From Planctomycetia bacterium (GTDB lineage Bacteria > Planctomycetota > Planctomycetia > Pirellulales > Thermoguttaceae), in NCBI GenBank assembly GCA_030527185.1, contig JAUNBF010000006.1:1-64000 (forward strand): DNA of 64,000 nucleotides, in the 5' to 3' direction. The first letter of the stretch is position 1. Every line of letters begins with the position of its first letter. The position numbers and the translations under genes were made by a program. Under the pieces are notes generated by a model that was given only the letters and a program-made list of their open reading frames with translations, was not told the DNA's origin and ran no database searches. This document shows, piece by piece, positions 1 through 64,000 of this stretch.

Positions 1-70
1 CTAGAGCGAGCGGCGATCAACGGCGACGGGAGGGGGAACGCCACCCCCCATCCGCTTCAAAAACTCCCGT

Positions 71-595
71 TCAAACATTTCCCTTTCCTCCTTCCTCCCC
101 TATCTTCCGTTCAACCCCTTTTTCTTCCATCTGAACCATCTCTCCCAAAACATCCAGAACCGCAGCCCTTCTTTCCGAATCCAACGACCGCAACAGACCC
201 CATATTTCCTGCTCAATATTCAACCTGCCCCCATTCCTACCCCCCGATGGGGTTAGACTTTCAGAAAAGCCGTAAAAACAAGAGGTTTCCCGTAGTGCTT
301 CCAGTCCCGTACCGACCACTCTTACACCGTCGCCATGAAACACTACCAGATAATGACCAAAGGCCGCAACCTCAAGGGGATTGAAGAAGCCACGACCCTT
401 TTCTCCAACATCACTTTTTCCACCCCTTCCGAACTCGCCCAAAAACAACGGGGGCATAAACGGGGGTATGACGGGGGTATAAATAGGGGTGCGCAATGCG
501 TTGCAAAGAATTGCAAGGAAAAGAACGAATCTTCGCAAGTGCTTGAAAATGGGGAACTTGTGCGCATAAAAAACCCGGTTTGCGTTTCTTTGCAA
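71..595 (-). CDS. Uncertain small protein (possible gene)
   Basis: An open frame of up to 174 codons whose far upstream part runs into the tRNA terminator, so any real start lies further in. The C-terminal third looks protein-like, with an amphipathic helical stretch around LLRSLDSERRAAVLDVLGEM. The stop overlaps an ATG at 76-78 preceded by GGAGGA, which opens a 25-codon frame ending at base 1-3. The N-terminal part is translated from a G-run repeat and is low complexity. I recognise no family. It could be a tRNA-adjacent accessory gene or a chance frame. Confidence 0.25.
   Translation of the reverse strand: MQRNANRVFYAHKFPIFKHLRRFVLFLAILCNALRTPIYTPVIPPFMPPLFLGEFGRGGKSDVGEKGRGFFNPLEVAAFGHYLVVFHGDGVRVVGTGLEALRETSCFYGFSESLTPSGGRNGGRLNIEQEIWGLLRSLDSERRAAVLDVLGEMVQMEEKGVERKIGEEGGKGNV
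449..489. repeat. Short tandem G-run repeat, possible G-quadruplex
   Basis: Three and a half copies of a roughly 12-base unit of the form CGGGGGTATGA. This gives four runs of four or five Gs on the plus strand separated by 6-8 bases, which fits a loose G-quadruplex pattern. It lies about 80 bases beyond the tRNA terminator. Confidence 0.6.
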
Positions 596-604
596 ACCGG
601 GTTT
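565..604 (-). terminator. Rho-independent terminator after tRNA-Ser
   Basis: A perfect 13-bp stem (571-583 with 592-604), 8-base loop, followed on the minus strand by a run of six Ts. It starts three bases after the tRNA 3' end, so it ends the tRNA transcript and probably any read-through from frr. Confidence 0.9.
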
Positions 605-606
605 AC

Positions 607-688
607 GGAGGACATGGGATTCGAACCCACAACCGGTTATCCCGGCAACTGATTTCGAGTCAGCCTGCTAGCCATTCGCGTATCCTCC
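607..688 (-). tRNA. serT-like: tRNA-Ser (anticodon CGA)
   Basis: On the minus strand the sequence folds as a class II tRNA. The 7-bp acceptor stem is GGAGGAT with GTCCTCC. The anticodon stem is GCTGA/TCAGT with loop CTCGAAA, giving anticodon CGA for codon UCG. A long variable arm contains a CCGG/CCGG stem, and the T arm is GTGGG-TTCGAAT-CCCAT. CCA is not encoded. It lies 58 bases downstream of frr. Confidence 0.95.
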
Positions 689-700
689 AAAGGTGAAGAT

Positions 701-728
701 AGTTTATCAGATTACGAAATTTTAACAA
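701..728 (-). promoter_or_regulatory. Possible promoter for tRNA-Ser
   Basis: TTGTTA, 16-base spacer, TAAACT on the minus strand, with the -10 about 12 bases before the tRNA 5' end. There is no terminator between frr and the tRNA, so co-transcription is also possible. Confidence 0.35.
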
Positions 729-746
729 GGAGGGGGATGGAGAAAA

Positions 747-1304
747 TCAGGATTCCAAAACATCCTTTTCGCGAGCGGAGGACATGGTTTCGACCTCTTT
801 TTCGTATTTCTTAATCAAATCCTGTATCTCTTCTTTGGCAGCATCGCGGTCATTTTCGGAGAACAGTTTTTCTTTCTCACCCTTCTCAACCGCTTTGATT
901 CCATCTCGGCGGATATTTCGCAAGGCCACTTTGGTCTCTTCCGAAAGTTCGCCGATACGGGCTACCAATTTACGTCGCGTTTCCGTGGAGAGGGCGGGGA
1001 CGTTCAGTCGGATGACTTTGCCGTCATTTTGTGGTGTAAAACCTAAATCGCTGTTGATGATAGCTTTTTCAATATCTTTCATGGTCGATGGGTCGTAGGG
1101 ACGAATCACAATCTGCGTCGGTTCGGGGCAACCCACACTGGCTAATTGTTTCAACGGAACTTGAGAACCGTAAGCCTGAATCTTCAACGAATCGACCAGG
1201 CCGGGGTTGGCACGACCGGTACGGATACCTGCCAGGTTCTGTTTCAGACGTGCCACGGCTTTTTCCATTCGCTCTTCCACATCCAATAAAATCTCGTCGG
1301 TCAT
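747..1304 (-). CDS. frr: Ribosome recycling factor
   Basis: A 185-residue protein, the usual length for the family. With EF-G it splits post-termination ribosomes in the cytoplasm. Family hallmarks are present: the helical N-terminus containing LAGIRTGRANPGLVD near residues 23-37, the central IRPYDPSTMKDIEKAI segment, and LSEETKVALRNIRRD in the C-terminal helix. It is the last gene of the rpsB-tsf-pyrH-frr operon, 64 bases after pyrH. Nothing unusual is seen in length or motifs. Confidence 0.97.
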   Translation of the reverse strand: MTDEILLDVEERMEKAVARLKQNLAGIRTGRANPGLVDSLKIQAYGSQVPLKQLASVGCPEPTQIVIRPYDPSTMKDIEKAIINSDLGFTPQNDGKVIRLNVPALSTETRRKLVARIGELSEETKVALRNIRRDGIKAVEKGEKEKLFSENDRDAAKEEIQDLIKKYEKEVETMSSAREKDVLES

Positions 1305-1368
1305 CCATCCTTCTCCTTACGTTGATTTTTACTCTATTTTTTTCGGAATGTTATGAAATTCCACCGTC

Positions 1369-2094
1369 TCAGGAATGGCTGGAAATCAGCGTTCCCACAT
1401 CCTTTCCCAAAACAGCCGCTTCGATGTTGCCGGGAACTCGGTAATTGAACACACGAATCGGCATGTCGTACTCCATACATTTGGTGACTGCGCCCTGATC
1501 CATGATTCGCAGGTGCTGCGACAGAAATTCCTCGTAGGAGAGCCGTGGATAAAACAGTGCGTTGGCATCTTTTTCCGGGTCGCTGGAATAGACACCTTCC
1601 ACACGGGTGGCCTTGAGAAGAATATTGGCATCAAGTTCCAAAGAACGCTGTGCCGCAGCGGTATCGGTAGTCACAAAAGGGCTTCCTGTTCCCGCAGCCA
1701 GAATGATGACACGTCCTTTTTCCAGGTGACGCATCGCGCGACGCCGGATATATGGTTCCGCCACACCATCCATCTTGATGGCGGTCATGACACGCGTCGA
1801 ACAACCTTGGGATTCCAACGCATCCTGCAACGCCAACGCATTCATCACCGTGGCCAACATTCCCATGTAGTGTGCCGTTGCTTCATGGATATGGGAGGCC
1901 TGGGAAGTAAATTGGGCACCACGTAGGATGTTACCGCCGCCCAGAACCAATGCCAACTGAAGCCCTGACTGCATGGCCTGATGAACCTGGTTGGCTACGG
2001 AGACCACGGAATCCATCGCAATTCCCCGGCCTCCTTCAGGTGCCAGAGCTTCTCCTGAAATTTTCAACAGAACACGTTTATATGCCGAGGTCAT
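1369..2094 (-). CDS. pyrH: UMP kinase
   Basis: Phosphorylates UMP to UDP in pyrimidine nucleotide synthesis; the bacterial enzyme is a hexamer of the amino-acid kinase fold. The N-terminal KISGEAL, the [11 protein letters not shown] loop, [16 protein letters not shown] and the [15 protein letters not shown] segment are all present. The start chosen is the ATG encoding [17 protein letters not shown], with AGGGAA eight bases upstream. An in-frame ATG seven codons earlier (2115) has only a weak site. It sits between tsf and frr in the conserved translation operon. Confidence 0.96.
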
Positions 2095-2261
2095 GATACG
2101 ATTCCCTGATTTCATCCTGAAAAATGACGATTAAAAACGACTTCCCAAACGACGACGAAGAATTTTCAGTCATTCCTGAAAGGATTCATGAAATTCGCCC
2201 CCTCTGCCGTGAAAAAGCTCGGAAGAACTTTCCCACGGCAGATTCGGAGAAAGGAGAACGA

Positions 2262-3098
2262 CTATTTCTTGCCCAACATCCAGTGGATGAATTTCTGGAT
2301 TTTCAAACCGGATTTTTCCGCAAACTGGCCCACGGTCAACTCCGCTTCTTTCACAAACGGCTGGCTCAGCAGGCATTTCTGTGCCAGGAAAGCTCCCATT
2401 TTACCATCCAGAATCTTCTGTTTGATATTTTCCGGCTTCTTCGCGTTGGCCGGGTCGGCTTCCATCAGTTCCGTCTGAATCCGACGTTCATTTTCGATGA
2501 TGGCCGGGTCAATATCGTCTTTGTCCAGACCTTCGGGACGCATCGCGGCAATGTGCATACAAATGTCACGTCCCACTTCCTCGCAACCCTCCTCCAAAAG
2601 GAGCAACACGGCCGATTTCCGGTCATGGTGCAGATACTGGGAGGCTTTGCCATCCACTTTCACATAACGATTGACACGAAAGACTTCCCGAATGCGGTTG
2701 AAAAGTTCTTCCAACTGGCTCTGCAACGTACCTTCCCGGCTGGGGGATTTCTGAGCCATCAACGTTTCCACCGAATCAAAGAGGGGATTCGCTGCCACGA
2801 CGGCGGCAATGTCATCCGCCAACTGCAAAAAATCGGGGTTTGAAGCCACGGGGGCGCTTTCGCAGAGCAATTCCACCATGCCGATACTTCCATCCTGGCG
2901 GGCAATGGCAATCACCCCTTCTTCCGTGCTTCGTTCGGCACTCTTTTCCGACATTTTAGCCAAACCCTTCTTCCGAAGGATTTCCATGGCCAACGCCTCG
3001 TCCCCTTCCGCCTCGGTCAGAGCACGTTTGCAATCCATCATCGGAAGTCCCGTCTTTTCACGAAATGCTTTTACCGCAGCCGCTGTAATTTCTGCCAT
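2262..3098 (-). CDS. tsf: Translation elongation factor Ts
   Basis: About 278 residues; the guanine nucleotide exchange factor for EF-Tu. The N-terminal UBA-like domain carries FREKTGLPMMDCKRAL (around residues 11-26), followed by the conserved KMSEKSAERSTEEGVI linker, and the dimerisation core follows. The start is the ATG after AAGGAGATTCAAT; a longer in-frame extension to 3155 lacks a ribosome site. In the gap to rpsB there is a perfect 7-bp hairpin with a GCAA tetraloop (3203-3220), without a T run. Confidence 0.96.
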   Translation of the reverse strand: MAEITAAAVKAFREKTGLPMMDCKRALTEAEGDEALAMEILRKKGLAKMSEKSAERSTEEGVIAIARQDGSIGMVELLCESAPVASNPDFLQLADDIAAVVAANPLFDSVETLMAQKSPSREGTLQSQLEELFNRIREVFRVNRYVKVDGKASQYLHHDRKSAVLLLLEEGCEEVGRDICMHIAAMRPEGLDKDDIDPAIIENERRIQTELMEADPANAKKPENIKQKILDGKMGAFLAQKCLLSQPFVKEAELTVGQFAEKSGLKIQKFIHWMLGKK

Positions 3099-3265
3099 AT
3101 TGAATCTCCTTACTGATATGAGTTGTTTTTTGAAAAAAATTCCGACGCCATTCATCGGGATAGCCGTCGGAAATAAGGGAGTGCCTTCGCAGGAAGAGGG
3201 ATGAAAGGAGCAATCCTTTCAGGAGGTATGGGGGACTCTCCCTGCAAAGGCATGAGGAACCATTT

Positions 3266-3970
3266 TTATTCGGCAGCTTTCGCTTCAACAGCCTTCTTGC
3301 CCAACAATACCGAGTCGGCCAGATAGCTGATAATCAGTTCGATCGAACGGATACTGTCGTCATTCCCAGGAATGGGGAGGTCGATCTGATCGGGGTCGCA
3401 GTTCGTGTCAATCAGGGCAATCGTCGTGATATTTTTCTTCTGGGCTTCCAAAACCGCATTTTTTTCTTTTTTCGGGTCCACAATGACCAGCACTTCCGGG
3501 TCGCGGTTCAAGGTTCGCAAACCGTTCAAGTTGCGGTACATCTTGCGATATTCCCGGTTCAAAGACGACTGCATCTTCTTGGAATAAAGCGAAAATTCGT
3601 CACTCTCACGCAGCGCTTCCAACTCTTCCAGACGCCCCAGACGATTCCGAATCGTGCGGGCATTGGTCAACGTTCCCCCCAGCCAACGTTCGCTGACAAA
3701 CGGCATTCCACATCGGGTAGCCTGACGTTCGATAATTTCCGTCGCCTGGCGTTTGGTTCCCACAAACAGAACCAGACTTCCCGACGCGACGACCTGCTGC
3801 AAATATTTACGGGCACGCAGCAAACCACGAATCGTTTCACGGACGTTGATCACGTGAATCTGATTGTGACGACCATAAATATAAGGTCGCATTTTGGGGT
3901 TCCAACGACTGGCACGGTGTCCGTAATGGACGCCCGCTTCGATCAAATCCTGCACGAGAATGGATGACAT
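3266..3970 (-). CDS. rpsB: 30S ribosomal protein S2
   Basis: 234 residues, matching the family. Motifs seen are [19 protein letters not shown] at the N-terminus, the INVRETI segment, [12 protein letters not shown], and [13 protein letters not shown] in the middle. S2 binds the small subunit between head and body. It is the first gene of the rpsB-tsf-pyrH-frr operon, with GAGAGGAG upstream of the ATG and a strong promoter about 120 bases upstream, leaving a leader that could carry autoregulation by S2. Confidence 0.97.
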
Positions 3971-4096
3971 AGTAAGCTCCTCTCAAAATTGAGTCACACC
4001 AGACAGGTCTTTTTCACGCGACCCATCGTTGTCCGGCGTTAAATTCATCGGCTTCCAAAAAATCTGCCCATGAGCCGTCCATTGACAGATTCGCAA

Positions 4097-4124
4097 ATTA
4101 TAACAGATTTTTCGATTTGGTCAA
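4097..4124 (-). promoter_or_regulatory. Promoter of the rpsB operon
   Basis: TTGACC, 16-base spacer, perfect TATAAT on the minus strand. The predicted start near 4090 leaves a 120-base leader before rpsB. This gap (3971-4272) also holds the divergent pyrF promoter and nothing else that I can recognise. Confidence 0.75.
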
Positions 4125-4152
4125 GTGGCGTGAAAAGATTCCCCGGGTCTCC

Positions 4153-4180
4153 TTTACATTCCCGTAAAATTCGGTATATT
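4153..4180 (+). promoter_or_regulatory. Promoter of pyrF
   Basis: TTTACA, 16-base spacer, TATATT, with pyrF starting about 85 bases past the predicted start point. Confidence 0.6.
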
Positions 4181-4272
4181 TCCCAAAAGATAGGTTTGAA
4201 AAAGAGACCCCTCCACTTTTCAGACAGCAAAATGGAAATTTCCGCTCAAAAAACAACAAGAAAGGGAGTAAC

Positions 4273-5181
4273 ATGACATTTTCCGCTCGAATGGCTCAGG
4301 AAATCCTGCGAAAAAAGTCGCCGGTTTTGGTCGGATTGGACCCACGTTGGAATTCTCTCCCGGAAATCTTGCGGCGGAATGTGGATGAAACCGACCTCCC
4401 TGCCGTGGCGGAAGTCTTTCGGACGTTCTCCTGCCGGATTCTCGATGTCGTCGCTCCCCACGTCGCTTGCGTCAAGCCACAACTCGCTTTTTTTGAGGCG
4501 ATTGGCCCGGCAGGGACGCTCGTTCTGGCGGAGGTTATCCAGTACGCCCGAAAAAAAGGACTCCTCGTGATTCTTGATGGAAAACGGAACGATATTGGTT
4601 CTACCGCAGCCGGTTACGCAACCGCCTACCTCGGAAAAGATTCTCCCTGGGGTGGGGATGCCTTGACCGTCAGTCCCTATCTCGGCGAAGACAGTCTTCA
4701 GCCTTTTGTCGACGCGGCGGAAAAAAGGGAGGCTGGAATCTTTGTCCTGGTGAAAACTTCCAATCCCGGCGGTGGAATGTTGCAGGATTTGTCGGTCGAT
4801 GGAAAGACAATTTACCAACGTGTGGCGGATTGGGTGGAAGAAAAATCCGCTTCCCACGCAGCGATTCACAACGAAAATTATGGATGTGTCGGAGCGGTCG
4901 TCGGAGCTACTTATCCCGAACAACTGGCTCAATTACGCGAAAGAATGCCGCATACATGGTTTCTCGTCCCCGGTTTCGGTGCCCAGGGAGGAACGGCGGA
5001 CGATGTGATGGCCGCGTTCGATGCCAACGGGCTGGGTGCCATTATCAACAGTTCCCGAGGTATCATTTTCGCGCACGCGCGGAAAGATTTTGCCGGAAAA
5101 TTTGCCGATGCTGATTGGGAAAAGGCGGTCGAAGCTGCCACGCTGGAAATGGTCGCCCAATTCCAGGAAATGTATACTTGA
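4273..5181 (+). CDS. pyrF: Orotidine 5'-phosphate decarboxylase, long (type 2) form
   Basis: Decarboxylates OMP to UMP, the last step of pyrimidine synthesis. At 302 residues it belongs to the longer PyrF subgroup rather than the 230-residue E. coli type. The catalytic motif DGKRNDIGSTAAGYA starts at D102, with Lys104 and Asp107 in place. GLDPRW near residue 21 and the phosphate-binding FGAQGG loop are also visible. AAGGGAG precedes the ATG. It stands alone, divergent from the rpsB operon; pyrH next door is in the same pathway. Confidence 0.95.
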   Translation: MTFSARMAQEILRKKSPVLVGLDPRWNSLPEILRRNVDETDLPAVAEVFRTFSCRILDVVAPHVACVKPQLAFFEAIGPAGTLVLAEVIQYARKKGLLVILDGKRNDIGSTAAGYATAYLGKDSPWGGDALTVSPYLGEDSLQPFVDAAEKREAGIFVLVKTSNPGGGMLQDLSVDGKTIYQRVADWVEEKSASHAAIHNENYGCVGAVVGATYPEQLAQLRERMPHTWFLVPGFGAQGGTADDVMAAFDANGLGAIINSSRGIIFAHARKDFAGKFADADWEKAVEAATLEMVAQFQEMYT

Positions 5182-5211
5182 GTCGGTTGACTCAAACTCT
5201 CTCATCCCGCA

Positions 5212-5250
5212 AAAACCGGTACAGTTCACAATTTCTACGGTACCGGTTTT
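5212..5250. terminator. Bidirectional terminator between pyrF and the toroid cluster
   Basis: Perfect 11-bp stem AAAACCGGTAC / GTACCGGTTTT with a 17-base loop and A/T runs on both sides, lying between two converging genes. Confidence 0.85.
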
Positions 5251-5282
5251 CGGAACGATTCCTTTTTGTCGTGGAAACTACC

Positions 5283-6770
5283 CTATTCCAACGGCAAGCC
5301 ACCTTCCGTACTCTGCGTCTGATAAATGGGGGAGTGGCGATAGTAGACTTCCAGCGTCATCACCGACAATGCGGTCATGTACAAACGTCCGCCGCTATCC
5401 GAGTGCCCACCAGCCCGATTCCAACTCCCCAATTCGTGGGAGTTCTGATCCTGAATCTGGGAATTGACCAGTTGGTCTCGCATTTTTTCATTCCACTTCC
5501 GCCACATTTCGCCACCATAGTGACGCATAACCTGCGTGGCGTAATAATTGTAGTACATATCCGCCGAGGGACCTCTACCGGAAAGGTGTTGCACCCCCTT
5601 CTTCAAGGCGGGATGCTCATGTTTCCAGCCGTAATACATCCGACACAACAGACCAATGGCGGTACAGGCAGGAGCATTACCAGGCGTCACGTAGCCATAA
5701 TACGCACCGCTCTCCGACTGAACCGAATCCAAAAATCGCATTGCGTTTTGAGCCGTGGCGGGCGAAACTCGCAAATAGCCCATGTAACCGCTCTTGATCG
5801 CCATCATCTGCCAGCCCACCACCGAAGTATCCCCGGCCTGTCGCGGAGAATAACGCCAGCCACCTCCACGCGGATCCTGGGCACCCGCAATGAAGTCCAA
5901 CGCCAACTGTGCCGGACGTGCCAATTTCTTGTCTTTCGTCATGGCATACGCTTCTGTCAAACAAATCGTCGCCAGTCCATGAGCATACATCGTTCCTTCC
6001 CCCTGATGGAAACTGCCGCCGCCAATTTTGCGATCCGGTTTCATGTTCATGCAAAGATAGTTCAGGCCACGATACACTGAATCCTTATATTTCCCCGTCT
6101 TGTGCGTCTGACCACATCCCAGAAACGGCAAAATTCCCATCGCCGTCGCGGCGTTCGTCGCTTTCATCATCGTCCCCGGCTGCGAACAACGTCCCTTGCA
6201 ATTCGGTGCCATGGTATGATTGTAATTCCAACTCCCATCAGGATACTGGTGACGGGCAATCCACTGCAATCCCAGTGCCACGGCACGTTCGCTGGCAGTC
6301 GTCCCGCCCCCTGCCAGAGCCACCTGTGTCGCGTTACTTCGCAGTCCCACGCCGCTGCCGGAATAACTTCCCAAGGCGGCATTGGCATTGCTCTTCTTCG
6401 TCATCAGCGACGAAAGCGGATCGATCTGAACCATCGCCGGAGCAGGTTCATCCTCGCTCGCTTCCACCGCCACTTCCGTGGTAATATCGGTCGTCACTTC
6501 CGTCACTTCAAAGTCGGTCACATCGACGTTGATTTCTTCCATCTCGAAATCTTCTTCCTCAATTTCGTCCTCAATGACCGTATTGTCATCCGGCGTGGAA
6601 ACCAAATCAGCCACCTGCCGGTTGACTTTGGTATCCATCGTCACCAGGGCCATCACCAACAAAAGGCACGTGTGTACCACCATACTGACAAGCCAGCCCG
6701 GAACACGTGTCAAAAAACTTTCGTTAGCTTCGATATACTCGACTTCATGAGATTCATTTTCCGTAGACAT
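5283..6770 (-). CDS. Membrane-anchored squalene-cyclase-like toroid protein (paralogue C)
   Basis: 495 residues with three parts. A short cytoplasmic tail and one membrane helix (about 26-45) carry Ser29-x3-His33-x6-Met40-x3-Thr44, close to the Ser-His-Leu-Ser pattern of TonB. A strongly acidic periplasmic linker follows (about 55-115). The third part is an alpha/alpha-toroid of prenyltransferase/squalene-oxidase repeats (about 180-480) with QYPDGSWNYNHTMAP and a conserved C-K-G-x-C pair. The catalytic DxDD of true hopene cyclases is not seen, so enzyme activity is unlikely. The ribosome site is AGGAGAGG. It is the last of three tandem paralogues. Confidence 0.8.
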   Translation of the reverse strand: MSTENESHEVEYIEANESFLTRVPGWLVSMVVHTCLLLVMALVTMDTKVNRQVADLVSTPDDNTVIEDEIEEEDFEMEEINVDVTDFEVTEVTTDITTEVAVEASEDEPAPAMVQIDPLSSLMTKKSNANAALGSYSGSGVGLRSNATQVALAGGGTTASERAVALGLQWIARHQYPDGSWNYNHTMAPNCKGRCSQPGTMMKATNAATAMGILPFLGCGQTHKTGKYKDSVYRGLNYLCMNMKPDRKIGGGSFHQGEGTMYAHGLATICLTEAYAMTKDKKLARPAQLALDFIAGAQDPRGGGWRYSPRQAGDTSVVGWQMMAIKSGYMGYLRVSPATAQNAMRFLDSVQSESGAYYGYVTPGNAPACTAIGLLCRMYYGWKHEHPALKKGVQHLSGRGPSADMYYNYYATQVMRHYGGEMWRKWNEKMRDQLVNSQIQDQNSHELGSWNRAGGHSDSGGRLYMTALSVMTLEVYYRHSPIYQTQSTEGGLPLE

Positions 6771-6830
6771 AGCACCTCTCCTTCGCCCATCTTTTAAAAA
6801 GCTCGTTTTTAATATTCTCGCACACTACCC

Positions 6831-6858
6831 ATTGTAAAACCTTTTTATAAATATGCAA
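6831..6858 (-). promoter_or_regulatory. Possible promoter for toroid paralogue C
   Basis: TTGCAT, 16-base spacer, TACAAT on the minus strand in the 149-base gap before paralogue C, suggesting it can be expressed apart from the two upstream copies. Confidence 0.45.
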
Positions 6859-6919
6859 GTTTCCCCCCTCCTCTTTTTACGAATATTTTTTAATATTTTC
6901 TCTGAAATTTTTTCTTTGG

Positions 6920-8143
6920 TTACGGTTTTCTCCAATTCACTCCCTGATAGAGGGGAAGATGGCGAAAATAGGTCTCTATCGTCATGAGACACCAAACCGT
7001 TGTTCCCATACGGCCCCATCGTTCGGAACCGTCTCCCGTCGGGTTCCAGCTTCCGTATTCGCAGCTACTCTCATCCCGACATTGCCTCTCCCTGAGATCC
7101 TCCCAACGTCTGTCTCTCCAAATACACCATTCTTCCCCTCCATATTGTCGTATCGCCCACGTCGTCAAAAAGTTCTCATCAACATTCTTGCCAATCTCTC
7201 TTTCCACAAAGATTTTCATCCACTTTTGCCAATTCGGGTCGTCATATGCCTCGGCATGACGGATTCGACAAATCAACGCCATGGCCGTGGCTGAAGGATA
7301 TTCTCCTGGAAGAGCAGCTTGGGAAAGACGATACGAACCATCTTCCTGCTGCATTGTTTCCAGGAATTGCATTCCAAGCGAAACCGATTCCTCAGAAATA
7401 TTGAGATAGCCAATATAACCGCTCTTCAACGCCAGCAATTGCCAGCCCGTCGTCAGGGTATCTTCCCGAAAATCAGGGTTCTCTCTCCAACCCCCTGTTT
7501 TTCGATTTTGCGAATGTTCGATAAAATCCAGTGCCAACTGCGCCGGACGAGCCAGTTTTTTATCTCGCGTCATGGCGTAGGCTTCTGTCAAACAGAGGGT
7601 GGCCAGAGCATGGGCGAACATTCCTCCTTCTGCCTGATAGAAACTTCCTTCCGCCTCTTGACTCCGTTCCATCGAATCACAAAGATACTGCAATCCGCGT
7701 GCGATAGATTCCTTATATTTTCCATTCTTGTGCGTCTGCCCATATCCCAGCAACGACAACAACCCCATCGCCGTTGCCATATTCGTCGCTTCTTTCCACG
7801 TTCCCGCCCCAGAACAGCCCCGACAACCGGGAGCCTGCGTGTGGTCAAAACTCCAACTCCCATCCGCGTACTGATGACGTACCAGCCATTTCAACCCATA
7901 CTCAGTGGTTCTATCGGAAGACAGATAGCCTCCAGCGAGAACCTTCACTCGAGAAGGTACCGGAAGACTCTCTTCCGAAACGACAGTTTGGCCGACCTCT
8001 TCCCCCCACCCAACCGAAACGGCAGGATTCCCCACTCCCCCACCGCCGATTGCCAAAAGCAGAACCGAAAGGAACGGAAAAAATGCTCTTTTCGGGAGCT
8101 TTCCCACACGCAAATTCTTTTTTTCAGGCATACTACGGATCAT
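6920..8143 (-). CDS. Exported squalene-cyclase-like toroid protein (paralogue B)
   Basis: About 407 residues from the ATG that follows a strong GGAGGA site. An alternative ATG at 8164 overlaps the upstream stop as ATGA. It has a basic N-terminus and a hydrophobic stretch like a signal peptide, and lacks the TonB-like anchor and acidic linker of its two neighbours. The toroid repeats are clear: HQYADGSWSFDHTQAPGC, LLSLLGYGQTHKNGKY and ALATLCLTEAYAMTRDKKL. It is a shorter, diverged member of the tandem family, perhaps the soluble partner of the anchored ones. Confidence 0.8.
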   Translation of the reverse strand: MIRSMPEKKNLRVGKLPKRAFFPFLSVLLLAIGGGGVGNPAVSVGWGEEVGQTVVSEESLPVPSRVKVLAGGYLSSDRTTEYGLKWLVRHQYADGSWSFDHTQAPGCRGCSGAGTWKEATNMATAMGLLSLLGYGQTHKNGKYKESIARGLQYLCDSMERSQEAEGSFYQAEGGMFAHALATLCLTEAYAMTRDKKLARPAQLALDFIEHSQNRKTGGWRENPDFREDTLTTGWQLLALKSGYIGYLNISEESVSLGMQFLETMQQEDGSYRLSQAALPGEYPSATAMALICRIRHAEAYDDPNWQKWMKIFVEREIGKNVDENFLTTWAIRQYGGEEWCIWRDRRWEDLRERQCRDESSCEYGSWNPTGDGSERWGRMGTTVWCLMTIETYFRHLPLYQGVNWRKP

Positions 8144-8160
8144 TTCCAATCCTCCTTCAA

Positions 8161-9642
8161 TCATTCCAACGGAAGTCCACCCTCCACACTTTGGGACTGA
8201 TAGATCGGTGAATGACGGTAGTAAACCTCCAGCGTCATCACGGAAAGAGAGGTCATGTACAATCTTCCCCCGCTCTCCGAATGTCCGCCCGCCGGATCCC
8301 AGCTCCCCTGCTCACAACCCTCCTGACATTGCGTTGCCACCAGTTGTTCCCGCATTTTCTGATTCCATTTCCGCCACGATTCCCCGCCAAAATGACGCAG
8401 AACCTGGGTCGCGTAATAATTGTAGTACATATCCTGCGACGGCCCCATCGAAGAAAGGTATTCCACTCCCTTTTTCAAGGCCGGATGTTCCTGTTTCCAG
8501 CCGTAATACATCCGACACAACAGACCAATGGCGGTACATGCCGGGCCTTTGCCGGGGGTGACGTAGCCATAATAAGCACCACTTTCCGACTGAACGGAAT
8601 CGAGAAAACGCATCGCGTTCTGGGCTGCCAACGGAGATACTCGCAAATAACCCATATAACCACTCTTCAGTGCCATCAACTGCCAGCCGACGACCGATGT
8701 GTCCCCTGTTTGGCGTGGCTGATAACGCCATCCGCCACCCGCCGGGTCCTGAGCATTCATGATAAAGTCCAACGCCAACTGGCTGGGTCGCATCAATTTC
8801 TTATCTTTCGTCATGCCATACGCTTCCGTCAGGCAAATCGTCGCCAGACCGTGCGCATACATCGTCCCTTCCGCCTGGTGAAAACTCCCTCCCCCCACCT
8901 TTCGGTCCGCCTTCATGTTCCTGCAAAGATAATCCAGACCCCGATAAACAGAGTCCTTATATTTCCCATTCCTGTGCGTTTGACCACAACCCAAAAATGG
9001 CAAAATTCCCATCGCCGTCGCGGCGTTCGTCGCTTTCATCATCGTCCCTGGGCGGGTGCATTTTCCCTTGCAACCAGGAGCCATCGTATGATTGTAATTC
9101 CAACTCCCGTCGGGGTACTGGTGCCGCGCCAGCCACCGCAACCCCAAAGCGACCGCCCGTTCGCTCTCCGTCGTCGTCCCCATTCGCATCCGGGCGGAAG
9201 CATTATGACGCAAGGCATAACCACTTTCCATCGCTCCCACCCGTTGTTGGGAAAGAGTTTGCCGTTTGGCCAAAAGGTCGCCTACAGGAACGATCATCGG
9301 TGCGGCGGGTTCCTCTTCCGTCACGCTGGCAGAGGCGACTTCCACCGTCACTTCCTGAGAAACTTCCGAAACTTCCAGATCCGCCACCTCCACATTCCAT
9401 TCCACCGGTTCCAGGAACTCTTCCATCGGCTCCTCCTCCAAAACCGCGTATTCCTCCGGCAAAGAGACCAAATCGTGCAACGGTGTCGTCGATGGCGTTT
9501 CCATCGTCACCAACGCCATAACCAACAGCAATGCCGTATGAACCATCATACTGACAAACCAACCGGGAATTTCCATCCAACCGAGACGTTCTTCCTGAAA
9601 TTCCACCGCAACAGACTCTTTTTCGCGCACACTACCAGACAT
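8161..9642 (-). CDS. Membrane-anchored squalene-cyclase-like toroid protein (paralogue A)
   Basis: 493 residues from the ATG preceded by AGGAGA; in-frame codons up to 9711 lack a ribosome site. The architecture is that of paralogue C: one membrane helix with Ser31-x3-His35-x6-Met42-x3-Thr46 (TonB-like pattern), an acidic linker, then alpha/alpha-toroid repeats sharing long identical blocks with C, such as MMKATNAATAMGILPFLGCG. The motif GCKGKC supplies the conserved cysteine pair. It heads the three-gene tandem and has its own promoter. Confidence 0.8.
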   Translation of the reverse strand: MSGSVREKESVAVEFQEERLGWMEIPGWFVSMMVHTALLLVMALVTMETPSTTPLHDLVSLPEEYAVLEEEPMEEFLEPVEWNVEVADLEVSEVSQEVTVEVASASVTEEEPAAPMIVPVGDLLAKRQTLSQQRVGAMESGYALRHNASARMRMGTTTESERAVALGLRWLARHQYPDGSWNYNHTMAPGCKGKCTRPGTMMKATNAATAMGILPFLGCGQTHRNGKYKDSVYRGLDYLCRNMKADRKVGGGSFHQAEGTMYAHGLATICLTEAYGMTKDKKLMRPSQLALDFIMNAQDPAGGGWRYQPRQTGDTSVVGWQLMALKSGYMGYLRVSPLAAQNAMRFLDSVQSESGAYYGYVTPGKGPACTAIGLLCRMYYGWKQEHPALKKGVEYLSSMGPSQDMYYNYYATQVLRHFGGESWRKWNQKMREQLVATQCQEGCEQGSWDPAGGHSESGGRLYMTSLSVMTLEVYYRHSPIYQSQSVEGGLPLE

Positions 9643-9768
9643 GACAAGTCTCCTGTTCACCAAAGCCAACATTCTTAAGTTTCTGGAAAACTGCGAAAAA
9701 GGATGTTTCACCCGTTTCCCTGGAAATTCCTGCGGAAACGTTTCTCCCCGAAAACATCTTCTCCTCTT

Positions 9769-9797
9769 ATTATACCCTCCCTCGAAGAAAAAATCCA
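9769..9797 (-). promoter_or_regulatory. Promoter of the toroid cluster
   Basis: TGGATT, 17-base spacer, perfect TATAAT on the minus strand, about 120 bases upstream of paralogue A. The -35 is weak, which suits an activated promoter. Confidence 0.5.
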
Positions 9798-9876
9798 GTT
9801 CTTTCCCACCTTTTAGAAAGATTTTTTCCCATTTTTATAAAATTTTTTCGATTTTTGCCTGGACAACGCCAAAATT

Positions 9877-10878
9877 TCAAAAATCGAGTCTCGGCAAACG
9901 ATTTTCCTGACCAAAAGCTCGCAACAATTGTTCCGGTGTGCCCCGATACGTCTCCGCCAACGCCTGCGGCCACGGCAAGCCCGCCTTGATTTTCTGCAAA
10001 AAAACAGGGAACGCCCTGGCATCTTTCCGAAGTAGAAAATCGACCAGCCCACTTGCCACACCATACTGCCACGGTTCCAGACGTGTCGTCGCTCCCATCA
10101 TCCCGCCTACCGAATAGCTCCGACGCATGACCGAAAGCGCTTCCCGCTGCTTATTCTTCACTTCCGGGCACGCAGGAACAATCTGCCCCGCAATGTAATC
10201 CGCCATCCCCTCATCCAACCACAACGGCAACGATTTCGGAGACTGATAACGATGGACAAACCCGTGCGTCATTTCATGCACCAGCGTCGCGATAAACCGC
10301 CACCGCAGGCGGACTTGCGAAATGTCACCGTAATAAAGGCTGATCAGCACATTCCCGTCCCCCATCAGGTGTGCCAGTCCCAACGCTTCGGAAAACGTGT
10401 TTTGCGTTTGGAAGAAATGAGCCTCAAACTGTTGAAAATGCGACTGTTGGAGAAAGGCAACCACCATCCCCTTCCCGTACCAGACACGGCACGTTTCCGG
10501 CAGTCCGAAAATCTCCCGCAACCGAACGTGCATCCGTTCCAGATACTCCACGCACTCCTTCGCAATCCGAGGGGGAGCATCCGTCAAATAGAGAAAATGC
10601 TCCGATTCGTACAAAACCAGACCATTCCGCGAAAATGTCTGCCGAATCAGCTCCATTTTTTGTTTCTGCCCTTCGACCACTTCCCGATCCTTTTCCTCCG
10701 AAAGAATCGGCCAGTTATCCCCCCCGTCCAGCCAGAAAACCGTCTCTTTTTCCTTTTTTTTCGACGTTTTTTTCTGAATCGACGTTTTCCCCTCCGGTCT
10801 CTTCTGGGCAAAGCCCTCTTCCCCAATAACCAATGCCAAAAGAAGTAAAAACAGTCTTAAAAACCTTCTTTTTCCCAT
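9877..10878 (-). CDS. Exported zinc peptidase-like protein (gluzincin type)
   Basis: 333 residues with a signal peptide (MGKRRFLRLFLLLLALVIGEEGFA) and a Lys-rich spacer to about residue 45. The motif HEMTH at 201-205, with Glu223 in LDEGMADY 18 residues later, is the HExxH...E arrangement of gluzincin metallopeptidases such as the MA-like peptidases common in planctomycetes. The ribosome site GGAGGGAGAG abuts the start. It follows the porin gene by 9 bases, so the two are co-transcribed. The substrate is unknown; an envelope role is inferred. Confidence 0.7.
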   Translation of the reverse strand: MGKRRFLRLFLLLLALVIGEEGFAQKRPEGKTSIQKKTSKKKEKETVFWLDGGDNWPILSEEKDREVVEGQKQKMELIRQTFSRNGLVLYESEHFLYLTDAPPRIAKECVEYLERMHVRLREIFGLPETCRVWYGKGMVVAFLQQSHFQQFEAHFFQTQNTFSEALGLAHLMGDGNVLISLYYGDISQVRLRWRFIATLVHEMTHGFVHRYQSPKSLPLWLDEGMADYIAGQIVPACPEVKNKQREALSVMRRSYSVGGMMGATTRLEPWQYGVASGLVDFLLRKDARAFPVFLQKIKAGLPWPQALAETYRGTPEQLLRAFGQENRLPRLDF

Positions 10879-10887
10879 CTCTCCCTC

Positions 10888-12324
10888 CTAAAACTCAAAC
10901 TGCCACATCCACTCCACCACCGACGCCTTCCCCTGCTCTCCTCCCGGATTCCCGGCCGCGTAGAGCGTTTTCCAGTAGCTGTACTCCAAACCTGTCCGTA
11001 AAAAAGGGGTAAACTGATAGACGCAGTTGGCATAAATCACCGAATTTTCCCGAATCGACGCTCCTTCCATGTCGCTGTCGAGCGGGTCGTCTTTTCCGTA
11101 ACCGACCGTCCAACGCAGTTTTTCCGTCCAGTCCCACCAAACTTCCACCCAACCTCCGGTACTGTGGATACTTTTGAGCGTCCCGCCGCGTGTGAAGGAA
11201 TAATCCAGACTCTGATCCACACCACCTCCCAAACCGGAAAGTCCCTGACCGTGGAAAAATTCGCCCTGAATCCCGAAACGATTCGTTATCGGAACCTGAC
11301 CGTCCACATTCACCGACCAACTGGTAATCGTGAGGTCGCGGGAAATGCCACCGATCGGCATGGTGTAATCCTGTTGTCCGATATGTCCCGAAATACCGAA
11401 CCGAATCGGATACAAATCGGTATCATTCCGCGCAATCGTCCAACCCAGTCGTGCCTGTACCGTCGGATAACTCCCAGGATGGTCGTAACTGGAAAAGTCC
11501 GAACCGTAAATCTGGCAAATCGCCGTCTGCAACTCCATCCGAACGTGGTTGCTCGGATAAAAATAACGTGCCAATTGAATCTGCGGATTGCGATAGCCGA
11601 TGTTTCCCGCAAACCAGCCGTTGTAGTAATTCAACATCCCCGGTGTCAACGGCGAAATCACATCCTCCGTCTGCCCCACCAAAACCCGATAACAGTCGTT
11701 TTTCATCTCCCAATAGGCATGACGCAGCAAAACACTCGGTTTATTCTCTGCCGTCCCCAATTCCCCCATGAAATCGATCTCCACCTTTCCCCCCATCGTC
11801 GGATTCCCCCAAAATGGCATTTCCGGCCCGGAAAAATCGACACCCAAACGGGAACGTCGCACGGAAACGGTACAAACACTCTGACCGTAAGCATCGTCCG
11901 GCAATGCCCGAATCACCGCGTCGTTGGGCAGGAACCGCGAATCGCCTGCCGTCACCGCTGCCCAAACCATCCCGTAAGGCCGAATCCAGGTCTCCCCTTT
12001 CCGCCACGCCGCCTTTTGAATTTCCTGCTCGATCGTGGCGGAAATCTCCTCCGCGGGAATCGTTTTTTCCAATTTTGTTGGATTTTGAGCCTCAGGAACA
12101 GGCGTTCCCTCCTCGAAACCTTTCGACGCCTTCAAGACCGCCAATTCTTCCCGCAGTGCTGCCGTTTGCCGCTCCATCTGCTCCAGACGTTCCACCATTT
12201 CCGGCGAAACTTCCCCCGCCTGAAGCGACGAAAAACCTGCCCCGACCATTCCCAGAAAGCCTGCCAGGAGGATTTTCAACACGGTTATCGGTATCACGGA
12301 TTTTTGGGAAGTATCTGTCATCAT
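10888..12324 (-). CDS. DcaP-like outer-membrane porin
   Basis: About 478 residues. After a membrane-targeting N-terminus comes a short coiled coil (roughly residues 40-65, VERLEQMERQTAALREELAV). A long beta-rich domain follows with the DcaP/porin-4-type landmarks RRSRLGVDFSG, GKVEIDFMG, LRHAYWEMK and VGQTEDVISPLTPG. The last residue is Phe (WMWQFEF), typical of outer-membrane beta barrels. I chose the ATG of MMTDTSQK; a GTG 12 codons upstream (12360) is possible. It probably admits small anions or oligosaccharides and is in an operon with the peptidase. Confidence 0.8.
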   Translation of the reverse strand: MMTDTSQKSVIPITVLKILLAGFLGMVGAGFSSLQAGEVSPEMVERLEQMERQTAALREELAVLKASKGFEEGTPVPEAQNPTKLEKTIPAEEISATIEQEIQKAAWRKGETWIRPYGMVWAAVTAGDSRFLPNDAVIRALPDDAYGQSVCTVSVRRSRLGVDFSGPEMPFWGNPTMGGKVEIDFMGELGTAENKPSVLLRHAYWEMKNDCYRVLVGQTEDVISPLTPGMLNYYNGWFAGNIGYRNPQIQLARYFYPSNHVRMELQTAICQIYGSDFSSYDHPGSYPTVQARLGWTIARNDTDLYPIRFGISGHIGQQDYTMPIGGISRDLTITSWSVNVDGQVPITNRFGIQGEFFHGQGLSGLGGGVDQSLDYSFTRGGTLKSIHSTGGWVEVWWDWTEKLRWTVGYGKDDPLDSDMEGASIRENSVIYANCVYQFTPFLRTGLEYSYWKTLYAAGNPGGEQGKASVVEWMWQFEF

Positions 12325-12530
12325 TTCCACCCGATTTCTTTTCACTGGATTCTCTACCACTATCGACCATTAGAATCCATAAAAAAAGAATAATCCGTAA
12401 AGAAGTTAAAGTTTTTGCAGCCTTCCCATTTTAATGCCCGTCCACTCCTTGACTTTTTCTCCCTTCTCTGGTTCAATAGGTGGGAGGTTTTTACGGGAAA
12501 AACCAAAATTTAGCTTGACAGGAGAAATGT

Positions 12531-13907
12531 ATGCGAAAAATAGGGATTATGCTTGCCGTTTTGGGATGTTTGGGAGTGATGACTGGCGAATCTTCGGGAA
12601 AAGTCCAGTTTTCGCCCGTGCCGGAAGGGGAGGCGAAATCGACGCTTTGGAAAGTCACGTCCGATGGAAATGTTGTCGATTTGTACACCGCTCGGACGTG
12701 CGACCCGCCGTTTGATAAAAATTACGATTTTGGTGGAGAATACGCATTCCTCTCGTTCGACATGGAGGAGCCGGTTTCGCTGAAATTGGATGCGTGCGGT
12801 GGCATTTCGGTGGAGAACGTCCGCATTCAGCCGGAAAACGCTCCGGTGAAAATCGTGAAAAAGGAGGGAAATTCGCTGGAAATCGTGGTGGAGAAACCGT
12901 GCCAGTTTTCTGTGGAACCGAACGGTCGGAAGCATCCTCTGCTGATTTTTGCCAATGCTCCAGAAAGTGCGAAACCGAACCCGCAAGACCCGAATGTCAT
13001 CTGGATTCCGCAGGGCGTGACGGCTCCTGAGAGTGGGAAAATCACGTTGACCGACAACCAGACGCTCTACCTTGAAGCGGGAGCGGTGTTACGGGGAGGT
13101 CTCGAAGTTCGCGGCAAAAACATCCGCATTACGGGACGTGGGATTCTGGACGGAAATCCGTGGGAATGGCGAATGGGGCCAACTCCGCACGTCATTGATT
13201 TGCTGGGTTGCGAAAATGTCCAGATCGACGGTATTATTGTGCGTGGAGCGTCGCACTGGACGATCGTTCCGAAAAACTGCGACCAGATTCTCATTGAAAA
13301 CGTGAAAATTTGCGGAGGGCGAGTACAGAATGACGACGGAATCAATCCCTGCAACTCCCGTCACGTCACAATTCGGAACTGTTTCATCCGTAGCGACGAC
13401 GACTGCATTGCCATCAAAGGTCTGCGTCGGGAATGGGGGAATTGCGAAGATATTTTGGTCGAAAACTGCATTTTCTGGTGCGACCGGGCCAGAATCACGC
13501 TTCTGGGACACGAAAGTCGAGCCGATTTCATGCGTCGCATTACCTTCCGCAATTGCGATGTGATTCATTTTCAAATGCCGATTTTCCTGCTGGAACCGGG
13601 AGAGGAAATGCGGCTGGAGGAAATTCGCGTCGAGAATATTCGGATTCATGGCGAAAATCAGAAGCCGGAAAACTGGATTGCCATCGTTCGTCCCACGGTG
13701 AATCAGTACATGCGAACGCAGTCCCCCGGCCATATCCGCGACTGCCTTTTCCAGAACATCACCCTGACCGGAGTGCCCGGATGGTATGGAATTTTGCTGG
13801 AAGGAAAAGATGAACAACACCAGACCGAAAATATCCGCCTGGAGAACATTCAGATTTTAGGAAAACCACTCCACGAAACCTTGCGAAAAGGCTCTTTCCT
13901 GAAATGA
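12531..13907 (+). CDS. Exported GH28-like pectinase-type glycoside hydrolase
   Basis: 458 residues with a signal peptide ending near residue 23. The C-terminal two thirds form a right-handed beta helix. The GH28 acid pair is recognisable as NDDGIN (267-272) and SDDDCIAIKG (288-297). The canonical GHG and RIK motifs are not obvious (GHESR occurs instead), so activity on polygalacturonan is likely but not certain. Start after AGGAGA. A weak promoter candidate lies at 12449-12478 (TTGACT-N18-TCAATA). It is a single gene with its own terminator. Confidence 0.8.
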   Translation: MRKIGIMLAVLGCLGVMTGESSGKVQFSPVPEGEAKSTLWKVTSDGNVVDLYTARTCDPPFDKNYDFGGEYAFLSFDMEEPVSLKLDACGGISVENVRIQPENAPVKIVKKEGNSLEIVVEKPCQFSVEPNGRKHPLLIFANAPESAKPNPQDPNVIWIPQGVTAPESGKITLTDNQTLYLEAGAVLRGGLEVRGKNIRITGRGILDGNPWEWRMGPTPHVIDLLGCENVQIDGIIVRGASHWTIVPKNCDQILIENVKICGGRVQNDDGINPCNSRHVTIRNCFIRSDDDCIAIKGLRREWGNCEDILVENCIFWCDRARITLLGHESRADFMRRITFRNCDVIHFQMPIFLLEPGEEMRLEEIRVENIRIHGENQKPENWIAIVRPTVNQYMRTQSPGHIRDCLFQNITLTGVPGWYGILLEGKDEQHQTENIRLENIQILGKPLHETLRKGSFLK

Positions 13908-13919
13908 AGTGGGAAAATT

Positions 13920-13960
13920 CCTGCCGTTTCGAGGAATTCCCACGATTCGGCAGGTTTTTT
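13920..13960 (+). terminator. Terminator of the GH28-like gene
   Basis: CCTGCCG / CGGCAGG stem (13920-13926, 13948-13954) followed by six Ts. It overlaps the stop codon of the converging CPBP gene by two bases. Confidence 0.8.
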
Positions 13961-14696
13961 ACTGAGCATAATAAATCAGGCCATAGTCCAACGCCATTCC
14001 GATAGCGGCGTGCTGCCCCCAACCAGAGAGAATCGAACGAGTTCGATAGACGAGAAAACCCCAGATCAACCCTCCCGCAATCGCTCCCAGTGCTTCATGG
14101 GAAGGATGCGTAAAATGAGCAAACACGGAAAGTGTCGTCTGGAGCAGAATCGTATTGACCACTCCCAACGATGGTTCCATGGCACGTTGGAGAAAACCGC
14201 GAAAAAAGAATTCCCAGCTGAAGTAATAAAGGAAGAAATAGAGTAAATTGTAAAAAATACTGAACATCCACCCTTCCGCCAACGAAGTTGCCCCGCCGAG
14301 AAACCATGGATTGTACGGGTAAACAGCGTAGAATTCGGTCGTGTGCCCCGAAAACCAGCCAATGGCAATCATGACGGGTGCCATGATCAAAAAGGAACGC
14401 AGTGTGTATCGGTTCCCCCAACAAACTCCATAGTCGGAGAGCTTTTCCCGAAATCCAAATCGGACAATCCCCATCGGAATCAACCCGAAAAGGAGAAACG
14501 TTCCCCAAAATCGTTGGGAATTTCGCAAAAGAGCAATCCCTTTTTCACATTCCGTCATTTCCGCCGCGTTTTCTGTCGGAGAAGAAATGAAAGACCGCCC
14601 CGATTCCATTTTTAACAAACGGGGCGCTTCAGGAATATAATTCCAAAGGGTAATCGCCAACATCGCGTATAAAAGAACCCAGGTGCTTCGATTCAT
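13959..14696 (-). CDS. CPBP-family intramembrane metalloprotease
   Basis: 245 residues with about six membrane helices. The CPBP/CAAX-protease motifs are present: WEFFFR (Glu162, Arg166), FAHFTHPSHEAL with His194 and His197, and GQHAAIG with His229. The first motif has one Glu where many members have EE. The start codon overlaps the groES stop as ATGA, so the two are translationally coupled. Family members cut substrates within the membrane; the target here is unknown. Confidence 0.75.
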   Translation of the reverse strand: MNRSTWVLLYAMLAITLWNYIPEAPRLLKMESGRSFISSPTENAAEMTECEKGIALLRNSQRFWGTFLLFGLIPMGIVRFGFREKLSDYGVCWGNRYTLRSFLIMAPVMIAIGWFSGHTTEFYAVYPYNPWFLGGATSLAEGWMFSIFYNLLYFFLYYFSWEFFFRGFLQRAMEPSLGVVNTILLQTTLSVFAHFTHPSHEALGAIAGGLIWGFLVYRTRSILSGWGQHAAIGMALDYGLIYYAQ

Positions 14697-14983
14697 CAGC
14701 CGATCACCGCCAAAATTTCCGACTCGTTCAAAATAATGTATTCCACATTGTCCAGGGTAATTTTACATCCGAAATATTTCTCGAACAAGACACGATCCCC
14801 CTCACAGACTTGCAAAGGAGCGTACGTTCCATTTTCCAGAAGGCGTCCATCCCCCACCGCCAGTACTTTGCCCTGAGCAGGTTTTTCCCGCGCACCTTCC
14901 GGCAGCGCAATACCACCTGCCGTAACGGTCTGGGCATCCTGTTGACGAACAATGACTTTTTCTCCCAAGGGAACCAATTTCAT
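14696..14983 (-). CDS. groES: Co-chaperonin GroES (solitary copy)
   Basis: 95 residues, the standard Cpn10 length. KLVPLGEKVIVRQQ at the N-terminus, the mobile loop TAGGIALPEGAREKPAQGKV and the C-terminal DNVEYIILNESEILAVIG are all typical; the GroEL-binding tripeptide is IAL. No groEL is adjacent; instead it is coupled to the CPBP protease gene. No CIRCE repeat is seen upstream, so HrcA control is not supported by the sequence. Confidence 0.93.
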   Translation of the reverse strand: MKLVPLGEKVIVRQQDAQTVTAGGIALPEGAREKPAQGKVLAVGDGRLLENGTYAPLQVCEGDRVLFEKYFGCKITLDNVEYIILNESEILAVIG

Positions 14984-15223
14984 TATCTTTTCTCCAAAAC
15001 CAAATTGATGACGGTTTGCCGGATGTTTTTCCCGATTGTCCGCGTCAGAACGAATGCCAACTACATTCTGAACCCTTTTTTCAGGAAAAACTCAACCGAA
15101 ACCCGTCTGTCGGAAAACATACGTCTCTCTCTTTTTACTACGGAAAGCTCAAAAACGCAAGTGGTAGGGGGCGATTTCTTGAAAATATCTGCTGAAAACG
15201 TTTCGATTGTTCAAAATGGAAAG

Positions 15224-15253
15224 ATTATAACGCCTCCACTTCTCCAAAATCAA
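15224..15253 (-). promoter_or_regulatory. Promoter of groES-CPBP
   Basis: TTGATT, 18-base spacer, perfect TATAAT on the minus strand, leaving a leader of about 230 bases before groES. The 503-base gap 14984-15486 otherwise contains only this and a divergent promoter. Confidence 0.6.
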
Positions 15254-15318
15254 GTTTTTTTTGAGCTAAAAAGTGATATTTTTTACCATTTCTTGCCGGA
15301 ATCTTGCGAAAGGGCTAC

Positions 15319-15346
15319 TTGATAATGTCTGTAAAATCGGTAAAAT
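15319..15346 (+). promoter_or_regulatory. Promoter of the acyltransferase-cdsA pair
   Basis: TTGATA, 16-base spacer, TAAAAT, about 135 bases upstream of the plsC-like start. Confidence 0.5.
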
Positions 15347-15486
15347 GAACTTTGTAATGAAGCCTCTCCTGAAAGTTTTTCTTTTGTGGCAACCAAAGGA
15401 ACAAGGTTCCCCACCATCCCGTGAAAATTTCAGGAAACCGGTAAAATGGAAATTGGTTTTTCCGCAATAACGATGGAAAGAACGCC

Positions 15487-16101
15487 ATGGACATAGTGAT
15501 TGGAAGAGCGATATTGGCGCTGTTGGCACAGTTTTTAAGCGGTGCCTCGTCGCGCTGGTACCTCTCTCAGCCCGACACCTGCCAGAGGGTTTATTTTGCC
15601 AACCACACGAGCCATTTGGACATTCTGGTCATCTGGGCGTCGTTGCCGGCGTATGTGCGAAAGGTGGTTCGTCCGGTGGCTGCCAAAGATTATTGGTCGG
15701 CAGGCCCGATTCGACGTTATATTGCCACACGGCTTTTCAATGCGCTGCTTCTGGAACGCCAGAATGTGAAAGTCCACCAGAATCCCGTCAATACCATGCT
15801 CGAAGAGATGGGAGAACGGTATTCGATCATCATTTTCCCAGAGGGCGGGCGGCAGTCTTCCGGCGAAGTGGCAGAATTTAAAAGCGGTTTGTATTATATG
15901 TGCAAACATCGCCCGGAACTGGAATTGATTCCTATTTATATCGATAACATGAATCGGATTTTGCCACGGGGAACGTATCTGCCAGTACCGATGCTCAGCC
16001 GAGTGGTGTTTGGCCCTCCTCTGTGGCTGGAGGAAAATGAGAAAAAAAACGATTTTCTCGCCAGGGCAAGACAGGCTGTGTTGGATTTGAAAGGGAAATA
16101 A
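15487..16101 (+). CDS. PlsC-like 1-acylglycerol-3-phosphate acyltransferase
   Basis: 204 residues. The acyltransferase motif I NHTSHLD (His40-x4-Asp45) and motif III FPEGGR (117-122) are both present, followed by a glycine in FKSGLYY. This suggests transfer of an acyl chain to lysophosphatidate or a similar phospholipid precursor at the inner membrane. It is followed after one base by a cdsA homologue, so the pair would make phosphatidate and then CDP-diacylglycerol. Confidence 0.85.
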   Translation: MDIVIGRAILALLAQFLSGASSRWYLSQPDTCQRVYFANHTSHLDILVIWASLPAYVRKVVRPVAAKDYWSAGPIRRYIATRLFNALLLERQNVKVHQNPVNTMLEEMGERYSIIIFPEGGRQSSGEVAEFKSGLYYMCKHRPELELIPIYIDNMNRILPRGTYLPVPMLSRVVFGPPLWLEENEKKNDFLARARQAVLDLKGK

Positions 16102-16102
16102 C

Positions 16103-17104
16103 GTGGATCTTCCGACCTTGGGACTGGTGTTGATTGTGCTGGCGCTTTTGGGAAGCGCTTCGGTCGTGGCTTCGTTGCTGCAACGCCAGGCGACAGGAAT
16201 GGAACCGGTGATTCTGGATAAATTCTGCTCCCGGTTGCGAGGTTGGTGGCTGCTGCTTTCGCTCGTCGCGGCGGCGGCACTGTTGGGAGACGGCGTGGTC
16301 GTCTTTCTTTTCGGTGCCATGTCGTTTTGGGCCATGCGGGAATTCATCACCCTCACGCCTACCCGCCCTGCCGATCATCGTCCCCTTTTTCTGGTCTTTT
16401 TCATTTGCATTCCTCTGCAATTCATCCTGGTCTGGCTGAATTTATACGACATTTACTCCGTCCTGATTCCGACGTACGTTTTTCTGTTAATTCCGATTTT
16501 CATTGCCATTTTCGGAGATACAAAACGTTATCTGGAACGGGTGGCACAGATTTCCGCGTCTCTGCTGATTTGCGTTTATTGCCTGAGTTACGCGCCGGCA
16601 CTTTTGACGCTGGATCTTTCCGAACAGGGAGGAAGTGGGGCGGGCTTGCTCTGTTTTTTCCTGTTGATGACGCAGTTGTCGGAGATTTTTCAGTATGTTT
16701 CGCTCCATTTTTTGCCTGTGCAGCACTGTGTGGCACCCGCCATCAATGCCTCTCGCACGTGGGAAGGCCTTCTGGCCAGTAGTCTGGCGGCAATGCTGGT
16801 GGGAACGTTGTTGTATTGGGCGACCCCTTTTCCGTTTTGGCTGGCGGGGATAATGTCTTTCGTGATTGCTTTTATGAGCTTTGGCGGAGCATTGACGCTC
16901 TCCGCCATCAAGCGGGATCGCGGCGTCAAGGATTACGGAACGCTTGTTGTGGGGCATGGCGGGATTTTGGATCGTATCGACACAATCTGTTTTGCCGCCC
17001 CGATTTTTTTCCATCTAACGAAGATGTATCTCCACTATTCCAGCGTCTCCGCTATGCCTTCCCCGGATGTGATGGCTTTTTTCTCTTATCTGTTTCTATC
17101 TTAA
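16103..17104 (+). CDS. cdsA: Phosphatidate cytidylyltransferase (copy 1)
   Basis: 333 residues from a GTG start, with roughly eight membrane helices. The C-terminal CdsA signature is clear: SAIKRDRGVKDYGTLVVGHG followed by GILDRIDT. It converts phosphatidate and CTP into CDP-diacylglycerol. It is translated together with the upstream acyltransferase (one-base gap). Its last nine bases overlap the end of the convergent second cdsA gene. No terminator separates them. Confidence 0.9.
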   Translation: MDLPTLGLVLIVLALLGSASVVASLLQRQATGMEPVILDKFCSRLRGWWLLLSLVAAAALLGDGVVVFLFGAMSFWAMREFITLTPTRPADHRPLFLVFFICIPLQFILVWLNLYDIYSVLIPTYVFLLIPIFIAIFGDTKRYLERVAQISASLLICVYCLSYAPALLTLDLSEQGGSGAGLLCFFLLMTQLSEIFQYVSLHFLPVQHCVAPAINASRTWEGLLASSLAAMLVGTLLYWATPFPFWLAGIMSFVIAFMSFGGALTLSAIKRDRGVKDYGTLVVGHGGILDRIDTICFAAPIFFHLTKMYLHYSSVSAMPSPDVMAFFSYLFLS

Positions 17105-18049
17105 CAGGTGCAACGTTAAAAAAGCGTACGCAATGGGTGCGGAGAGAAGCAGTGAGTCGAGAATATCGAGTACCCCGCCAAATCCAGGCATGAGAGTACT
17201 GGCATCCTTCACTTCCGCGTCGCGTTTCATCAGAGATTCTGCCAGGTCGCCAATCATTCCAATCAGTCCCAGGATCATTCCGTAGAGAATCCACCACGGA
17301 TTGAACGGTGCCGGAAAAGGCGCGTCGTAAATAAAAGGAGCGAGAACGGCATAGAAGAACCAGGCGGTGAGGCTGGAAAAGAGGATTGCCCCAAAAGCTC
17401 CCTCGATGGTTTTGCCGGGACTCAGGCGGGGAGCCATTTTGTTTCGGCCACAGAGTCTTCCGATCGTATAAGCGCCGACATCGCCACACTTAACAATCGC
17501 GACAAATGCCAGGAGTGCAAAAAGGCCAAAGCTGAGTCGAATCAGGGAGATAAACGTCGGGAGCAGCCCCACATAGACCATCGTGAAGACGGTGTAGGCC
17601 ATCCGAATATTGACCGCTCCCGGACGGGCAAACGAGTACATTTCCTGCAAAAAAACCGAAATCGTCGCCAGAGCAAAAGCGGAAAGTGCCCAGTTTCCAG
17701 GCGTCAAATGCTCCAGTTGCTCCCAGAGATGGTAATTGGCCTGCTCGACTTCGGTGGAAACGACGTCCCGTTCCTGCGTATTTTCATAATGCTGAAGGGC
17801 AAACGTTCCCCAACCGCTCAATATAATGATAAAACAACCGAGATACGCAATGTAGGGAACGGGGTAGACATGGTTTCGATTGGCCAGATGGAGCATTTCC
17901 CGACAGGCCAGCATGGTGAGGACGACCAGAAGCGGAAAAAGTGCCAATCCGGGAATCTGGAGCGTTTTTTCCAGGTAAATATCCCCATAACAAAGTCCCA
18001 CCACCATGACCGAGATGGTGATTCCCAAAAACAATCGCCAACGTAACAT
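17096..18049 (-). CDS. cdsA: Phosphatidate cytidylyltransferase (copy 2)
   Basis: 317 residues, about eight membrane helices, ending with the CdsA signature ESLMKRDAEVKDASTLMPGF followed by GGVLDILDS. The last Asp pair is spaced as in the family, but GHGG is replaced by GFGG. KMAPRLSPGKTIEGAFGA is the other conserved block. It is more canonical in layout than copy 1 and probably the housekeeping enzyme. Single gene with its own promoter, converging on copy 1. Confidence 0.9.
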   Translation of the reverse strand: MLRWRLFLGITISVMVVGLCYGDIYLEKTLQIPGLALFPLLVVLTMLACREMLHLANRNHVYPVPYIAYLGCFIIILSGWGTFALQHYENTQERDVVSTEVEQANYHLWEQLEHLTPGNWALSAFALATISVFLQEMYSFARPGAVNIRMAYTVFTMVYVGLLPTFISLIRLSFGLFALLAFVAIVKCGDVGAYTIGRLCGRNKMAPRLSPGKTIEGAFGAILFSSLTAWFFYAVLAPFIYDAPFPAPFNPWWILYGMILGLIGMIGDLAESLMKRDAEVKDASTLMPGFGGVLDILDSLLLSAPIAYAFLTLHLLR

Positions 18050-18178
18050 AACTATACCCTTATCCGAGGAAGGAATCCCAAAGAGGGAAGGTGGATTCCT
18101 GTTTTCTTTCCAAATGTTTACAGGTTCCCTGGGAGTTTTTCGGATTTGCTCCCTTGAAAATTAAAATGGAACCAATAT

Positions 18179-18207
18179 AGTATAGCCGATTTCCCCTTAA
18201 ACGTCCA
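18179..18207 (-). promoter_or_regulatory. Promoter of cdsA copy 2
   Basis: TGGACG, 17-base spacer, TATACT on the minus strand, about 125 bases upstream of the start codon. The rest of the 404-base divergent gap to prc (18050-18453) shows no gene or clear structure. Confidence 0.45.
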
Positions 18208-18453
18208 GAGTTTCCGGCTTATTTCCGTAAAAAAATTCCAAAATCTCTTCCCGCTCACCAGCACGAAAAGGGAAATTTGGGGAAATTTTGATAAGAATGG
18301 GGAAAATGCCCTTGCTTTATTTGCCAGAATGGGTAGGATATAGGTATAGATAAAGAGTATTTCTTTGTTCTCTGGTGAGAGGGAATGGAAACATTCAGCC
18401 GGAGAAAGAGAAATGAAGTGTTGGGAACCTGTATTTTGTAGAATTGCATACTT

Positions 18454-20589
18454 ATGAAACGTAACCTTTTTTCGTTCCTTGCTCTCGTTTTGGCGGGAGT
18501 GGTTGGGGGTAGTGGCGGGTCTTACGCGGAAGTGACCGAACCGGTCGCGCGAGACAAATATATCACCATGACCGTCACCGCGTTGATGAAACGGGAACAT
18601 ATTTCCAAACGTTCTATCGATGAGGAAATGTCCCAACGAACGTTGGATAACATGCTGAAAATGCTCGACCCGCAAAAAGTTTACTTTTACCAGAGCGACG
18701 TCGATGCGCTGCGTGCTCAACAGTCACGGTTGGGCGAAATGTTCCGCAGTGGAGAAATCAAAATTGCCTACGTGATTTTCAAGACTTTTTTGGCACGGGT
18801 GGATGAACGTGTCGCCACGATTCAGGAATTGCTGCACATGCCGGTCGATTTTACGGTGGAAGAGGAGCTTGTGACGGACCGGGATTTGCTGACGTATCCC
18901 AAAAATTCCGCGGAAGCTCGCGAACGGCTCCGAAAACGGGTGAAATACGAGTTGTTGCTCCTCCAGATGGATGAGATGCGGGATGAAAAAGCGGCGGAAA
19001 AGAAGACTTCCCCGGAAGCGGCCACCGATTCCAATGCCACCACCACGACGGAAGTGACACCAAACGCCAAGGAAGAGCCGGAAAAGACGCCGGAAGAAAA
19101 ACATCAGGAAGGAATCGAGAAACTGGCTAAACGGTATAGCGGTTTTGCCAAACGAATGCACCAGATGGACAACGACGACCTGCTGGAAATGTATCTGACC
19201 GCCATGACGACCGGTTTCGATCCGCATACGTCGTATATGGCTCCGCGAACGCTGGAAAATTTTGACATTGCCATGCGGTTGGAGTTGGAGGGGATTGGCG
19301 CGTCGCTGACATCCGAAGATGGGTACGTCGTCGTGAAACGGCTCGTTCCCGGCGGTGCGGCGGAAAAAGAAGGGTCTCTGAAAGTGGACGACAAAATCAG
19401 CGGCGTGGGACAGGATACCGAAGGGCCGATGGAAGATGTGGTCGACATGAAGCTGGACGATGTGGTGAAAAAAATCCGTGGAAAACGGGGAACGGTGGTT
19501 CGTCTGGAGGTGATTCCCAACGACGGCGGACCAAAAAAGATTGTCCAGATTACCCGATCCAAAATCGAGTTGAAAGACAGCGAAGCGAAAGGCGAAATTT
19601 TTGAGGCGGGGAAAAAAGCGGACGGAACACCTTATAAAATTGGCGTGATCAACCTCCCCAGTTTCTACATGGACATGCAGGCCGCGCGAATTGGCTTTGG
19701 CGAATACAAGAGTACCACACGAGACGTTCGCAGGATTCTGGAAAACTTCCTCCAGAATGGTGTGGACGCGGTGATTCTGGACTTGCGCACCAATGGCGGC
19801 GGTTCGTTGCCGGAATCGATCAACCTGACCGGACTTTTCATTGATTCGGGAGTGGTGGTTCAGGTCAAGGATGCGTACGGCAAAGTTTCGCCCTATGACG
19901 ATACCGAAGCGGGGGCACTCTGGAAAGGGCCGTTGGTCGTGGTGATCAACAAATTGAGCGCCAGTGCCAGCGAAATTCTGGCCGGAGCCATTCAGGACTA
20001 CAAACGTGGTCTGATTGTCGGCGACGCTACCACGCACGGAAAAGGAACCGTCCAGACGCTCATTGATATTGGAAATGTCCTTCTTCAGGCCAACAGTTCT
20101 CTGAAACTGGGGGCGTTGAAAGTGACGATGCAGCAATTTTACCGTCCTCTGGGCGACAGCACGCAAAATCGTGGTGTCGAGTCGGATATTGAAATTCCTG
20201 CCATCACGACGTACATGGATATTGGCGAAGCGGATTTGGATTTTGCCATGCCGTTTGACAAGATTGCCCCGCAGCCGATTCAGTCCACGAATCTGGTCAA
20301 CGATGCCATCGTGACGCAATTGCGGGAAAAGTCGCAGCAGCGAATCGCGCAATCGGAAGATTTCCAGAAATTGATCAAGAAAATCAACTTCTACCGACAG
20401 CAAAAAGATCGAAAGAGTGTGACGCTCCATGCCGAACGTTTTCTCTCGGAGCGTGCGGACATGCTGGACGAGGAAGAGGAAAATCTGGAGAAGCAGGAAT
20501 TGCAGGGTGCCAATGAAATAGAGCGGGATTTTTATCTCGATGAGGTAATCAACATCACGCTCGATTATATCGGTGCATTGGCAAAATAA
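18454..20589 (+). CDS. prc: Tail-specific C-terminal processing protease (S41 family)
   Basis: 711 residues with a signal peptide to about residue 25, so it acts in the periplasm. The order is an N-terminal helical domain with an Ala/Glu-rich insert (around 180-220), a PDZ domain (about 270-345), then the S41 core. The catalytic dyad is Ser504 in LSASASEIL and Lys530 in THGKGTVQ, with the usual spacing plus one residue. A charged helical C-terminal domain follows as in Prc/Tsp. It cleaves proteins from exposed C-termini. mutY begins about 70 bases later. Confidence 0.93.
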   Translation: MKRNLFSFLALVLAGVVGGSGGSYAEVTEPVARDKYITMTVTALMKREHISKRSIDEEMSQRTLDNMLKMLDPQKVYFYQSDVDALRAQQSRLGEMFRSGEIKIAYVIFKTFLARVDERVATIQELLHMPVDFTVEEELVTDRDLLTYPKNSAEARERLRKRVKYELLLLQMDEMRDEKAAEKKTSPEAATDSNATTTTEVTPNAKEEPEKTPEEKHQEGIEKLAKRYSGFAKRMHQMDNDDLLEMYLTAMTTGFDPHTSYMAPRTLENFDIAMRLELEGIGASLTSEDGYVVVKRLVPGGAAEKEGSLKVDDKISGVGQDTEGPMEDVVDMKLDDVVKKIRGKRGTVVRLEVIPNDGGPKKIVQITRSKIELKDSEAKGEIFEAGKKADGTPYKIGVINLPSFYMDMQAARIGFGEYKSTTRDVRRILENFLQNGVDAVILDLRTNGGGSLPESINLTGLFIDSGVVVQVKDAYGKVSPYDDTEAGALWKGPLVVVINKLSASASEILAGAIQDYKRGLIVGDATTHGKGTVQTLIDIGNVLLQANSSLKLGALKVTMQQFYRPLGDSTQNRGVESDIEIPAITTYMDIGEADLDFAMPFDKIAPQPIQSTNLVNDAIVTQLREKSQQRIAQSEDFQKLIKKINFYRQQKDRKSVTLHAERFLSERADMLDEEEENLEKQELQGANEIERDFYLDEVINITLDYIGALAK

Positions 20590-20658
20590 ATTTTGGACTC
20601 CTTATTGATAGTTTCCACTTTCCCTTTTTCCGAAAGCGAAAGTGGAACTCCTATTTTT

Positions 20659-21756
20659 ATGGACGTATCGCGTCTTCTTCACTGGTACTCCGAACAGGGT
20701 CGTCACGATTTACCCTGGCGGCAAAATCCGACCCCGTATCACGTCTGGATCAGCGAAATCATGCTGCAACAGACGCAGGTGACCACGGTCAAGGATTATT
20801 ACGCCCGTTTTTTACAGGCATTTCCCGACATTGCCACACTGGCTGCCGCTTCGGAGGAGGAGGTCTTACGCTATTGGGAAGGGCTGGGTTACTATCGACG
20901 TGCCCGACAACTCCATGCCGCCGCCAGGATTCTGCAAGAGGAGTTTCGCGGCACTTTCCCCACCGACTTTGCGCAAATCCTCGCGTTGCCAGGAATTGGA
21001 CGTTATACCGCGGGGGCCATTGCCTCCTTTGCACTGGGACAGCCGTACCCTATTTTGGAGGCGAATACGCAACGTCTCTTTGCACGGCTCCTGGCCTTGC
21101 AGCTTCCTCTCGACAATACGGAAGCGACGCGGACGCTCTGGAAGTTTGCGGAAGAGTGGGTCGGTCAAACCATTTTGCCGGGAGAGGTGAATCTGGCCTT
21201 GATGGACTTGGGGAATTTGGTCTGTACTCCGAAACCTCGGTGTGCAGTCTGTCCCCTGATACAGGAATGCCTTGCCTTTCAACAAGGGAAAACGGCACAG
21301 ATTCCTGTTCCCAAACAGAAAATTTCGTATGAATCCCGTCATGAAATTGCGATCATTTTGCGAAAATCGGCACATTCGGAGGAAATCTGCCTGCTGCGTT
21401 ACGCACCGGGAAAGCGCTGGGCAGGTCTGTGGGATTTTCCGCGAACGTCGCTTCCCGAAGAGACTTCCCGAAACACGGTTCTGAAAAAATTTATCCGGGA
21501 AACGACCGGTTTGAAGATTCGGTTGGGAAAACAGCTACACTCGCTACGTCACGGCGTCACGCGGTACCGGATTTTTCTGGAAGCCTATCTGGCAGTCGCG
21601 TTGAATCCCGAAGAGTTGTCCGCCAGCACACCTCACGGAGAGTCGATTCGCTGGGTTTCGACGCAGGATTTACCCAACTATCCACTCAGTTCGACAGGCC
21701 GGATTCTGGCGGAAAAGTGGTTGGCGGAATGGGCGGATAAACATCGTTCCTCTTGA
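20659..21756 (+). CDS. mutY: Adenine DNA glycosylase MutY with Asp-to-Glu at the catalytic position
   Basis: 365 residues from ATG 20659; an upstream in-frame TTG has no support. Removes adenine opposite 8-oxoguanine. HhH-GPD fold: catalytic Glu33 in SEIMLQQTQV, helix-hairpin-helix LPGIGRYTAGAI (110-121), and an iron-sulfur loop CTPKPRCAVCPLIQEC spaced C-x5-C-x2-C-x5-C, one residue shorter than usual. A Nudix-like C-terminal domain follows. The position of the classical Asp (LDGNV) reads LEANT, with Glu134 exactly 101 residues after Glu33, as in E. coli (Glu37/Asp138). Confidence 0.9.
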   Translation: MDVSRLLHWYSEQGRHDLPWRQNPTPYHVWISEIMLQQTQVTTVKDYYARFLQAFPDIATLAAASEEEVLRYWEGLGYYRRARQLHAAARILQEEFRGTFPTDFAQILALPGIGRYTAGAIASFALGQPYPILEANTQRLFARLLALQLPLDNTEATRTLWKFAEEWVGQTILPGEVNLALMDLGNLVCTPKPRCAVCPLIQECLAFQQGKTAQIPVPKQKISYESRHEIAIILRKSAHSEEICLLRYAPGKRWAGLWDFPRTSLPEETSRNTVLKKFIRETTGLKIRLGKQLHSLRHGVTRYRIFLEAYLAVALNPEELSASTPHGESIRWVSTQDLPNYPLSSTGRILAEKWLAEWADKHRSS

Positions 21757-21914
21757 AATTTGGCGAAAATTTCCCACGCCATCCCTGATAATATTTCCTC
21801 TTTCCTGAAAAAATCGTTTCTTGTCTGTTCCGATTAAAGAAGATGTATCGATTATGCCGATAGTAACAAAAGAAACGATTTTTCAAATAAGGATATTGCT
21901 TAAGGAACGGACGG

Positions 21915-24392
21915 ATGGCCGAAACCAACGATACCACCAAGCTCATTGGCAAAGAATTGCAGCAACATACGGCACAAATTGTGTCGCACCTGCGTTTACG
22001 GGAAGAAGAACTGGAACGTCGGGAAGCGGATTTGAATCTTCGCCAGACTCATTTCGAAGCGGAACAGCGTTCTGCCCAGCAGGCGTTGGAAGCGAAAGAC
22101 GCGGTTTTGAAAGAGATGAAGCGGAAACTGGCTCAGGACACCAAGTCGTTGGAAAAGCGAACGCAAAAAATGGCTGACGCGGAGCAGGAGTACGTGCAAC
22201 GCTGCAAAGCTCTGGAGGAAGTACAACGTCATCTGGAAATTCGTGCTCATTCGCTGGAAGAAGGGGAACAGCGACTTTACGAAGAATTGCGAAAAAAGCG
22301 GCTGGAATTTCAGAAAAAAATGGGGGAAGTGGAGTCTCTCCGACAAAAACTGTCTGTCGATCAGGAAGAATTTGAGTTGGAGTCCCGGAAACAACTGGAA
22401 GAGGCGAAAAAGTATCTGAAACAACAACGTGATCTGGCTCAGCAAACGGTTGAAGACGCGACGCTCCAGATTCGGACGAAAACGGAAGAACTGAATAAGC
22501 GGGAAGCGGCTCTCAACAACCGGGAAGAAAAATTGACCGCGTTGAAAATGGAGGTGGAACGGGAACGGCAGGAGAATCTGGAAGAATTTGCGGCAGCCAA
22601 ACAGGAACTGAACGAAAAGTTCAAACAGCGGATGCAACAGCGAGTCGCCGCCCAGGAAGCGGAATGGGAACAGCAGTCCGCTGCCTCTCGACGGGAAGTG
22701 GAAGAGTTGATTGCGGAGGCAAAACAATCGATGACCGCCGCGAAACAGAAAGCTTTTGAAATTGTTCATTCCGCGGAAGAAAAGGCGGAAAAGAAACTCC
22801 TCGAAACGAAAGAAAAAATTCGGCAGATGCTTGAAAATGCCGAAGAAGATGTTTTGCGAAAATATCACGAAGCGGATCAATGGATTGCTCAAAAGAAGCA
22901 AAAAACCGAGACGGAAACCCAACAGGCAGCCGAACTGAAGGCAAATCAAATCCTCCAGGATGCGAAGACGCAGGCAGAAATGCAGGTGATGCAGAAGTAT
23001 CACGAAGCGGAAGCCCAGGTGGAAAAAATCAAGCAGGAGGCGGAGAGCGACCTTCGTCTGCGAAATGAAAAACTGACGCAGGCAAATCGCGAATTGGAAG
23101 CCCAGCGAAATGAGTTCCTGGCTCAGCGAAAGGCAACCCTGGAATCGACAGAACGAATCCGTATCGAAGCGCAAAAGGAAATCCGCCAGCAAAAAGAGGA
23201 AATCCAGATGTCGCGGCAGGAAGTGGAAAAACTGATTGCCGAAGCACGTCAATCGGTAGCCGAAGCCAGGATTGACGCAGCCGAAATCCTCCACACGGCA
23301 GAAGAAAAAGCGAACGACAAAATCCAGGCGACCGAAGAGAAAATCCGTCAAATGATACAGGCCGCAGAAGAAAATATCACGCAGAAATATGCGGACGCGG
23401 AACTGCAAATTGCCCGACGGAAACAGGAGACAGAGTCTCTTCTGATTCAACCTGCGGAACAGAAGGCAGCGCAAATCATTCGGGACGCGGAAGCACGCGC
23501 GGAAATGCAGGTGCTGCAAAAATATCGTGAAGCGGAAGCGACGGTGGAAAAAATCAAGCTGGAAGCGGAAGAGGACATCCGCCAGAAAGCTGAAAAAATC
23601 GCACGGGCAGCCAAAGACCTCGAAACGATGCGGGCGGAATTGGAACAGCAAAAGCAAGCCGCGTTGGATGAATCGGAAAAAATGCTGGCGGAGACTCGCA
23701 AGGAAATCCAGCTCCAGAAACAGAGAATGGAAACCGACGAACGGCAAATCCAAACGTTGAAAGTGGAAATGGAACAGCGACGTAAACTTCTGGATGAAAA
23801 ACTGCGAAATTCCCGTTCCGAAGCGGATAAAATTTTGCACGACGCTCATCAGGAGGCGGCGGGAATTTTGAGTGAAGTCCAGAAACGTGCCTCGTCCATT
23901 ATGGAGGATACCAAAGCTCAGGCCGCTTCGCAGATAGCTCAAATCACGCTGGAAAAGAAGTCCCTTGATTCCGAAAAAGCCCGCTTTCAAAAGGAAATGG
24001 AGATGCGTCGAGCCAACCTCGACCGGGAATATCAGAACCTGTTGCAGGAAAAATGCCACCTCCAACCCGCCCCTTTGGAAAACAGCTATTCGCAAGATAT
24101 TCGGAAAGTCAAATCGGAGGCTGCCGATATTTTACGCATTGCCAAAGAGCAGGCGGAAAGAATCCTTCAGGAAGCGCACTCCCAAGCCGCAGGATTCCCC
24201 TCCCACCCCACGGATCAGAGTATTCTGGAACGTGAACAGCAACTCAATGCCCTGGCACGGCAACTGAAAGAGCGGCAGGAACAGTTGAAACAACGGGAAA
24301 TCACCCTGGCAGGAGTCCGGGCAGAAATGGAGGCGATTGCCTACGAACTGGTGGAAGAGCAACAGCGACGAACCACCGCCAGTCATTCGTGA
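21915..24392 (+). CDS. Long coiled-coil protein with internal duplication
   Basis: 825 residues of almost unbroken Glu/Lys/Gln/Ala-rich heptads, with no signal peptide and no membrane helix, so probably cytoplasmic. Residues about 261-385 and 436-560 are two copies of the same block (EVEELIAEAKQSMTAAKQKA versus EVEKLIAEARQSVAEARIDA; KIRQML versus KIRQMI; AEMQVMQKYHEAEA versus AEMQVLQKYREAEA). It resembles DivIVA/SMC-hinge-free scaffold proteins only in composition. The function is unknown; a structural or chromosome/cell-envelope scaffold role is a guess. Confidence 0.75.
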   Translation: MAETNDTTKLIGKELQQHTAQIVSHLRLREEELERREADLNLRQTHFEAEQRSAQQALEAKDAVLKEMKRKLAQDTKSLEKRTQKMADAEQEYVQRCKALEEVQRHLEIRAHSLEEGEQRLYEELRKKRLEFQKKMGEVESLRQKLSVDQEEFELESRKQLEEAKKYLKQQRDLAQQTVEDATLQIRTKTEELNKREAALNNREEKLTALKMEVERERQENLEEFAAAKQELNEKFKQRMQQRVAAQEAEWEQQSAASRREVEELIAEAKQSMTAAKQKAFEIVHSAEEKAEKKLLETKEKIRQMLENAEEDVLRKYHEADQWIAQKKQKTETETQQAAELKANQILQDAKTQAEMQVMQKYHEAEAQVEKIKQEAESDLRLRNEKLTQANRELEAQRNEFLAQRKATLESTERIRIEAQKEIRQQKEEIQMSRQEVEKLIAEARQSVAEARIDAAEILHTAEEKANDKIQATEEKIRQMIQAAEENITQKYADAELQIARRKQETESLLIQPAEQKAAQIIRDAEARAEMQVLQKYREAEATVEKIKLEAEEDIRQKAEKIARAAKDLETMRAELEQQKQAALDESEKMLAETRKEIQLQKQRMETDERQIQTLKVEMEQRRKLLDEKLRNSRSEADKILHDAHQEAAGILSEVQKRASSIMEDTKAQAASQIAQITLEKKSLDSEKARFQKEMEMRRANLDREYQNLLQEKCHLQPAPLENSYSQDIRKVKSEAADILRIAKEQAERILQEAHSQAAGFPSHPTDQSILEREQQLNALARQLKERQEQLKQREITLAGVRAEMEAIAYELVEEQQRRTTASHS

Positions 24393-24427
24393 TTTTACGG
24401 ATTATCGAAAACGAAAAAAACGAACCC

Positions 24428-24455
24428 AGGGTGACACCACGCCACCCTTTTTTTA
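24428..24455 (+). terminator. Terminator after the coiled-coil gene
   Basis: AGGGTG / CACCCT stem followed by seven Ts, 36 bases after the stop and 36 bases before the next start. Confidence 0.75.
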
Positions 24456-24490
24456 TGTGTCATTTTGTGGAAGGCGAAAAGGAACGCAAC

Positions 24491-25918
24491 ATGCAAAAAA
24501 TCTTAGGATATGGGTTACTACTGGCAGGTGGACTATTTTCCTGGTGCTGCGGAGAAGAATATGTGCGTGTGAGTCCAGCCAATCCGCAATATTTGGAATG
24601 GACGGATGGAACGCCCTATATTCCTGTTGGCGTAAACCTCTGCATTTTAAGGGACAGGGACGCTTCCGGGAAGGTTTTTCTCCTGGATGATGAAGCCGCC
24701 CTGCAAAAATTGGAGTTTTACTTCCAGAAACTTTCCGAAAATGGTGGAAATTATGCCCGAATCTGGTTGGGAATACCTCCGTTTGAGGTGGAAAAGGAAA
24801 AAGCGGGAGAATTCGACGCTGGACGGTTGGAAAACATGAAAAAAATGTTTGCGTTGGCGAAAAAATATGGAATTCAATTGAAGTTATGCCTGGAATATTT
24901 CCGAACGCTGGAACCACGAGTACCTTATGCCTTCGGTGTTGTTTCTTTTGGCAAGCCGATTTACAAAACATCCCCGCCAGCCAATATGCAGGAATTTACC
25001 CTGGGGGAGGTGGGAAAGGAGTACTATCTGAATCGTTGTGCTTTTCTGGCTCAACATTTCCAGAACGAAACGGCTGTTTTTGCGTGGGAATTGTGGAATG
25101 AGGTGAACTGTATCCCCAATTCCGTGGTCTGGACGGAAACCATGCTTCCCCAAGTCCACGCGATGTTTCCGCACCAGATGGTTATCCAGTCGTTGGGGAG
25201 TTACGATTCTCCTGGTTCTGCCGCAATGTATCAGAAATTCGCGGAAATGGAGGGAAACGAGATTCTTCAGGTACACCGGTATCTCGACATGGGGGCCAAA
25301 CTGGAAGTCTGCCATGGCCCGATGGACATTCTGGCCGCAGACTGTGTGCGAGCCATGCGGCAAACCGGGGTCCAAAAGCCGATTCTGGCCACGGAATTGG
25401 GAGCGGTTCAGCCGAACCATGCTGGCCCATCCGAACTCTACGCGAAAGACCGGGAAGGAATTTTGTTCCACGACATCCTTTTTGCCCCCTTTTTCGCAGG
25501 TGCTGCCGGGCCGGGACATTGCTGGCACTGGAACGTTTACCTCGAAAAACAGAACCTCTGGTGGCACATCGGTCGATTTTCCAAGGCAATTGCTGGGCTG
25601 AATCCGATTCAGGAAGCGTTTGAACCTTTCTTTCAGGAGACACCGCAAGTCCGCATGTATGGCCTGCGAGGAAAGAAAACGACGCTGATTTGGATTCGTG
25701 ACACGGAATTCGACTGGAAAAAGGAACTAGAGGAAAATCGCCCTGCCACCACTCGTGAGAATCTGAAAATAATCCTTCCCCGGAATATTTCCCTGCAAGG
25801 CAAAAAGATTCTTGGCTACGATCCCTGGACGGATCAAGAAATCACCCTTTCTTTGGAAGATGGTTCCATCGTCCTTCCCAAATTTCGCCGTTCGTTCGTG
25901 ATTCGGATTCAGGACTGA
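24491..25918 (+). CDS. Exported clan A glycoside hydrolase (cellulase/mannanase-like)
   Basis: 475 residues from the ATG after AAGGAA; upstream in-frame codons cross the terminator. A signal peptide is followed by two cysteines near residue 20, so a lipoprotein is possible. The TIM-barrel clan A acid/base is Glu in FAWELWNEVNC, and the nucleophile candidate is Glu in ILATELGA. A small beta domain follows at the C-terminus. This is a GH5-like layout, but the exact family cannot be fixed by eye. Single gene with terminators on both sides. Confidence 0.75.
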   Translation: MQKILGYGLLLAGGLFSWCCGEEYVRVSPANPQYLEWTDGTPYIPVGVNLCILRDRDASGKVFLLDDEAALQKLEFYFQKLSENGGNYARIWLGIPPFEVEKEKAGEFDAGRLENMKKMFALAKKYGIQLKLCLEYFRTLEPRVPYAFGVVSFGKPIYKTSPPANMQEFTLGEVGKEYYLNRCAFLAQHFQNETAVFAWELWNEVNCIPNSVVWTETMLPQVHAMFPHQMVIQSLGSYDSPGSAAMYQKFAEMEGNEILQVHRYLDMGAKLEVCHGPMDILAADCVRAMRQTGVQKPILATELGAVQPNHAGPSELYAKDREGILFHDILFAPFFAGAAGPGHCWHWNVYLEKQNLWWHIGRFSKAIAGLNPIQEAFEPFFQETPQVRMYGLRGKKTTLIWIRDTEFDWKKELEENRPATTRENLKIILPRNISLQGKKILGYDPWTDQEITLSLEDGSIVLPKFRRSFVIRIQD

Positions 25919-25932
25919 TTTTTTCATCCCCG

Positions 25933-25970
25933 GAAACGGTCTTTTTTCAAAGAGAGGCCGTTTTCTATCT
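25933..25970 (+). terminator. Terminator of the clan A hydrolase gene
   Basis: GAAACGGTCT pairs with AGAGGCCGTTTTC with one bulge, followed by a T-rich stretch. Confidence 0.7.
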
Positions 25971-26007
25971 TTTTTCCGACGATCTCTACTTTCACCAAGA
26001 GGATCAT

Positions 26008-26241
26008 TTGTCTCAGGTGGCTCAACGCATTTTGGGATTTTCCTGTATCCGGGAGGTTTTGAAATCTCAAATATATGGAGAATGCCTTGCTTATTTGCAT
26101 GATTTGGGAAAAGCCGCCAATTTTCCAGGGAAAAAATTCCCCCGCGTCATCAATCCCTCCGAAGCTTGCCTGATTTACAGTTCTAAACGAAAAGGGAGGG
26201 ATTTACCCCGTCTCTTATTGGTAACGATATTGCATGAATAA
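26008..26241 (+). pseudogene. cas3: cas3 HD-domain fragment (type I CRISPR remnant)
   Basis: A 77-codon open stretch reading EDHLSQVAQRIL (the first two residues precede the nominal start) and then CLAYLHDLGKAANF. These match the order of the Cas3 HD nuclease: an E-H-L..V-A helix, then L-H-D-L-G-K-A followed by an aromatic. The rest of the HD domain and all of the helicase are missing. By itself this is suggestive. The cas8c and cas7 remnants that follow, in type I-C order, make it convincing. Confidence 0.65.
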
Positions 26242-26246
26242 AATAT

Positions 26247-26260
26247 GTTTCAATCCACGC
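26247..26260. repeat. Half CRISPR repeat of the type I-C kind
   Basis: GTTTCAATCCACGC is the reverse complement of the conserved 3' half of many type I-C repeats (ending GTGGATTGAAAC). The other half is not present, and no second copy or spacer array is visible nearby. Confidence 0.5.
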
Positions 26261-26308
26261 AAGCAAAACCGAACATCACGTTTCGGCTTTGTGGGAAAGG
26301 GACGCTGA

Positions 26309-26553
26309 TTTGCCAGTCTCCGGCGATTCGGAAAAAAGCAGAGAGACAATGCTCCGGTGGGTGAACCTGCGATGTTTGCCTACACAACGGCGTTGAACAC
26401 CCTGATGATCCCAATCATGGCGTGGAAGCGGTTCACGCGTTCTTCAAAGTCCCCGAAATCGGGCACTATCGGAAGGATGACGGTACCCGGCGATTTTATG
26501 TTTTGGGACATTCCCCCGAATGCTCCACGGCTGGCGATTCGTTTTTGGGATCG
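26309..26553 (+). pseudogene. cas8c: cas8c (csd1) remnant with frameshifts
   Basis: Frame-by-frame reading gives GKKQRDNAPVGEPAMFAYTT followed by ALNTL, matching the GKEQGDNAPVGE.AAFAYTTALN block of Cas8c. After a shift come DDPNHGVEAVHAFFKVPEIG and RRFYVLGHSP. After a one-base insertion in a C run (near 26513-26517) comes NAPRLAIRFWDR, matching the Cas8c YVLGLSPNAARISVRFW block. Only about 80 codons of a roughly 600-codon gene remain. Confidence 0.75.
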
Positions 26554-26555
26554 TC

Positions 26556-27176
26556 TCCACTATCCGTGAAATGGAAGGACTGGTGATGGACGTCTGTCTG
26601 AAACGGAAAGTCCGCAACTATCCGCGAATCACACGACCGAACGAACCGGGATTCGATATTTTTGTAAAAGAAAAGGCAATTCTCAATGACCAGATTCTCA
26701 CCGCGTATGACGCACTGGGAATCAACCTGGCGTAACCACCGCAAGATGAAAAAGATGGGAAGAAGCGAAATAAACCGGGAACTGGACAGAGATCGGAAGT
26801 GGAAAAAGACGATGGGACGAAAAAAGACGATTTCCTACGGTCTGTATGCAGGTTACGGTTTCGTGTCGCCGAATCTGGCCGCGCAGACCGGATTTGATGA
26901 GGTGGATTTGGAGATTTTCCGGGAAGCCTTCAAAATATGTTTGAACATGAACACCGTGCCGCTCGTGGAAGAATGACCACCCGCAAACTTCTCGTTTTCA
27001 AACATGCCAGCGCATTGGGAAATGTATCGTCGCAACAGTTATTCGATCGGATTAGCGTTAAAATAAATGACAAACACAAGGCAGAGGGTCTTCCACCACG
27101 AAAATTCGGAGATTACGACATCTGTTTTTCCGACGAACCTCTTCCGCAAGGGATAGAGATGTTGGAACGGAGGTGA
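26556..27176 (+). pseudogene. cas7: cas7 (csd2) remnant with deletions and a frameshift
   Basis: Three Csd2/Cas7 blocks survive. The first, IREMEGLVMDVCLKRKVRNY then EPGFDIFVKEKAILNDQILT, is ended by a stop at 26733. The second is KTMGRKKTISYGLYAGYGFV followed by SPNLAAQTGFDEVDLEIFRE. After a frameshift near 26937, the C-terminal block reads MFEHEHRAARGRMTTRKLLV then FKHASALGN, ending at 27176. The N-terminus has been deleted into cas8c. No cas5, cas4, cas1 or cas2 can be seen. Base 27177-27360 shows nothing recognisable. Confidence 0.85.
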
Positions 27177-27360
27177 TTTTTAAGAATCATTCAAGGTGAG
27201 CATTTTAGATAAATCCAGAAATACCACTTCTTTCTGATGACACGATCTTCTCGACGGATACTGGGATAGTCGCGGAGAAGTTTGAAGATGGAGAAGAGGC
27301 GAGACTGTTTTTTAGAAACGCTCCAGCTTTTTCTTTTCCAAACTTTTTCGGGAAATCGTT

Positions 27361-29760
27361 TTATGCCAAACGCAACAACCGTCTTAAAATCCATTCCACC
27401 GCGAGTAATCCCACCAACAGTCCCATCATTTTCAGCAGAAAATCACGCTGAATGGTCGGATCCGCCGACGCGGAAAGGGTGGTGGTGCGGGTGCGGTCAC
27501 GAATGGTGTCGGGAAGGCGGGAAATTTGCGGGTCGGAAACATCCAAAAATGCCTGCCCACCTGTTTCGTGAGCCAGTTGGTTCAGGAACGTCTGATTTCT
27601 TTGAGGATTTTCCCGTTCGCGGTCGGAGAGGACGATTTCCACTTTCCGCGAAATTTTCTCCTCACTTTCAGGCAGCGTGATTTCAATTCGGACGGTACCT
27701 TCTGTCAGGGAGGTGAAGGTGCCTTTGAAATAGCCTTTTTCCTGGGGTTCCGCGGAGAGTTTCAGACCGCGGACTTTTCCATCCGGCAAAAAGAGGTCGG
27801 CGGTAAGTTCCGGCACATCAAGGGGTTGCAACTGCGCATCGAGCAACATGGCACGCACGTTGACCACCTCACCAGGAAAATAACGCTCTTTTGCCAACAG
27901 CCAGCGACCACGGGAAGATTGCTGCGACATCCGCCCCTGGGAAAGATAGCGGAGCGTTTGTGTGTAAAACTGGGTAAAATAGTTGGGGTCAAAACTCCGC
28001 AGCCGCCAGAATTCCCCCGTTCCGAGGTACAGCACACGCCCGGAGCCATAAAATTGCGTCGCCAGGAGAATGGGCCGTTTTTCCCCCTCCCCCGTTTGCG
28101 GATTGGAGAAGTAGGCCAGGGAAGTCGCTCCGGCTTTCCGCTTTTGCGTCGGAAAATAGCCGAAAACGCCGGGGAATTCATCCCAAATGGCGGTACTTTC
28201 AGCCAGACTGTTCCCCAGTCGCAGGAAATTCGCCTCCATCCCCTCTCGCGTGAAATCGAGCGGCCAGGGTTGCTCCGCCGCGTAGGTACTTTGCCGGGCG
28301 GTGGAAAAACGCTTGGGAAATTCCACCGGGTAAAAGGCGCGAATCGTCTGAAAATTCGGGTCTTCCAGCCATCCACCCACCGATTCCCCCATATAAACCG
28401 GCCCGGCCACCAGCAACAATCCCCCGCCATGCCGCGAAAGCCATTCGTCGAGCCACTCGATTTGCGGCGGCGTCAGTTGTTTCCAGTCCGGGTCAATCGC
28501 AATCACCACGTCATACGCCAACATCGCTTCGCGTGATTCCGGGAAAGCCTCCAGAATTTTCGTCGCTTCCTGCGAAATGCCGGGGCGGGCACTCTGGAGC
28601 CAGACATCGGTTTCCATCGTCTTATCCCGAAACAGCGTGGTGAGCAAAAACTGATATTCCCGCGTGGGACCTCCTGCCAGAATCAAAATACGCGTCTTTT
28701 TATCCACCACCTCCACGTCGATTTCCCGAACGTTATCCTCCGCCAGCCATTCCCGCTCTCCCACCGGGATTTTCAGCACGTAGGTATATTTCCCCAACCC
28801 TGGCGGCACCACTTCAAACGTCACTGGCACCGGTTTTCCATCTTTCCCCAGTACCCCTTCTTGCGTCTGGACAAGTTCCTCCGCCCCTTCTCCCTGCCGT
28901 TGCCAGAGTTCCACTTTTTCCACTTGCGGCGACTCGGAAATCTCTCCGCCATGCGACTGAATCCACGCGGTGAGCGTAAACGGGTCTTGCGGCTGGACAC
29001 GAACGGGAGCTTCCACTTCGTAAATCCGCAGATTTTCCACCGGCTTCGTCGAGCCAAACCCGACGGTATGAATCGGGACAGAAAGTGTGCGGGCAACCTC
29101 CACCGCCGGTGCCATTTCCCCGCCGGCATTCTGCGTTCCGTCGCTCAAGAGCAAAATCGCGGCCAACGGCATTTGCGAATGCGACTGGAGCCATTCCCGC
29201 AAACTGTCGGCAATACGGGTCTGCGTTCCCTGTGGCGTGAGGAGTTCCTCCCATGAAATGGAGGGGGGCGTTTTTTCGTCCGTCTTTTTTTTCTCCAATA
29301 TCCCCATCCGACGCGCTTCCACATCCAATCCGACCAGGATCAGATCGTGCCGTTGCCGTAAGTCCTCCAACAATGGCGTTTGCGACAACCACCGCGTCAT
29401 CGCTTCCGTTCGCGTCTGTTCCGCATGAGGAGAATCGTCGGCAGCCAATGTCATGCTCAAACTGGTATCGAGAAAAATCGCGACTTGGGAATTTTGCTGC
29501 ACTTCCTGCTCCGTTCGCCATTGCGGTTGGAGCCAAAGAACCCACAGCCCTACCAGCACACCCGTCCGCAAACCGGGCAAAACCCACTGCCAGAGGGGTG
29601 CCAATTCCCGCGTATCACTTCGATAAATCCGCCAAACGATCCAAATCCCCACCGCCAGAAAAACCAACGGCAATACCCAATCGCCTGAGGACTGGATACG
29701 ACCCCATTGAAAAACAATCGTTTCTGGACTTGCTGCGTTCATAATGTGGAATGGTGCCAT
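27361..29760 (-). CDS. Membrane VWA-domain / glutamine-amidotransferase-like protein
   Basis: Up to 799 residues (a second ATG at 29742 is possible). Two N-terminal membrane helices (about 25-75) precede a VWA domain whose MIDAS motif DTSLSM begins near residue 97, with LSDGTQNAGG further on. A long extracytoplasmic region follows with an amidotransferase-like fold segment (RILILAGGPTREYQ, VVIAIDPDW). A last membrane helix lies near the C-terminus. Planctomycetes often carry this type beside BatA proteins. It probably works with the next gene; the role is unknown. Confidence 0.75.
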   Translation of the reverse strand: MAPFHIMNAASPETIVFQWGRIQSSGDWVLPLVFLAVGIWIVWRIYRSDTRELAPLWQWVLPGLRTGVLVGLWVLWLQPQWRTEQEVQQNSQVAIFLDTSLSMTLAADDSPHAEQTRTEAMTRWLSQTPLLEDLRQRHDLILVGLDVEARRMGILEKKKTDEKTPPSISWEELLTPQGTQTRIADSLREWLQSHSQMPLAAILLLSDGTQNAGGEMAPAVEVARTLSVPIHTVGFGSTKPVENLRIYEVEAPVRVQPQDPFTLTAWIQSHGGEISESPQVEKVELWQRQGEGAEELVQTQEGVLGKDGKPVPVTFEVVPPGLGKYTYVLKIPVGEREWLAEDNVREIDVEVVDKKTRILILAGGPTREYQFLLTTLFRDKTMETDVWLQSARPGISQEATKILEAFPESREAMLAYDVVIAIDPDWKQLTPPQIEWLDEWLSRHGGGLLLVAGPVYMGESVGGWLEDPNFQTIRAFYPVEFPKRFSTARQSTYAAEQPWPLDFTREGMEANFLRLGNSLAESTAIWDEFPGVFGYFPTQKRKAGATSLAYFSNPQTGEGEKRPILLATQFYGSGRVLYLGTGEFWRLRSFDPNYFTQFYTQTLRYLSQGRMSQQSSRGRWLLAKERYFPGEVVNVRAMLLDAQLQPLDVPELTADLFLPDGKVRGLKLSAEPQEKGYFKGTFTSLTEGTVRIEITLPESEEKISRKVEIVLSDRERENPQRNQTFLNQLAHETGGQAFLDVSDPQISRLPDTIRDRTRTTTLSASADPTIQRDFLLKMMGLLVGLLAVEWILRRLLRLA

Positions 29761-29813
29761 TCCCTTCTTTCAGAGGGATACGAGGTGTTCCCCCCCAAAA
29801 AGGCAAAGGCTTT

Positions 29814-29840
29814 TAATTATCAACTATCAATTATCAATTC
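29814..29840. repeat. Heptamer repeat (TATCAAT) at a gene end
   Basis: About three and a half units of TATCAAT/TATCAAC, ending at the stop codon of the BatA-like gene. The same unit recurs at 34496, 34617 and 36994. Confidence 0.7.
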
Positions 29841-32070
29841 ATCTCGTGTGATAGCTGGCGTTTTGGGCCAGGAGCATTTCGGCGAAAAGCCACAAAAGGA
29901 GGAGGTAAAGGAGGTAATTTGCCAGTGGAAAGCCGTGGTGGTCGGTTTCCAGATGGTGAAATTCTCCGGCAGGATGGTAGGAGTAAGTCCCCTCAGGAAG
30001 CGACTGGGCAAGCTCTTCAGGGGATATTTTCGCCATTTCCCCTTCCCGAAAATCGACGTTGACAGGGAGGAAGCGTTTTTCTTCCGTATTTTGCCGATTT
30101 TTAAGCGTTACGGTAAAAAAGCCAGGTTCCTGGGCGGGGGAAGTCTGCACGGAAAACGTCTCCTCCGTCGTCGCAGTTCCGGGGAGCGTTTCCCAAAGTT
30201 CTTTTTTCGGCGTGTGGAAAATCACCTCGGAAAAATACGTTTCGGCGGAAAGTTGGAGCGAAATCCTTTCCCCGACATTCCAGAACGTGGTATTTTGGTG
30301 CAGGCCGGACAAATATGCCTGTAATTGCAACAAAACGACGACATACGACGGGTTTCCCTGCGGCCAGTTGTTCCAGGAAGCGTCGGCTGTCGTCAGGAAG
30401 AGGAGAAAACGCCCTTTGCCATACGTCGATTCGAGAATCAGCGGAGCGTTGTTTCGCAGTGCCGCAATCGTCCGTACCGCAGGAACATTTTCCGCCATGT
30501 TTTCGTCGTTTTTTCCACCCGAATCAATCGGGATGATTTTTTCCAGCGACTCATCCTCCAGCGTATAATAGCGATGGATATGCACGGTGGAGAGCAACGT
30601 TTCGCCACTTTCCTGAAAAACGCGGAACAGGGGATGGTGGGAAACTCGCAAATCGGGGAGTTTTTGCAAATAGTCGGCGGGAAGCTCCGTCGGTTGTTTC
30701 AGCAAAACGGGGAAAAAACCCTCTCCCTGGCGGTACGCTTTCTGGAGGAGGATCGGATCCGTTTCGTCGCCAACAAAAAAGGCCACACCACCCCCTTTTT
30801 GCAGAAACGTTTCGAGCGCCGTCACGGCCAAAGGCTCCCAATCCCGCACGTTGAGAAGGTAAATTGTCTGAAAGGCATCCAACGAATGCGTCGCCAAAAA
30901 CCGCGACGTTTCCAACCGCGTCACGATTCCCGTCGCGACGTTTCCTCCCGGTGCCAGCGCGGTCAGAAATGGCCGCGAAGCCTCCGCGTCCGTCCGGTCG
31001 TCAATCACCAGAACCGACTCAAATGGTGGTATTTCCAGGGCACAAAACGCCTGATTATCCCGCAGCACCGCGTCCACATCGAGCGAAGCGGTCACGCCGT
31101 ACGACCCGGCGATGGGGAACCGCACGGCAAACGAACCTTCCACCGATTTCCCGGCCGGAATCTCCGCAAGGGTGACGGCAGGAAGCATTTCACTCCCCGT
31201 TTCCGACTGGATTTCCGGGTGAACGACGACATTCTGCACCGTTGCCGTTCCGTAATTCGTCACACGAAACTTCATCCGCACCGGCACCCCTGCCGCACGG
31301 GTACCCGACTCAGCGACCAAATGCGAAATCGTCAAATTCGGATGTTCTGCCGAAACGGTATCCAGGAGATGAACCTCCGTTTCCGACTCCGACCATTCTT
31401 CCAGTTTTTTCTTCAACGGAGGATTCTCGTCCCAATCCTTTCGCCGAAAATCGGAAACCAGATACACGATTCGCTTTTCGCCCGGCTGTTGGGGAACCAA
31501 CTCCTCGGCTCTCTCCAATGCCTCCGACAGTGGGGTGGCACGCGAACTGGGAGAAAGATTTTCCAGAACCTGCGAAAGCGTCGTGGAAAAAGAGGTATCG
31601 ATTCGCTGAGCGTGAAAATCCGGCTTGGGATGTTCCCGATCCGATTGGGACGTCCGCAGGAGGGTGAAATTTTGCGTTGCGGTCTGGTGTTCCAGCTCCG
31701 ATGCCAAATGCGTCAATCGTTCCCTGGCATTTTCCCAGACACTCCGTTCTCCCCAACGATCCGACATGGAAAAACTGTCGTCGAGAATCACGACGTGATG
31801 GACTTTCAGACCACCCACCAGTGAACCCAATCGGTCTTGCAGGATTGGCTGCGCCACCATCAGCACGATCAACGCCACTGCCGCCATCCGCATGAGCAAC
31901 AGCAGAAATTCCTTCATCCGTACGCGCGACCGATGTTTTCGATACGCCGCGAGAAGAAATTCCATCGCCCCCCACTCGACACGACGGTACCGCAGCCAAT
32001 GAATCAAATGAATCAGCAGCGGCACCCCCAAAAGCAGGAGTCCCCACAACAAGGCAGGATACACAAACAC
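29839..32070 (-). CDS. BatA/aerotolerance-type VWA membrane protein
   Basis: 743 residues. The N-terminus (YPALLWGLLLLGVPLLIHLI, then RRVEWGAMEFLL) is the BatA N-terminal domain with two membrane helices. The VWA domain begins with the MIDAS DDSFSM near residue 95. A large beta-rich extracytoplasmic region and a final membrane helix (NYLLYLLLLWLFAEMLLA) follow. BatA-type proteins act with MoxR ATPases in some bacteria, but no MoxR gene lies here. It sits between the kinase and the second VWA gene on the same strand. Confidence 0.8.
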   Translation of the reverse strand: MFVYPALLWGLLLLGVPLLIHLIHWLRYRRVEWGAMEFLLAAYRKHRSRVRMKEFLLLLMRMAAVALIVLMVAQPILQDRLGSLVGGLKVHHVVILDDSFSMSDRWGERSVWENARERLTHLASELEHQTATQNFTLLRTSQSDREHPKPDFHAQRIDTSFSTTLSQVLENLSPSSRATPLSEALERAEELVPQQPGEKRIVYLVSDFRRKDWDENPPLKKKLEEWSESETEVHLLDTVSAEHPNLTISHLVAESGTRAAGVPVRMKFRVTNYGTATVQNVVVHPEIQSETGSEMLPAVTLAEIPAGKSVEGSFAVRFPIAGSYGVTASLDVDAVLRDNQAFCALEIPPFESVLVIDDRTDAEASRPFLTALAPGGNVATGIVTRLETSRFLATHSLDAFQTIYLLNVRDWEPLAVTALETFLQKGGGVAFFVGDETDPILLQKAYRQGEGFFPVLLKQPTELPADYLQKLPDLRVSHHPLFRVFQESGETLLSTVHIHRYYTLEDESLEKIIPIDSGGKNDENMAENVPAVRTIAALRNNAPLILESTYGKGRFLLFLTTADASWNNWPQGNPSYVVVLLQLQAYLSGLHQNTTFWNVGERISLQLSAETYFSEVIFHTPKKELWETLPGTATTEETFSVQTSPAQEPGFFTVTLKNRQNTEEKRFLPVNVDFREGEMAKISPEELAQSLPEGTYSYHPAGEFHHLETDHHGFPLANYLLYLLLLWLFAEMLLAQNASYHTR

Positions 32071-32142
32071 GGACGATTTCCACTCTTTCCCAAATTTCAG
32101 GCAGAAAAGAACACCCCGTTGACGAGGATCTCCCCCATCAAC

Positions 32143-34449
32143 TCACCAGAACAAAATCATTATGTCAATATCTTGATAAAGAATCCCGGCATTTGATCTA
32201 GTCCCAGTTGCTGGGAAACTTTTCTGCTCCCTGGCAGCGTGGTTTTTCTCCGTTTTGGCCTGCCGTTTTCCTTTTCGTTCGGGGGGAGGGGGCGGAAAGG
32301 AATCTCGTGTGTCGTAGAAAGGTTCTCCCGTCATTTCCTGCCAACGTCTTCGTTGTTCGGGAGTCAAAATCGCCTCCAGTTCCTCTCTTTGCCGTTGCTC
32401 ACTCCACTGCGGCTGGGAATGTGGTTTCCGCTTGTCATGAGGAACGCCGAGCGGAGCCGGACGGGAACGTTCCCGTTCACCGATAGCGAGTTTTTCCATC
32501 ATCTGCTCCACCTGCTCGTCGGAAAGTTCCAGTGCCAGAATCACCTTTTCATCACAAAGACTGTCGGGGCGAACCTGCAACTCAATCTCGCGCAGACGGC
32601 GTTTTTGGGGGGTGGTGAGGATTTTTTGGAGAAAACTCTCACTTTGCCGAATCGATTCTGCCAGCAATTCGAGCCGTTCTTCCGGTTTTCGGTCGCGCGA
32701 CTGGCGGAAAATCGCTTCGCCATGCCGTTTCATTCGATCGCAATATTCCAGGATTTCCGTCCGCTGCGTTTCGGAAAGCTGCAAATCTCGCTGCACGGGC
32801 GGATGCGTCAGAAGGAAAAGGGGAGGCATGCCGTCCATTTCAGATGTCACCTGCAAAAATCGCGCGATATAATCCCGAATCGCTTCCAACTGCGACTGCG
32901 TTTCTTCATCCAGCGCGTCCATTGTCAGAAAGTCCTGATAGAGCAACAATGCGGTGTCCAGCAATTTCTGCTTCGTTTTCCGAATGCGTGTGCCGGGAAG
33001 CTCGTCCAAATCTTTTTCCACAATGTCGATCAGCGCATCCGCCGCCAGCCGGGCTTTTTCAAAACGGGTCTGGGCTTCGGAGAGCGCGGCCACCGTTTTG
33101 TTCCTTTCCTGAGAGACGAGGTGATGGTTCACCAACAGTGCCAGCCAAGCCACCGCCATGACGAAAATCCCTCCTGCCACAACGGAAGGATGCCGCCAGA
33201 GATATTTTCGCGTGATTTCCAGAAAACCGGGGCGTTTGGCCTGAATCGGACGATTTTCCAGGAAACGTTCCAGGTCTTTCGCCAGTTCCCCCGCACTTTC
33301 ATAGCGATCAAGCGGATTTTTCTCCAACGTTTTCAGCAGAATCGTCTCCAAATCGTGCGGAATACGCGAATCGTGTTCGTGAGGCGGCGTCGGGTCTTCC
33401 GAGGTAATTTGCCGCAGGAGTTGCACCTGATTTTTCGTCTCGAAAATAGGGTGCAGTGTCAAACATTCATAAAAAGTCGCTCCGAGCGAATAAATATCGA
33501 CACGATGATCAGACGCACGGACTTTCCCGGAAGCCTGTTCGGGACTCATGTAACGGGGCGTGCCGAAGACCTCTCCCGTCTGCGTCAACTGGACACTCGA
33601 ACAGATGTGTGCCAGGCCAAAATCGGTAATCCAGAGTTTGGCATGTTCGTCCACCAACAGATTTCCCGGTTTGATGTCGCGGTGGATGACGCCGCACTGG
33701 TGAGCGTAATCGAGCGCGTCCGCCGCCTGTTTCATCAGAGCCGCCACCGTTCGATAAAATTCCTGACGATGGCCGCTGTAAAGTTGGCTGACCTGCGTTG
33801 TGACATGAAAATTCCCTTCCGGGGAAGTGACTTCCGGGGGAATGGAAGAAGATTCCGACGTTGTGGAAAAAAGCGACGTGGTATCGTCGGGAGCGTTTTC
33901 GGGAATGTGGTTTTCCTCCCGCAATTGCCGAATGAGGTTTCCCAAATGCTGGCCGTTGATCAGCCGCATGGCATAGTAGTGGATTCCCCGTTCGCTGCCA
34001 ATCGCGTAAATCGGCACGATCGAAGGATGTTCCAGTTGGGCAGCTGCCGTGGCTTCGTTGTGAAAACGCTGGAGTTGCCGTGGGTCGAACGTGGACGCAA
34101 AAGGAAGAACCTTCAGTGCCACCCGCCTTCCCAAAGAACACTGCCGTGCCTCATAAACCACACCCATCCCGCCGCGTCCGATTTCGCGAAGAATCTGAAA
34201 ATCGCCAATCGGCGCGGTCGCCATCGTTTTTTCAGAAATTTCCGGCAAGGTTTCTTCCTGAACAACCCGTTCCGACGAAACCGACGCCCCACCACGCAAC
34301 AGTGCCATCCCCTCCAGACATTCCCAAAGCTGATCCGCCAAATGAGGGTACTTCTCCTCCAACTCCTTTCGCCCGGGAAGCCTCGACTTCCCCAAAAAGG
34401 AATCCAAAATTCGGAACAACTCATTCTCGGAAGACGGCTGGGAACTCAT
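32143..34449 (-). CDS. Transmembrane serine/threonine protein kinase
   Basis: 768 residues; start at the ATG after AGGAAAT (an upstream ATG at 34470 is weaker). An N-terminal helical segment is followed by a complete Hanks-type kinase domain. It has GRGGMGVVYEA, the Lys in VALKVL, HRDIKPGNLL, DFGLA and the MSPEQASG loop. One membrane helix follows (VAGGIFVMAVAWLALLV). The outer region has helical repeats ending in LTPEQRRRW, like the LTxxQ motifs of Spy/CpxP-type sensors. It is paired with an ECF sigma gene directly upstream. Confidence 0.92.
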   Translation of the reverse strand: MSSQPSSENELFRILDSFLGKSRLPGRKELEEKYPHLADQLWECLEGMALLRGGASVSSERVVQEETLPEISEKTMATAPIGDFQILREIGRGGMGVVYEARQCSLGRRVALKVLPFASTFDPRQLQRFHNEATAAAQLEHPSIVPIYAIGSERGIHYYAMRLINGQHLGNLIRQLREENHIPENAPDDTTSLFSTTSESSSIPPEVTSPEGNFHVTTQVSQLYSGHRQEFYRTVAALMKQAADALDYAHQCGVIHRDIKPGNLLVDEHAKLWITDFGLAHICSSVQLTQTGEVFGTPRYMSPEQASGKVRASDHRVDIYSLGATFYECLTLHPIFETKNQVQLLRQITSEDPTPPHEHDSRIPHDLETILLKTLEKNPLDRYESAGELAKDLERFLENRPIQAKRPGFLEITRKYLWRHPSVVAGGIFVMAVAWLALLVNHHLVSQERNKTVAALSEAQTRFEKARLAADALIDIVEKDLDELPGTRIRKTKQKLLDTALLLYQDFLTMDALDEETQSQLEAIRDYIARFLQVTSEMDGMPPLFLLTHPPVQRDLQLSETQRTEILEYCDRMKRHGEAIFRQSRDRKPEERLELLAESIRQSESFLQKILTTPQKRRLREIELQVRPDSLCDEKVILALELSDEQVEQMMEKLAIGERERSRPAPLGVPHDKRKPHSQPQWSEQRQREELEAILTPEQRRRWQEMTGEPFYDTRDSFPPPPPERKGKRQAKTEKNHAAREQKSFPATGTRSNAGILYQDIDIMILFW

Positions 34450-34495
34450 AAAACAATTTCCTGCAAACAAGCTCTAAAGGAACGGAGGGGGGAGG

Positions 34496-34530
34496 AATTG
34501 ATAATTGATAATTGTTAATTGATAATTATT
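34496..34530. repeat. Heptamer repeat (AATTGAT), left copy
   Basis: AATTGATAATTGATAATTG and a further partial unit, 47 bases upstream of the kinase start. It is the reverse complement of the copy at 34617-34641, so the two flank 86 bases as an inverted pair. Confidence 0.75.
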
Positions 34531-34616
34531 TGGTAAAGTTCCTGCCCCAGATGGAGAGATGAAAGTGTTTTATACATCACTACTATCATCCACTCTGTCC
34601 AGGCAAGCACCTTTTC

Positions 34617-34641
34617 ATTATCAATTATCAATTAATTAATT
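34617..34641. repeat. Heptamer repeat (TATCAAT), right copy
   Basis: ATTATCAATTATCAATTAATT, running into the last codons and stop of the sigma gene. It forms an inverted pair with 34496-34530. Confidence 0.75.
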
Positions 34642-35243
34642 TCTGTTTTGAGTTGGGCAAGGGCGCGTACCCAGAGTTTTTGGACGCTGTCGATGCTTCG
34701 GTTCATTTTTTCGGCAATTTGGGCAAAGGGAAGGTTTTCCGTGTGCCGTAGTTGTAAAACCTGTCGGTAATGTTCGGGGAGACGTGCCATGGCCTGAACC
34801 AATTGGGATTCGGTCTCTTTGCGGGAGACTTTCAGGCTGGGCGTGCTGGCGGAACTGACCAGATGTTCCCAGAAAACGGACGATTGATCCAACTGAGCAT
34901 GGAGATTTCGTTCCAGACGAACATCGCGTTGCTTGGTTCCGAGATAATAACGAACCGCCGTCGCCAGCCGCGTGGCCAGAATCTGCCGCAACCAGGCCAG
35001 AAACGACGCTTCCGTTTCTCCGCGAAACCGTGGAAACGCCTCGTACGCTTCCAGAAAAGTATCCTGAACCAGGTCGGCAGGATCCAACTTACTGCAAATA
35101 CGCGGGTCGATTTGGAGACGTGCCAGAAAAATCAGGTAATTCCGATAATTTTCCAGAAGCGTCCCCAAAACCTGCGTATCTCCACCACGTGCTTGCTGAA
35201 TCCACTGTTCAACCGAAGGTTCCTGCTCGTTGGTTTTTTTCAT
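34632..35243 (-). CDS. ECF-type RNA polymerase sigma factor
   Basis: 203 residues. The sigma-2 region reads LDPADLVQDTFLEAYEAFPR with RFRGETEASFLAWLRQI after it. The sigma-4 helix-turn-helix region is LPEHYRQVLQLRHTENLPFA followed by QIAEKMNRSIDSVQKLW. This is the planctomycete ECF type usually coupled to a membrane kinase, and the kinase gene lies 182 bases downstream. No anti-sigma gene is adjacent, so control by phosphorylation is an inference. Confidence 0.92.
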   Translation of the reverse strand: MKKTNEQEPSVEQWIQQARGGDTQVLGTLLENYRNYLIFLARLQIDPRICSKLDPADLVQDTFLEAYEAFPRFRGETEASFLAWLRQILATRLATAVRYYLGTKQRDVRLERNLHAQLDQSSVFWEHLVSSASTPSLKVSRKETESQLVQAMARLPEHYRQVLQLRHTENLPFAQIAEKMNRSIDSVQKLWVRALAQLKTEIN

Positions 35244-35322
35244 CAATCGTCTCGCTTGGGGGGAAAACGTGGTTGGGAAAGGCTTTTTTCAAGTCCTTTC
35301 CCACCTGGGTTACACACTCATT

Positions 35323-35814
35323 TCAAACATCCCGTGGAGGCATCGGTGGCTTTTTTTCACGATCCTCATCGTCTCTGGGGGGAGGTCCCATCGGCGGGCG
35401 ATCCCCTTTTTTGCCGTCAAACTTGGGCGGAGGGCCCATGGGCGGGCGGTCTCCTTTTTTGCCGTCAAACTTGGGCGGAGGTCCGAGAGGAATCTTCTTA
35501 CCGCAGTGTGGGCATTCGATTTCCTTCGGCGGACGCGGTTTCATCGGAGGACGATCCTTGCATCCCTCTTTGGAACCTTCCCAATCTTTTGGCGGAGGCC
35601 CCATCGGCGGACGGTCTTTGGAATCGCGGTGACGGCATTTTTCGCGGTCTCCCGGTGGAGGTGGCGGCGGAAAGTCCTTCTTCATCTCCGGGCCAGCTTC
35701 CGACGGTGCCGGTGGCGGAGGTGGCGGTCCCTGGGGTTCGTTTGCTGTCGTTTCAGCGTACAAGAAAAACAGTCCCAAAAGGGCTGCCAGCGCCAGTGGT
35801 GTCAAATGTTTCAT
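35323..35814 (-). CDS. Exported proline-rich repeat protein with a CxxC knuckle
   Basis: 163 residues with a signal peptide (to about residue 25). The rest is Pro/Lys/Asp/Gly-rich with poly-Pro tracts. A 17-residue unit containing FDGKKGDRPPMGPPP is repeated perfectly twice in tandem with partial copies, matched by near-perfect DNA repeats at about 35385-35490. One CPHCGKKIP motif could bind zinc. It lies 79 bases upstream of the sigma gene on the same strand and may be co-transcribed. Function unknown. Confidence 0.7.
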   Translation of the reverse strand: MKHLTPLALAALLGLFFLYAETTANEPQGPPPPPPAPSEAGPEMKKDFPPPPPPGDREKCRHRDSKDRPPMGPPPKDWEGSKEGCKDRPPMKPRPPKEIECPHCGKKIPLGPPPKFDGKKGDRPPMGPPPKFDGKKGDRPPMGPPPRDDEDREKKPPMPPRDV

Positions 35815-35848
35815 CGTTAAACCTTTCTGAATCCTGGGTTACAGACAC

Positions 35849-35870
35849 AGGAAACAACCGTTTGTTTCCT
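35849..35870. other. Hairpin upstream of the proline-rich gene
   Basis: AGGAAACAA / TTGTTTCCT perfect 9-bp stem with a CCGT loop. There is no T run on either side, so it is either a weak terminator of the upstream gene or a leader structure. Confidence 0.4.
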
Positions 35871-35924
35871 CTGGTTTAAACGTTGCTTTTTTTCCCGCAA
35901 ACCGTCGTTGCGTCGATAAAAATA

Positions 35925-36926
35925 TTACGTTCTCGCTTCCGTGGAAAGGCTTGCCTGCAAACGCCGCATTCCTTCTTCGGTGGAAATTTCAGGGACGTAA
36001 CCAAAATCGTTTCGGGCACGCGAAATGTCAAAATAATGATCCACCGCCAACTGCAACGCCAGGAATCGTGTCATCGGCGGGTCGGACTCCCAACCCAACA
36101 TTTTCCAGCATTTTTCCAAAACCCACCCCACCCTCATCGCGGCGGGAAGCGAAATCCGCTTCTTGACCGGTGGCAGACGGTACAGTGCCAGCAGTTCGTC
36201 GATCCACTCCCAGCAATAGACCGGCTCTCCCTGGCTTAAAAAATACGCATTTCCCGCGACGGGACTTCCTTCGTCGAGCGCGTCGGCAGCCTGAAGATGG
36301 GCTCTGGCCGCATTCTCCACATAAATCATGTCCACACGATTTTTCCCCTCCCCCACCCGCCGCAACCGCCCCTCCCTGGCACGCTGAATCAGCCGGGGAA
36401 TGAGGGCTTTATCCCGTGGCCCCCAAATCAGGTGCGGACGCAGGGCACATGTCCACATCCCGTCCTGGCCGTTGGCTTCCAGAACCCTCTTTTCCGCCAG
36501 TGCCTTGCTGTGCGGATAATACGCCAGCCAACGGGAAGGATAGGGTGCCGACTCGTCCACATGACGTTGCGGTTGGCCGTCAAATGTCACGCTGGGGCTG
36601 CTGGTGAAAATAAACTTCCGAACGTGGTTTTCCCTGGCGGCCTGAAGGAGATTTTGCGTTCCGAGGGTGTTGATTCCGTAATATTTCTCCCACGGTTCCC
36701 CCAACCCGGAAATGGCCGCGGTATGGTAAATCGTCTCCACCCCCGCACACGCCTGACGGACTTTTTCCTCATCGCGCAAATCGCCAGCCACACACTCCAC
36801 CCCCAAACGCCGAAGCTCGGGATAATCTCCTCGACAAAGTGTCCGCACCGTTTCGCCGCGAGCCACCAGCATTTCTGTAATGTAGAGGCCGAGAAATCCT
36901 CCGGCACCTGTTACCAACGTACGCAT
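35925..36926 (-). CDS. NAD(P)-dependent 3-beta-HSD/OleD-like dehydrogenase
   Basis: 333 residues, extended short-chain dehydrogenase fold. The Rossmann motif GAGGFLG is at residues 7-13, with TSSPSVTFDG, then YPHSK (Tyr-x3-Lys) and ALRPHLIWGPRD. These blocks, especially SSPSVTFDG and LRPHLIWGP, match the OleD / 3-beta-hydroxysteroid group that reduces 2-alkyl-3-ketoacids in olefin synthesis. No oleA, B or C is in the window, so the substrate is not settled. Confidence 0.8.
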   Translation of the reverse strand: MRTLVTGAGGFLGLYITEMLVARGETVRTLCRGDYPELRRLGVECVAGDLRDEEKVRQACAGVETIYHTAAISGLGEPWEKYYGINTLGTQNLLQAARENHVRKFIFTSSPSVTFDGQPQRHVDESAPYPSRWLAYYPHSKALAEKRVLEANGQDGMWTCALRPHLIWGPRDKALIPRLIQRAREGRLRRVGEGKNRVDMIYVENAARAHLQAADALDEGSPVAGNAYFLSQGEPVYCWEWIDELLALYRLPPVKKRISLPAAMRVGWVLEKCWKMLGWESDPPMTRFLALQLAVDHYFDISRARNDFGYVPEISTEEGMRRLQASLSTEART

Positions 36927-36993
36927 TCCAAAATTCCTCCGTGGGATTTACCCCCTTCCATGCCATAAGGGTATCGACTCCAGTACTTTGTGA

Positions 36994-37012
36994 AATTGAT
37001 AATTGATAATTG
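36994..37012. repeat. Heptamer repeat (AATTGAT)
   Basis: AATTGATAATTGATAATTG, two and a half perfect units, in the gap upstream of the dehydrogenase. The rest of the 496-base gap holds only the promoter below and an unconvincing 77-codon frame. Confidence 0.75.
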
Positions 37013-37340
37013 CATGGTTGTTTGTACCGTATTTTCATGGGAGATTCGTGTTATGATTCATAGTATTACTGCCAACTTCTCAATGGATGTTTTCAAAAAG
37101 CCAAATGTGGTCAACAAATTCTGGAAGTACTCCAACACACTGAAGAAATTATACCATTTTCCATCCTGGATGGGAATGCAGGGAGGAAAATTTCGTGAGC
37201 AAAGGGAAATTAGCGGAATCTAACAGAAAACAATGGAAAGAATTGCCGTGAAAAGAGGTTCCTACAGGTCAAAAAGTCATGGTGAAAGGATTTTTTTGGA
37301 AATTTTTTCCTGAAAATGATCATTTTTGCGAACCAAATGA

Positions 37341-37369
37341 TTGCAAAATAGAGAGGAATCCGTTAAAAT
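37341..37369 (+). promoter_or_regulatory. Promoter of the PAS-GAF gene
   Basis: TTGCAA, 17-base spacer, TAAAAT, about 45 bases upstream of the start codon. Confidence 0.6.
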
Positions 37370-37422
37370 AATAATGAAGAATCTTTTTTCATTTATTACA
37401 GATAAGCTGCCAGGTCAAGTCC

Positions 37423-39210
37423 ATGGAACCGATTAAAAAAATTCTTTTTATAAATACTATCGAAACAGAATGTACTCAGTACGATTCCCGCATACTCCCA
37501 TCGGTGGAGGTTGTCCTGCCGGAAATGAACGTAAAAATGGGCCCGCAGTGGAATGAGTTGATTCTCAGTACCGACGCGGACGCGATTCTGGTGCCTCTGG
37601 ATATTTATCCTTTTTTCATGCAGGGAAGTACCTTATTAAATAAGGTTCGGGAAGGGGTAGTGATTCTGGACGATGCCAATACGGTCGTCTGGTCGAATAA
37701 ACAGTTTCAGGAATGGTTCTTCACCACCGGCCAACCCACGCAGCAGCAGGATTTCCTCAATTTTCTCGGAAGTCCTGTTTTTTTGGGCAAAAGTCATGAA
37801 GAATGGAATCCGATTACCGCGACGCGCAAGACCCACGCACATTCGCACTCCGAATTTCGGCTGGACGACGGTCGTTATTTTGAAATTGAAGTCGATCCTT
37901 ATGAAATTTCTGATGATAAACAACGGTATCTCCTCGTTTTTCTTCGCGACATTACCCAACGCAAGCGGCAGGATAACAAACTGATTTCGCTCCACAATGC
38001 CGATCTGGAAATCAATCAGATGCCTGCTTCGGAAGTGTTGGAACTGGATCCCGAACAGCGAATGGATCTGGTGAAGGACAATATTTTATATACGGCTCAT
38101 TCGTTGTTGGAATACGAGATGCTGGAATTGCGGACGTACGACCCGGCGACGCGGAATTTGAATCTTTTTCTCCAGTACGGCATGACGCCCGAAGCACAGC
38201 AGCGGGAAGTGACTGTGGGGGAGAAAAATGGTGGTATCAACGGCTGGGTTGCCGAAAATCGTACCAGTTATCTCTGCATGGATTGCAGCCAGGATCCGCA
38301 CTATTTGCCGGGAGGAATCGACGCTCGATCTTCCCTGACGCTTCCCATTCAGTTGCACGACGAATTGCTGGGGGTATTGAACGTGGAAAGTACGAGTGTC
38401 CGTGCCTTCAATGAGATGGACATTCGATTCATGGAGATTTTCGTGCGGGGAATTGCGGTAACGTTGAACACACTGCGGCTTTTGGACGAAGAGAAACAGA
38501 ATACGCTGCAAACCAGTGTGGAGGAAATTCATGGCAAAGTGGCACTCCCCATCGGGAATATTCTGGGTGCGGCAATCCAGATGAGTGATTTGCTCCAGCA
38601 AAAATCGGTCGAGTCGTGCAAGCCGGAAATACAGTTGCAGTTGCACAAAATTATCAAGAACGCTCAAAAGACCAAACAGGTTATCTTGGACATTGGCAAA
38701 GCTCTGACGATCGGTTTGGCCACAAAGGCGGAGGAGGAATCGGAGGAGGATTTGCAGGGAAAACGGGTTTTGCTGGTCGATTCCGATGAAGAGATTTTAC
38801 AGCAGGGACACGAACTTTTAAGCCGCCATGGTTATTACGTGGATATTGCCCAGGAAGGTTCCCATGCGTTGGGGCTGGTACAGCTTGCGCTGAATGAAAA
38901 TCGTCCCTATTATGCCATTCTGACACCGATCGAGAAGATTCCCGGATTTAAAAGTTGTACCCAATTTATCATGCGGATGGGGAGTCTTTACGGCAGGAAA
39001 CATCCTCCCTTTGTTTTGTTGCAGCAGATTGGGATGTACAATCCTGAACATACGGTGGTGAATACGAAAATACGGTACCCCGGCTCTCAATTGACCGGAA
39101 AACCGTTTACGGAAGCGGTTTTGCTGGAGGCGATTCGTCGGGCGGCTCAGAATGCCAGTGTGATGGAACCCAATTTCGACGTTCCCCTTCAGCAATCTCT
39201 GTCTTCCTGA
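37423..39210 (+). CDS. PAS-GAF protein with a degenerate receiver domain
   Basis: 595 residues, cytoplasmic. A PAS domain lies at about 65-190 (VREGVVILDDANTVVWSNKQ). A GAF domain lies at about 215-365 (NGGINGWVAENR, SLTLPIQL, LLGVLNVES). A helical segment (about 370-435) resembles a histidine-kinase dimerisation helix pair but has no clear phospho-accepting His and no ATPase domain. The receiver-like part starts at Lys447 with LLVDSDEE. The phospho-accepting Asp position reads Thr501 (AILTPIEKIPG), so it should not be phosphorylated. Probably a signal-integrating scaffold. Confidence 0.75.
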   Translation: MEPIKKILFINTIETECTQYDSRILPSVEVVLPEMNVKMGPQWNELILSTDADAILVPLDIYPFFMQGSTLLNKVREGVVILDDANTVVWSNKQFQEWFFTTGQPTQQQDFLNFLGSPVFLGKSHEEWNPITATRKTHAHSHSEFRLDDGRYFEIEVDPYEISDDKQRYLLVFLRDITQRKRQDNKLISLHNADLEINQMPASEVLELDPEQRMDLVKDNILYTAHSLLEYEMLELRTYDPATRNLNLFLQYGMTPEAQQREVTVGEKNGGINGWVAENRTSYLCMDCSQDPHYLPGGIDARSSLTLPIQLHDELLGVLNVESTSVRAFNEMDIRFMEIFVRGIAVTLNTLRLLDEEKQNTLQTSVEEIHGKVALPIGNILGAAIQMSDLLQQKSVESCKPEIQLQLHKIIKNAQKTKQVILDIGKALTIGLATKAEEESEEDLQGKRVLLVDSDEEILQQGHELLSRHGYYVDIAQEGSHALGLVQLALNENRPYYAILTPIEKIPGFKSCTQFIMRMGSLYGRKHPPFVLLQQIGMYNPEHTVVNTKIRYPGSQLTGKPFTEAVLLEAIRRAAQNASVMEPNFDVPLQQSLSS

Positions 39211-39278
39211 GAAGGGGGGGACGATTTGAAAATTTATGATGAATTTTGAGAAAAAATGGACAAATCCTCCTACCCCTC

Positions 39279-39307
39279 TTGATTCTCTCTTCTCTCTGTG
39301 GTATCTT
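39279..39307 (+). promoter_or_regulatory. Promoter of dhaK-dhaL-lsrF
   Basis: TTGATT, 17-base spacer, TATCTT, with dhaK starting about 50 bases past the predicted start point. Confidence 0.6.
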
Positions 39308-39362
39308 AAATGTTTTAATGGATGATAGTCTTTTAGTGGAACTTTCACAGGGAGAACCTCGC

Positions 39363-40364
39363 ATGGTCATGAAAAAATTCATCAACGATCCGGCCAATCT
39401 TACCGCCGAGTTATTGGAAGGTCTGGTAATCACGAATGGAGACACGGTTAAGCTGGAACAGGAGAAGCTGGTCTGCCGTGTGGAGGAAAAGCCTCAGGAT
39501 AAAGTGGCAGTCGTGACGCTGGGAGGAGCGGGACATGAACCGGCGTTGAGTGGTTTTGTGGGAAAGGGAATGCTGGATATTAGCGTCGTGGGCGATATTT
39601 TTGCCGCTCCTGGTCCGGTGGAAGTTCTGGAAGCGTTGAAAAAAGTGGATCGTCCGGCAGGAACGCTGCTGGTGATTCTCAACCATGCCGGCGACGTTCT
39701 CAGTGGCACGATGGCTCTGGAAATGGCGGAAGCGGAAGGTTTGAAGAATATTCAGAGCGTGAATACGCACGAAGATATTGCTCCTGGTGCCGACGCGCCG
39801 GTGGAAGACCGCCGTGGTCTGGTGGGGTGCATTCCGTTGATTAAAGTGGCCGGAGCGGCTGCGGAACGCGGGTGGAGTCTGGATGAGGTAACGCGGGTGG
39901 CGAATAAATTCAACGACCAGATGGCGACGCTGGCCGTGGCGCTGCGTGGCGCGACGCATCCGTCCAACGGCATGGTGATTTCCGAGTTGGGAGACGACGA
40001 GATGGAAATCGGCATGGGACAGCATGGCGAAGCGGGAACGGGTCGTGGAAAAATGCTGCCGTGCGACGAAACGGTGGAGAAAATGCTCCTTCCGTTGGTG
40101 GAAGCGGTCAAGGCAAAAAGTGGAGACCAGGTTTTGCTGCTGGTGAACGGTTCGGGAGCGACGACGCTGATGGAAATGTTCATCGTGGCGCGGTCGGCCA
40201 AGAAATTCCTGGAAGGACGTGGGATTACATTGGCGGTCTGCAAGGCCGGGGAGTATCTGACGGTGCAGGAAACGGCCGGATTCCAGTTGCTGCTGGCCAA
40301 GGTGGACGACGAGATTCTGGATTTGTGGAACGATCCTTGCAAAACCCCGACCTGGTGTTGGTGA
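39363..40364 (+). CDS. dhaK: Dihydroxyacetone kinase, DhaK subunit
   Basis: 333 residues from the ATG after AGGGAGA; a longer frame from 39246 crosses the promoter. DhaK binds dihydroxyacetone covalently through a His hemiaminal. Here GMGQHGEAG carries it, and GGAGHEPALSGFVGKGMLD near the N-terminus is the second signature. It is followed 14 bases later by dhaL. No dhaM phosphotransferase gene is present, so the phosphate donor (PTS or ATP) is not fixed by context. Confidence 0.93.
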   Translation: MVMKKFINDPANLTAELLEGLVITNGDTVKLEQEKLVCRVEEKPQDKVAVVTLGGAGHEPALSGFVGKGMLDISVVGDIFAAPGPVEVLEALKKVDRPAGTLLVILNHAGDVLSGTMALEMAEAEGLKNIQSVNTHEDIAPGADAPVEDRRGLVGCIPLIKVAGAAAERGWSLDEVTRVANKFNDQMATLAVALRGATHPSNGMVISELGDDEMEIGMGQHGEAGTGRGKMLPCDETVEKMLLPLVEAVKAKSGDQVLLLVNGSGATTLMEMFIVARSAKKFLEGRGITLAVCKAGEYLTVQETAGFQLLLAKVDDEILDLWNDPCKTPTWCW

Positions 40365-40378
40365 GAGGAGAAAAAAAC

Positions 40379-41011
40379 ATGAAGGAGATTCGTTTGGAAG
40401 CCCTGCTGGAACGGTTTCGCAAGGCTTTTCAGAAGATTCGGGAGCAGGTGGAAACGCTGACGAAACTCGACGCGGCGACAGGGGATGGCGACCACGGCGT
40501 GACGATGGTTCGGATTGTCGATAAGGCAGAAGCGGCGATGGATGCCAAAGGTTTTACCGATTTTCCCGCACTGTTCAAGGCGATGGGGATGGGCGCGATG
40601 TCGGCAGGTGGTGGTTCCGCCGGGCCGCTCATGGGCCAGTTTTTTCTCGGTCTTGCGCAAGGTTTGCCGGAAAATCCCGACGCGATGGATACGGCGGCGG
40701 TGGCGAAATTTTTCGAGGCGGGTCACGCGGGAATGTTCAAGTTTTCCAAAGCGAATGTGGGCGACCGCACGATGATGGACGCGCTGAAACCTGCGGTGGA
40801 CGCTCTTCAGGCCAGTGCCGCGGCAGGCGAAGATGTCGAGACGGCACTTCAAAAAGCGGCGGCGGCAGCTACGGAAGGTGCCCGGGCGACAGAGCAGATG
40901 TTGGCAAAATTCGGCCGTGCCCGGAATCTGGGCGACCGCGTTTTAGGATCCGCCGATCCTGGAGCAACCTCGTGGAGCTTCCTTTTTCAGGGACTTACAG
41001 ATAATGATTAA
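40379..41011 (+). CDS. dhaL: Dihydroxyacetone kinase, DhaL subunit
   Basis: 210 residues from the ATG after GAGAGGAG. Motifs are LDAATGDGDHGVTM (the Mg-ADP-binding aspartates), GGGSAGPLMGQFF and NVGDRTMMDAL. It transfers phosphate to dihydroxyacetone held by DhaK, giving dihydroxyacetone phosphate. The gene end carries a degenerate repeat of the heptamer type that overlaps its last codons. It lies between dhaK and the aldolase-type gene. Confidence 0.93.
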   Translation: MKEIRLEALLERFRKAFQKIREQVETLTKLDAATGDGDHGVTMVRIVDKAEAAMDAKGFTDFPALFKAMGMGAMSAGGGSAGPLMGQFFLGLAQGLPENPDAMDTAAVAKFFEAGHAGMFKFSKANVGDRTMMDALKPAVDALQASAAAGEDVETALQKAAAAATEGARATEQMLAKFGRARNLGDRVLGSADPGATSWSFLFQGLTDND

Positions 41012-41028
41012 TGGATAATGGTTGATAT
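40999..41028. repeat. Degenerate heptamer-like repeat at the dhaL end
   Basis: Units of the form TAATGGT/TAATGAT in tandem, spanning the dhaL stop. Related in layout, less so in sequence, to the AATTGAT repeats. Confidence 0.4.
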
Positions 41029-41064
41029 TGTAACAATATTTTTTATGGATTGAGGATTTTCAAA

Positions 41065-41940
41065 ATGGCTGACGCATCAGGAAACAAAATTGCGAAGAAT
41101 TATTATACCGACGTTCCTGTCAAGAACGAAGGTTTCTATCTGAAGGGTCTCAATGGCTACGATTGGGGAATCAAAGACCGCATGACGCGGATGTTCAACC
41201 CGAAAAGTGGGCGGACGGTCATGCTGGCGTTTGACCACGGTTACATCATGGGACCGACGGCAGGGTTGGAACGGATGGATATTACCGTCACGCCGCTCAT
41301 CGAGTATGCCGACGTGCTGATGTGTACGCGGGGAGCCTTGCGTTCGTGCGTTCCGGCCAACTCCAACAAACCGGTCGCGTTGCGATGTTCGACCGGGGCA
41401 ACGTTGCTGCGGGAATTGAGCTACGAATGTATCGGTGTCAACATCGACGACGCGATTCGGCTGAACGCTTCCGCCATGGCGATTCAGGTCTTTGCCGGAG
41501 CTGAGTTTGAGCATAATTCGTTGAAAAACCTGGCGGAAACGGTGGATGCTGGCGTTCGTTACGGAATCCCGACGCTGGGCGTGACGGCAGTTGGCAAAGA
41601 CATGGTGCGCGACGCCCGGTATCTCGGCATGGCGACGCGGGTTTGTGCCGAGTTGGGTTGCCAGTTCGTGAAAACGTACTACTGCTCGGAAGGTTTTGAA
41701 GAAGTCGTGGCAGGCTGCCCGGTTCCGATTGTGATTGCGGGCGGGAAAAAATTGCCGGAAGACGAGGCGTTGGAAATGTGCTGGAACGCCATCAACGAAG
41801 GAGCCGCGGGAGTGGACATGGGACGGAATATTTTCCAGGCTCAAGACCCGATTGCCATGATTCAAGCCGTTCGAGAGATTGTTCACAACAACGAAACGGC
41901 GGAAAAAGCGTATCAGCTTTATTGCGACACGAAAAAATAG
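41065..41940 (+). CDS. lsrF: LsrF-like class I aldolase/thiolase
   Basis: 291 residues, start after GAGGA. The DeoC/LsrF-type TIM barrel is recognised from [23 protein letters not shown] and [14 protein letters not shown], where the Lys is the expected Schiff-base residue, and [10 protein letters not shown] at the phosphate site. In E. coli LsrF acts on phosphorylated autoinducer-2 breakdown products. Here, with dhaKL and no other lsr gene, it more likely works on a small ketose or diketone phosphate that meets the dihydroxyacetone phosphate pool. Same operon as dhaKL. Confidence 0.85.
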
Positions 41941-41953
41941 TCTCCTGTTGAAT

Positions 41954-42006
41954 CAGGAAGGAATTACGGCGCAGTTTCTATAAGAAGCTGCGTCTTCCTG
42001 TTTTTT
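41954..42006 (+). terminator. Terminator between lsrF and the AEC permease
   Basis: Two-tier stem CAGGAAG...CGCAG / CTGCG...CTTCCTG followed by six Ts. It ends only 14 bases before the next start codon. Confidence 0.85.
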
Positions 42007-42020
42007 GCTCCGAGTCTTCC

Positions 42021-42992
42021 ATGATATTTCCTGTTCTCAATGCCACGCTTTCGGTCTTTCTGCTGATTGTGGCAGGTGGTTTTCTGCGTTGGGTGGGCTG
42101 TTTGCGGAAGGAAGCGGATGGATCGTTGATGTCGTTGTGTATCAACGTGTTGTATCCCTGCCTGATTTTCGACAAGATTTCCCAAACGGATATTCTGGCT
42201 CATTGGGAAACGATGTGGGCAGCGCCGTTGGCAGGATATTTATCGGTTTTGCTGACGTTGCTCATGGCAAACGTTTTTACCTGGCTGCCACGTAAGGTGA
42301 CCGGTTTGCGGTCGGCGGAGGAGTGCCGGACGTTTGCGTGTGCCACGTCGTTGTACAATTACGGTTATTTGCCGATTCCGATCTTGCTACTGCTCTATCC
42401 CAACGACCCGGAAATCATGAGTATGCTTTTCGTGTTTGTTTTAGGGGTGGAACTGGCGGTTTGGACGTGTGCGGTGCCCTGTTTGGCGGGTGGATTTCAT
42501 CGTGGCTGGTGGAAAAACATGCTGACCGTGCCGTTTATCACGATTTTGGTCTCGGCAGGTCTCAATATTTTGGGCATTTTGCCATGGATTCCGAGTACCA
42601 TTCGCCAGACGATTCAGTGGGTGGGGCTGGGACAAATCTCCCTTCCGCTCTTGATTATCGGGGCGATTATTTACGATCAATTGCTGGAATCACGGGAACT
42701 TCGCCGTTGGGAGACGCTTCCTGTCGTTGGCTGGACACTCTTTTTTCGTAGCGTTTTTTTCCCATTCGTGATGATTCTCGCCGCCTTGGGGTTGTCGAGT
42801 TATCCCCTTTTGCAGAAGATTTTAATCATTCAGGCCGCGATGCCCTCCGCGATGATGATTGTGATGTTCACGCGGATTTTTGGCGGTTCACCCGTCACCG
42901 CCGTGCAGGCCGTGTTATCGACGAACTTTTTCACCCCTATCACAACCGTATTTTGGATTACACTGGGGATGTGGCTTCTATTCCCTGCCTAG
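42021..42992 (+). CDS. AEC-family permease (auxin efflux carrier type)
   Basis: 323 residues with about ten membrane helices. NVLYPCLIFDKI in the third segment, TSLYNYGYLPIPI in the middle and the C-terminal AAMPSAMMIVMFTRIFGG are the AEC family landmarks. These carriers move organic acids or similar small anions. It lies directly behind the dhaKL-lsrF terminator, with no room for a separate promoter in the gap, so expression would depend on read-through or a promoter inside lsrF. Confidence 0.85.
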   Translation: MIFPVLNATLSVFLLIVAGGFLRWVGCLRKEADGSLMSLCINVLYPCLIFDKISQTDILAHWETMWAAPLAGYLSVLLTLLMANVFTWLPRKVTGLRSAEECRTFACATSLYNYGYLPIPILLLLYPNDPEIMSMLFVFVLGVELAVWTCAVPCLAGGFHRGWWKNMLTVPFITILVSAGLNILGILPWIPSTIRQTIQWVGLGQISLPLLIIGAIIYDQLLESRELRRWETLPVVGWTLFFRSVFFPFVMILAALGLSSYPLLQKILIIQAAMPSAMMIVMFTRIFGGSPVTAVQAVLSTNFFTPITTVFWITLGMWLLFPA

Positions 42993-43033
42993 TGCCGCGT
43001 CAAATCAATGGAATTTCGCTACACTTGCCCTCG

Positions 43034-43933
43034 CTATTTTTTCTCGACTACCAAAATCCGTTCCTGACGGTCGAGGTCGCGGATGGTTTGGAGGTATTCC
43101 AGAGATTTTACGTTTTTCACCATCTCCACCACTTCCGTATGAATCATCGGGCTGAGTTCCATGAAAAGTCGTCCGCCGGGACGGAGAAATTCGGATGTTT
43201 GGTGGAGGAGACGCGAAATCAGTTCGGTTCCCTTTTCGCCGCCAAAGAGAGCCACGTGAGGTTCGTAACGGCAGACGTTGGTTTCCAATTCCCGCCCCAT
43301 TTCCGCCCGTCCCACGTATGGCGGATTGGAAAGGATGGCGTCAAACGTCCCTTTTTCCGATGTTTCCAGAGCCGCAAAAAGGTCACTTTGCACCAGACGC
43401 ACACGATTTTGCAACCGGGAAGCGTACTTTTCCACATTCTTTCGGGCAACTTCCAGTGCCTTGGGAGAAATATCGATAGCGGTGACGCGGCTGTTTTTCA
43501 GATGGATGGCGCTGGTGATGGCCAAAATGCCACTTCCTGTCCCCACGTCGGCCATTTTCCACGCTTTTTCCATCCCCTCCGGCAACGTTTTTGCCCAGTC
43601 AAACAGACCCATGAGCAGAAACTCCGTTTCGGGACGGGGAATCAGAACGTTTTCGTTCACCTCAAAATCGAGCGAGTAAAACTCCTTTTTACCCACCAGA
43701 TACGCCACCGGTTTCCCTGCCGCCCGCTCTTGAATCATGGCCTTGAATTGAACACGTTCTTCCAAAGTTGGCTCATAATCGAACCGGGTATACAAATCCA
43801 CTCGTGAACAACCCAACACCTCAGCCAGCAAAACTTCCGCGTCCAGCCGAGGACTTTCCGCGTGATGCTGTTTCAGGTAATCGGTCGTCCAAGTCAACAA
43901 ACGCAGCACACTCCAAGTTTCTTCCGTACTCAT
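43034..43933 (-). CDS. prmC: Release factor glutamine methyltransferase
   Basis: 299 residues. An N-terminal helical domain is followed by a class I methyltransferase fold with DVGTGSGILAI and the catalytic NPPYV motif. It methylates the Gln of the GGQ motif in peptide chain release factors. GGAGTGGTGA lies upstream of the ATG, with a near-consensus promoter close by. The usual partner prfA is not in the window. Confidence 0.94.
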   Translation of the reverse strand: MSTEETWSVLRLLTWTTDYLKQHHAESPRLDAEVLLAEVLGCSRVDLYTRFDYEPTLEERVQFKAMIQERAAGKPVAYLVGKKEFYSLDFEVNENVLIPRPETEFLLMGLFDWAKTLPEGMEKAWKMADVGTGSGILAITSAIHLKNSRVTAIDISPKALEVARKNVEKYASRLQNRVRLVQSDLFAALETSEKGTFDAILSNPPYVGRAEMGRELETNVCRYEPHVALFGGEKGTELISRLLHQTSEFLRPGGRLFMELSPMIHTEVVEMVKNVKSLEYLQTIRDLDRQERILVVEKK

Positions 43934-43970
43934 TCACCACTCCGCTTTTTGGAATTTTCATCGTTTCCCA

Positions 43971-43998
43971 ATTATAGACGCCTGTGGAAAAAAGTCAA
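43971..43998 (-). promoter_or_regulatory. Promoter of prmC
   Basis: TTGACT, 16-base spacer, perfect TATAAT on the minus strand, giving a leader of about 30 bases. Confidence 0.75.
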
Positions 43999-44180
43999 GA
44001 GAAAATTTCCTCACTTTGTTATTGGTGGCAAAAGAAAGGGCGTGTTCTGAGGCAAAACGCTCTTGTGTGTGCCGGGACGGGTTGAAAGAAGAGAAAAAAA
44101 GATTAAAATAATAAATATTGTCAGTGGAATGGAGTTCCCCCCTTCTCCCTTTTCAGGGATACAAACAAGAGAGTCCCGAC

Positions 44181-45131
44181 GTGACGGAAAATACGCCTTA
44201 TTTTTTGCCGGAAGATCGAAAACATGTTATTCTCAGCGTCAATCCCAAAGCGGGAAGGCGAAATTCGCGGTTGCGCGTCCAACGGTTGGAGGCGGCATTG
44301 CAAAAGGAAGGGTTGACGGTCGAGACGATGACCGACCTCCAGCAAGTGGCGGAGAAGGCCAATCTCTGGTTTGAGGAGCGGAAACTGCGGGCGCTGATCG
44401 GTATCGGGGGAGATGGAACGGCGGCAGAATTGACCAACCGAACGGTGCCGGGCGTGCCGATTGCGCTTTTGCCCAGTGGAACGGCCAATCTGCTGGCGAA
44501 ACACTTTCGATACAGTTTTAAGCCGGAAAAATTTGCCCGGATGATTCTTCAGGGGAAGGTTTTGACCATCGACGCAGCCCGTGCCAATGGCCGTATTTTC
44601 CTCACCATGATCGGAAGTGGCTTCGATGCCGACGTCGTGGAGCAAGTCCATCAGGCCAGGATGGCACACCCGAAACATGCGCATATCAACTACTTTTCCT
44701 ACACGAAACCGATTCTGCACTCCATCCTGCACTACCCTTTTCCACGGGTGCAACTGGAAATTCTGGATGCGGAGGGAAAGGTACTCGAAACGCTCCACGA
44801 TTCGCACTGGCTCTTCATCAGCAACATTCCCAAATATGGTTGGGGGGTACCGATTACGCCCAAAGCGGTGCCGAACGATGGTGTGATGGATGCCTGTCTC
44901 TGGCGTGGTGGGTCGCTGGCAAGTGGTCTTTTCCTCACCGTCACGGCACAATGCGGAATCCACCCCTGGTTTTCCCGATGTCACATGCGAACAGGAAACC
45001 GGTTTCGGATTTCGCTGGCTCCCGGCCAAAAAGATGTGCCGGTGCCGTATCAACTCGATGGCGACCCGGGTGGAAATTTGCCAGTCGAAGTGGAAGTCCT
45101 TCCCAGGCGGCTGACGATTTACGTTCGGTAG
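44181..45131 (+). CDS. Diacylglycerol/lipid kinase family protein
   Basis: 316 residues from a GTG with GAGAG upstream; a TTG at 44118 is a weaker choice. DAGK catalytic domain: VNPKAGRR at the N-terminus, IGIGGDGTAAE (the GGDGT nucleotide loop) and PSGTANLLAKHF. The C-terminal beta domain follows. It phosphorylates a lipid alcohol such as diacylglycerol or a sphingoid base. Single gene, closed by a terminator. Confidence 0.88.
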   Translation: MTENTPYFLPEDRKHVILSVNPKAGRRNSRLRVQRLEAALQKEGLTVETMTDLQQVAEKANLWFEERKLRALIGIGGDGTAAELTNRTVPGVPIALLPSGTANLLAKHFRYSFKPEKFARMILQGKVLTIDAARANGRIFLTMIGSGFDADVVEQVHQARMAHPKHAHINYFSYTKPILHSILHYPFPRVQLEILDAEGKVLETLHDSHWLFISNIPKYGWGVPITPKAVPNDGVMDACLWRGGSLASGLFLTVTAQCGIHPWFSRCHMRTGNRFRISLAPGQKDVPVPYQLDGDPGGNLPVEVEVLPRRLTIYVR

Positions 45132-45163
45132 AAAATTCCTGCCGCATCTCTCGGAAAACGAAT

Positions 45164-45199
45164 AAAACCCAACCTCTCTATCGGGAAAGATTGGGTTTT
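45164..45199. terminator. Bidirectional terminator
   Basis: AAAACCCAA / TTGGGTTTT stem with an 18-base loop between two converging genes. Confidence 0.75.
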
Positions 45200-45230
45200 C
45201 GCGTTTCAGGAAAATTTTAACTCAGCCGTC

Positions 45231-46601
45231 TTACGGAATCAGGAATACCAGGGCTGTCGCAATTCCACCTTCCGCAATGCCTGCCCGGATGGTGAAGGGG
45301 ACGGGATTCCACTTGTAAGGAGCACAACTTCCCGGTCGGTAATAGCCCAACGGGTACTGGCACTCGTTGACCGGATCCATCGCAATGAGGTACGGCAGGG
45401 CGGGAACCGTGATGATGAATTCCGCACCAGACAACAACGGTTGGAGAATCGGTCCGGCCGAATGTCCGTAACGTTCCACCGCAGGCTGCTCGAAATAAAG
45501 CGGTTTGTGGCAAAGGTTGGAGGCTGTCCAGGTGACGTGCGTCCCGGCAAACTGTCGGACGGGGAAAGATTCGTCTTCCGAAGCCAGTGGACAGTCGATC
45601 GGGAAATTGCCGTCGGGGGGGGTGATGTCGTTGGTGATTTCCCGAATCATCTTCATGTCACGCGGTTTCGGACAACTGTTGTCCAGCGTAATCTTCCGGT
45701 CGAACTGATTCCACGGGTCTTCCCTCTGCACCTCTTCACCAGCTTCCCCTTCCGAAAGGGAGGGACGGCGACCCAGGTTGCTCTCAGGAACCGGCAGACT
45801 ACTTTCCGGCAATTCCATCTCCTCGGAATGAGGAAGAATTTCGTTTCGACGCGGTGCGACTGAAGAATTATCCGCCGGACGTTCTCCCAGTTCTCCCTGG
45901 TTCCGTCCATTTCCAATCGCTCCCGGTTTCAGTGCATCCACATCGAAACTGTCTTCTTCCAATAAAGTATTTCCCAAGGGGGATTCGTCCAGACTCGGAA
46001 TATTCGGCGTTTCCACATCGTCCAACGTTCCCATTTCCGGGATTTCCATTTCGGAGAGGCCGGAAGGAGTGCCGTTTCCATTCAAACTCTGAAAATCCTC
46101 CAAAGATTCCGTCGGAATTTCCAACGCCGACGTTTCCCCTGTCGGATTCACGCCCGGCAAATTCCCATTCTGAGCAACACGCCGAACAGGTTTTCCGTTT
46201 CGGACAATCGACGTGTTGGAAGAAACCTGTTCTTCCGCGGAAACCAGTCGTACCGAATTTTCCTCGGAATATTCCGTTGGAATGGCCTGGCTGGAACGTT
46301 GCTGAATCTCACGGGCTTCCGGCGCATTGACCGGCACCCATTTCAACGCACGCCCCGAAGAAGAGGCAGTTGCCGAAGCGGACTTTCGGCTCGATTCATA
46401 AGAGACCAACTTTACCGGAGCTTCCTCCTGACGGGCCAAAGAACCCGCCGGGGAAGTCGGACTTTTCTGATAATACACCAGGCGGACCACATCCTCCGCC
46501 GTCCACGCCACGGTTCCCGATAACAGAACCAGAAGCGCAGGAAAACTAACCGTTATCTTCCGAGTTGTAATTAGGAGCTTCCTGAGTAATTTTGATGTCA
46601 T
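45231..46601 (-). CDS. Exported planctomycete-type protein of unknown function
   Basis: 456 residues from the ATG of [10 protein letters not shown], which lies inside the 3' end of guaB. A signal peptide ends near residue 38. A long low-complexity Ser/Pro/Glu region (to about 330) is followed by a compact C-terminal domain. That domain has [20 protein letters not shown], then [10 protein letters not shown] and [19 protein letters not shown], a block I associate with planctomycete exported proteins. The far C-terminus is hydrophobic. Function unknown. It overlaps guaB by 56 bases. Confidence 0.7.
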
Positions 46602-48009
46602 GGGGATGATTCTCCCGAACACTTGCTGGGGAAATTTGAACAAATTTCGCTTCCGTGCGTAATTCTTCAATATTTCGCGTTCCACAATATCCCATACCAG
46701 CCCGAAGCCCCCCTACGAGCTGGTAAACGAATGGGCCAAGTTCGCCTCGATACGGCACCCGCCCCTCCACACCTTCCGGCACCAGTTTGTCCGGCCCGGC
46801 TTTGGACTGACGGTAACGTTCACTCGAACCCTTCACCATGGCTCCGAGCGAACCCATGCCACGGTACGATTTGAACTGACGACCCTGATAAAAAACCTTG
46901 GCTCCGGGACTCTCTTCCAATCCTGCGAGAAGTCCTCCGAGCATCACCACATGTGCCCCCGCAGCAATCGCCTTGGTAATGTCTCCCGAATAGCGAATTC
47001 CTCCATCCGCAATCACCGAAACGTTGGCTCCTTTCGCAGCCTGGGCAACATGATAAATCGCGGAAATCTGGGGAACGCCTACCCCGGAAACGACTCGTGT
47101 GGTACAAATCGAGCCAGGACCAATTCCAACCTTGATCGCGTCGGCACCCGCTTCGATGAGATCCATCACCGCTTCGCCCGTCGCGATATTTCCCACAATC
47201 ACGTCAATGTCCCAATCCTTCTTGATTCGGCGAACCGTCTCAAGCACATTTTTTGAGTGACCGTGGGCGCTGTCCAATACCAGAACATCGACTCCCGTTG
47301 CCACCAGCGCATCCACTCGTTCGTAGTCATGAACGCCCACCGCGGCTCCGACACGTAATCGTCCCTGCCGGTCTCGGCACGCATTGGGATAACTACGCTG
47401 CATATCGATGTCTTTTATCGTAATCAGTCCTGTCAATATATATTTATCGTCAACCAGCAAAAGTTTCTCCACCTTTTTTTTCATTAAAATTTTCTCAGCT
47501 TCCTCAAGCGTTATATCTCCCGTGACCGTTACAAGGTGGTTTTTTGTCATAACTTCCCCAACCGGCAAAGTCGAATCTTCCTGAAAACGAAGGTCGCGAC
47601 GGGTGATGATTCCTTCCAGATGCCCATTTTCCTGCGTGATGGGAATCCCGGAAACGCGGTAGGTGTCCATCAATTTACGGGCTTCGGCCAGTGTTGCCGA
47701 GGGAGGAAGCGTTGCCGGATTGTTGATAATTCCGTTGGCGGAGCGTTTGACTTTAATGACTTCCGAAACTTGAGCATGAATAGAAAGATTTTTGTGAATG
47801 ATTCCAATCCCCCCTTCCTGCGCCAGTGCAATTGTCATGGCACTTTCCGTAACGGTATCCATCGGAGAGCTTAAAAGTGGAATATTGAGCCGAATGCGAG
47901 GGGTTAATTGAGTGGAAACGTCCACTTCCGAGGGGACCACCTCACTGTAGCGTGGTTCCAGCAATACATCGTCAAACGTGATTCCCCGATAGCGAATTTT
48001 CGTATCCAT
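46546..48009 (-). CDS. guaB: IMP dehydrogenase
   Basis: 487 residues; start at the ATG after GAGGAGG (codons up to 48117 lack a site). Oxidises IMP to XMP with NAD, the committed step to GMP. The TIM barrel begins with [13 protein letters not shown]. Two CBS domains occupy about 95-205. The catalytic loop is [13 protein letters not shown], and the flap has the Arg-Tyr pair in SSERYRQ. The 3' end overlaps the start of the following exported protein gene. Confidence 0.97.
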
Positions 48010-48157
48010 ACCGTTTTTCCTCCTCAACTGACTAAAGAATCCAGCAAATCTGTTTTGATTTTGCAACCAGAAAATGGTCTTTCTCTCCCAAGTGGTTTCA
48101 GGGGAACCTCTTTCCATAGAGAATCCTCACACATTTTGGGTAGAATGATTCCTTTTC

Positions 48158-48185
48158 ATTATAACGCGGAACCCCATCATTGAAA
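48158..48185 (-). promoter_or_regulatory. Promoter of guaB
   Basis: TTTCAA, 16-base spacer, perfect TATAAT on the minus strand, giving a leader of about 140 bases. The rest of the 435-base gap 48010-48444 contains G-rich and T-rich stretches but no gene. Confidence 0.55.
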
Positions 48186-48444
48186 AGGAGTGGGGGAGGG
48201 ATGAATCTGGTTTTATTCAAAAAATTTTCTGCCTCCTTCCTCCCAAACATCCTATTCAACCCCTTTTTGCTGTTTTTCCTCCCCTGCCCCATCCCTGAAA
48301 AAAGAAGGGAAAATCGAAAAAAACGGTAAAAAATTTGCGGGGGGGGATGGAAAAACCTTTTTCCACCGGGTAAGATAGAAGGAGATGGATGTTGGATGAC
48401 GAGGTTTTCAACCTGTCGGGACTCAAACAAGGATATGGGATGCC

Positions 48445-48759
48445 ATGGCCAAAAAAGTAATCAATCGGAAAAAAGAACGTCCTCCTGTGGATGAGAGGGA
48501 ATGGGATGGTTCAACGGCTGCCGCTGAAGAGAAAAAACCGGCCCCGAAAAAGAAAACAACCCGAAAAAGAATGGAAAAAGCCGCTTCCAGAGAAGTTCGG
48601 CTCAAGGCGTTTTGGGCAGTCTATTCTCAAAGTTTGCAGCGTGTCAAACTTTTCGAGTATGCTCAGCGTGAAGAGGCGGACGCGTTGGCCGCGGAGTTGA
48701 CGGAAACGAAAAAAACGCCACATTTTGTCCGAATGGAAAAACAGGTCATTGACGAATAG
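48445..48759 (+). CDS. Small basic protein of unknown function
   Basis: 104 residues. The first half is Lys/Arg-rich and looks disordered, with poly-Lys clusters. The second half is a compact helical unit (EVRLKAFWAVYSQSLQRVKL, then FEYAQREEADALAAEL and KTPHFVRMEK). No signal peptide. The basic tail suggests nucleic-acid or ribosome contact, but this is a guess. It is followed 32 bases later by a lipoprotein gene on the same strand. Confidence 0.7.
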   Translation: MAKKVINRKKERPPVDEREWDGSTAAAEEKKPAPKKKTTRKRMEKAASREVRLKAFWAVYSQSLQRVKLFEYAQREEADALAAELTETKKTPHFVRMEKQVIDE

Positions 48760-48791
48760 GAATTTCTTAAAACAACGAAACGGAGGATTGC

Positions 48792-49439
48792 ATGAAAATT
48801 TTTGGGCGAGTATCGGTTTTGCTTCTGGTTGTGGCTCTTTTCGGATGTGTCGGCTGTGGTGGAAAAAAAGCGGCCAAAAAAGGAGGCGGAAGTTCCCTGG
48901 GCGAAGTCCAGTCGTTTGACAACGGACGTCTTTCCGTACCTGGCCCCAAGGGCTGGGAATTGGCTTCACGCAGTAATAAATATGTCGCCATGTTCCGAAA
49001 TACCCAAAGTGAAGGGGTCAGTCTCTATATCACCGCAGAACCTGCTCCCGGTGGAATGACGACGATGACGGCGGAAAACGCGGATGCTGTGAAAGAGACG
49101 ATCAAAGGTGACCCCGATACGTTCCAAGTTGCCCAGGTCGGCTCCTACACGTGTATCTCCGGTGCCCGACTTTCCCGTTCGGAAGATTACGACTACGACA
49201 ACCGCCTTTTGGTAACGGTACAGCAAGGGCGAAAATACGAATTTGTCCTCCGAACTTACAAAGGGAGCATGACCAATACCTACATCAACCTTTTGCAGGC
49301 CGTTGTGGAAAAGGCTCAGTTCGGGCCGGAAACGGAAGCGACTCTCCCGGATGTGGAAGAGGATGGCGGCGGATTTGGCCTGAGTGATGATTTCAATACC
49401 CCGGCACCCGCGGCGGAAACTCCGGCAGCGGAAGAATAG
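48792..49439 (+). CDS. Predicted lipoprotein of unknown function
   Basis: 215 residues, GGAGGA before the ATG. A signal peptide with a lipobox ends at LFGC or VGC (Cys19 or Cys22), so it is likely lipid-anchored. The middle domain (about 40-180) has PGPKGWELASRSNKYVAMF and resembles a small PsbP/DUF-like beta fold used in exported planctomycete proteins. The C-terminus is Ala/Glu/Pro-rich. No known function. Confidence 0.75.
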   Translation: MKIFGRVSVLLLVVALFGCVGCGGKKAAKKGGGSSLGEVQSFDNGRLSVPGPKGWELASRSNKYVAMFRNTQSEGVSLYITAEPAPGGMTTMTAENADAVKETIKGDPDTFQVAQVGSYTCISGARLSRSEDYDYDNRLLVTVQQGRKYEFVLRTYKGSMTNTYINLLQAVVEKAQFGPETEATLPDVEEDGGGFGLSDDFNTPAPAAETPAAEE

Positions 49440-49526
49440 TGTACTCCAACCAGAACCGTTGGAAGTTGAGCGTTTGTTTCCCCGTCTGGCGATAGCTTAC
49501 CGGGAACGGTCGTCATAAAGAGAACT

Positions 49527-49571
49527 GTCGATGGCATAAGTCCTTCAATTGGGAGGAATCATGCCATCGAC
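49527..49571. repeat. Perfect inverted repeat between converging genes
   Basis: GTCGATGGCAT / ATGCCATCGAC, 11 bp perfect, 23-base loop with an inner TCCT/AGGA pairing. There is no T run, so it is not a standard terminator. Confidence 0.6.
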
Positions 49572-49679
49572 ACATTCATAAGTAGAAGCGAGTGAAAACG
49601 CAACCTCACCGACAGAAAAATCATCTACGTCGTCAAGGCAAAATCTTTCGCAAAGCCGCTTTTTCCTCCATTCACCCAT

Positions 49680-50003
49680 TTAATCGTAGGCAAACAATTC
49701 TTTTTTCATCCATTCGCTGTAATCTTCGTTCAGCGAAAGTTTTTCCGTGAGAACGATTTCTGGCACTTCATAGGGATGCGTGGATTTAATCCAGGTGAGA
49801 ACATCGTTTTGCAAGGTTTTCTGCGTTTTCAGGGAGATTTTCCATTCGGTCGATTTTTCGATTTTCCCCTGCCAAAGATAAATGCTGGTCATTGGGCCGA
49901 GGCATTGTCCACAAACAATGAGGTGTTTTTCCAGAAGTTCCTGGATGATTTTTTCGCCTTCCTCTTTTTGAGGGATGGTAAATGTGATTTCGATAAAGAT
50001 CAT
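49680..50003 (-). CDS. cutA: CutA1 divalent-cation tolerance-like protein
   Basis: 107 residues, the normal length of the trimeric ferredoxin-like CutA1 family. ITFTIPQKEEGEKI, the LWQGKIEKSTEW strand and the signature STHPYEVPEIV are present. Reported links are to copper tolerance, but the exact role in bacteria is unsettled. Divergent from the DUF3467 gene. Confidence 0.92.
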   Translation of the reverse strand: MIFIEITFTIPQKEEGEKIIQELLEKHLIVCGQCLGPMTSIYLWQGKIEKSTEWKISLKTQKTLQNDVLTWIKSTHPYEVPEIVLTEKLSLNEDYSEWMKKELFAYD

Positions 50004-50041
50004 ATTTTTGCCTCTTTTTTTGAAAAAGTTCCAAATTGCTA

Positions 50042-50070
50042 TCGACTTATATCGGAAAATTCTCTATAAT
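50042..50070 (+). promoter_or_regulatory. Promoter of the DUF3467 gene
   Basis: TCGACT, 17-base spacer, perfect TATAAT, about 70 bases upstream of the start codon. Confidence 0.6.
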
Positions 50071-50142
50071 TCCTTTGGCAGGAAGAAAAAAAGAACGATG
50101 TATTCTCACGAATGGCATTATTTTAATAGAAAGGAAGAAATT

Positions 50143-50490
50143 ATGTCGAACGAAGAAGTAAGAACCGAAGAAGCCCAGCAACAGCGAGTCGTTCAGGTTA
50201 ATGATGAAAAAGCGATCTGCTCGTATGCGAATTTTTGTCGGGTTTCCGGGGCACCGGAAGAAATGATTATCGATTTTGGTCTGAATCCTCAGCCAGTCGG
50301 AATTCCCACGTCGCCCATCAACATTTCCCAGCGAATTGTCATGAATTACTACACCGCCAAACGAATGCTCCATGCGTTGCAGTTGACATTGCAGCGTCAC
50401 GAAGCGACGTTCGGCGTGATTGAGGTGGACCTCCAGCGTCGCGTTCGTCCGGCGGTCGTCCAGCAGCAAAATCCCGCTCATCCTGAATAA
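50143..50490 (+). CDS. DUF3467-family protein
   Basis: 115 residues from the ATG after AAGGAAG; an in-frame extension upstream crosses the promoter. The family core is present: YANFCRVSGAPEEMIIDFGL, then ISQRIVMNYYTAKRMLHALQ. No signal peptide. The family is widespread in planctomycetes and some other phyla, without an assigned function. Single gene with its own promoter and terminator. Confidence 0.85.
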   Translation: MSNEEVRTEEAQQQRVVQVNDEKAICSYANFCRVSGAPEEMIIDFGLNPQPVGIPTSPINISQRIVMNYYTAKRMLHALQLTLQRHEATFGVIEVDLQRRVRPAVVQQQNPAHPE

Positions 50491-50550
50491 GGTTTTGCCA
50501 AAATTCTATTTTCGCATTTCTGATTGAGTTGTTTCAATAAGAATGTCCCG

Positions 50551-50583
50551 AAAGAGATGTGGTTTTTCCGCGTCTCTTTTTTT
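50551..50583 (+). terminator. Terminator of the DUF3467 gene
   Basis: 12-bp stem AAAGAGATGTGG / CCGCGTCTCTTT with a T5 loop and a long T run. It also lies at the 3' end of the converging glycosidase gene. Confidence 0.85.
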
Positions 50584-50599
50584 ATGGTTGAGTTTTTCT

Positions 50600-52039
50600 T
50601 TACTTCTCTTGAATCAATCGGTTACGATCGGCAATGATTGCGGGAGCATCATAAACAGGAACGTTTTTCAGAACCATTTTTCCTTCTTGTATTTCTTTGC
50701 ATTCTGCTGGAATTTCGTAAATTCTTCCCGTTATCAAATCTGCCCAGACAGGATCGGAAAAAAGCCCCTTCTCCACTGTAATCGTTCCTTTATGGGTCTC
50801 GTTGGAGTCGCCGGGAATCTGGTTTCCATCCCAGAAAACCAACACATCCTCTCCTTTTTTCTCATCTCGTGCGGCGTACCACGTTATCGGAACTTCGCAG
50901 ACAATTTCACATCGATAATCCTTCTGCCGTTCCAGCGTTCCATCCCAAACAGCCACAACATTCTGAACACTGTAATACGCCATTTTGACTTTGGCCAGAT
51001 TCCGCTTATCGTTGATTTTCAGCAATCCTTTCCGATTGATTTCCCGTCCTTTATGGTCAAAATCGCAAATGGTAAAGACAGCCGAAAGAACATCGTGTCC
51101 CCAATCGCCCAACATTCGTCGCGTATTCCATTTGGCCTGCGTCAACTCCGACCAGGGATGATTCGACAACGCAAACCGGTGTGCCATCTCGGATGGACAG
51201 CCATTCTCTCCCTGCCAGAGTTTCCACTGCGGCACATAACGATTCATCACCTCTCGCATGGCCTCCACGTTCTTGTAAGAAGAGTCAGGATTTTTCGCAT
51301 AGCCATGATAAATCATCCACTCAAACAACCCTTCTTTCTTTTCTTGCGTCAGGACTTTCAGACATTTTTCCAAAAATTCCGGGGAATTCCGGGCCAGTGA
51401 AAGTGCGCCAATACGCGAGTCGGGAATGATCCGTCGAATGATTTCCGCCGTCCGAATGTTAAAATGAACGATTTCCTCCGGTGTTTTTTTCTTACCAATA
51501 TCCGGCTCATTCCACATCATCCAGATTTTCACGCGATCTCGATAATGTTTTGCCAAAGTCTCCACCCAGACCTCCCATGCCGCCAGACCTTCTTCCGAAA
51601 CGGGGAAACCGGCACCCAAATCCCAATCGCCGCCACCGGGATAAATGGGGTTTCCGTAACTCGTCTCCAACATCGGCTCCAAACCACGCGCAAGAGCATC
51701 GTCCACCACCGCATCCAGCCACGTAAAATCAAACTTTCCCCGCTCCTGTTCCGTTTTTGCCCAACCGGCCTGCAAGCGGATTTTTTTAATTCCCAGAGGA
51801 GCCACATACTCCTTGTAAGTATCCCAATAGATATAATCCCGACAAAGCGTTTCACATCCCAGCGTCCACATCTGCTCGCCAGGAATCTCCGTGACGCCGC
51901 GGGGCTGAATCGTTCCCAGGCATTTCCACTCAATAGCCAGCGTCGTCTGAACCCGACTATCCGTCCTGTCCAGCATCTGTCCCCATCCACAAGCTACCCA
52001 TCCCCAAACCAACAACCCACCAACCACTCTTTTCCACAT
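50600..52039 (-). CDS. Exported GH39-like clan A glycoside hydrolase
   Basis: 479 residues; start after AAGGAG. A signal peptide ends near residue 21. TIM-barrel glycosidase with acid/base Glu in WMMWNEPDI and a nucleophile candidate in WQGENGCPS. The GH39/xylosidase-like strand IKKIRLQAGWAKTEQERGKF lies near the front. A C-terminal beta domain follows. A beta-xylosidase or arabinosidase role would fit the GH127 neighbour upstream, but the family should be confirmed by profile search. It has its own promoter. Confidence 0.75.
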   Translation of the reverse strand: MWKRVVGGLLVWGWVACGWGQMLDRTDSRVQTTLAIEWKCLGTIQPRGVTEIPGEQMWTLGCETLCRDYIYWDTYKEYVAPLGIKKIRLQAGWAKTEQERGKFDFTWLDAVVDDALARGLEPMLETSYGNPIYPGGGDWDLGAGFPVSEEGLAAWEVWVETLAKHYRDRVKIWMMWNEPDIGKKKTPEEIVHFNIRTAEIIRRIIPDSRIGALSLARNSPEFLEKCLKVLTQEKKEGLFEWMIYHGYAKNPDSSYKNVEAMREVMNRYVPQWKLWQGENGCPSEMAHRFALSNHPWSELTQAKWNTRRMLGDWGHDVLSAVFTICDFDHKGREINRKGLLKINDKRNLAKVKMAYYSVQNVVAVWDGTLERQKDYRCEIVCEVPITWYAARDEKKGEDVLVFWDGNQIPGDSNETHKGTITVEKGLFSDPVWADLITGRIYEIPAECKEIQEGKMVLKNVPVYDAPAIIADRNRLIQEK

Positions 52040-52083
52040 TTTTTTCTCCTTTTCCTCAAGAATCACTGTTGGAATCTTTCTTC

Positions 52084-52112
52084 AGTATAATTCTCAGGAA
52101 AGAAAATTGCAA
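52084..52112 (-). promoter_or_regulatory. Promoter of the GH39-like gene
   Basis: TTGCAA, 17-base spacer, TATACT on the minus strand, about 45 bases upstream of the start codon. Confidence 0.6.
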
Positions 52113-52176
52113 TGGCCTAATGCTTTGTGAAACTTATAAATATGGGCAAACTTTCCGAACGAACAGGAACCATCGA

Positions 52177-52210
52177 ATCCCGCTTCTGCCGATTTTGACA
52201 GAAGTGGGAT
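52177..52210 (-). terminator. Hairpin after the GH127 gene
   Basis: ATCCCGCTTCTG / CAGAAGTGGGAT, 12 pairs including one G-T, 19 bases after the GH127 stop. The minus-strand T run is poor. Confidence 0.5.
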
Positions 52211-52228
52211 TTTGGGTGGAGGGTTTCT

Positions 52229-54103
52229 TTAGCGAATGAGAAGCTCATCGTCCGTGAGACGAATCGGTGCGGTATTTTCCGGATCGCCGACGCGAAGGTA
52301 AATTTCACGCCCACTCGGATCGGGGAATTCTGTTAAGATAACGTCCATGGCAACGGCGTCGGAATCGGAGGAAGGTTTGACTTGGGCAGTCACTTTCTGA
52401 CCATCGGGACGAATGGCCGTGTACGATTCGACATTTCCCAAAGAGGCAGGGTCGAGAATCCAATCGCGAACGTTGGGGAACTTCTGGAACAACTCCGCGT
52501 TTTCCGCCACTCCAACACAAAAAACAACAGGGCCACGCATCAGGGCAACGCGATCTTTCTGAGTCTCACGGCCGCGCAAAAAACGCCATTCCATCGGCAT
52601 GGAAAGCTGAATCGTGTCGCCATTTTTCCAGGTACGCCGATATTCGCGGAAACCTTTTTCCTGGCTGGCGGGCAGAATTTCCTCGACAGGTTCACCGGGA
52701 AGTTGGACGGTCATTTTTTCACACCAACCCGGAGTGCGAAAACGGATCGCAAACTCGGTCGGCTTCTCCATTTGAAGCGTGATTTGCACTTTTCCATCAC
52801 TGGGATAGCGGGTTTCCTGTTTCAGGGTGACATTTTGGCCGTTGATCTGGAACGTCTTCTCGGAAGGGGTGTACAGCAGAACCGCCACGCCTCCGTCGGG
52901 TGTCTGGTAATAGACTTTTTGCGGCAACTCGGCCATAGCACGACGAAAATTCCCACAGCAGCAGAAATAGTCTCGCGAATCGTATGGACGTTCACCCGAA
53001 AAGGGCGTAAAGTAGCGAATTTTCCGGCCATCGGGCGATTGCGCGGCAAACAGTGCGTTATAAATCGTCCGTTCCATCACGTCGCCGTAACGCATGTCCC
53101 CGGAGAGACGCAGAACACTGTCAAGCCAACGGAGCAAATAAGCGGTGACGCACGATTCCCCGATCATTCCGGCTCCATTTTGGTTGTAGGTAAAATGTTC
53201 TCCTTCCGAACAGGAACCGGTCGCCAGGAGTGCCCCTTTTCCCTTTCGGAACAGTTCGTTTTGCATGAAATCACTCATTTCCAACAACTTACGCTCACCC
53301 GTCAAACGATAGAGTTCGGTTTGTGCATAAATTCGAGCCAGCATGACGTAAACATGTGCCGGGCGTTCGGTAAACGTCTGTTTCCAGGAATCAAGCGACT
53401 CGCATCGAATTTCGGCGTAACTGTTGCCATGTTTGACGTTGGCGGCAAAGTCGAGATACTTTTTTTCGCCTGTCACGCGGTAGAGTTCCAGAAATCCTTC
53501 CGGTAATCCCGCGGTACAAATTTTGTTGGCTTCGTAAAAACCATTTTCTTCGGTGGGAAATGTTTTCATGATGTAGTCCGCCATGATTTTCGCGTTTTCA
53601 AGAGACTGTAAGTCTCCGAAACATCGGTAGTTGCGAACGAATGCCAGATTGATGTATTCGTGTTCATGGAGCGTCCAGTTGATGTATTCCTGCAAATTTC
53701 CCGGCTCGACTTTCCAGAAACCGACGTAACCATCCGGGTCGCGGGACTTCACGAGTGTGTCGGCAATGTAGTTGGTTCGCTCTAGAACTTTCGGATCGTT
53801 GGTGTAGCGGGCGAAGAGACTTCCCGCGTCGAGAACTTTTCCAATGCCATAGTAGACGTAATGTTCGTTGCCACGTTCCCGACGGTTCCGAAAGTGGTTC
53901 AGCCAGTCGCGGTCGAGGTCGATTGCCATGAAATTTTGGTAGATACAATCGTGGACGCGGTGTCCGATTTCTCCGCCCAACTCCTTTTCACACAAGGAAA
54001 CGGGAATCAGGGCATCCTTTACCACCGGCTCCACAACATCGTGTGCGGCCAACAGTCCTGTCGTCAACAGGCTCAAGAGGATGGTTGAGATGAATTGGTA
54101 CAT
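52229..54103 (-). CDS. Exported GH127 beta-L-arabinofuranosidase-like enzyme
   Basis: 624 residues with a signal peptide (about 1-20); AAGGAG lies upstream. An alpha/alpha barrel followed by beta domains. The GH127 (former DUF1680) cysteine nucleophile region is clear as DYFCCCGNFRRAMAELP. The upstream acidic motif region with GGAGMIGESC-like sequence (NGAGMIGESC) is also present. Such enzymes release beta-linked L-arabinofuranose from plant glycoproteins and glycans. It is the last gene of the operon from 58876, 25 bases after the DUF1559 gene. Confidence 0.88.
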   Translation of the reverse strand: MYQFISTILLSLLTTGLLAAHDVVEPVVKDALIPVSLCEKELGGEIGHRVHDCIYQNFMAIDLDRDWLNHFRNRRERGNEHYVYYGIGKVLDAGSLFARYTNDPKVLERTNYIADTLVKSRDPDGYVGFWKVEPGNLQEYINWTLHEHEYINLAFVRNYRCFGDLQSLENAKIMADYIMKTFPTEENGFYEANKICTAGLPEGFLELYRVTGEKKYLDFAANVKHGNSYAEIRCESLDSWKQTFTERPAHVYVMLARIYAQTELYRLTGERKLLEMSDFMQNELFRKGKGALLATGSCSEGEHFTYNQNGAGMIGESCVTAYLLRWLDSVLRLSGDMRYGDVMERTIYNALFAAQSPDGRKIRYFTPFSGERPYDSRDYFCCCGNFRRAMAELPQKVYYQTPDGGVAVLLYTPSEKTFQINGQNVTLKQETRYPSDGKVQITLQMEKPTEFAIRFRTPGWCEKMTVQLPGEPVEEILPASQEKGFREYRRTWKNGDTIQLSMPMEWRFLRGRETQKDRVALMRGPVVFCVGVAENAELFQKFPNVRDWILDPASLGNVESYTAIRPDGQKVTAQVKPSSDSDAVAMDVILTEFPDPSGREIYLRVGDPENTAPIRLTDDELLIR

Positions 54104-54128
54104 ACGGTAACTCCTTGTTTTCTAAAGA

Positions 54129-55076
54129 CTAATCATTTTCCTGAAGGATTTCCGAACCGTGGATACTTCCCCAGCCACGCCAGGTTTCGATGGCAATGCT
54201 GTTGGAGACAAAACGGACGGAACCATCGCCGAAAGCCGCGTTGACACCACCGGTATGATGGCTGCGGGCAGAAACGATCACCTGACCGGTATTGGTCTGG
54301 CAGGGACCGGGATAATCGGCAGGCGAATCAATACAGTTGTTGGTATCGACACCCGCGTTCGGACCGTAAACCGTCATGAATTGGGCACATCCGCAATCGT
54401 CATTGAGAATGTCTCCGCGAACATCATTCTGCTCATCGTTGGCGGCCTGAATGACTTCGGAGAGAAAGAGGGTGTTGGAAAGCCCATCTCGAATTTCGGA
54501 CGGACGGCGTTGCAGATTGTTCCCCCAGGCCGCGGCATAGTAAGTGTTCCCTTCGTAGGGACGCATTTCGTGGTCGCCGTAACCGTAACAGAGGACGTAA
54601 TTGCCACGAGAACGTTGGGGCGTGGTGGAACCGACCGTCCAATAGCCTTTCCGATCGTTGGGACAAAAATAGATCGGCACCTGCACTTCCAGAGAGTCTC
54701 CGAAACAATCGGCCGTCTCCAAATCCCACATCCCGGCCAGAGCGGCTTGTTCCATGTACGACCAGAGCTGCGGGACAAAGGTGGCTCGAACGCTGGAGGC
54801 ACGATTTCCGTAAGTCCATACGGGATAACGGGATGGGTCTCGCTGGCAGTAGGTTCCCGCGTTACTTCCGTGGATCGTTCCATAGGGATAGGCACGGAAC
54901 GCTACTTCGTGATTGTGGATTGCCAAAATCCACTGGCGGAGGTGGTTGGAACACTGCATTCGCCGAGCCGCCTCGCGTGCCTGTTGGACGGCAGGGAGCA
55001 GCAGCCCCACCAACATGCCGATGATGGCAATGACGACTAACAGTTCCACCAACGTAAATGCTCGATGGTTTTTCAT
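54129..55076 (-). CDS. DUF1559 pseudopilin-like protein
   Basis: 315 residues. The N-terminus is a type IV pilin-like cleavage site and helix (AFTLVELLVVIAIIGMLVGL), followed by QQAREAARRMQCSNHLRQ. The C-terminus carries the DUF1559 H-x9-DG sequence HHTGGVNAAFGDGSVRF. The family is greatly expanded in planctomycetes and probably assembles at the envelope. It lies in an operon between a small lipoprotein and the GH127 gene. Confidence 0.95.
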   Translation of the reverse strand: MKNHRAFTLVELLVVIAIIGMLVGLLLPAVQQAREAARRMQCSNHLRQWILAIHNHEVAFRAYPYGTIHGSNAGTYCQRDPSRYPVWTYGNRASSVRATFVPQLWSYMEQAALAGMWDLETADCFGDSLEVQVPIYFCPNDRKGYWTVGSTTPQRSRGNYVLCYGYGDHEMRPYEGNTYYAAAWGNNLQRRPSEIRDGLSNTLFLSEVIQAANDEQNDVRGDILNDDCGCAQFMTVYGPNAGVDTNNCIDSPADYPGPCQTNTGQVIVSARSHHTGGVNAAFGDGSVRFVSNSIAIETWRGWGSIHGSEILQEND

Positions 55077-55107
55077 ACAAAATTTTCCTGTAAAATAAGG
55101 TCTGGAA

Positions 55108-55497
55108 TCAAAAGTCCAAGGTCTGTTTTTTCCCTGAAACGGTGACGCGACGGGTCGAATTCACATTTTCCTCCGGCGGCAAAATCTGTTTCGTATCGAC
55201 GACGGTGGAAGTCTGGCCGTTGCCAAGATTGATGGTGCGTTCCCGGACATCTTCGTAGGCAAAAAGGCGAACCACCTTTTCCCCCGGCGGCATGGTGACG
55301 GAATATTGTCCGTCCTGAATCACCGCACCTGCCGAGGCGGTTTTTCCATCGACCGGGACAAACTCGATTCTCCCTTTGGCAATCGGCTCGTTTTTCCACT
55401 GGACGGTACCGGAAACGCGCGTTCCCGACTCTCCTCCGCCGCACCCGACCAGGCAGAGAAGACCCAGGGAAAGAGCCAAACTTCGTAGCAGAGACAT
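55108..55497 (-). CDS. Small lipoprotein with a transthyretin-like fold
   Basis: 129 residues; GGAGG lies inside the end of the preceding gene. A signal peptide with lipobox LVGC (Cys19) and a Gly-rich spacer are followed by a beta-sandwich domain with VSGTVQWKNEPIAKGRIEFV and PPGEKVVRLFAYEDV. This pattern is typical of the carboxypeptidase-regulatory-like lipoproteins found next to DUF1559 genes in planctomycetes. It starts one base after the stop of the surface protein gene. Confidence 0.85.
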   Translation of the reverse strand: MSLLRSLALSLGLLCLVGCGGGESGTRVSGTVQWKNEPIAKGRIEFVPVDGKTASAGAVIQDGQYSVTMPPGEKVVRLFAYEDVRERTINLGNGQTSTVVDTKQILPPEENVNSTRRVTVSGKKQTLDF

Positions 55498-55498
55498 C

Positions 55499-58400
55499 TT
55501 ATTTTTTCCTCCTCCACAAAATCAAGACACCTGCCAACAGTAAAAGCAGTGTGGACGGTTCAGGAACGGCCTGGCTGTCATTCACTCCGGCTCGAAGGAG
55601 TTTGGCGGTATAACCGTAAGCCTCTTCAAAACCGGAAAAATCCCAGACGAATCTCCCAGAATCACCCAGTTCCAGAAAGGTGCCCAAATCCACTTGAACC
55701 CGTCCATTTTCTCCGGTGGTTTCCAGTCCCGTCACCAGCCCCAGCCAGTCCGCGAACATGTCGGTATAAGGCGTATCGACCCAGAGTTGATAGTTTTCCA
55801 CCAGCGTCATGCCATTTTCAAAATCGACTCCCAACAGACGATCCACTCCAACCGAGCCAAACGTTCCGCCAAAGCCCGTTTCCGCTTTCAAAGTCAGCGT
55901 CGTCCCATTGTCGGTGGAAAGATCAAACAGATCGGTGGAATAGTCCAGCGACGTACTTGCCACAGGGAGAATTTTGTAGCTGTTTTGCGCAAGTACCGTA
56001 AAACCATGGACTTCCGCAGCCAAACGACCACCGGTTTCCACCGTGGGAGCGTTATTCAGAGTCGCGAAGGAACCAAAACCATTTTCTACCGGCGTGGCGG
56101 CAAAAAGTACCTGAGCGTTGTTGGAAATGGTAAGATTGTCTGTATGATTTTGGCTGTTGGCACCGTAAGTTACCGTTGTGCCATCCGTCACGAGATAAAC
56201 ATTCGTCCACGTACCGGTTCCGAAATAGTACGTTCCGTTATCGCGAATGGTCGTCGTGCCTCGCACAAAAATGTCGGAAGCTCCGTTTTGGTCGTAATTT
56301 CCAGAGAACCAGGCGGAAGAGCCATCCCCTTCCAGAACCAGATTCCCCTCGGAATAAATCGCACCGCCATTTTTGGTGGCCGTGTTGTTCTGAAAAAGGG
56401 AGATGCCGGAAAGGGTGAGTGTTTTCGATGCGCTTCCCAGAAGAATGGCGCCGCCATGTTCATCCGCACCCGTACCGGTTGTTTTGTTGCCGATAAATGT
56501 CTGGACACCGGAAAGGGTGATGTTTCCGTAGTTGCTTCGGATCGCTCCACCACCGTAATTCTCAGTACTTTCATTGTTTTCAAAGAGACTGTTTCCCGAA
56601 ATGAAAATATCCTCTCTGGCATAAATCGCACCACCAGCGTAGAGTGCTTTATTATTGCGAAAGATGTTCGTGCCATACATCGTGAAGGAACCAGCGGCTA
56701 CGGAGATAACCCCTCCACTTTGTGCCGTTGCGTGATTGGAATCGAACGTATTCGTGCCGTAAAGAGTCAGGTTATTTCCATCTCCAGAAGAGAAAAAAAC
56801 GCCTCCTTCACCATGGGTGACGATGTTGGAAAACGTTACGTTGTCGCCGTAAAAAACAACCGGTTGGTCTTGCCCACCACTATTGTACAGGAACCCTCCA
56901 TTGCCAGAGATAGGTATTTCGCCTCCCTGAAAGTGCAGATTGGCAACGTTCAACGTGATATTCCCCGCGAGGAAAAGTCGGGAGGTGGAAAGCGTGACGG
57001 TTCGCACATCCTCTGTGTTGGACTGGTACGTCACATTGCGTCCAGTAAAATTAATCGTATTTCCCGCCGGGACATTTCCAGTTACCCAAACGGTTTCCAA
57101 TTCCCCAGGCGCTCCGACAGAACCCAGGTTTGTTCCTGAGGTAAACGTCGTTCCATTGGATTGATACACCGTTTTTCCAGTCTCTTCGGCTTGAATGGCA
57201 ATGTTGTAACCATCATTTGTCTTGGTCGCGTAAGCCAACCCGGACAGTCCCGAAGCCAGTGTCACGATCGGTTTTTGAAGGAACGCCGGCATGGATTGTG
57301 TGGTCAACGCCGTTCGCGTTCCTGTAAAGGCTTCGTCCACAATAAACCGAATTGCGGAGGATTTGAGGGAAAGGGAGGTTGTCGCCAACATCGTCTCAAA
57401 TCCGCCAGTATCCGTCGCTTTGCCCAGATACACTTTCAGGTCGGCATTGGCCAATGTCAACACTCCCACCGAATTTTGCGAACCGGCACCCAGCGTGACA
57501 TGCGCCCCTTGGGAAATCGTCAGGCTGGTACTGTTGATTCCACCACCGAAAGTGTAATTCCCCGAATCTTGAATCGTGACCGCGACGCCATTCTGGGAAC
57601 CAATGTCGTTCGGAGTTCCCCCCGCCGTATTGCCTGAAAACGTCACCGACGTATCCGCCCCGGAAAAGGAAATGGAGGAATTCGCGTGCCAGGTGGAAAT
57701 TGCGCCACCGTAAAGCCCCGCGGAATTGCCGAGAAACAGGTGCGTTCCGCGTGTGATGGAAACCCTGTAATCCGATTCGATAGCTCCGCCGCTTTTCGTT
57801 GCGGAATTATCCTGAAAGAGAGAATTGTTGTTGGAAAGCGTCAGCCCACCATCTCCCGGAATATACAACGCCCCCCCCCAACCGGTATTGGCACCATCAT
57901 CGTCCCAGGCACGGTTTCCTGTAAAGATACTGGAACCATTGGAAAAAGTCATGGATTTACCAGCAACCATGGCTCCCCCGTTTCCCTGTCGCGTTTCGTT
58001 ATCCTGAAAAACGATCGAGGTTTCCGCACCGCGAATGTTGACAGAATTTAGGGCATAGATTGTTGTACCAGAAAGACCTGAAGCGGTATTTTCCTGAAAA
58101 ATCAGACGTGAAACCTGGGAATCCTCTCCCAGAAAAACATTTCCCTGCTCTCCCCAACTGGCATCGATCGCGACACCTTTTTCCACCGCCGTATTTTTCA
58201 GAAACGAAACGTTTCCAGAAACGTAAACCTCTCCAAGTTGATTATAGACAGCAGCCCCTCGGTTGGCACGATTGTTGAGAAACGTATGGTTTCCCTGAAT
58301 CCGCGTCACTCCATCGTAGTTGTAGATCGCCCCGCCCGAACCGTCTGCCTGAGTCCCGGAAAAGAGGCTGTTTCCGGTTAGGGTTGTCGTCCGCGCAAAC

Positions 58401-58876
58401 ACCGCGCCGCCAAAATCTTTACGGAGATTCTGAAATATCACGTCGCGGGCATGAATCGTAACCATTCCCGAATCGTGAGAGGTCGTCTGGAATCCCGCCA
58501 GGATAGAATTGCCGTCGAAGGTGACACGATTCAGATGGAAGGTGGAACCTTGAACATCGCTGAAAAACGCTCCCGTTTCCCCTGCTCCCGGAGTAATCGT
58601 GCGAACGGTATCGTTATCCGAAGTGATGGTCAGTGTGTAGGGATTGCCACCCCAGGAAAGAACTCCTCCACGAGTGGCGTTGTCACTGAGCGTCAAAATG
58701 TCCCCACTGGCAAACGAGGGTATTCCTGTGAAAATCGCATTGGAAAGTGTCCGATCGACGGTTTGCCCGGTTATCGTACTACCGTTGAATGTCGTTCGGA
58801 CAACTTCTGAAAAACTTGTCGAAACAAACAATATTATCAGAAGTCCCCCATTCAAAATAGTAAAAATAGGCCTCAT
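55499..58876 (-). CDS. PEP-CTERM beta-helix surface protein with Pmp-like repeats
   Basis: 1125 residues; start after GAGGAGG (an in-frame extension to 59032 crosses the promoter). A signal peptide to about residue 23 is followed by a very long right-handed beta-helix. It has many GGAI/GGAIY plus FxxN repeats (for example FRNNKALYAGGAIYAREDIF), the pattern of chlamydial Pmp adhesins. The C-terminus VPEPSTLLLLLAGVLILWRR is a PEP-CTERM sorting tag, so an exosortase elsewhere should process it. Probably an adhesin or glycan-binding surface protein; it heads the GH127 operon. Confidence 0.88.
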   Translation of the reverse strand: MRPIFTILNGGLLIILFVSTSFSEVVRTTFNGSTITGQTVDRTLSNAIFTGIPSFASGDILTLSDNATRGGVLSWGGNPYTLTITSDNDTVRTITPGAGETGAFFSDVQGSTFHLNRVTFDGNSILAGFQTTSHDSGMVTIHARDVIFQNLRKDFGGAVFARTTTLTGNSLFSGTQADGSGGAIYNYDGVTRIQGNHTFLNNRANRGAAVYNQLGEVYVSGNVSFLKNTAVEKGVAIDASWGEQGNVFLGEDSQVSRLIFQENTASGLSGTTIYALNSVNIRGAETSIVFQDNETRQGNGGAMVAGKSMTFSNGSSIFTGNRAWDDDGANTGWGGALYIPGDGGLTLSNNNSLFQDNSATKSGGAIESDYRVSITRGTHLFLGNSAGLYGGAISTWHANSSISFSGADTSVTFSGNTAGGTPNDIGSQNGVAVTIQDSGNYTFGGGINSTSLTISQGAHVTLGAGSQNSVGVLTLANADLKVYLGKATDTGGFETMLATTSLSLKSSAIRFIVDEAFTGTRTALTTQSMPAFLQKPIVTLASGLSGLAYATKTNDGYNIAIQAEETGKTVYQSNGTTFTSGTNLGSVGAPGELETVWVTGNVPAGNTINFTGRNVTYQSNTEDVRTVTLSTSRLFLAGNITLNVANLHFQGGEIPISGNGGFLYNSGGQDQPVVFYGDNVTFSNIVTHGEGGVFFSSGDGNNLTLYGTNTFDSNHATAQSGGVISVAAGSFTMYGTNIFRNNKALYAGGAIYAREDIFISGNSLFENNESTENYGGGAIRSNYGNITLSGVQTFIGNKTTGTGADEHGGAILLGSASKTLTLSGISLFQNNTATKNGGAIYSEGNLVLEGDGSSAWFSGNYDQNGASDIFVRGTTTIRDNGTYYFGTGTWTNVYLVTDGTTVTYGANSQNHTDNLTISNNAQVLFAATPVENGFGSFATLNNAPTVETGGRLAAEVHGFTVLAQNSYKILPVASTSLDYSTDLFDLSTDNGTTLTLKAETGFGGTFGSVGVDRLLGVDFENGMTLVENYQLWVDTPYTDMFADWLGLVTGLETTGENGRVQVDLGTFLELGDSGRFVWDFSGFEEAYGYTAKLLRAGVNDSQAVPEPSTLLLLLAGVLILWRRKK

Positions 58877-58931
58877 AGTCAGCCTCCTCGTAAAAAGTGA
58901 AAGTGGTAAAGATAAACATTTTACAAAATCC

Positions 58932-58960
58932 ATTATAAACCCATGAATACCCCTTGTCAA
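58932..58960 (-). promoter_or_regulatory. Consensus promoter of the surface protein-GH127 operon
   Basis: TTGACA, 17-base spacer, TATAAT on the minus strand, identical to the sigma70 consensus. The predicted start near 58925 leaves about 50 bases to the start codon. The rest of the 301-base divergent gap to the regulator has only the repeats below. Confidence 0.85.
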
Positions 58961-58964
58961 TGCA

Positions 58965-58996
58965 ATTTCGCGCAAGCTTTCCTCAGATTTCGCGCA
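58965..58996 (-). promoter_or_regulatory. Candidate operator: two direct repeats for the XylR-like regulator
   Basis: TGCGCGAAAT occurs twice on the minus strand (58996-58987 and 58974-58965), 22 bp apart. The nearer copy ends four bases before the -35. Direct repeats two helical turns apart next to the -35 are the known layout of AraC/XylR activator sites. Confidence 0.65.
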
Positions 58997-59177
58997 CCAG
59001 CTACCGTTTTTAAAATCGCTTCCATTCTCCATTTACGTTGAAAATTTTCCAGTTCAGGAGGTTCTCTCATGGAGGGAAAGGGAATTGCCGAAGAAATAAG
59101 GAGGAGGGAAGTCACTCTTTCCATGGATATTTTTCGACGTTCACTCCAAAGTAAAAGGAAAATTTCCCATCAGAACG

Positions 59178-60356
59178 ATGAAAAAGAGAGTTCCGCACAT
59201 TCCCCACGTTTGCATTTTGCTGAACATGTCTCTGTCGGCATGTCGGGAGAAGTTGCGTGGCATTCTGCGTTACGAACGGTTGTACGGACCATGGAAACTC
59301 CATTTGCCGACGTTTGAGGACTGTTCATACGACCAGATTCCTCTGGCAACTTACGATGGAATTATTGCCGATTGCGTGCCTTATTATTTTTCCCAGGAAC
59401 CACTGATGAAGACACGTCGTCCGATCGTTCTGTTGGATTATCTGGAGGATACGGCCGCACCTTTCTATCGATTTGCGCATGTTCGCTGCGACGGCAACCT
59501 GATTGGACGGATGGGGTTGGAACACTTCATGAAGTGCGGCTTGAGCAACTTTGCTTTTGTGGATGAGGTTTCCAATATCAACTGGTCACTCAATCGTCGG
59601 AACGGTTTTTTGTCTCGATGGAAAGAGTTGCCGGAAGGTTTTTCCGACTGTTTTGTTTACTCCGAAGATATTCTCTCCAAAAAATATCCCAAAACCGAGT
59701 CGCGTCGTCTTCTCAAATGGTTGCGGGAACTTCCCAAGCCGGTGGGTGTATTTTGTGCCCATGATGCCCGTGCCCAACAGGTGATTCAGGCATGTCATAA
59801 AGCGGAGATTACCATTCCCAAAGAGGTGACGGTTTTGGGTGTGGACGATGATGAAGACCTTTGCCAGATTTGCGATCCGACGCTCTCCAGCATCCGAAAC
59901 GACAATGAGGGAGGTGGGTATTTGGCTGCGGAAGTGCTGGCGAAAATGATGGAGTTCCCCTCTCAGAAACTGGAACCCTGCTTTTATCCGCCGCTGTACG
60001 TTCACACCCGTCAAAGTACAGCCATCCAACACCATATCGAAAGTTTTCTTCAGGACGCGATTCAGTTCGTGGAGGCTCATGCGGGGATAGGGATTCAGGT
60101 TTCCGATGTGGTGCGAGCCGCCAAGGTTTCCCGCCGTCTGTTGGAGCAACATTTCCGCAAAGTCCTGAAACGGAGCATTCACGACGTCATTCTCGATGCC
60201 CGTTTTCGTCGTGTTTGTATTCTTTTGCTGGAAACCGACCTGAATATTAACGAACTGGCTCGGCTTTGTGGTTTTCAGAGCGAATATTATATCTGCACCG
60301 CGTTCAAAAAGCGTTTCGGCAAAACGATTTTTCAATACCGTAAAGATCGCGGTTGA
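59178..60356 (+). CDS. XylR/AraC-type transcriptional regulator
   Basis: 392 residues. The N-terminal two thirds are a LacI/periplasmic-binding-like sensor domain (YDGIIADCVPYY, FAFVDEVS, PVGVFCAHDARAQQVIQACH, VTVLGVDDDEDLCQICDPTL). The last about 100 residues are an AraC DNA-binding domain with two helix-turn-helix units (VSRRLLEQHFRKVLKRSIHD; INELARLCGFQSEYYICTAF). This layout matches the xylose regulator XylR, so a pentose ligand is likely. It is divergent from the GH127 operon. Confidence 0.9.
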   Translation: MKKRVPHIPHVCILLNMSLSACREKLRGILRYERLYGPWKLHLPTFEDCSYDQIPLATYDGIIADCVPYYFSQEPLMKTRRPIVLLDYLEDTAAPFYRFAHVRCDGNLIGRMGLEHFMKCGLSNFAFVDEVSNINWSLNRRNGFLSRWKELPEGFSDCFVYSEDILSKKYPKTESRRLLKWLRELPKPVGVFCAHDARAQQVIQACHKAEITIPKEVTVLGVDDDEDLCQICDPTLSSIRNDNEGGGYLAAEVLAKMMEFPSQKLEPCFYPPLYVHTRQSTAIQHHIESFLQDAIQFVEAHAGIGIQVSDVVRAAKVSRRLLEQHFRKVLKRSIHDVILDARFRRVCILLLETDLNINELARLCGFQSEYYICTAFKKRFGKTIFQYRKDRG

Positions 60357-60503
60357 AAGACTTTCCCCACCTCTTTTTTAGGACAATTTCTGGTTTTTTC
60401 CCAAAAGATTCTGGGATGGGGGCTTGAAAAAAGGTGGAAATTGTGAAAAAATGGTAGTATGTCTTATTTTGCCAATGTTGGAACCGTAGACTTAAGGAGA
60501 GTG

Positions 60504-61214
60504 ATGATGGATAAGATGGAAAATTCAATCAATCGACGAACCGCTCTGGCTGGTGGTTTGGGAGTGGCGTTGGGCAGTTTTCTGACAGCTCCACCGGTTT
60601 TGGGTGAAGAAAACGAAGGTGGCGAAAAGAAGCGAGCCAGACGTCCGCGAAAACGTCCTGTTCGGGAGGAGACGTGGAAATATGTTCCTCTCGATCCAGC
60701 CCAATGCGCTCAGCGTGCGTACGATCTGTACGATCCGTGGGGGTGTATGTACTGTGCGGTGAAGGCGGGGATTTTGGAGTATGCCGCCGCAATCGAGGCG
60801 GAAAATCCCGAATTGGCTGAGAGTTGCCGGGCGTTCCCGTTCATCGCCTTGCGGAGTGGCAAAACAGGCTGCGGTGCCATGGAGTCGCTTTGCGGAGCGG
60901 TCAATGGGGCAGGCTTTTTCATGGGTCTGTTTGTGAAAGATTACGGTGAGTTGTGCCAACTTATCAAACAGGTGGGAGAGTTTGTCAAGGAAACGCCCAT
61001 GCCGCAATTCGTTCCGGCAGACGACAAACACCCCCATTTCGTCCAGTCGGTTTCGCACAGCATTTTGTGTAAAGAGAATACCACGGCCTGGTTGTCGAAA
61101 GACCCGTCGCAGGAGCATAAAATGTTGCGTCCCGAACGCTGCAAACGATATACCGGAACGGTATTGGGATATGCGGTGGAACTGCTCAACGACTATTTCA
61201 GCAAAGAGAGTTGA
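60504..61214 (+). CDS. Tat-exported C_GCAxxG_C_C-type redox protein
   Basis: 236 residues; AAGGAG precedes two adjacent ATGs (60504 or 60507). A twin-arginine signal (SINRRTALAGGLGVALGSFL) is followed by a Lys/Arg-rich patch. The mature domain has Cys pairs GCMYC and SCRAF, then TGCGAMESLCGAVNGAGFFMG. This is the C-x(n)-GCAxxG-x-C pattern of a putative redox-active family, with later cysteines at CQLI, LCKE and RCKRY. The substrate is unknown; a metal- or flavin-linked electron role in the periplasm is inferred. Confidence 0.75.
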   Translation: MMDKMENSINRRTALAGGLGVALGSFLTAPPVLGEENEGGEKKRARRPRKRPVREETWKYVPLDPAQCAQRAYDLYDPWGCMYCAVKAGILEYAAAIEAENPELAESCRAFPFIALRSGKTGCGAMESLCGAVNGAGFFMGLFVKDYGELCQLIKQVGEFVKETPMPQFVPADDKHPHFVQSVSHSILCKENTTAWLSKDPSQEHKMLRPERCKRYTGTVLGYAVELLNDYFSKES

Positions 61215-61249
61215 TTTTCCCGGATAGAAAAATCCTGGCAAGAAATAAA

Positions 61250-61277
61250 GAAACGGCTCTTGAAAAAGAACCGTTTC
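61250..61277. terminator. Bidirectional terminator hairpin
   Basis: GAAACGG(C)TCTT / AAGA(A)CCGTTTC with a GAAA-type loop, between two converging genes. Confidence 0.65.
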
Positions 61278-61295
61278 CTGAAAATGTGTCATTTT

Positions 61296-62237
61296 TTACG
61301 GCTTCTGACGGAACAGTCCATTGAATGGGCCACGGCTTGTGCCGTCGTCAAAGTCGAGGTGCCAGTAACCGTCGTGCCATTCCAGCGTCACTTTCCGCCA
61401 TCCATCGGGTACCTGCGGATAGGGATAGTACGGGCCAACGTAAGGCCAGGCTTTGTGCGTATGACGTTTGGGATACTGCACCGCGGCGGTATTGGGATAA
61501 GCCGCGTAACTGGGCCATGCTTTGTTCGGCATGTGAGGATTGTCATACTGCATGGAGGCACTGGTGCGATACTGCATGTTGTACGCTTGCGGATTCATCG
61601 GTTGCGGCATTCCTCCCATTCCGTAAGAAACCGCGGGGGCTTCCGTCACGGTCGTTCCGTAGGAGACTTTTTTCAGAGCAACGGGCGTTCCGCTTCCCTG
61701 AAGTTGCGTCGTCTGGACGGGTTTGGCGGCCAGTTCACTCATGGCAGCGGCGGTGGAATCATGGGACGCGGCTGGCAGTGCGGTAGGAACGGTGGAGGTG
61801 GCGATAATCTGTTCCTGTCCATTCACGGGAACATCCGAAACGACCACTTCATCACTGATGATTTCCGCACCGGGAATATCCTGCAAAACGGCGGGAGTTC
61901 CTTTGACAATACTCCGCTGATAACCAGCCGTCTGCTGCACTTCCGAGTCGGCAATGACCTCTTTTTCCACTTCCAGGCGATTGATTACCTTGGATACACC
62001 GGCCAGGGATTCGATGGCATTTTCAATCTCCGCGATTTTGGAAGCATCATCCACCACTCCCGTCAGCCAGACCGTCTCGTTCTGAAACTTCAGGCCAATA
62101 TCGCAACCATCGGTCAGGGAATCTTCCTGAAGTACATTGGCGATTTTTTCCGCCATTTCCTGATTACTTCCCCAGGTGACCATAGGAAGTAATGCTGCCG
62201 TCCAAAGGATGGCTCCACTTAAAATTACACGTCGCAT
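61296..62237 (-). CDS. Exported BON-domain protein
   Basis: 313 residues; start after GGAGGA. A signal peptide ends near residue 23. A BON domain lies at about 25-95 (NETVWLTGVVDDASKIAEIE, then GVSKVINRLEV). A long low-complexity middle follows, then a Tyr/Pro/His-rich C-terminus ending in a compact WRKVTLEWHDGYWHLDF unit. BON domains often bind membranes or polymers at the envelope. No operon partners are obvious. Confidence 0.8.
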   Translation of the reverse strand: MRRVILSGAILWTAALLPMVTWGSNQEMAEKIANVLQEDSLTDGCDIGLKFQNETVWLTGVVDDASKIAEIENAIESLAGVSKVINRLEVEKEVIADSEVQQTAGYQRSIVKGTPAVLQDIPGAEIISDEVVVSDVPVNGQEQIIATSTVPTALPAASHDSTAAAMSELAAKPVQTTQLQGSGTPVALKKVSYGTTVTEAPAVSYGMGGMPQPMNPQAYNMQYRTSASMQYDNPHMPNKAWPSYAAYPNTAAVQYPKRHTHKAWPYVGPYYPYPQVPDGWRKVTLEWHDGYWHLDFDDGTSRGPFNGLFRQKP

Positions 62238-62341
62238 ACTGTTTCCTCCAGTCCGTTTGTCATCGTGCAGCACGAAAACGATGAATGTCCCATTCCTTTT
62301 CATTTCGTTTTCATGTTTATTACCACTCTTTTGGAAAAATC

Positions 62342-62360
62342 ATGATAGAAAAACTATCAT
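62342..62360. promoter_or_regulatory. Palindrome upstream of the BON gene
   Basis: ATGATAG-N5-CTATCAT perfect inverted repeat about 105 bases upstream of the BON start. It could be an operator or a hairpin. The gap 62238-62520 holds nothing else that I can identify. Confidence 0.3.
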
Positions 62361-62520
62361 AATCCATTTATTCATCACTAACATCGGATGTAATTCAACC
62401 CCGACTTCAGTTTCTTCCGGCATAACCGGGAGAATCCGACAATTTTCCACTGGAAAAATCCTTACAATCGGAATAATCGGAAAAGTTTAACACAGGATTA
62501 AAATGCTAAAAATAGACAAT

Positions 62521-62556
62521 AAAAAAGGAGGGCTGAAGAAAGTTCTTCCCTCCTGA
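62521..62556 (-). terminator. Terminator of the anti-sigma/DUF1559 gene
   Basis: AGGAGGG..GAAGAA / TTCTTC..CCTCCT stem with a minus-strand run of six Ts, about 50 bases after the stop. Confidence 0.85.
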
Positions 62557-62603
62557 AAAATGAGAATTTCCAAAATATCGACGGGGACGGTCTTTGTGAA
62601 AAG

Positions 62604-63770
62604 CTATTTGATTTCCAGGGCACTGAAGCCCAAAACGGTGTCGTTGGAGTGAATTCCCAAGCCAATTTCCTGAAGATCGTTCAGGTAGATATGGTCTCCA
62701 TCCCATTCCATCTCTTTTTGGAACGAAACATGGCCATCCTCAAACAGGATGTTATTTCCACGTGGTCCATGACTGGGAACCTGAACGGGGATGATTTCGG
62801 GATTTTGCGCATCGGCCAAAAGTGCGTGCCGTGAACGACGCAGGTCTTGGGGAGGATGGTAATGTCCTTCCGTTTCATAGCCAATGTTGTAAGAATAATT
62901 GCCCCCCATGACCGGCAGAATAGCAACCAACGGCTCCTGGTCATGAATCGTTTCGAGTTCCGACAAGGTAGGAATATGGCGAGGAATTTCGTGCGTCGAA
63001 TGAATAACATCCGGGCAGAAGAGGTGCCGTGGGAGGATTTGCCCGGTTTCCAACAGGGTGGGGCCATAAAGACCTGCCACGTGATATTGAGAAAAGGGGG
63101 TATTTTTCACGGAAGGAAGTTCTCCGCCATGGAGATTAGCATAATTTTGCAGAGCCCGCCCGATGTGCATCATGTTATCCTGACAGACCGCCACGCGAGC
63201 TTCGTGCCGTGTGAAAAGAATGACCTGAAACAGTCCCAGAAAAACCACACTCAAAAGCGACAGTGCCACAAGACAATCCAATCCGTGCCATCGGGAATGG
63301 GAGAGTGCCAGAGACTCTTCCTCCTGAGGGATGGGAGCGGCGGCGATTTTTTCGCGAGTCACCAACGTATCCTGCGTTCGGCAGGTAACGGTCTCTTTGA
63401 GAGAGACGACCATCGACTCTTCCTGGAAAGGAGGAAACTCCATCGTTTCGCCATAATCGTACCGATCCAAGCCCTTTTCACCGATTGAATTTTCACCGAT
63501 CAAATTCTCACCGATCGAAACAGTGGCGGCAGGGCTGTGTACAAGAATAAACTCCATCGTTCGCTGTGCCAGCCCATGAGGAATCGGAAAGGACTGGTGA
63601 TGTTCATCCCGAAATTGCAGCGCGGGACGGAAAAACGAGAGAAGCCGTTTGTATTCCTGAGCGAAATCACCGTCGGCTCGCATTTGCTGCACGACTTCTT
63701 CCGCCTCCTCATCTTCCAGAGCGCCGCAAATATAGCTGATCAGCAATTTTTCCATTTCTGATTGAGACAT
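62604..63770 (-). CDS. Anti-sigma-like protein fused to a DUF1559-like outer domain
   Basis: 388 residues. Residues 1-50 (LLISYICGALEDEEAEEVVQ) resemble the N-terminal domain of membrane anti-sigma factors. A linker with the small repeat IGENLIGENSIGEK follows, then one membrane helix (about 166-188). The outer part begins ARVAVCQDNMMHIGRALQNY and ends NNILFEDGHVSF, both hallmarks of DUF1559 proteins without the pilin-like leader. It probably transmits envelope signals to an ECF sigma factor, whose gene may lie beyond the window edge. Confidence 0.7.
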   Translation of the reverse strand: MSQSEMEKLLISYICGALEDEEAEEVVQQMRADGDFAQEYKRLLSFFRPALQFRDEHHQSFPIPHGLAQRTMEFILVHSPAATVSIGENLIGENSIGEKGLDRYDYGETMEFPPFQEESMVVSLKETVTCRTQDTLVTREKIAAAPIPQEEESLALSHSRWHGLDCLVALSLLSVVFLGLFQVILFTRHEARVAVCQDNMMHIGRALQNYANLHGGELPSVKNTPFSQYHVAGLYGPTLLETGQILPRHLFCPDVIHSTHEIPRHIPTLSELETIHDQEPLVAILPVMGGNYSYNIGYETEGHYHPPQDLRRSRHALLADAQNPEIIPVQVPSHGPRGNNILFEDGHVSFQKEMEWDGDHIYLNDLQEIGLGIHSNDTVLGFSALEIK

Positions 63771-63811
63771 GGTTTTTAATTTCTATCTATATAGGATATG
63801 AAAAATCTGTC

Positions 63812-63982
63812 GCCTGCGGTGGGTCTTTCTGATTTTCGCAAAACACGCACCTGCCATTTTCCTTTGTCAAATAACAGGTGTTTTTCAACAGAACCCCCGC
63901 ACCTTGGAGCGATTCCGCAGGCCAGAAATTTCAGGTGCCGTAATTCTCCCTCAAAAGTTTAATACGTGAGGGTTTCCACGGC
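63812..63982. ncRNA. Candidate structured RNA or leader
   Basis: A long fold closed by GCCTGCGG / CCGCAGGC (63812-63819, 63915-63922). It contains GGGTcttTCTG / CAGAACCC and CACCTG / CAGGTG helices. A second domain has GCCGT / ACGGC outside CCCTCA / TGAGGG (63937-63982). A rod with a central bulge recalls 6S RNA, but either strand could be transcribed and the window cuts it off. The minus strand would make it the leader of the anti-sigma gene. Confidence 0.35.
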
Positions 63983-64000
63983 GGTTCTTCTTTCAAGGAT

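What the first reader, a model, noticed from the sequence alone, without database searches (positions are those of the whole stretch)
5283..9642. Toroid proteins with a TonB-like energy-coupling anchor
Paralogues A and C carry one N-terminal membrane helix with Ser-x3-His-x6-Met-x3-Thr (Ser29/His33/Met40/Thr44 in C), closely matching the Ser16-His20-Leu27-Ser31 face that couples E. coli TonB to ExbB/ExbD. An acidic periplasmic linker and a squalene-cyclase-like alpha/alpha toroid follow. Fusing a proton-motive-force transducer helix to a toroid suggests an envelope device in which ExbBD pulls on or reshapes a toroid domain. Toroid B lacks the anchor and may be its soluble partner. I know of no described system of this form.
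Basis: partly seen in the sequence, partly recalled or inferred. Interest (0 to 1): 0.7.

Follow-up and report, generated by a model that had tools for sequence, protein, structure and literature searches.

The report
TonB-type motor anchor on toroid proteins
Planctomycete bacteria carry many cell-envelope proteins in which a ring-shaped (toroid) domain hangs on the same kind of membrane helix that lets TonB and TolA be driven by a proton-powered motor; in some species the motor genes sit right behind the toroid gene, so this looks like a widespread, undescribed motor-driven system.

Summary
Labels follow transcription order: A 9642-8161, B 8164-6920, C 6770-5283. A and C have one N-terminal helix with S-x3-H-x6-M-x3-T, an acidic linker and an alpha/alpha toroid; B has an export signal and no anchor. 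Across diverse homologues Ser and His are the only invariant anchor residues. With a toroid-only query, about 64 of 74 toroids with an N-terminal membrane segment carry S-x3-H inside it, against about 2% of other first membrane helices. The linkers also peak in beta-strand propensity about 26 residues after the Ser, near the place of TonB's ExbD-binding D-box. In four genomes of three related genera the anchored toroid directly precedes exbB-exbD-exbD. The window's genome has three ExbBD sets but no detected TonB C-domain or TonB-receptor plug. Motor coupling is thus well supported by comparison, though untested by structure or experiment. SHLS-anchored vWA transducers were described in 2025, and here too vWA proteins share the anchor; the toroid head is the new part. 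What it does is open; near-invariant residues suggest a pocket, and B has lost much of it. In the window no motor gene lies nearby.

The parts
8161..9642 (-). A: SHLS-type anchored toroid protein, 493 aa (ATG at 9642); helix with Ser31-x3-His35-x6-Met42-x3-Thr46
9487..9591 (-). anchor helix of A (match to anchor profile A1)
   Evidence: E=8.6e-18
6920..8164 (-). B: unanchored, exported toroid paralogue (414 aa), diverged in near-invariant residues (Y262F, Y307E, S316L, Y360L, Y406D, Y409F, Y410L, numbering of C)
5283..6770 (-). C: SHLS-type anchored toroid protein, 495 aa; Ser29-x3-His33-x6-Met40-x3-Thr44
6621..6725 (-). anchor helix of C (match to anchor profile A1)
   Evidence: E=4.7e-19
5286..6320 (-). 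toroid domain of C (residues 151-495), used as the toroid-only query
9877..10878 (-). upstream same-strand gene, weak Peptidase_MA_2 match; membership in the system not shown
10888..12360 (-). upstream same-strand gene, weak DcaP-like outer-membrane-protein match; membership in the system not shown

Best explanation
A and C are inner-membrane-anchored clients of ExbB/ExbD-type proton motors. The N-terminal helix docks on the outer face of an ExbB pentamer through Ser and His, as in TonB and TolA. A short beta-prone segment just after the helix can be taken up by the ExbD dimer (as TonB's D-box is), and the acidic linker passes the pull to a periplasmic alpha/alpha toroid. The toroid replaces the TonB/TolA C-terminal domain as the head that holds the target, most likely through its conserved aromatic/polar pocket. 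Shown here by sequence: anchor, its conservation, strand propensity, toroid fold (predicted), motor gene linkage in relatives. Inferred: motor binding, force on the toroid, the pocket and its ligand. B is an exported, anchor-less copy with an altered set of conserved residues, perhaps a soluble partner or a decaying duplicate.
For: S and H are the only invariant anchor columns in 14 homologues and are kept together in 38 non-redundant toroid anchors (selected by S-x3-H), where no other position exceeds about 70%. Toroids drawn with a toroid-only query carry S-x3-H in about 64 of 74 N-terminal membrane segments; background 6/339. Linker beta-propensity peak at S+26, 0 of 2000 shuffles; TonB D-box residues 46-49 are S16+30 to +33 (PMC10907165). 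Toroid-exbB-exbD-exbD in same orientation in 4 of 4 members of one ExbB clade (58-100% identical, 4 genomes, 3 genera), 0 of 26 other ExbBs next to a toroid; one copy is preceded by a TPR gene, the layout published for SHLS-vWA transducers. The ExbB there keeps the TM1 Ser that TonB/TolA contact. Own genome: three ExbBD sets, no TonB_C or Plug match. A profile from toroid anchors ranks SHLS-vWA helices first among 949 background segments, and TolA's helix above all non-SHLS ones.
Against: No motor gene in the window or within 10 kb of close homologues. The Trp of ExbB TM1 contacted by TonB is Val/Phe/Leu in these ExbBs. TonB's helix scores only 5.3 bits with the toroid-anchor profile (6 non-SHLS segments score as high), and the likeness vanishes without the S and H columns. 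The H+11 Ser is not conserved. Some toroids are exported without the anchor and keep the conserved residues, so the toroid can work without a motor. No complex model or experiment.
Confidence: 0.68

Rival explanations
1. The anchored toroids are envelope enzymes (the fold is shared by terpene cyclases, epimerases and glycan-active enzymes) tethered next to an ExbBD motor; the motor positions or gates the enzyme rather than pulling a target.
For: About 30 near-invariant positions, many Trp/Tyr plus Asp314, Glu273, Arg462 and Arg478, in 75 diverse toroids; Foldseek neighbours are mostly enzymes; unanchored exported toroids keep the same residues.
Against: No known catalytic signature was identified; Pfam cyclase matches of A and C are below cut-off; conserved aromatics may be structural QW-like motifs; clustering in a pocket was not computed.
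Confidence: 0.18
2. The helix is only a static membrane tether; Ser/His are kept for another reason (helix packing or inheritance).
For: No motor genes by the window's locus; partner Trp in ExbB not conserved.
Against: Only S and H are invariant in otherwise divergent helices; conserved toroid-exbBD clusters; D-box-like strand; same helix on vWA proteins proposed as motor-driven (PMC12204202).
Confidence: 0.1
3. Ordinary squalene-hopene-type terpene cyclases annotated by fold.
For: Weak matches to SQHop_cyclase_C and cyclase models; fold match to 8paj/8pak.
Against: One toroid only; only one Asp (D314) is conserved at 80% or more, so no conserved DXDD; scores far below the cyclase equivalog cut-offs; periplasmic side predicted.
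Confidence: 0.04

Closest known systems
TonB (ExbB-ExbD-TonB) of Gram-negative bacteria
   Same: N-terminal helix with Ser-x3-His (in TonB contacting ExbB), a following D-box-like strand, an extended linker, a periplasmic head (PMC12215075, PMC10907165).
   Different: Head is an alpha/alpha toroid, not the TonB C-terminal domain; no TonB_C or Plug match in the genome; acidic linker; Leu and second Ser of SHLS not strictly kept.
TolA (TolQ-TolR-TolA)
   Same: Same SHLS helix logic; TolA's helix scores above all non-SHLS background helices with the toroid-anchor profile.
   Different: No TolA C-terminal domain found by Pfam; tolB/pal context not tested.
SHLS-anchored vWA force transducers (Williams-Jones et al. 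2025, PMC12204202)
   Same: Same anchor plus new head, same TPR / tolQ-like / two tolR-like layout; vWA proteins with this anchor occur here too, one in the window's own genome.
   Different: Head is a toroid instead of vWA; the paper's text mentions no toroid, squalene or cyclase head.
Squalene-hopene cyclase / alpha-alpha toroid superfamily
   Same: Fold of the head.
   Different: Single toroid of about 340 aa, no conserved DXDD, attached to a motor-type anchor.

Membership tests
TonB/TolA family | N-terminal helix with Ser-x3-His | tested here: met
TonB/TolA family | full SHLS including Leu (H+7) and Ser (H+11) | tested here: inconclusive
   L/M at H+7 in 26 of 38; Ser not kept at H+11; reported as poorly conserved for Ton as well (PMC12215075)
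TonB/TolA family | D-box / motor-box strand after the helix | tested here: met
   propensity peak at S+26, 0/2000 shuffles; binding not testable here
TonB/TolA family | TonB or TolA C-terminal domain | tested here: not met
   Pfam scans show only toroid-type matches; no TonB_C in the genome
TonB/TolA family | physical coupling to ExbBD/TolQR | not testable with these tools
   only gene linkage in relatives
SHLS-anchored vWA transducers | SHLS-type anchor | tested here: met
SHLS-anchored vWA transducers | vWA head | tested here: not met
   toroid head
SHLS-anchored vWA transducers | cluster with TPR, tolQ-like and paired tolR-like genes | tested here: inconclusive
   met in one relative (L087) and exbB-exbD-exbD in four; not met at the window
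Squalene-hopene cyclase | conserved DXDD acid motif and two-barrel protein | tested here: not met
   only one conserved Asp, one toroid

The most novel reading that the evidence does not exclude
Planctomycetes run a phylum-wide family of Ton-like machines in which ExbBD-type proton motors drive toroid-headed transducers (often many per genome) in place of TonB and its receptors, working or gating a conserved toroid pocket across the envelope.
Probability: 0.45. Interest if true: 0.78.

Novelty: new variant of a known kind. Interest (0 to 1): 0.62.

Why it matters
Planctomycete genomes are full of unexplained squalene-cyclase-like toroid genes (127 of 148 sampled genomes, up to 17 matches each) and nearly all carry ExbB, yet the window's genome shows no TonB C-domain or receptor plug. 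Linking the two gives those motors a likely client and those toroids a likely mode of action, and turns both into a testable question: does the helix His matter?

Tried and rejected
Genome-level ExbB presence as evidence: rejected, it is near-universal (147/148). Proximity of motor genes to the window's own family: none. Homology of the helix to TonB from sequence alone: not supported beyond the S/H pair. Link between loss of anchor and loss of conserved toroid residues: seen in B and the paralogue L010 but not general. Terpene-cyclase function: no DXDD.

Full report
Labels. I follow transcription order on the minus strand: A = 9642-8161, B = 8164-6920, C = 6770-5283. Residue numbers in the toroid refer to C.

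Observation. The three ORFs are real and adjacent; B's start overlaps A's stop. A and C are 72% identical over the whole protein. AlphaFold2 on C (alignment of 19) gives a single helix 25-46, a disordered linker 44-153 and a multi-helix toroid with pLDDT about 90. Foldseek finds alpha/alpha toroids and barrels, including single-domain squalene-hopene-cyclase-like proteins 8paj and 8pak with target TM-score about 0.6. Pfam/NCBIfam give weak squalene-cyclase and pectate-lyase toroid matches. B starts with a hydrophobic signal-like stretch and no S-x3-H.

Conservation of the anchor. Homologues from other planctomycetes, 28-76% identical, were collected (N-termini of 16). In 14 aligned anchors, Ser and His are the only invariant columns. 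To avoid circularity I searched 148 phylum genomes with the toroid domain alone: 127 have it. Of 79 toroid ORFs read out, 74 have an N-terminal membrane segment and 62 carry S-x3-H within it by script; two more (L143_880, L145_982) show PSWLVSLVVH and PSWLISLVVH on reading. The others are mainly signal peptides. The set contains some near-duplicates; a stricter set of anchors below 60% identity holds 38, all chosen for S-x3-H, in which the next most conserved positions are a Pro at S-5 (26/38) and L/M at H+7 (26/38), while the TonB Ser31 equivalent is not kept. In 345 non-toroid ORFs with a membrane segment from the same kinds of contig, 12 have S-x3-H in the first segment, and six of these are vWA proteins with the same anchor, leaving 6 of 339.

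Second TonB feature. TonB's D-box, residues 46-49, is a beta-prone segment just outside the membrane that the ExbD dimer captures by strand addition (PMC10907165). In the toroid linkers mean beta propensity peaks at S+26 (1.11 against 0.958 +/- 0.016 in shuffles, 0 of 2000). TonB's D-box is at S16+30 to +33, so the place is close but not identical.

Motor linkage. In G081 an anchored toroid is followed by exbB after about 15 bp and then two exbD genes, and preceded by a large TPR-containing gene. Orthologous clusters occur in G102, G152 and G151. Searching from the motor side, the four ExbBs of that clade (58-100% identical) all sit next to toroids, while 26 more distant ExbBs of the same class do not. 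These ExbBs are recognised as TolQ/ExbB. They keep the TM1 Ser which contacts TonB/TolA and the Pro region of TM3, but the TM1 Trp that TonB/TolA contact is Val, Phe or Leu.

Own genome. Four MotA_ExbB matches, three with ExbD genes, on contigs C62, C17 and C139. No TonB_C and no Plug domain, in a genome 91% complete. Besides A and C, the genome holds two further toroids with S-x3-H helices, L008 and L009, and a vWA protein with the anchor (L041). No ExbB/ExbD gene was found in the 64-kb window or in the flanks of the close homologues.

The head. In 75 diverse toroids 30 positions are at least 95% conserved, rich in Trp, Tyr and Gly, with Asp314 invariant. A, C, L009, L013, L073 and L087 keep all 30; B has lost nine, among them Tyr262, Tyr307, Ser316, Tyr360, Tyr406, Tyr409 and Tyr410. 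A pocket is my inference; I did not measure distances. Unanchored exported toroids mostly keep these residues, so the head has a function of its own.

Comparison. Anchors of vWA proteins score highest among 949 background segments with a profile made from toroid anchors, TolA's helix scores above every non-SHLS segment, TonB's only moderately, and the likeness to TonB disappears when the S and H columns are masked. Thus toroid and vWA anchors look like one kind of helix, while likeness to TonB rests on the motor-contact residues. Williams-Jones et al. 2025 (PMC12204202) described SHLS-anchored vWA transducers in planctomycetes with TPR, tolQ-like and paired tolR-like genes and do not mention toroids or cyclase-like heads. 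Searches of the held literature found no paper on toroid-headed transducers; subscription papers and preprints were not searched.

Verdict. Observation confirmed; motor coupling well supported by comparison but unproven; function of the head open. A new variant of a recently described kind, widespread in a phylum.

Noticed in passing
L041 (G000:C88:11848 region), 1378-2466 +: vWA protein with the same S-x3-H anchor in the window's own genome.
   Followed up: partly
L085:8789-10321 - and L105:8727-10382 -: Proteins with an FHA-like N-terminus, the S-x3-H helix in the middle and a different C-terminal domain; a possible third head type on this anchor.
   Followed up: no
L010:1345-3690 -: Toroid paralogue with a DnaJ-like N-terminus and a membrane helix without S-x3-H; it has lost Asp314 and several conserved Tyr.
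   Followed up: partly
G056, G102, G154, G150: Large lineage-specific expansions: more than 20 toroid genes per genome.
   Followed up: no
L127 (G102:C47): Anchored toroid followed by two exbD genes with no exbB between them.
   Followed up: no
window 9877-12360 -: Weak Peptidase_MA-like and DcaP-porin-like genes upstream of A on the same strand.
   Followed up: partly
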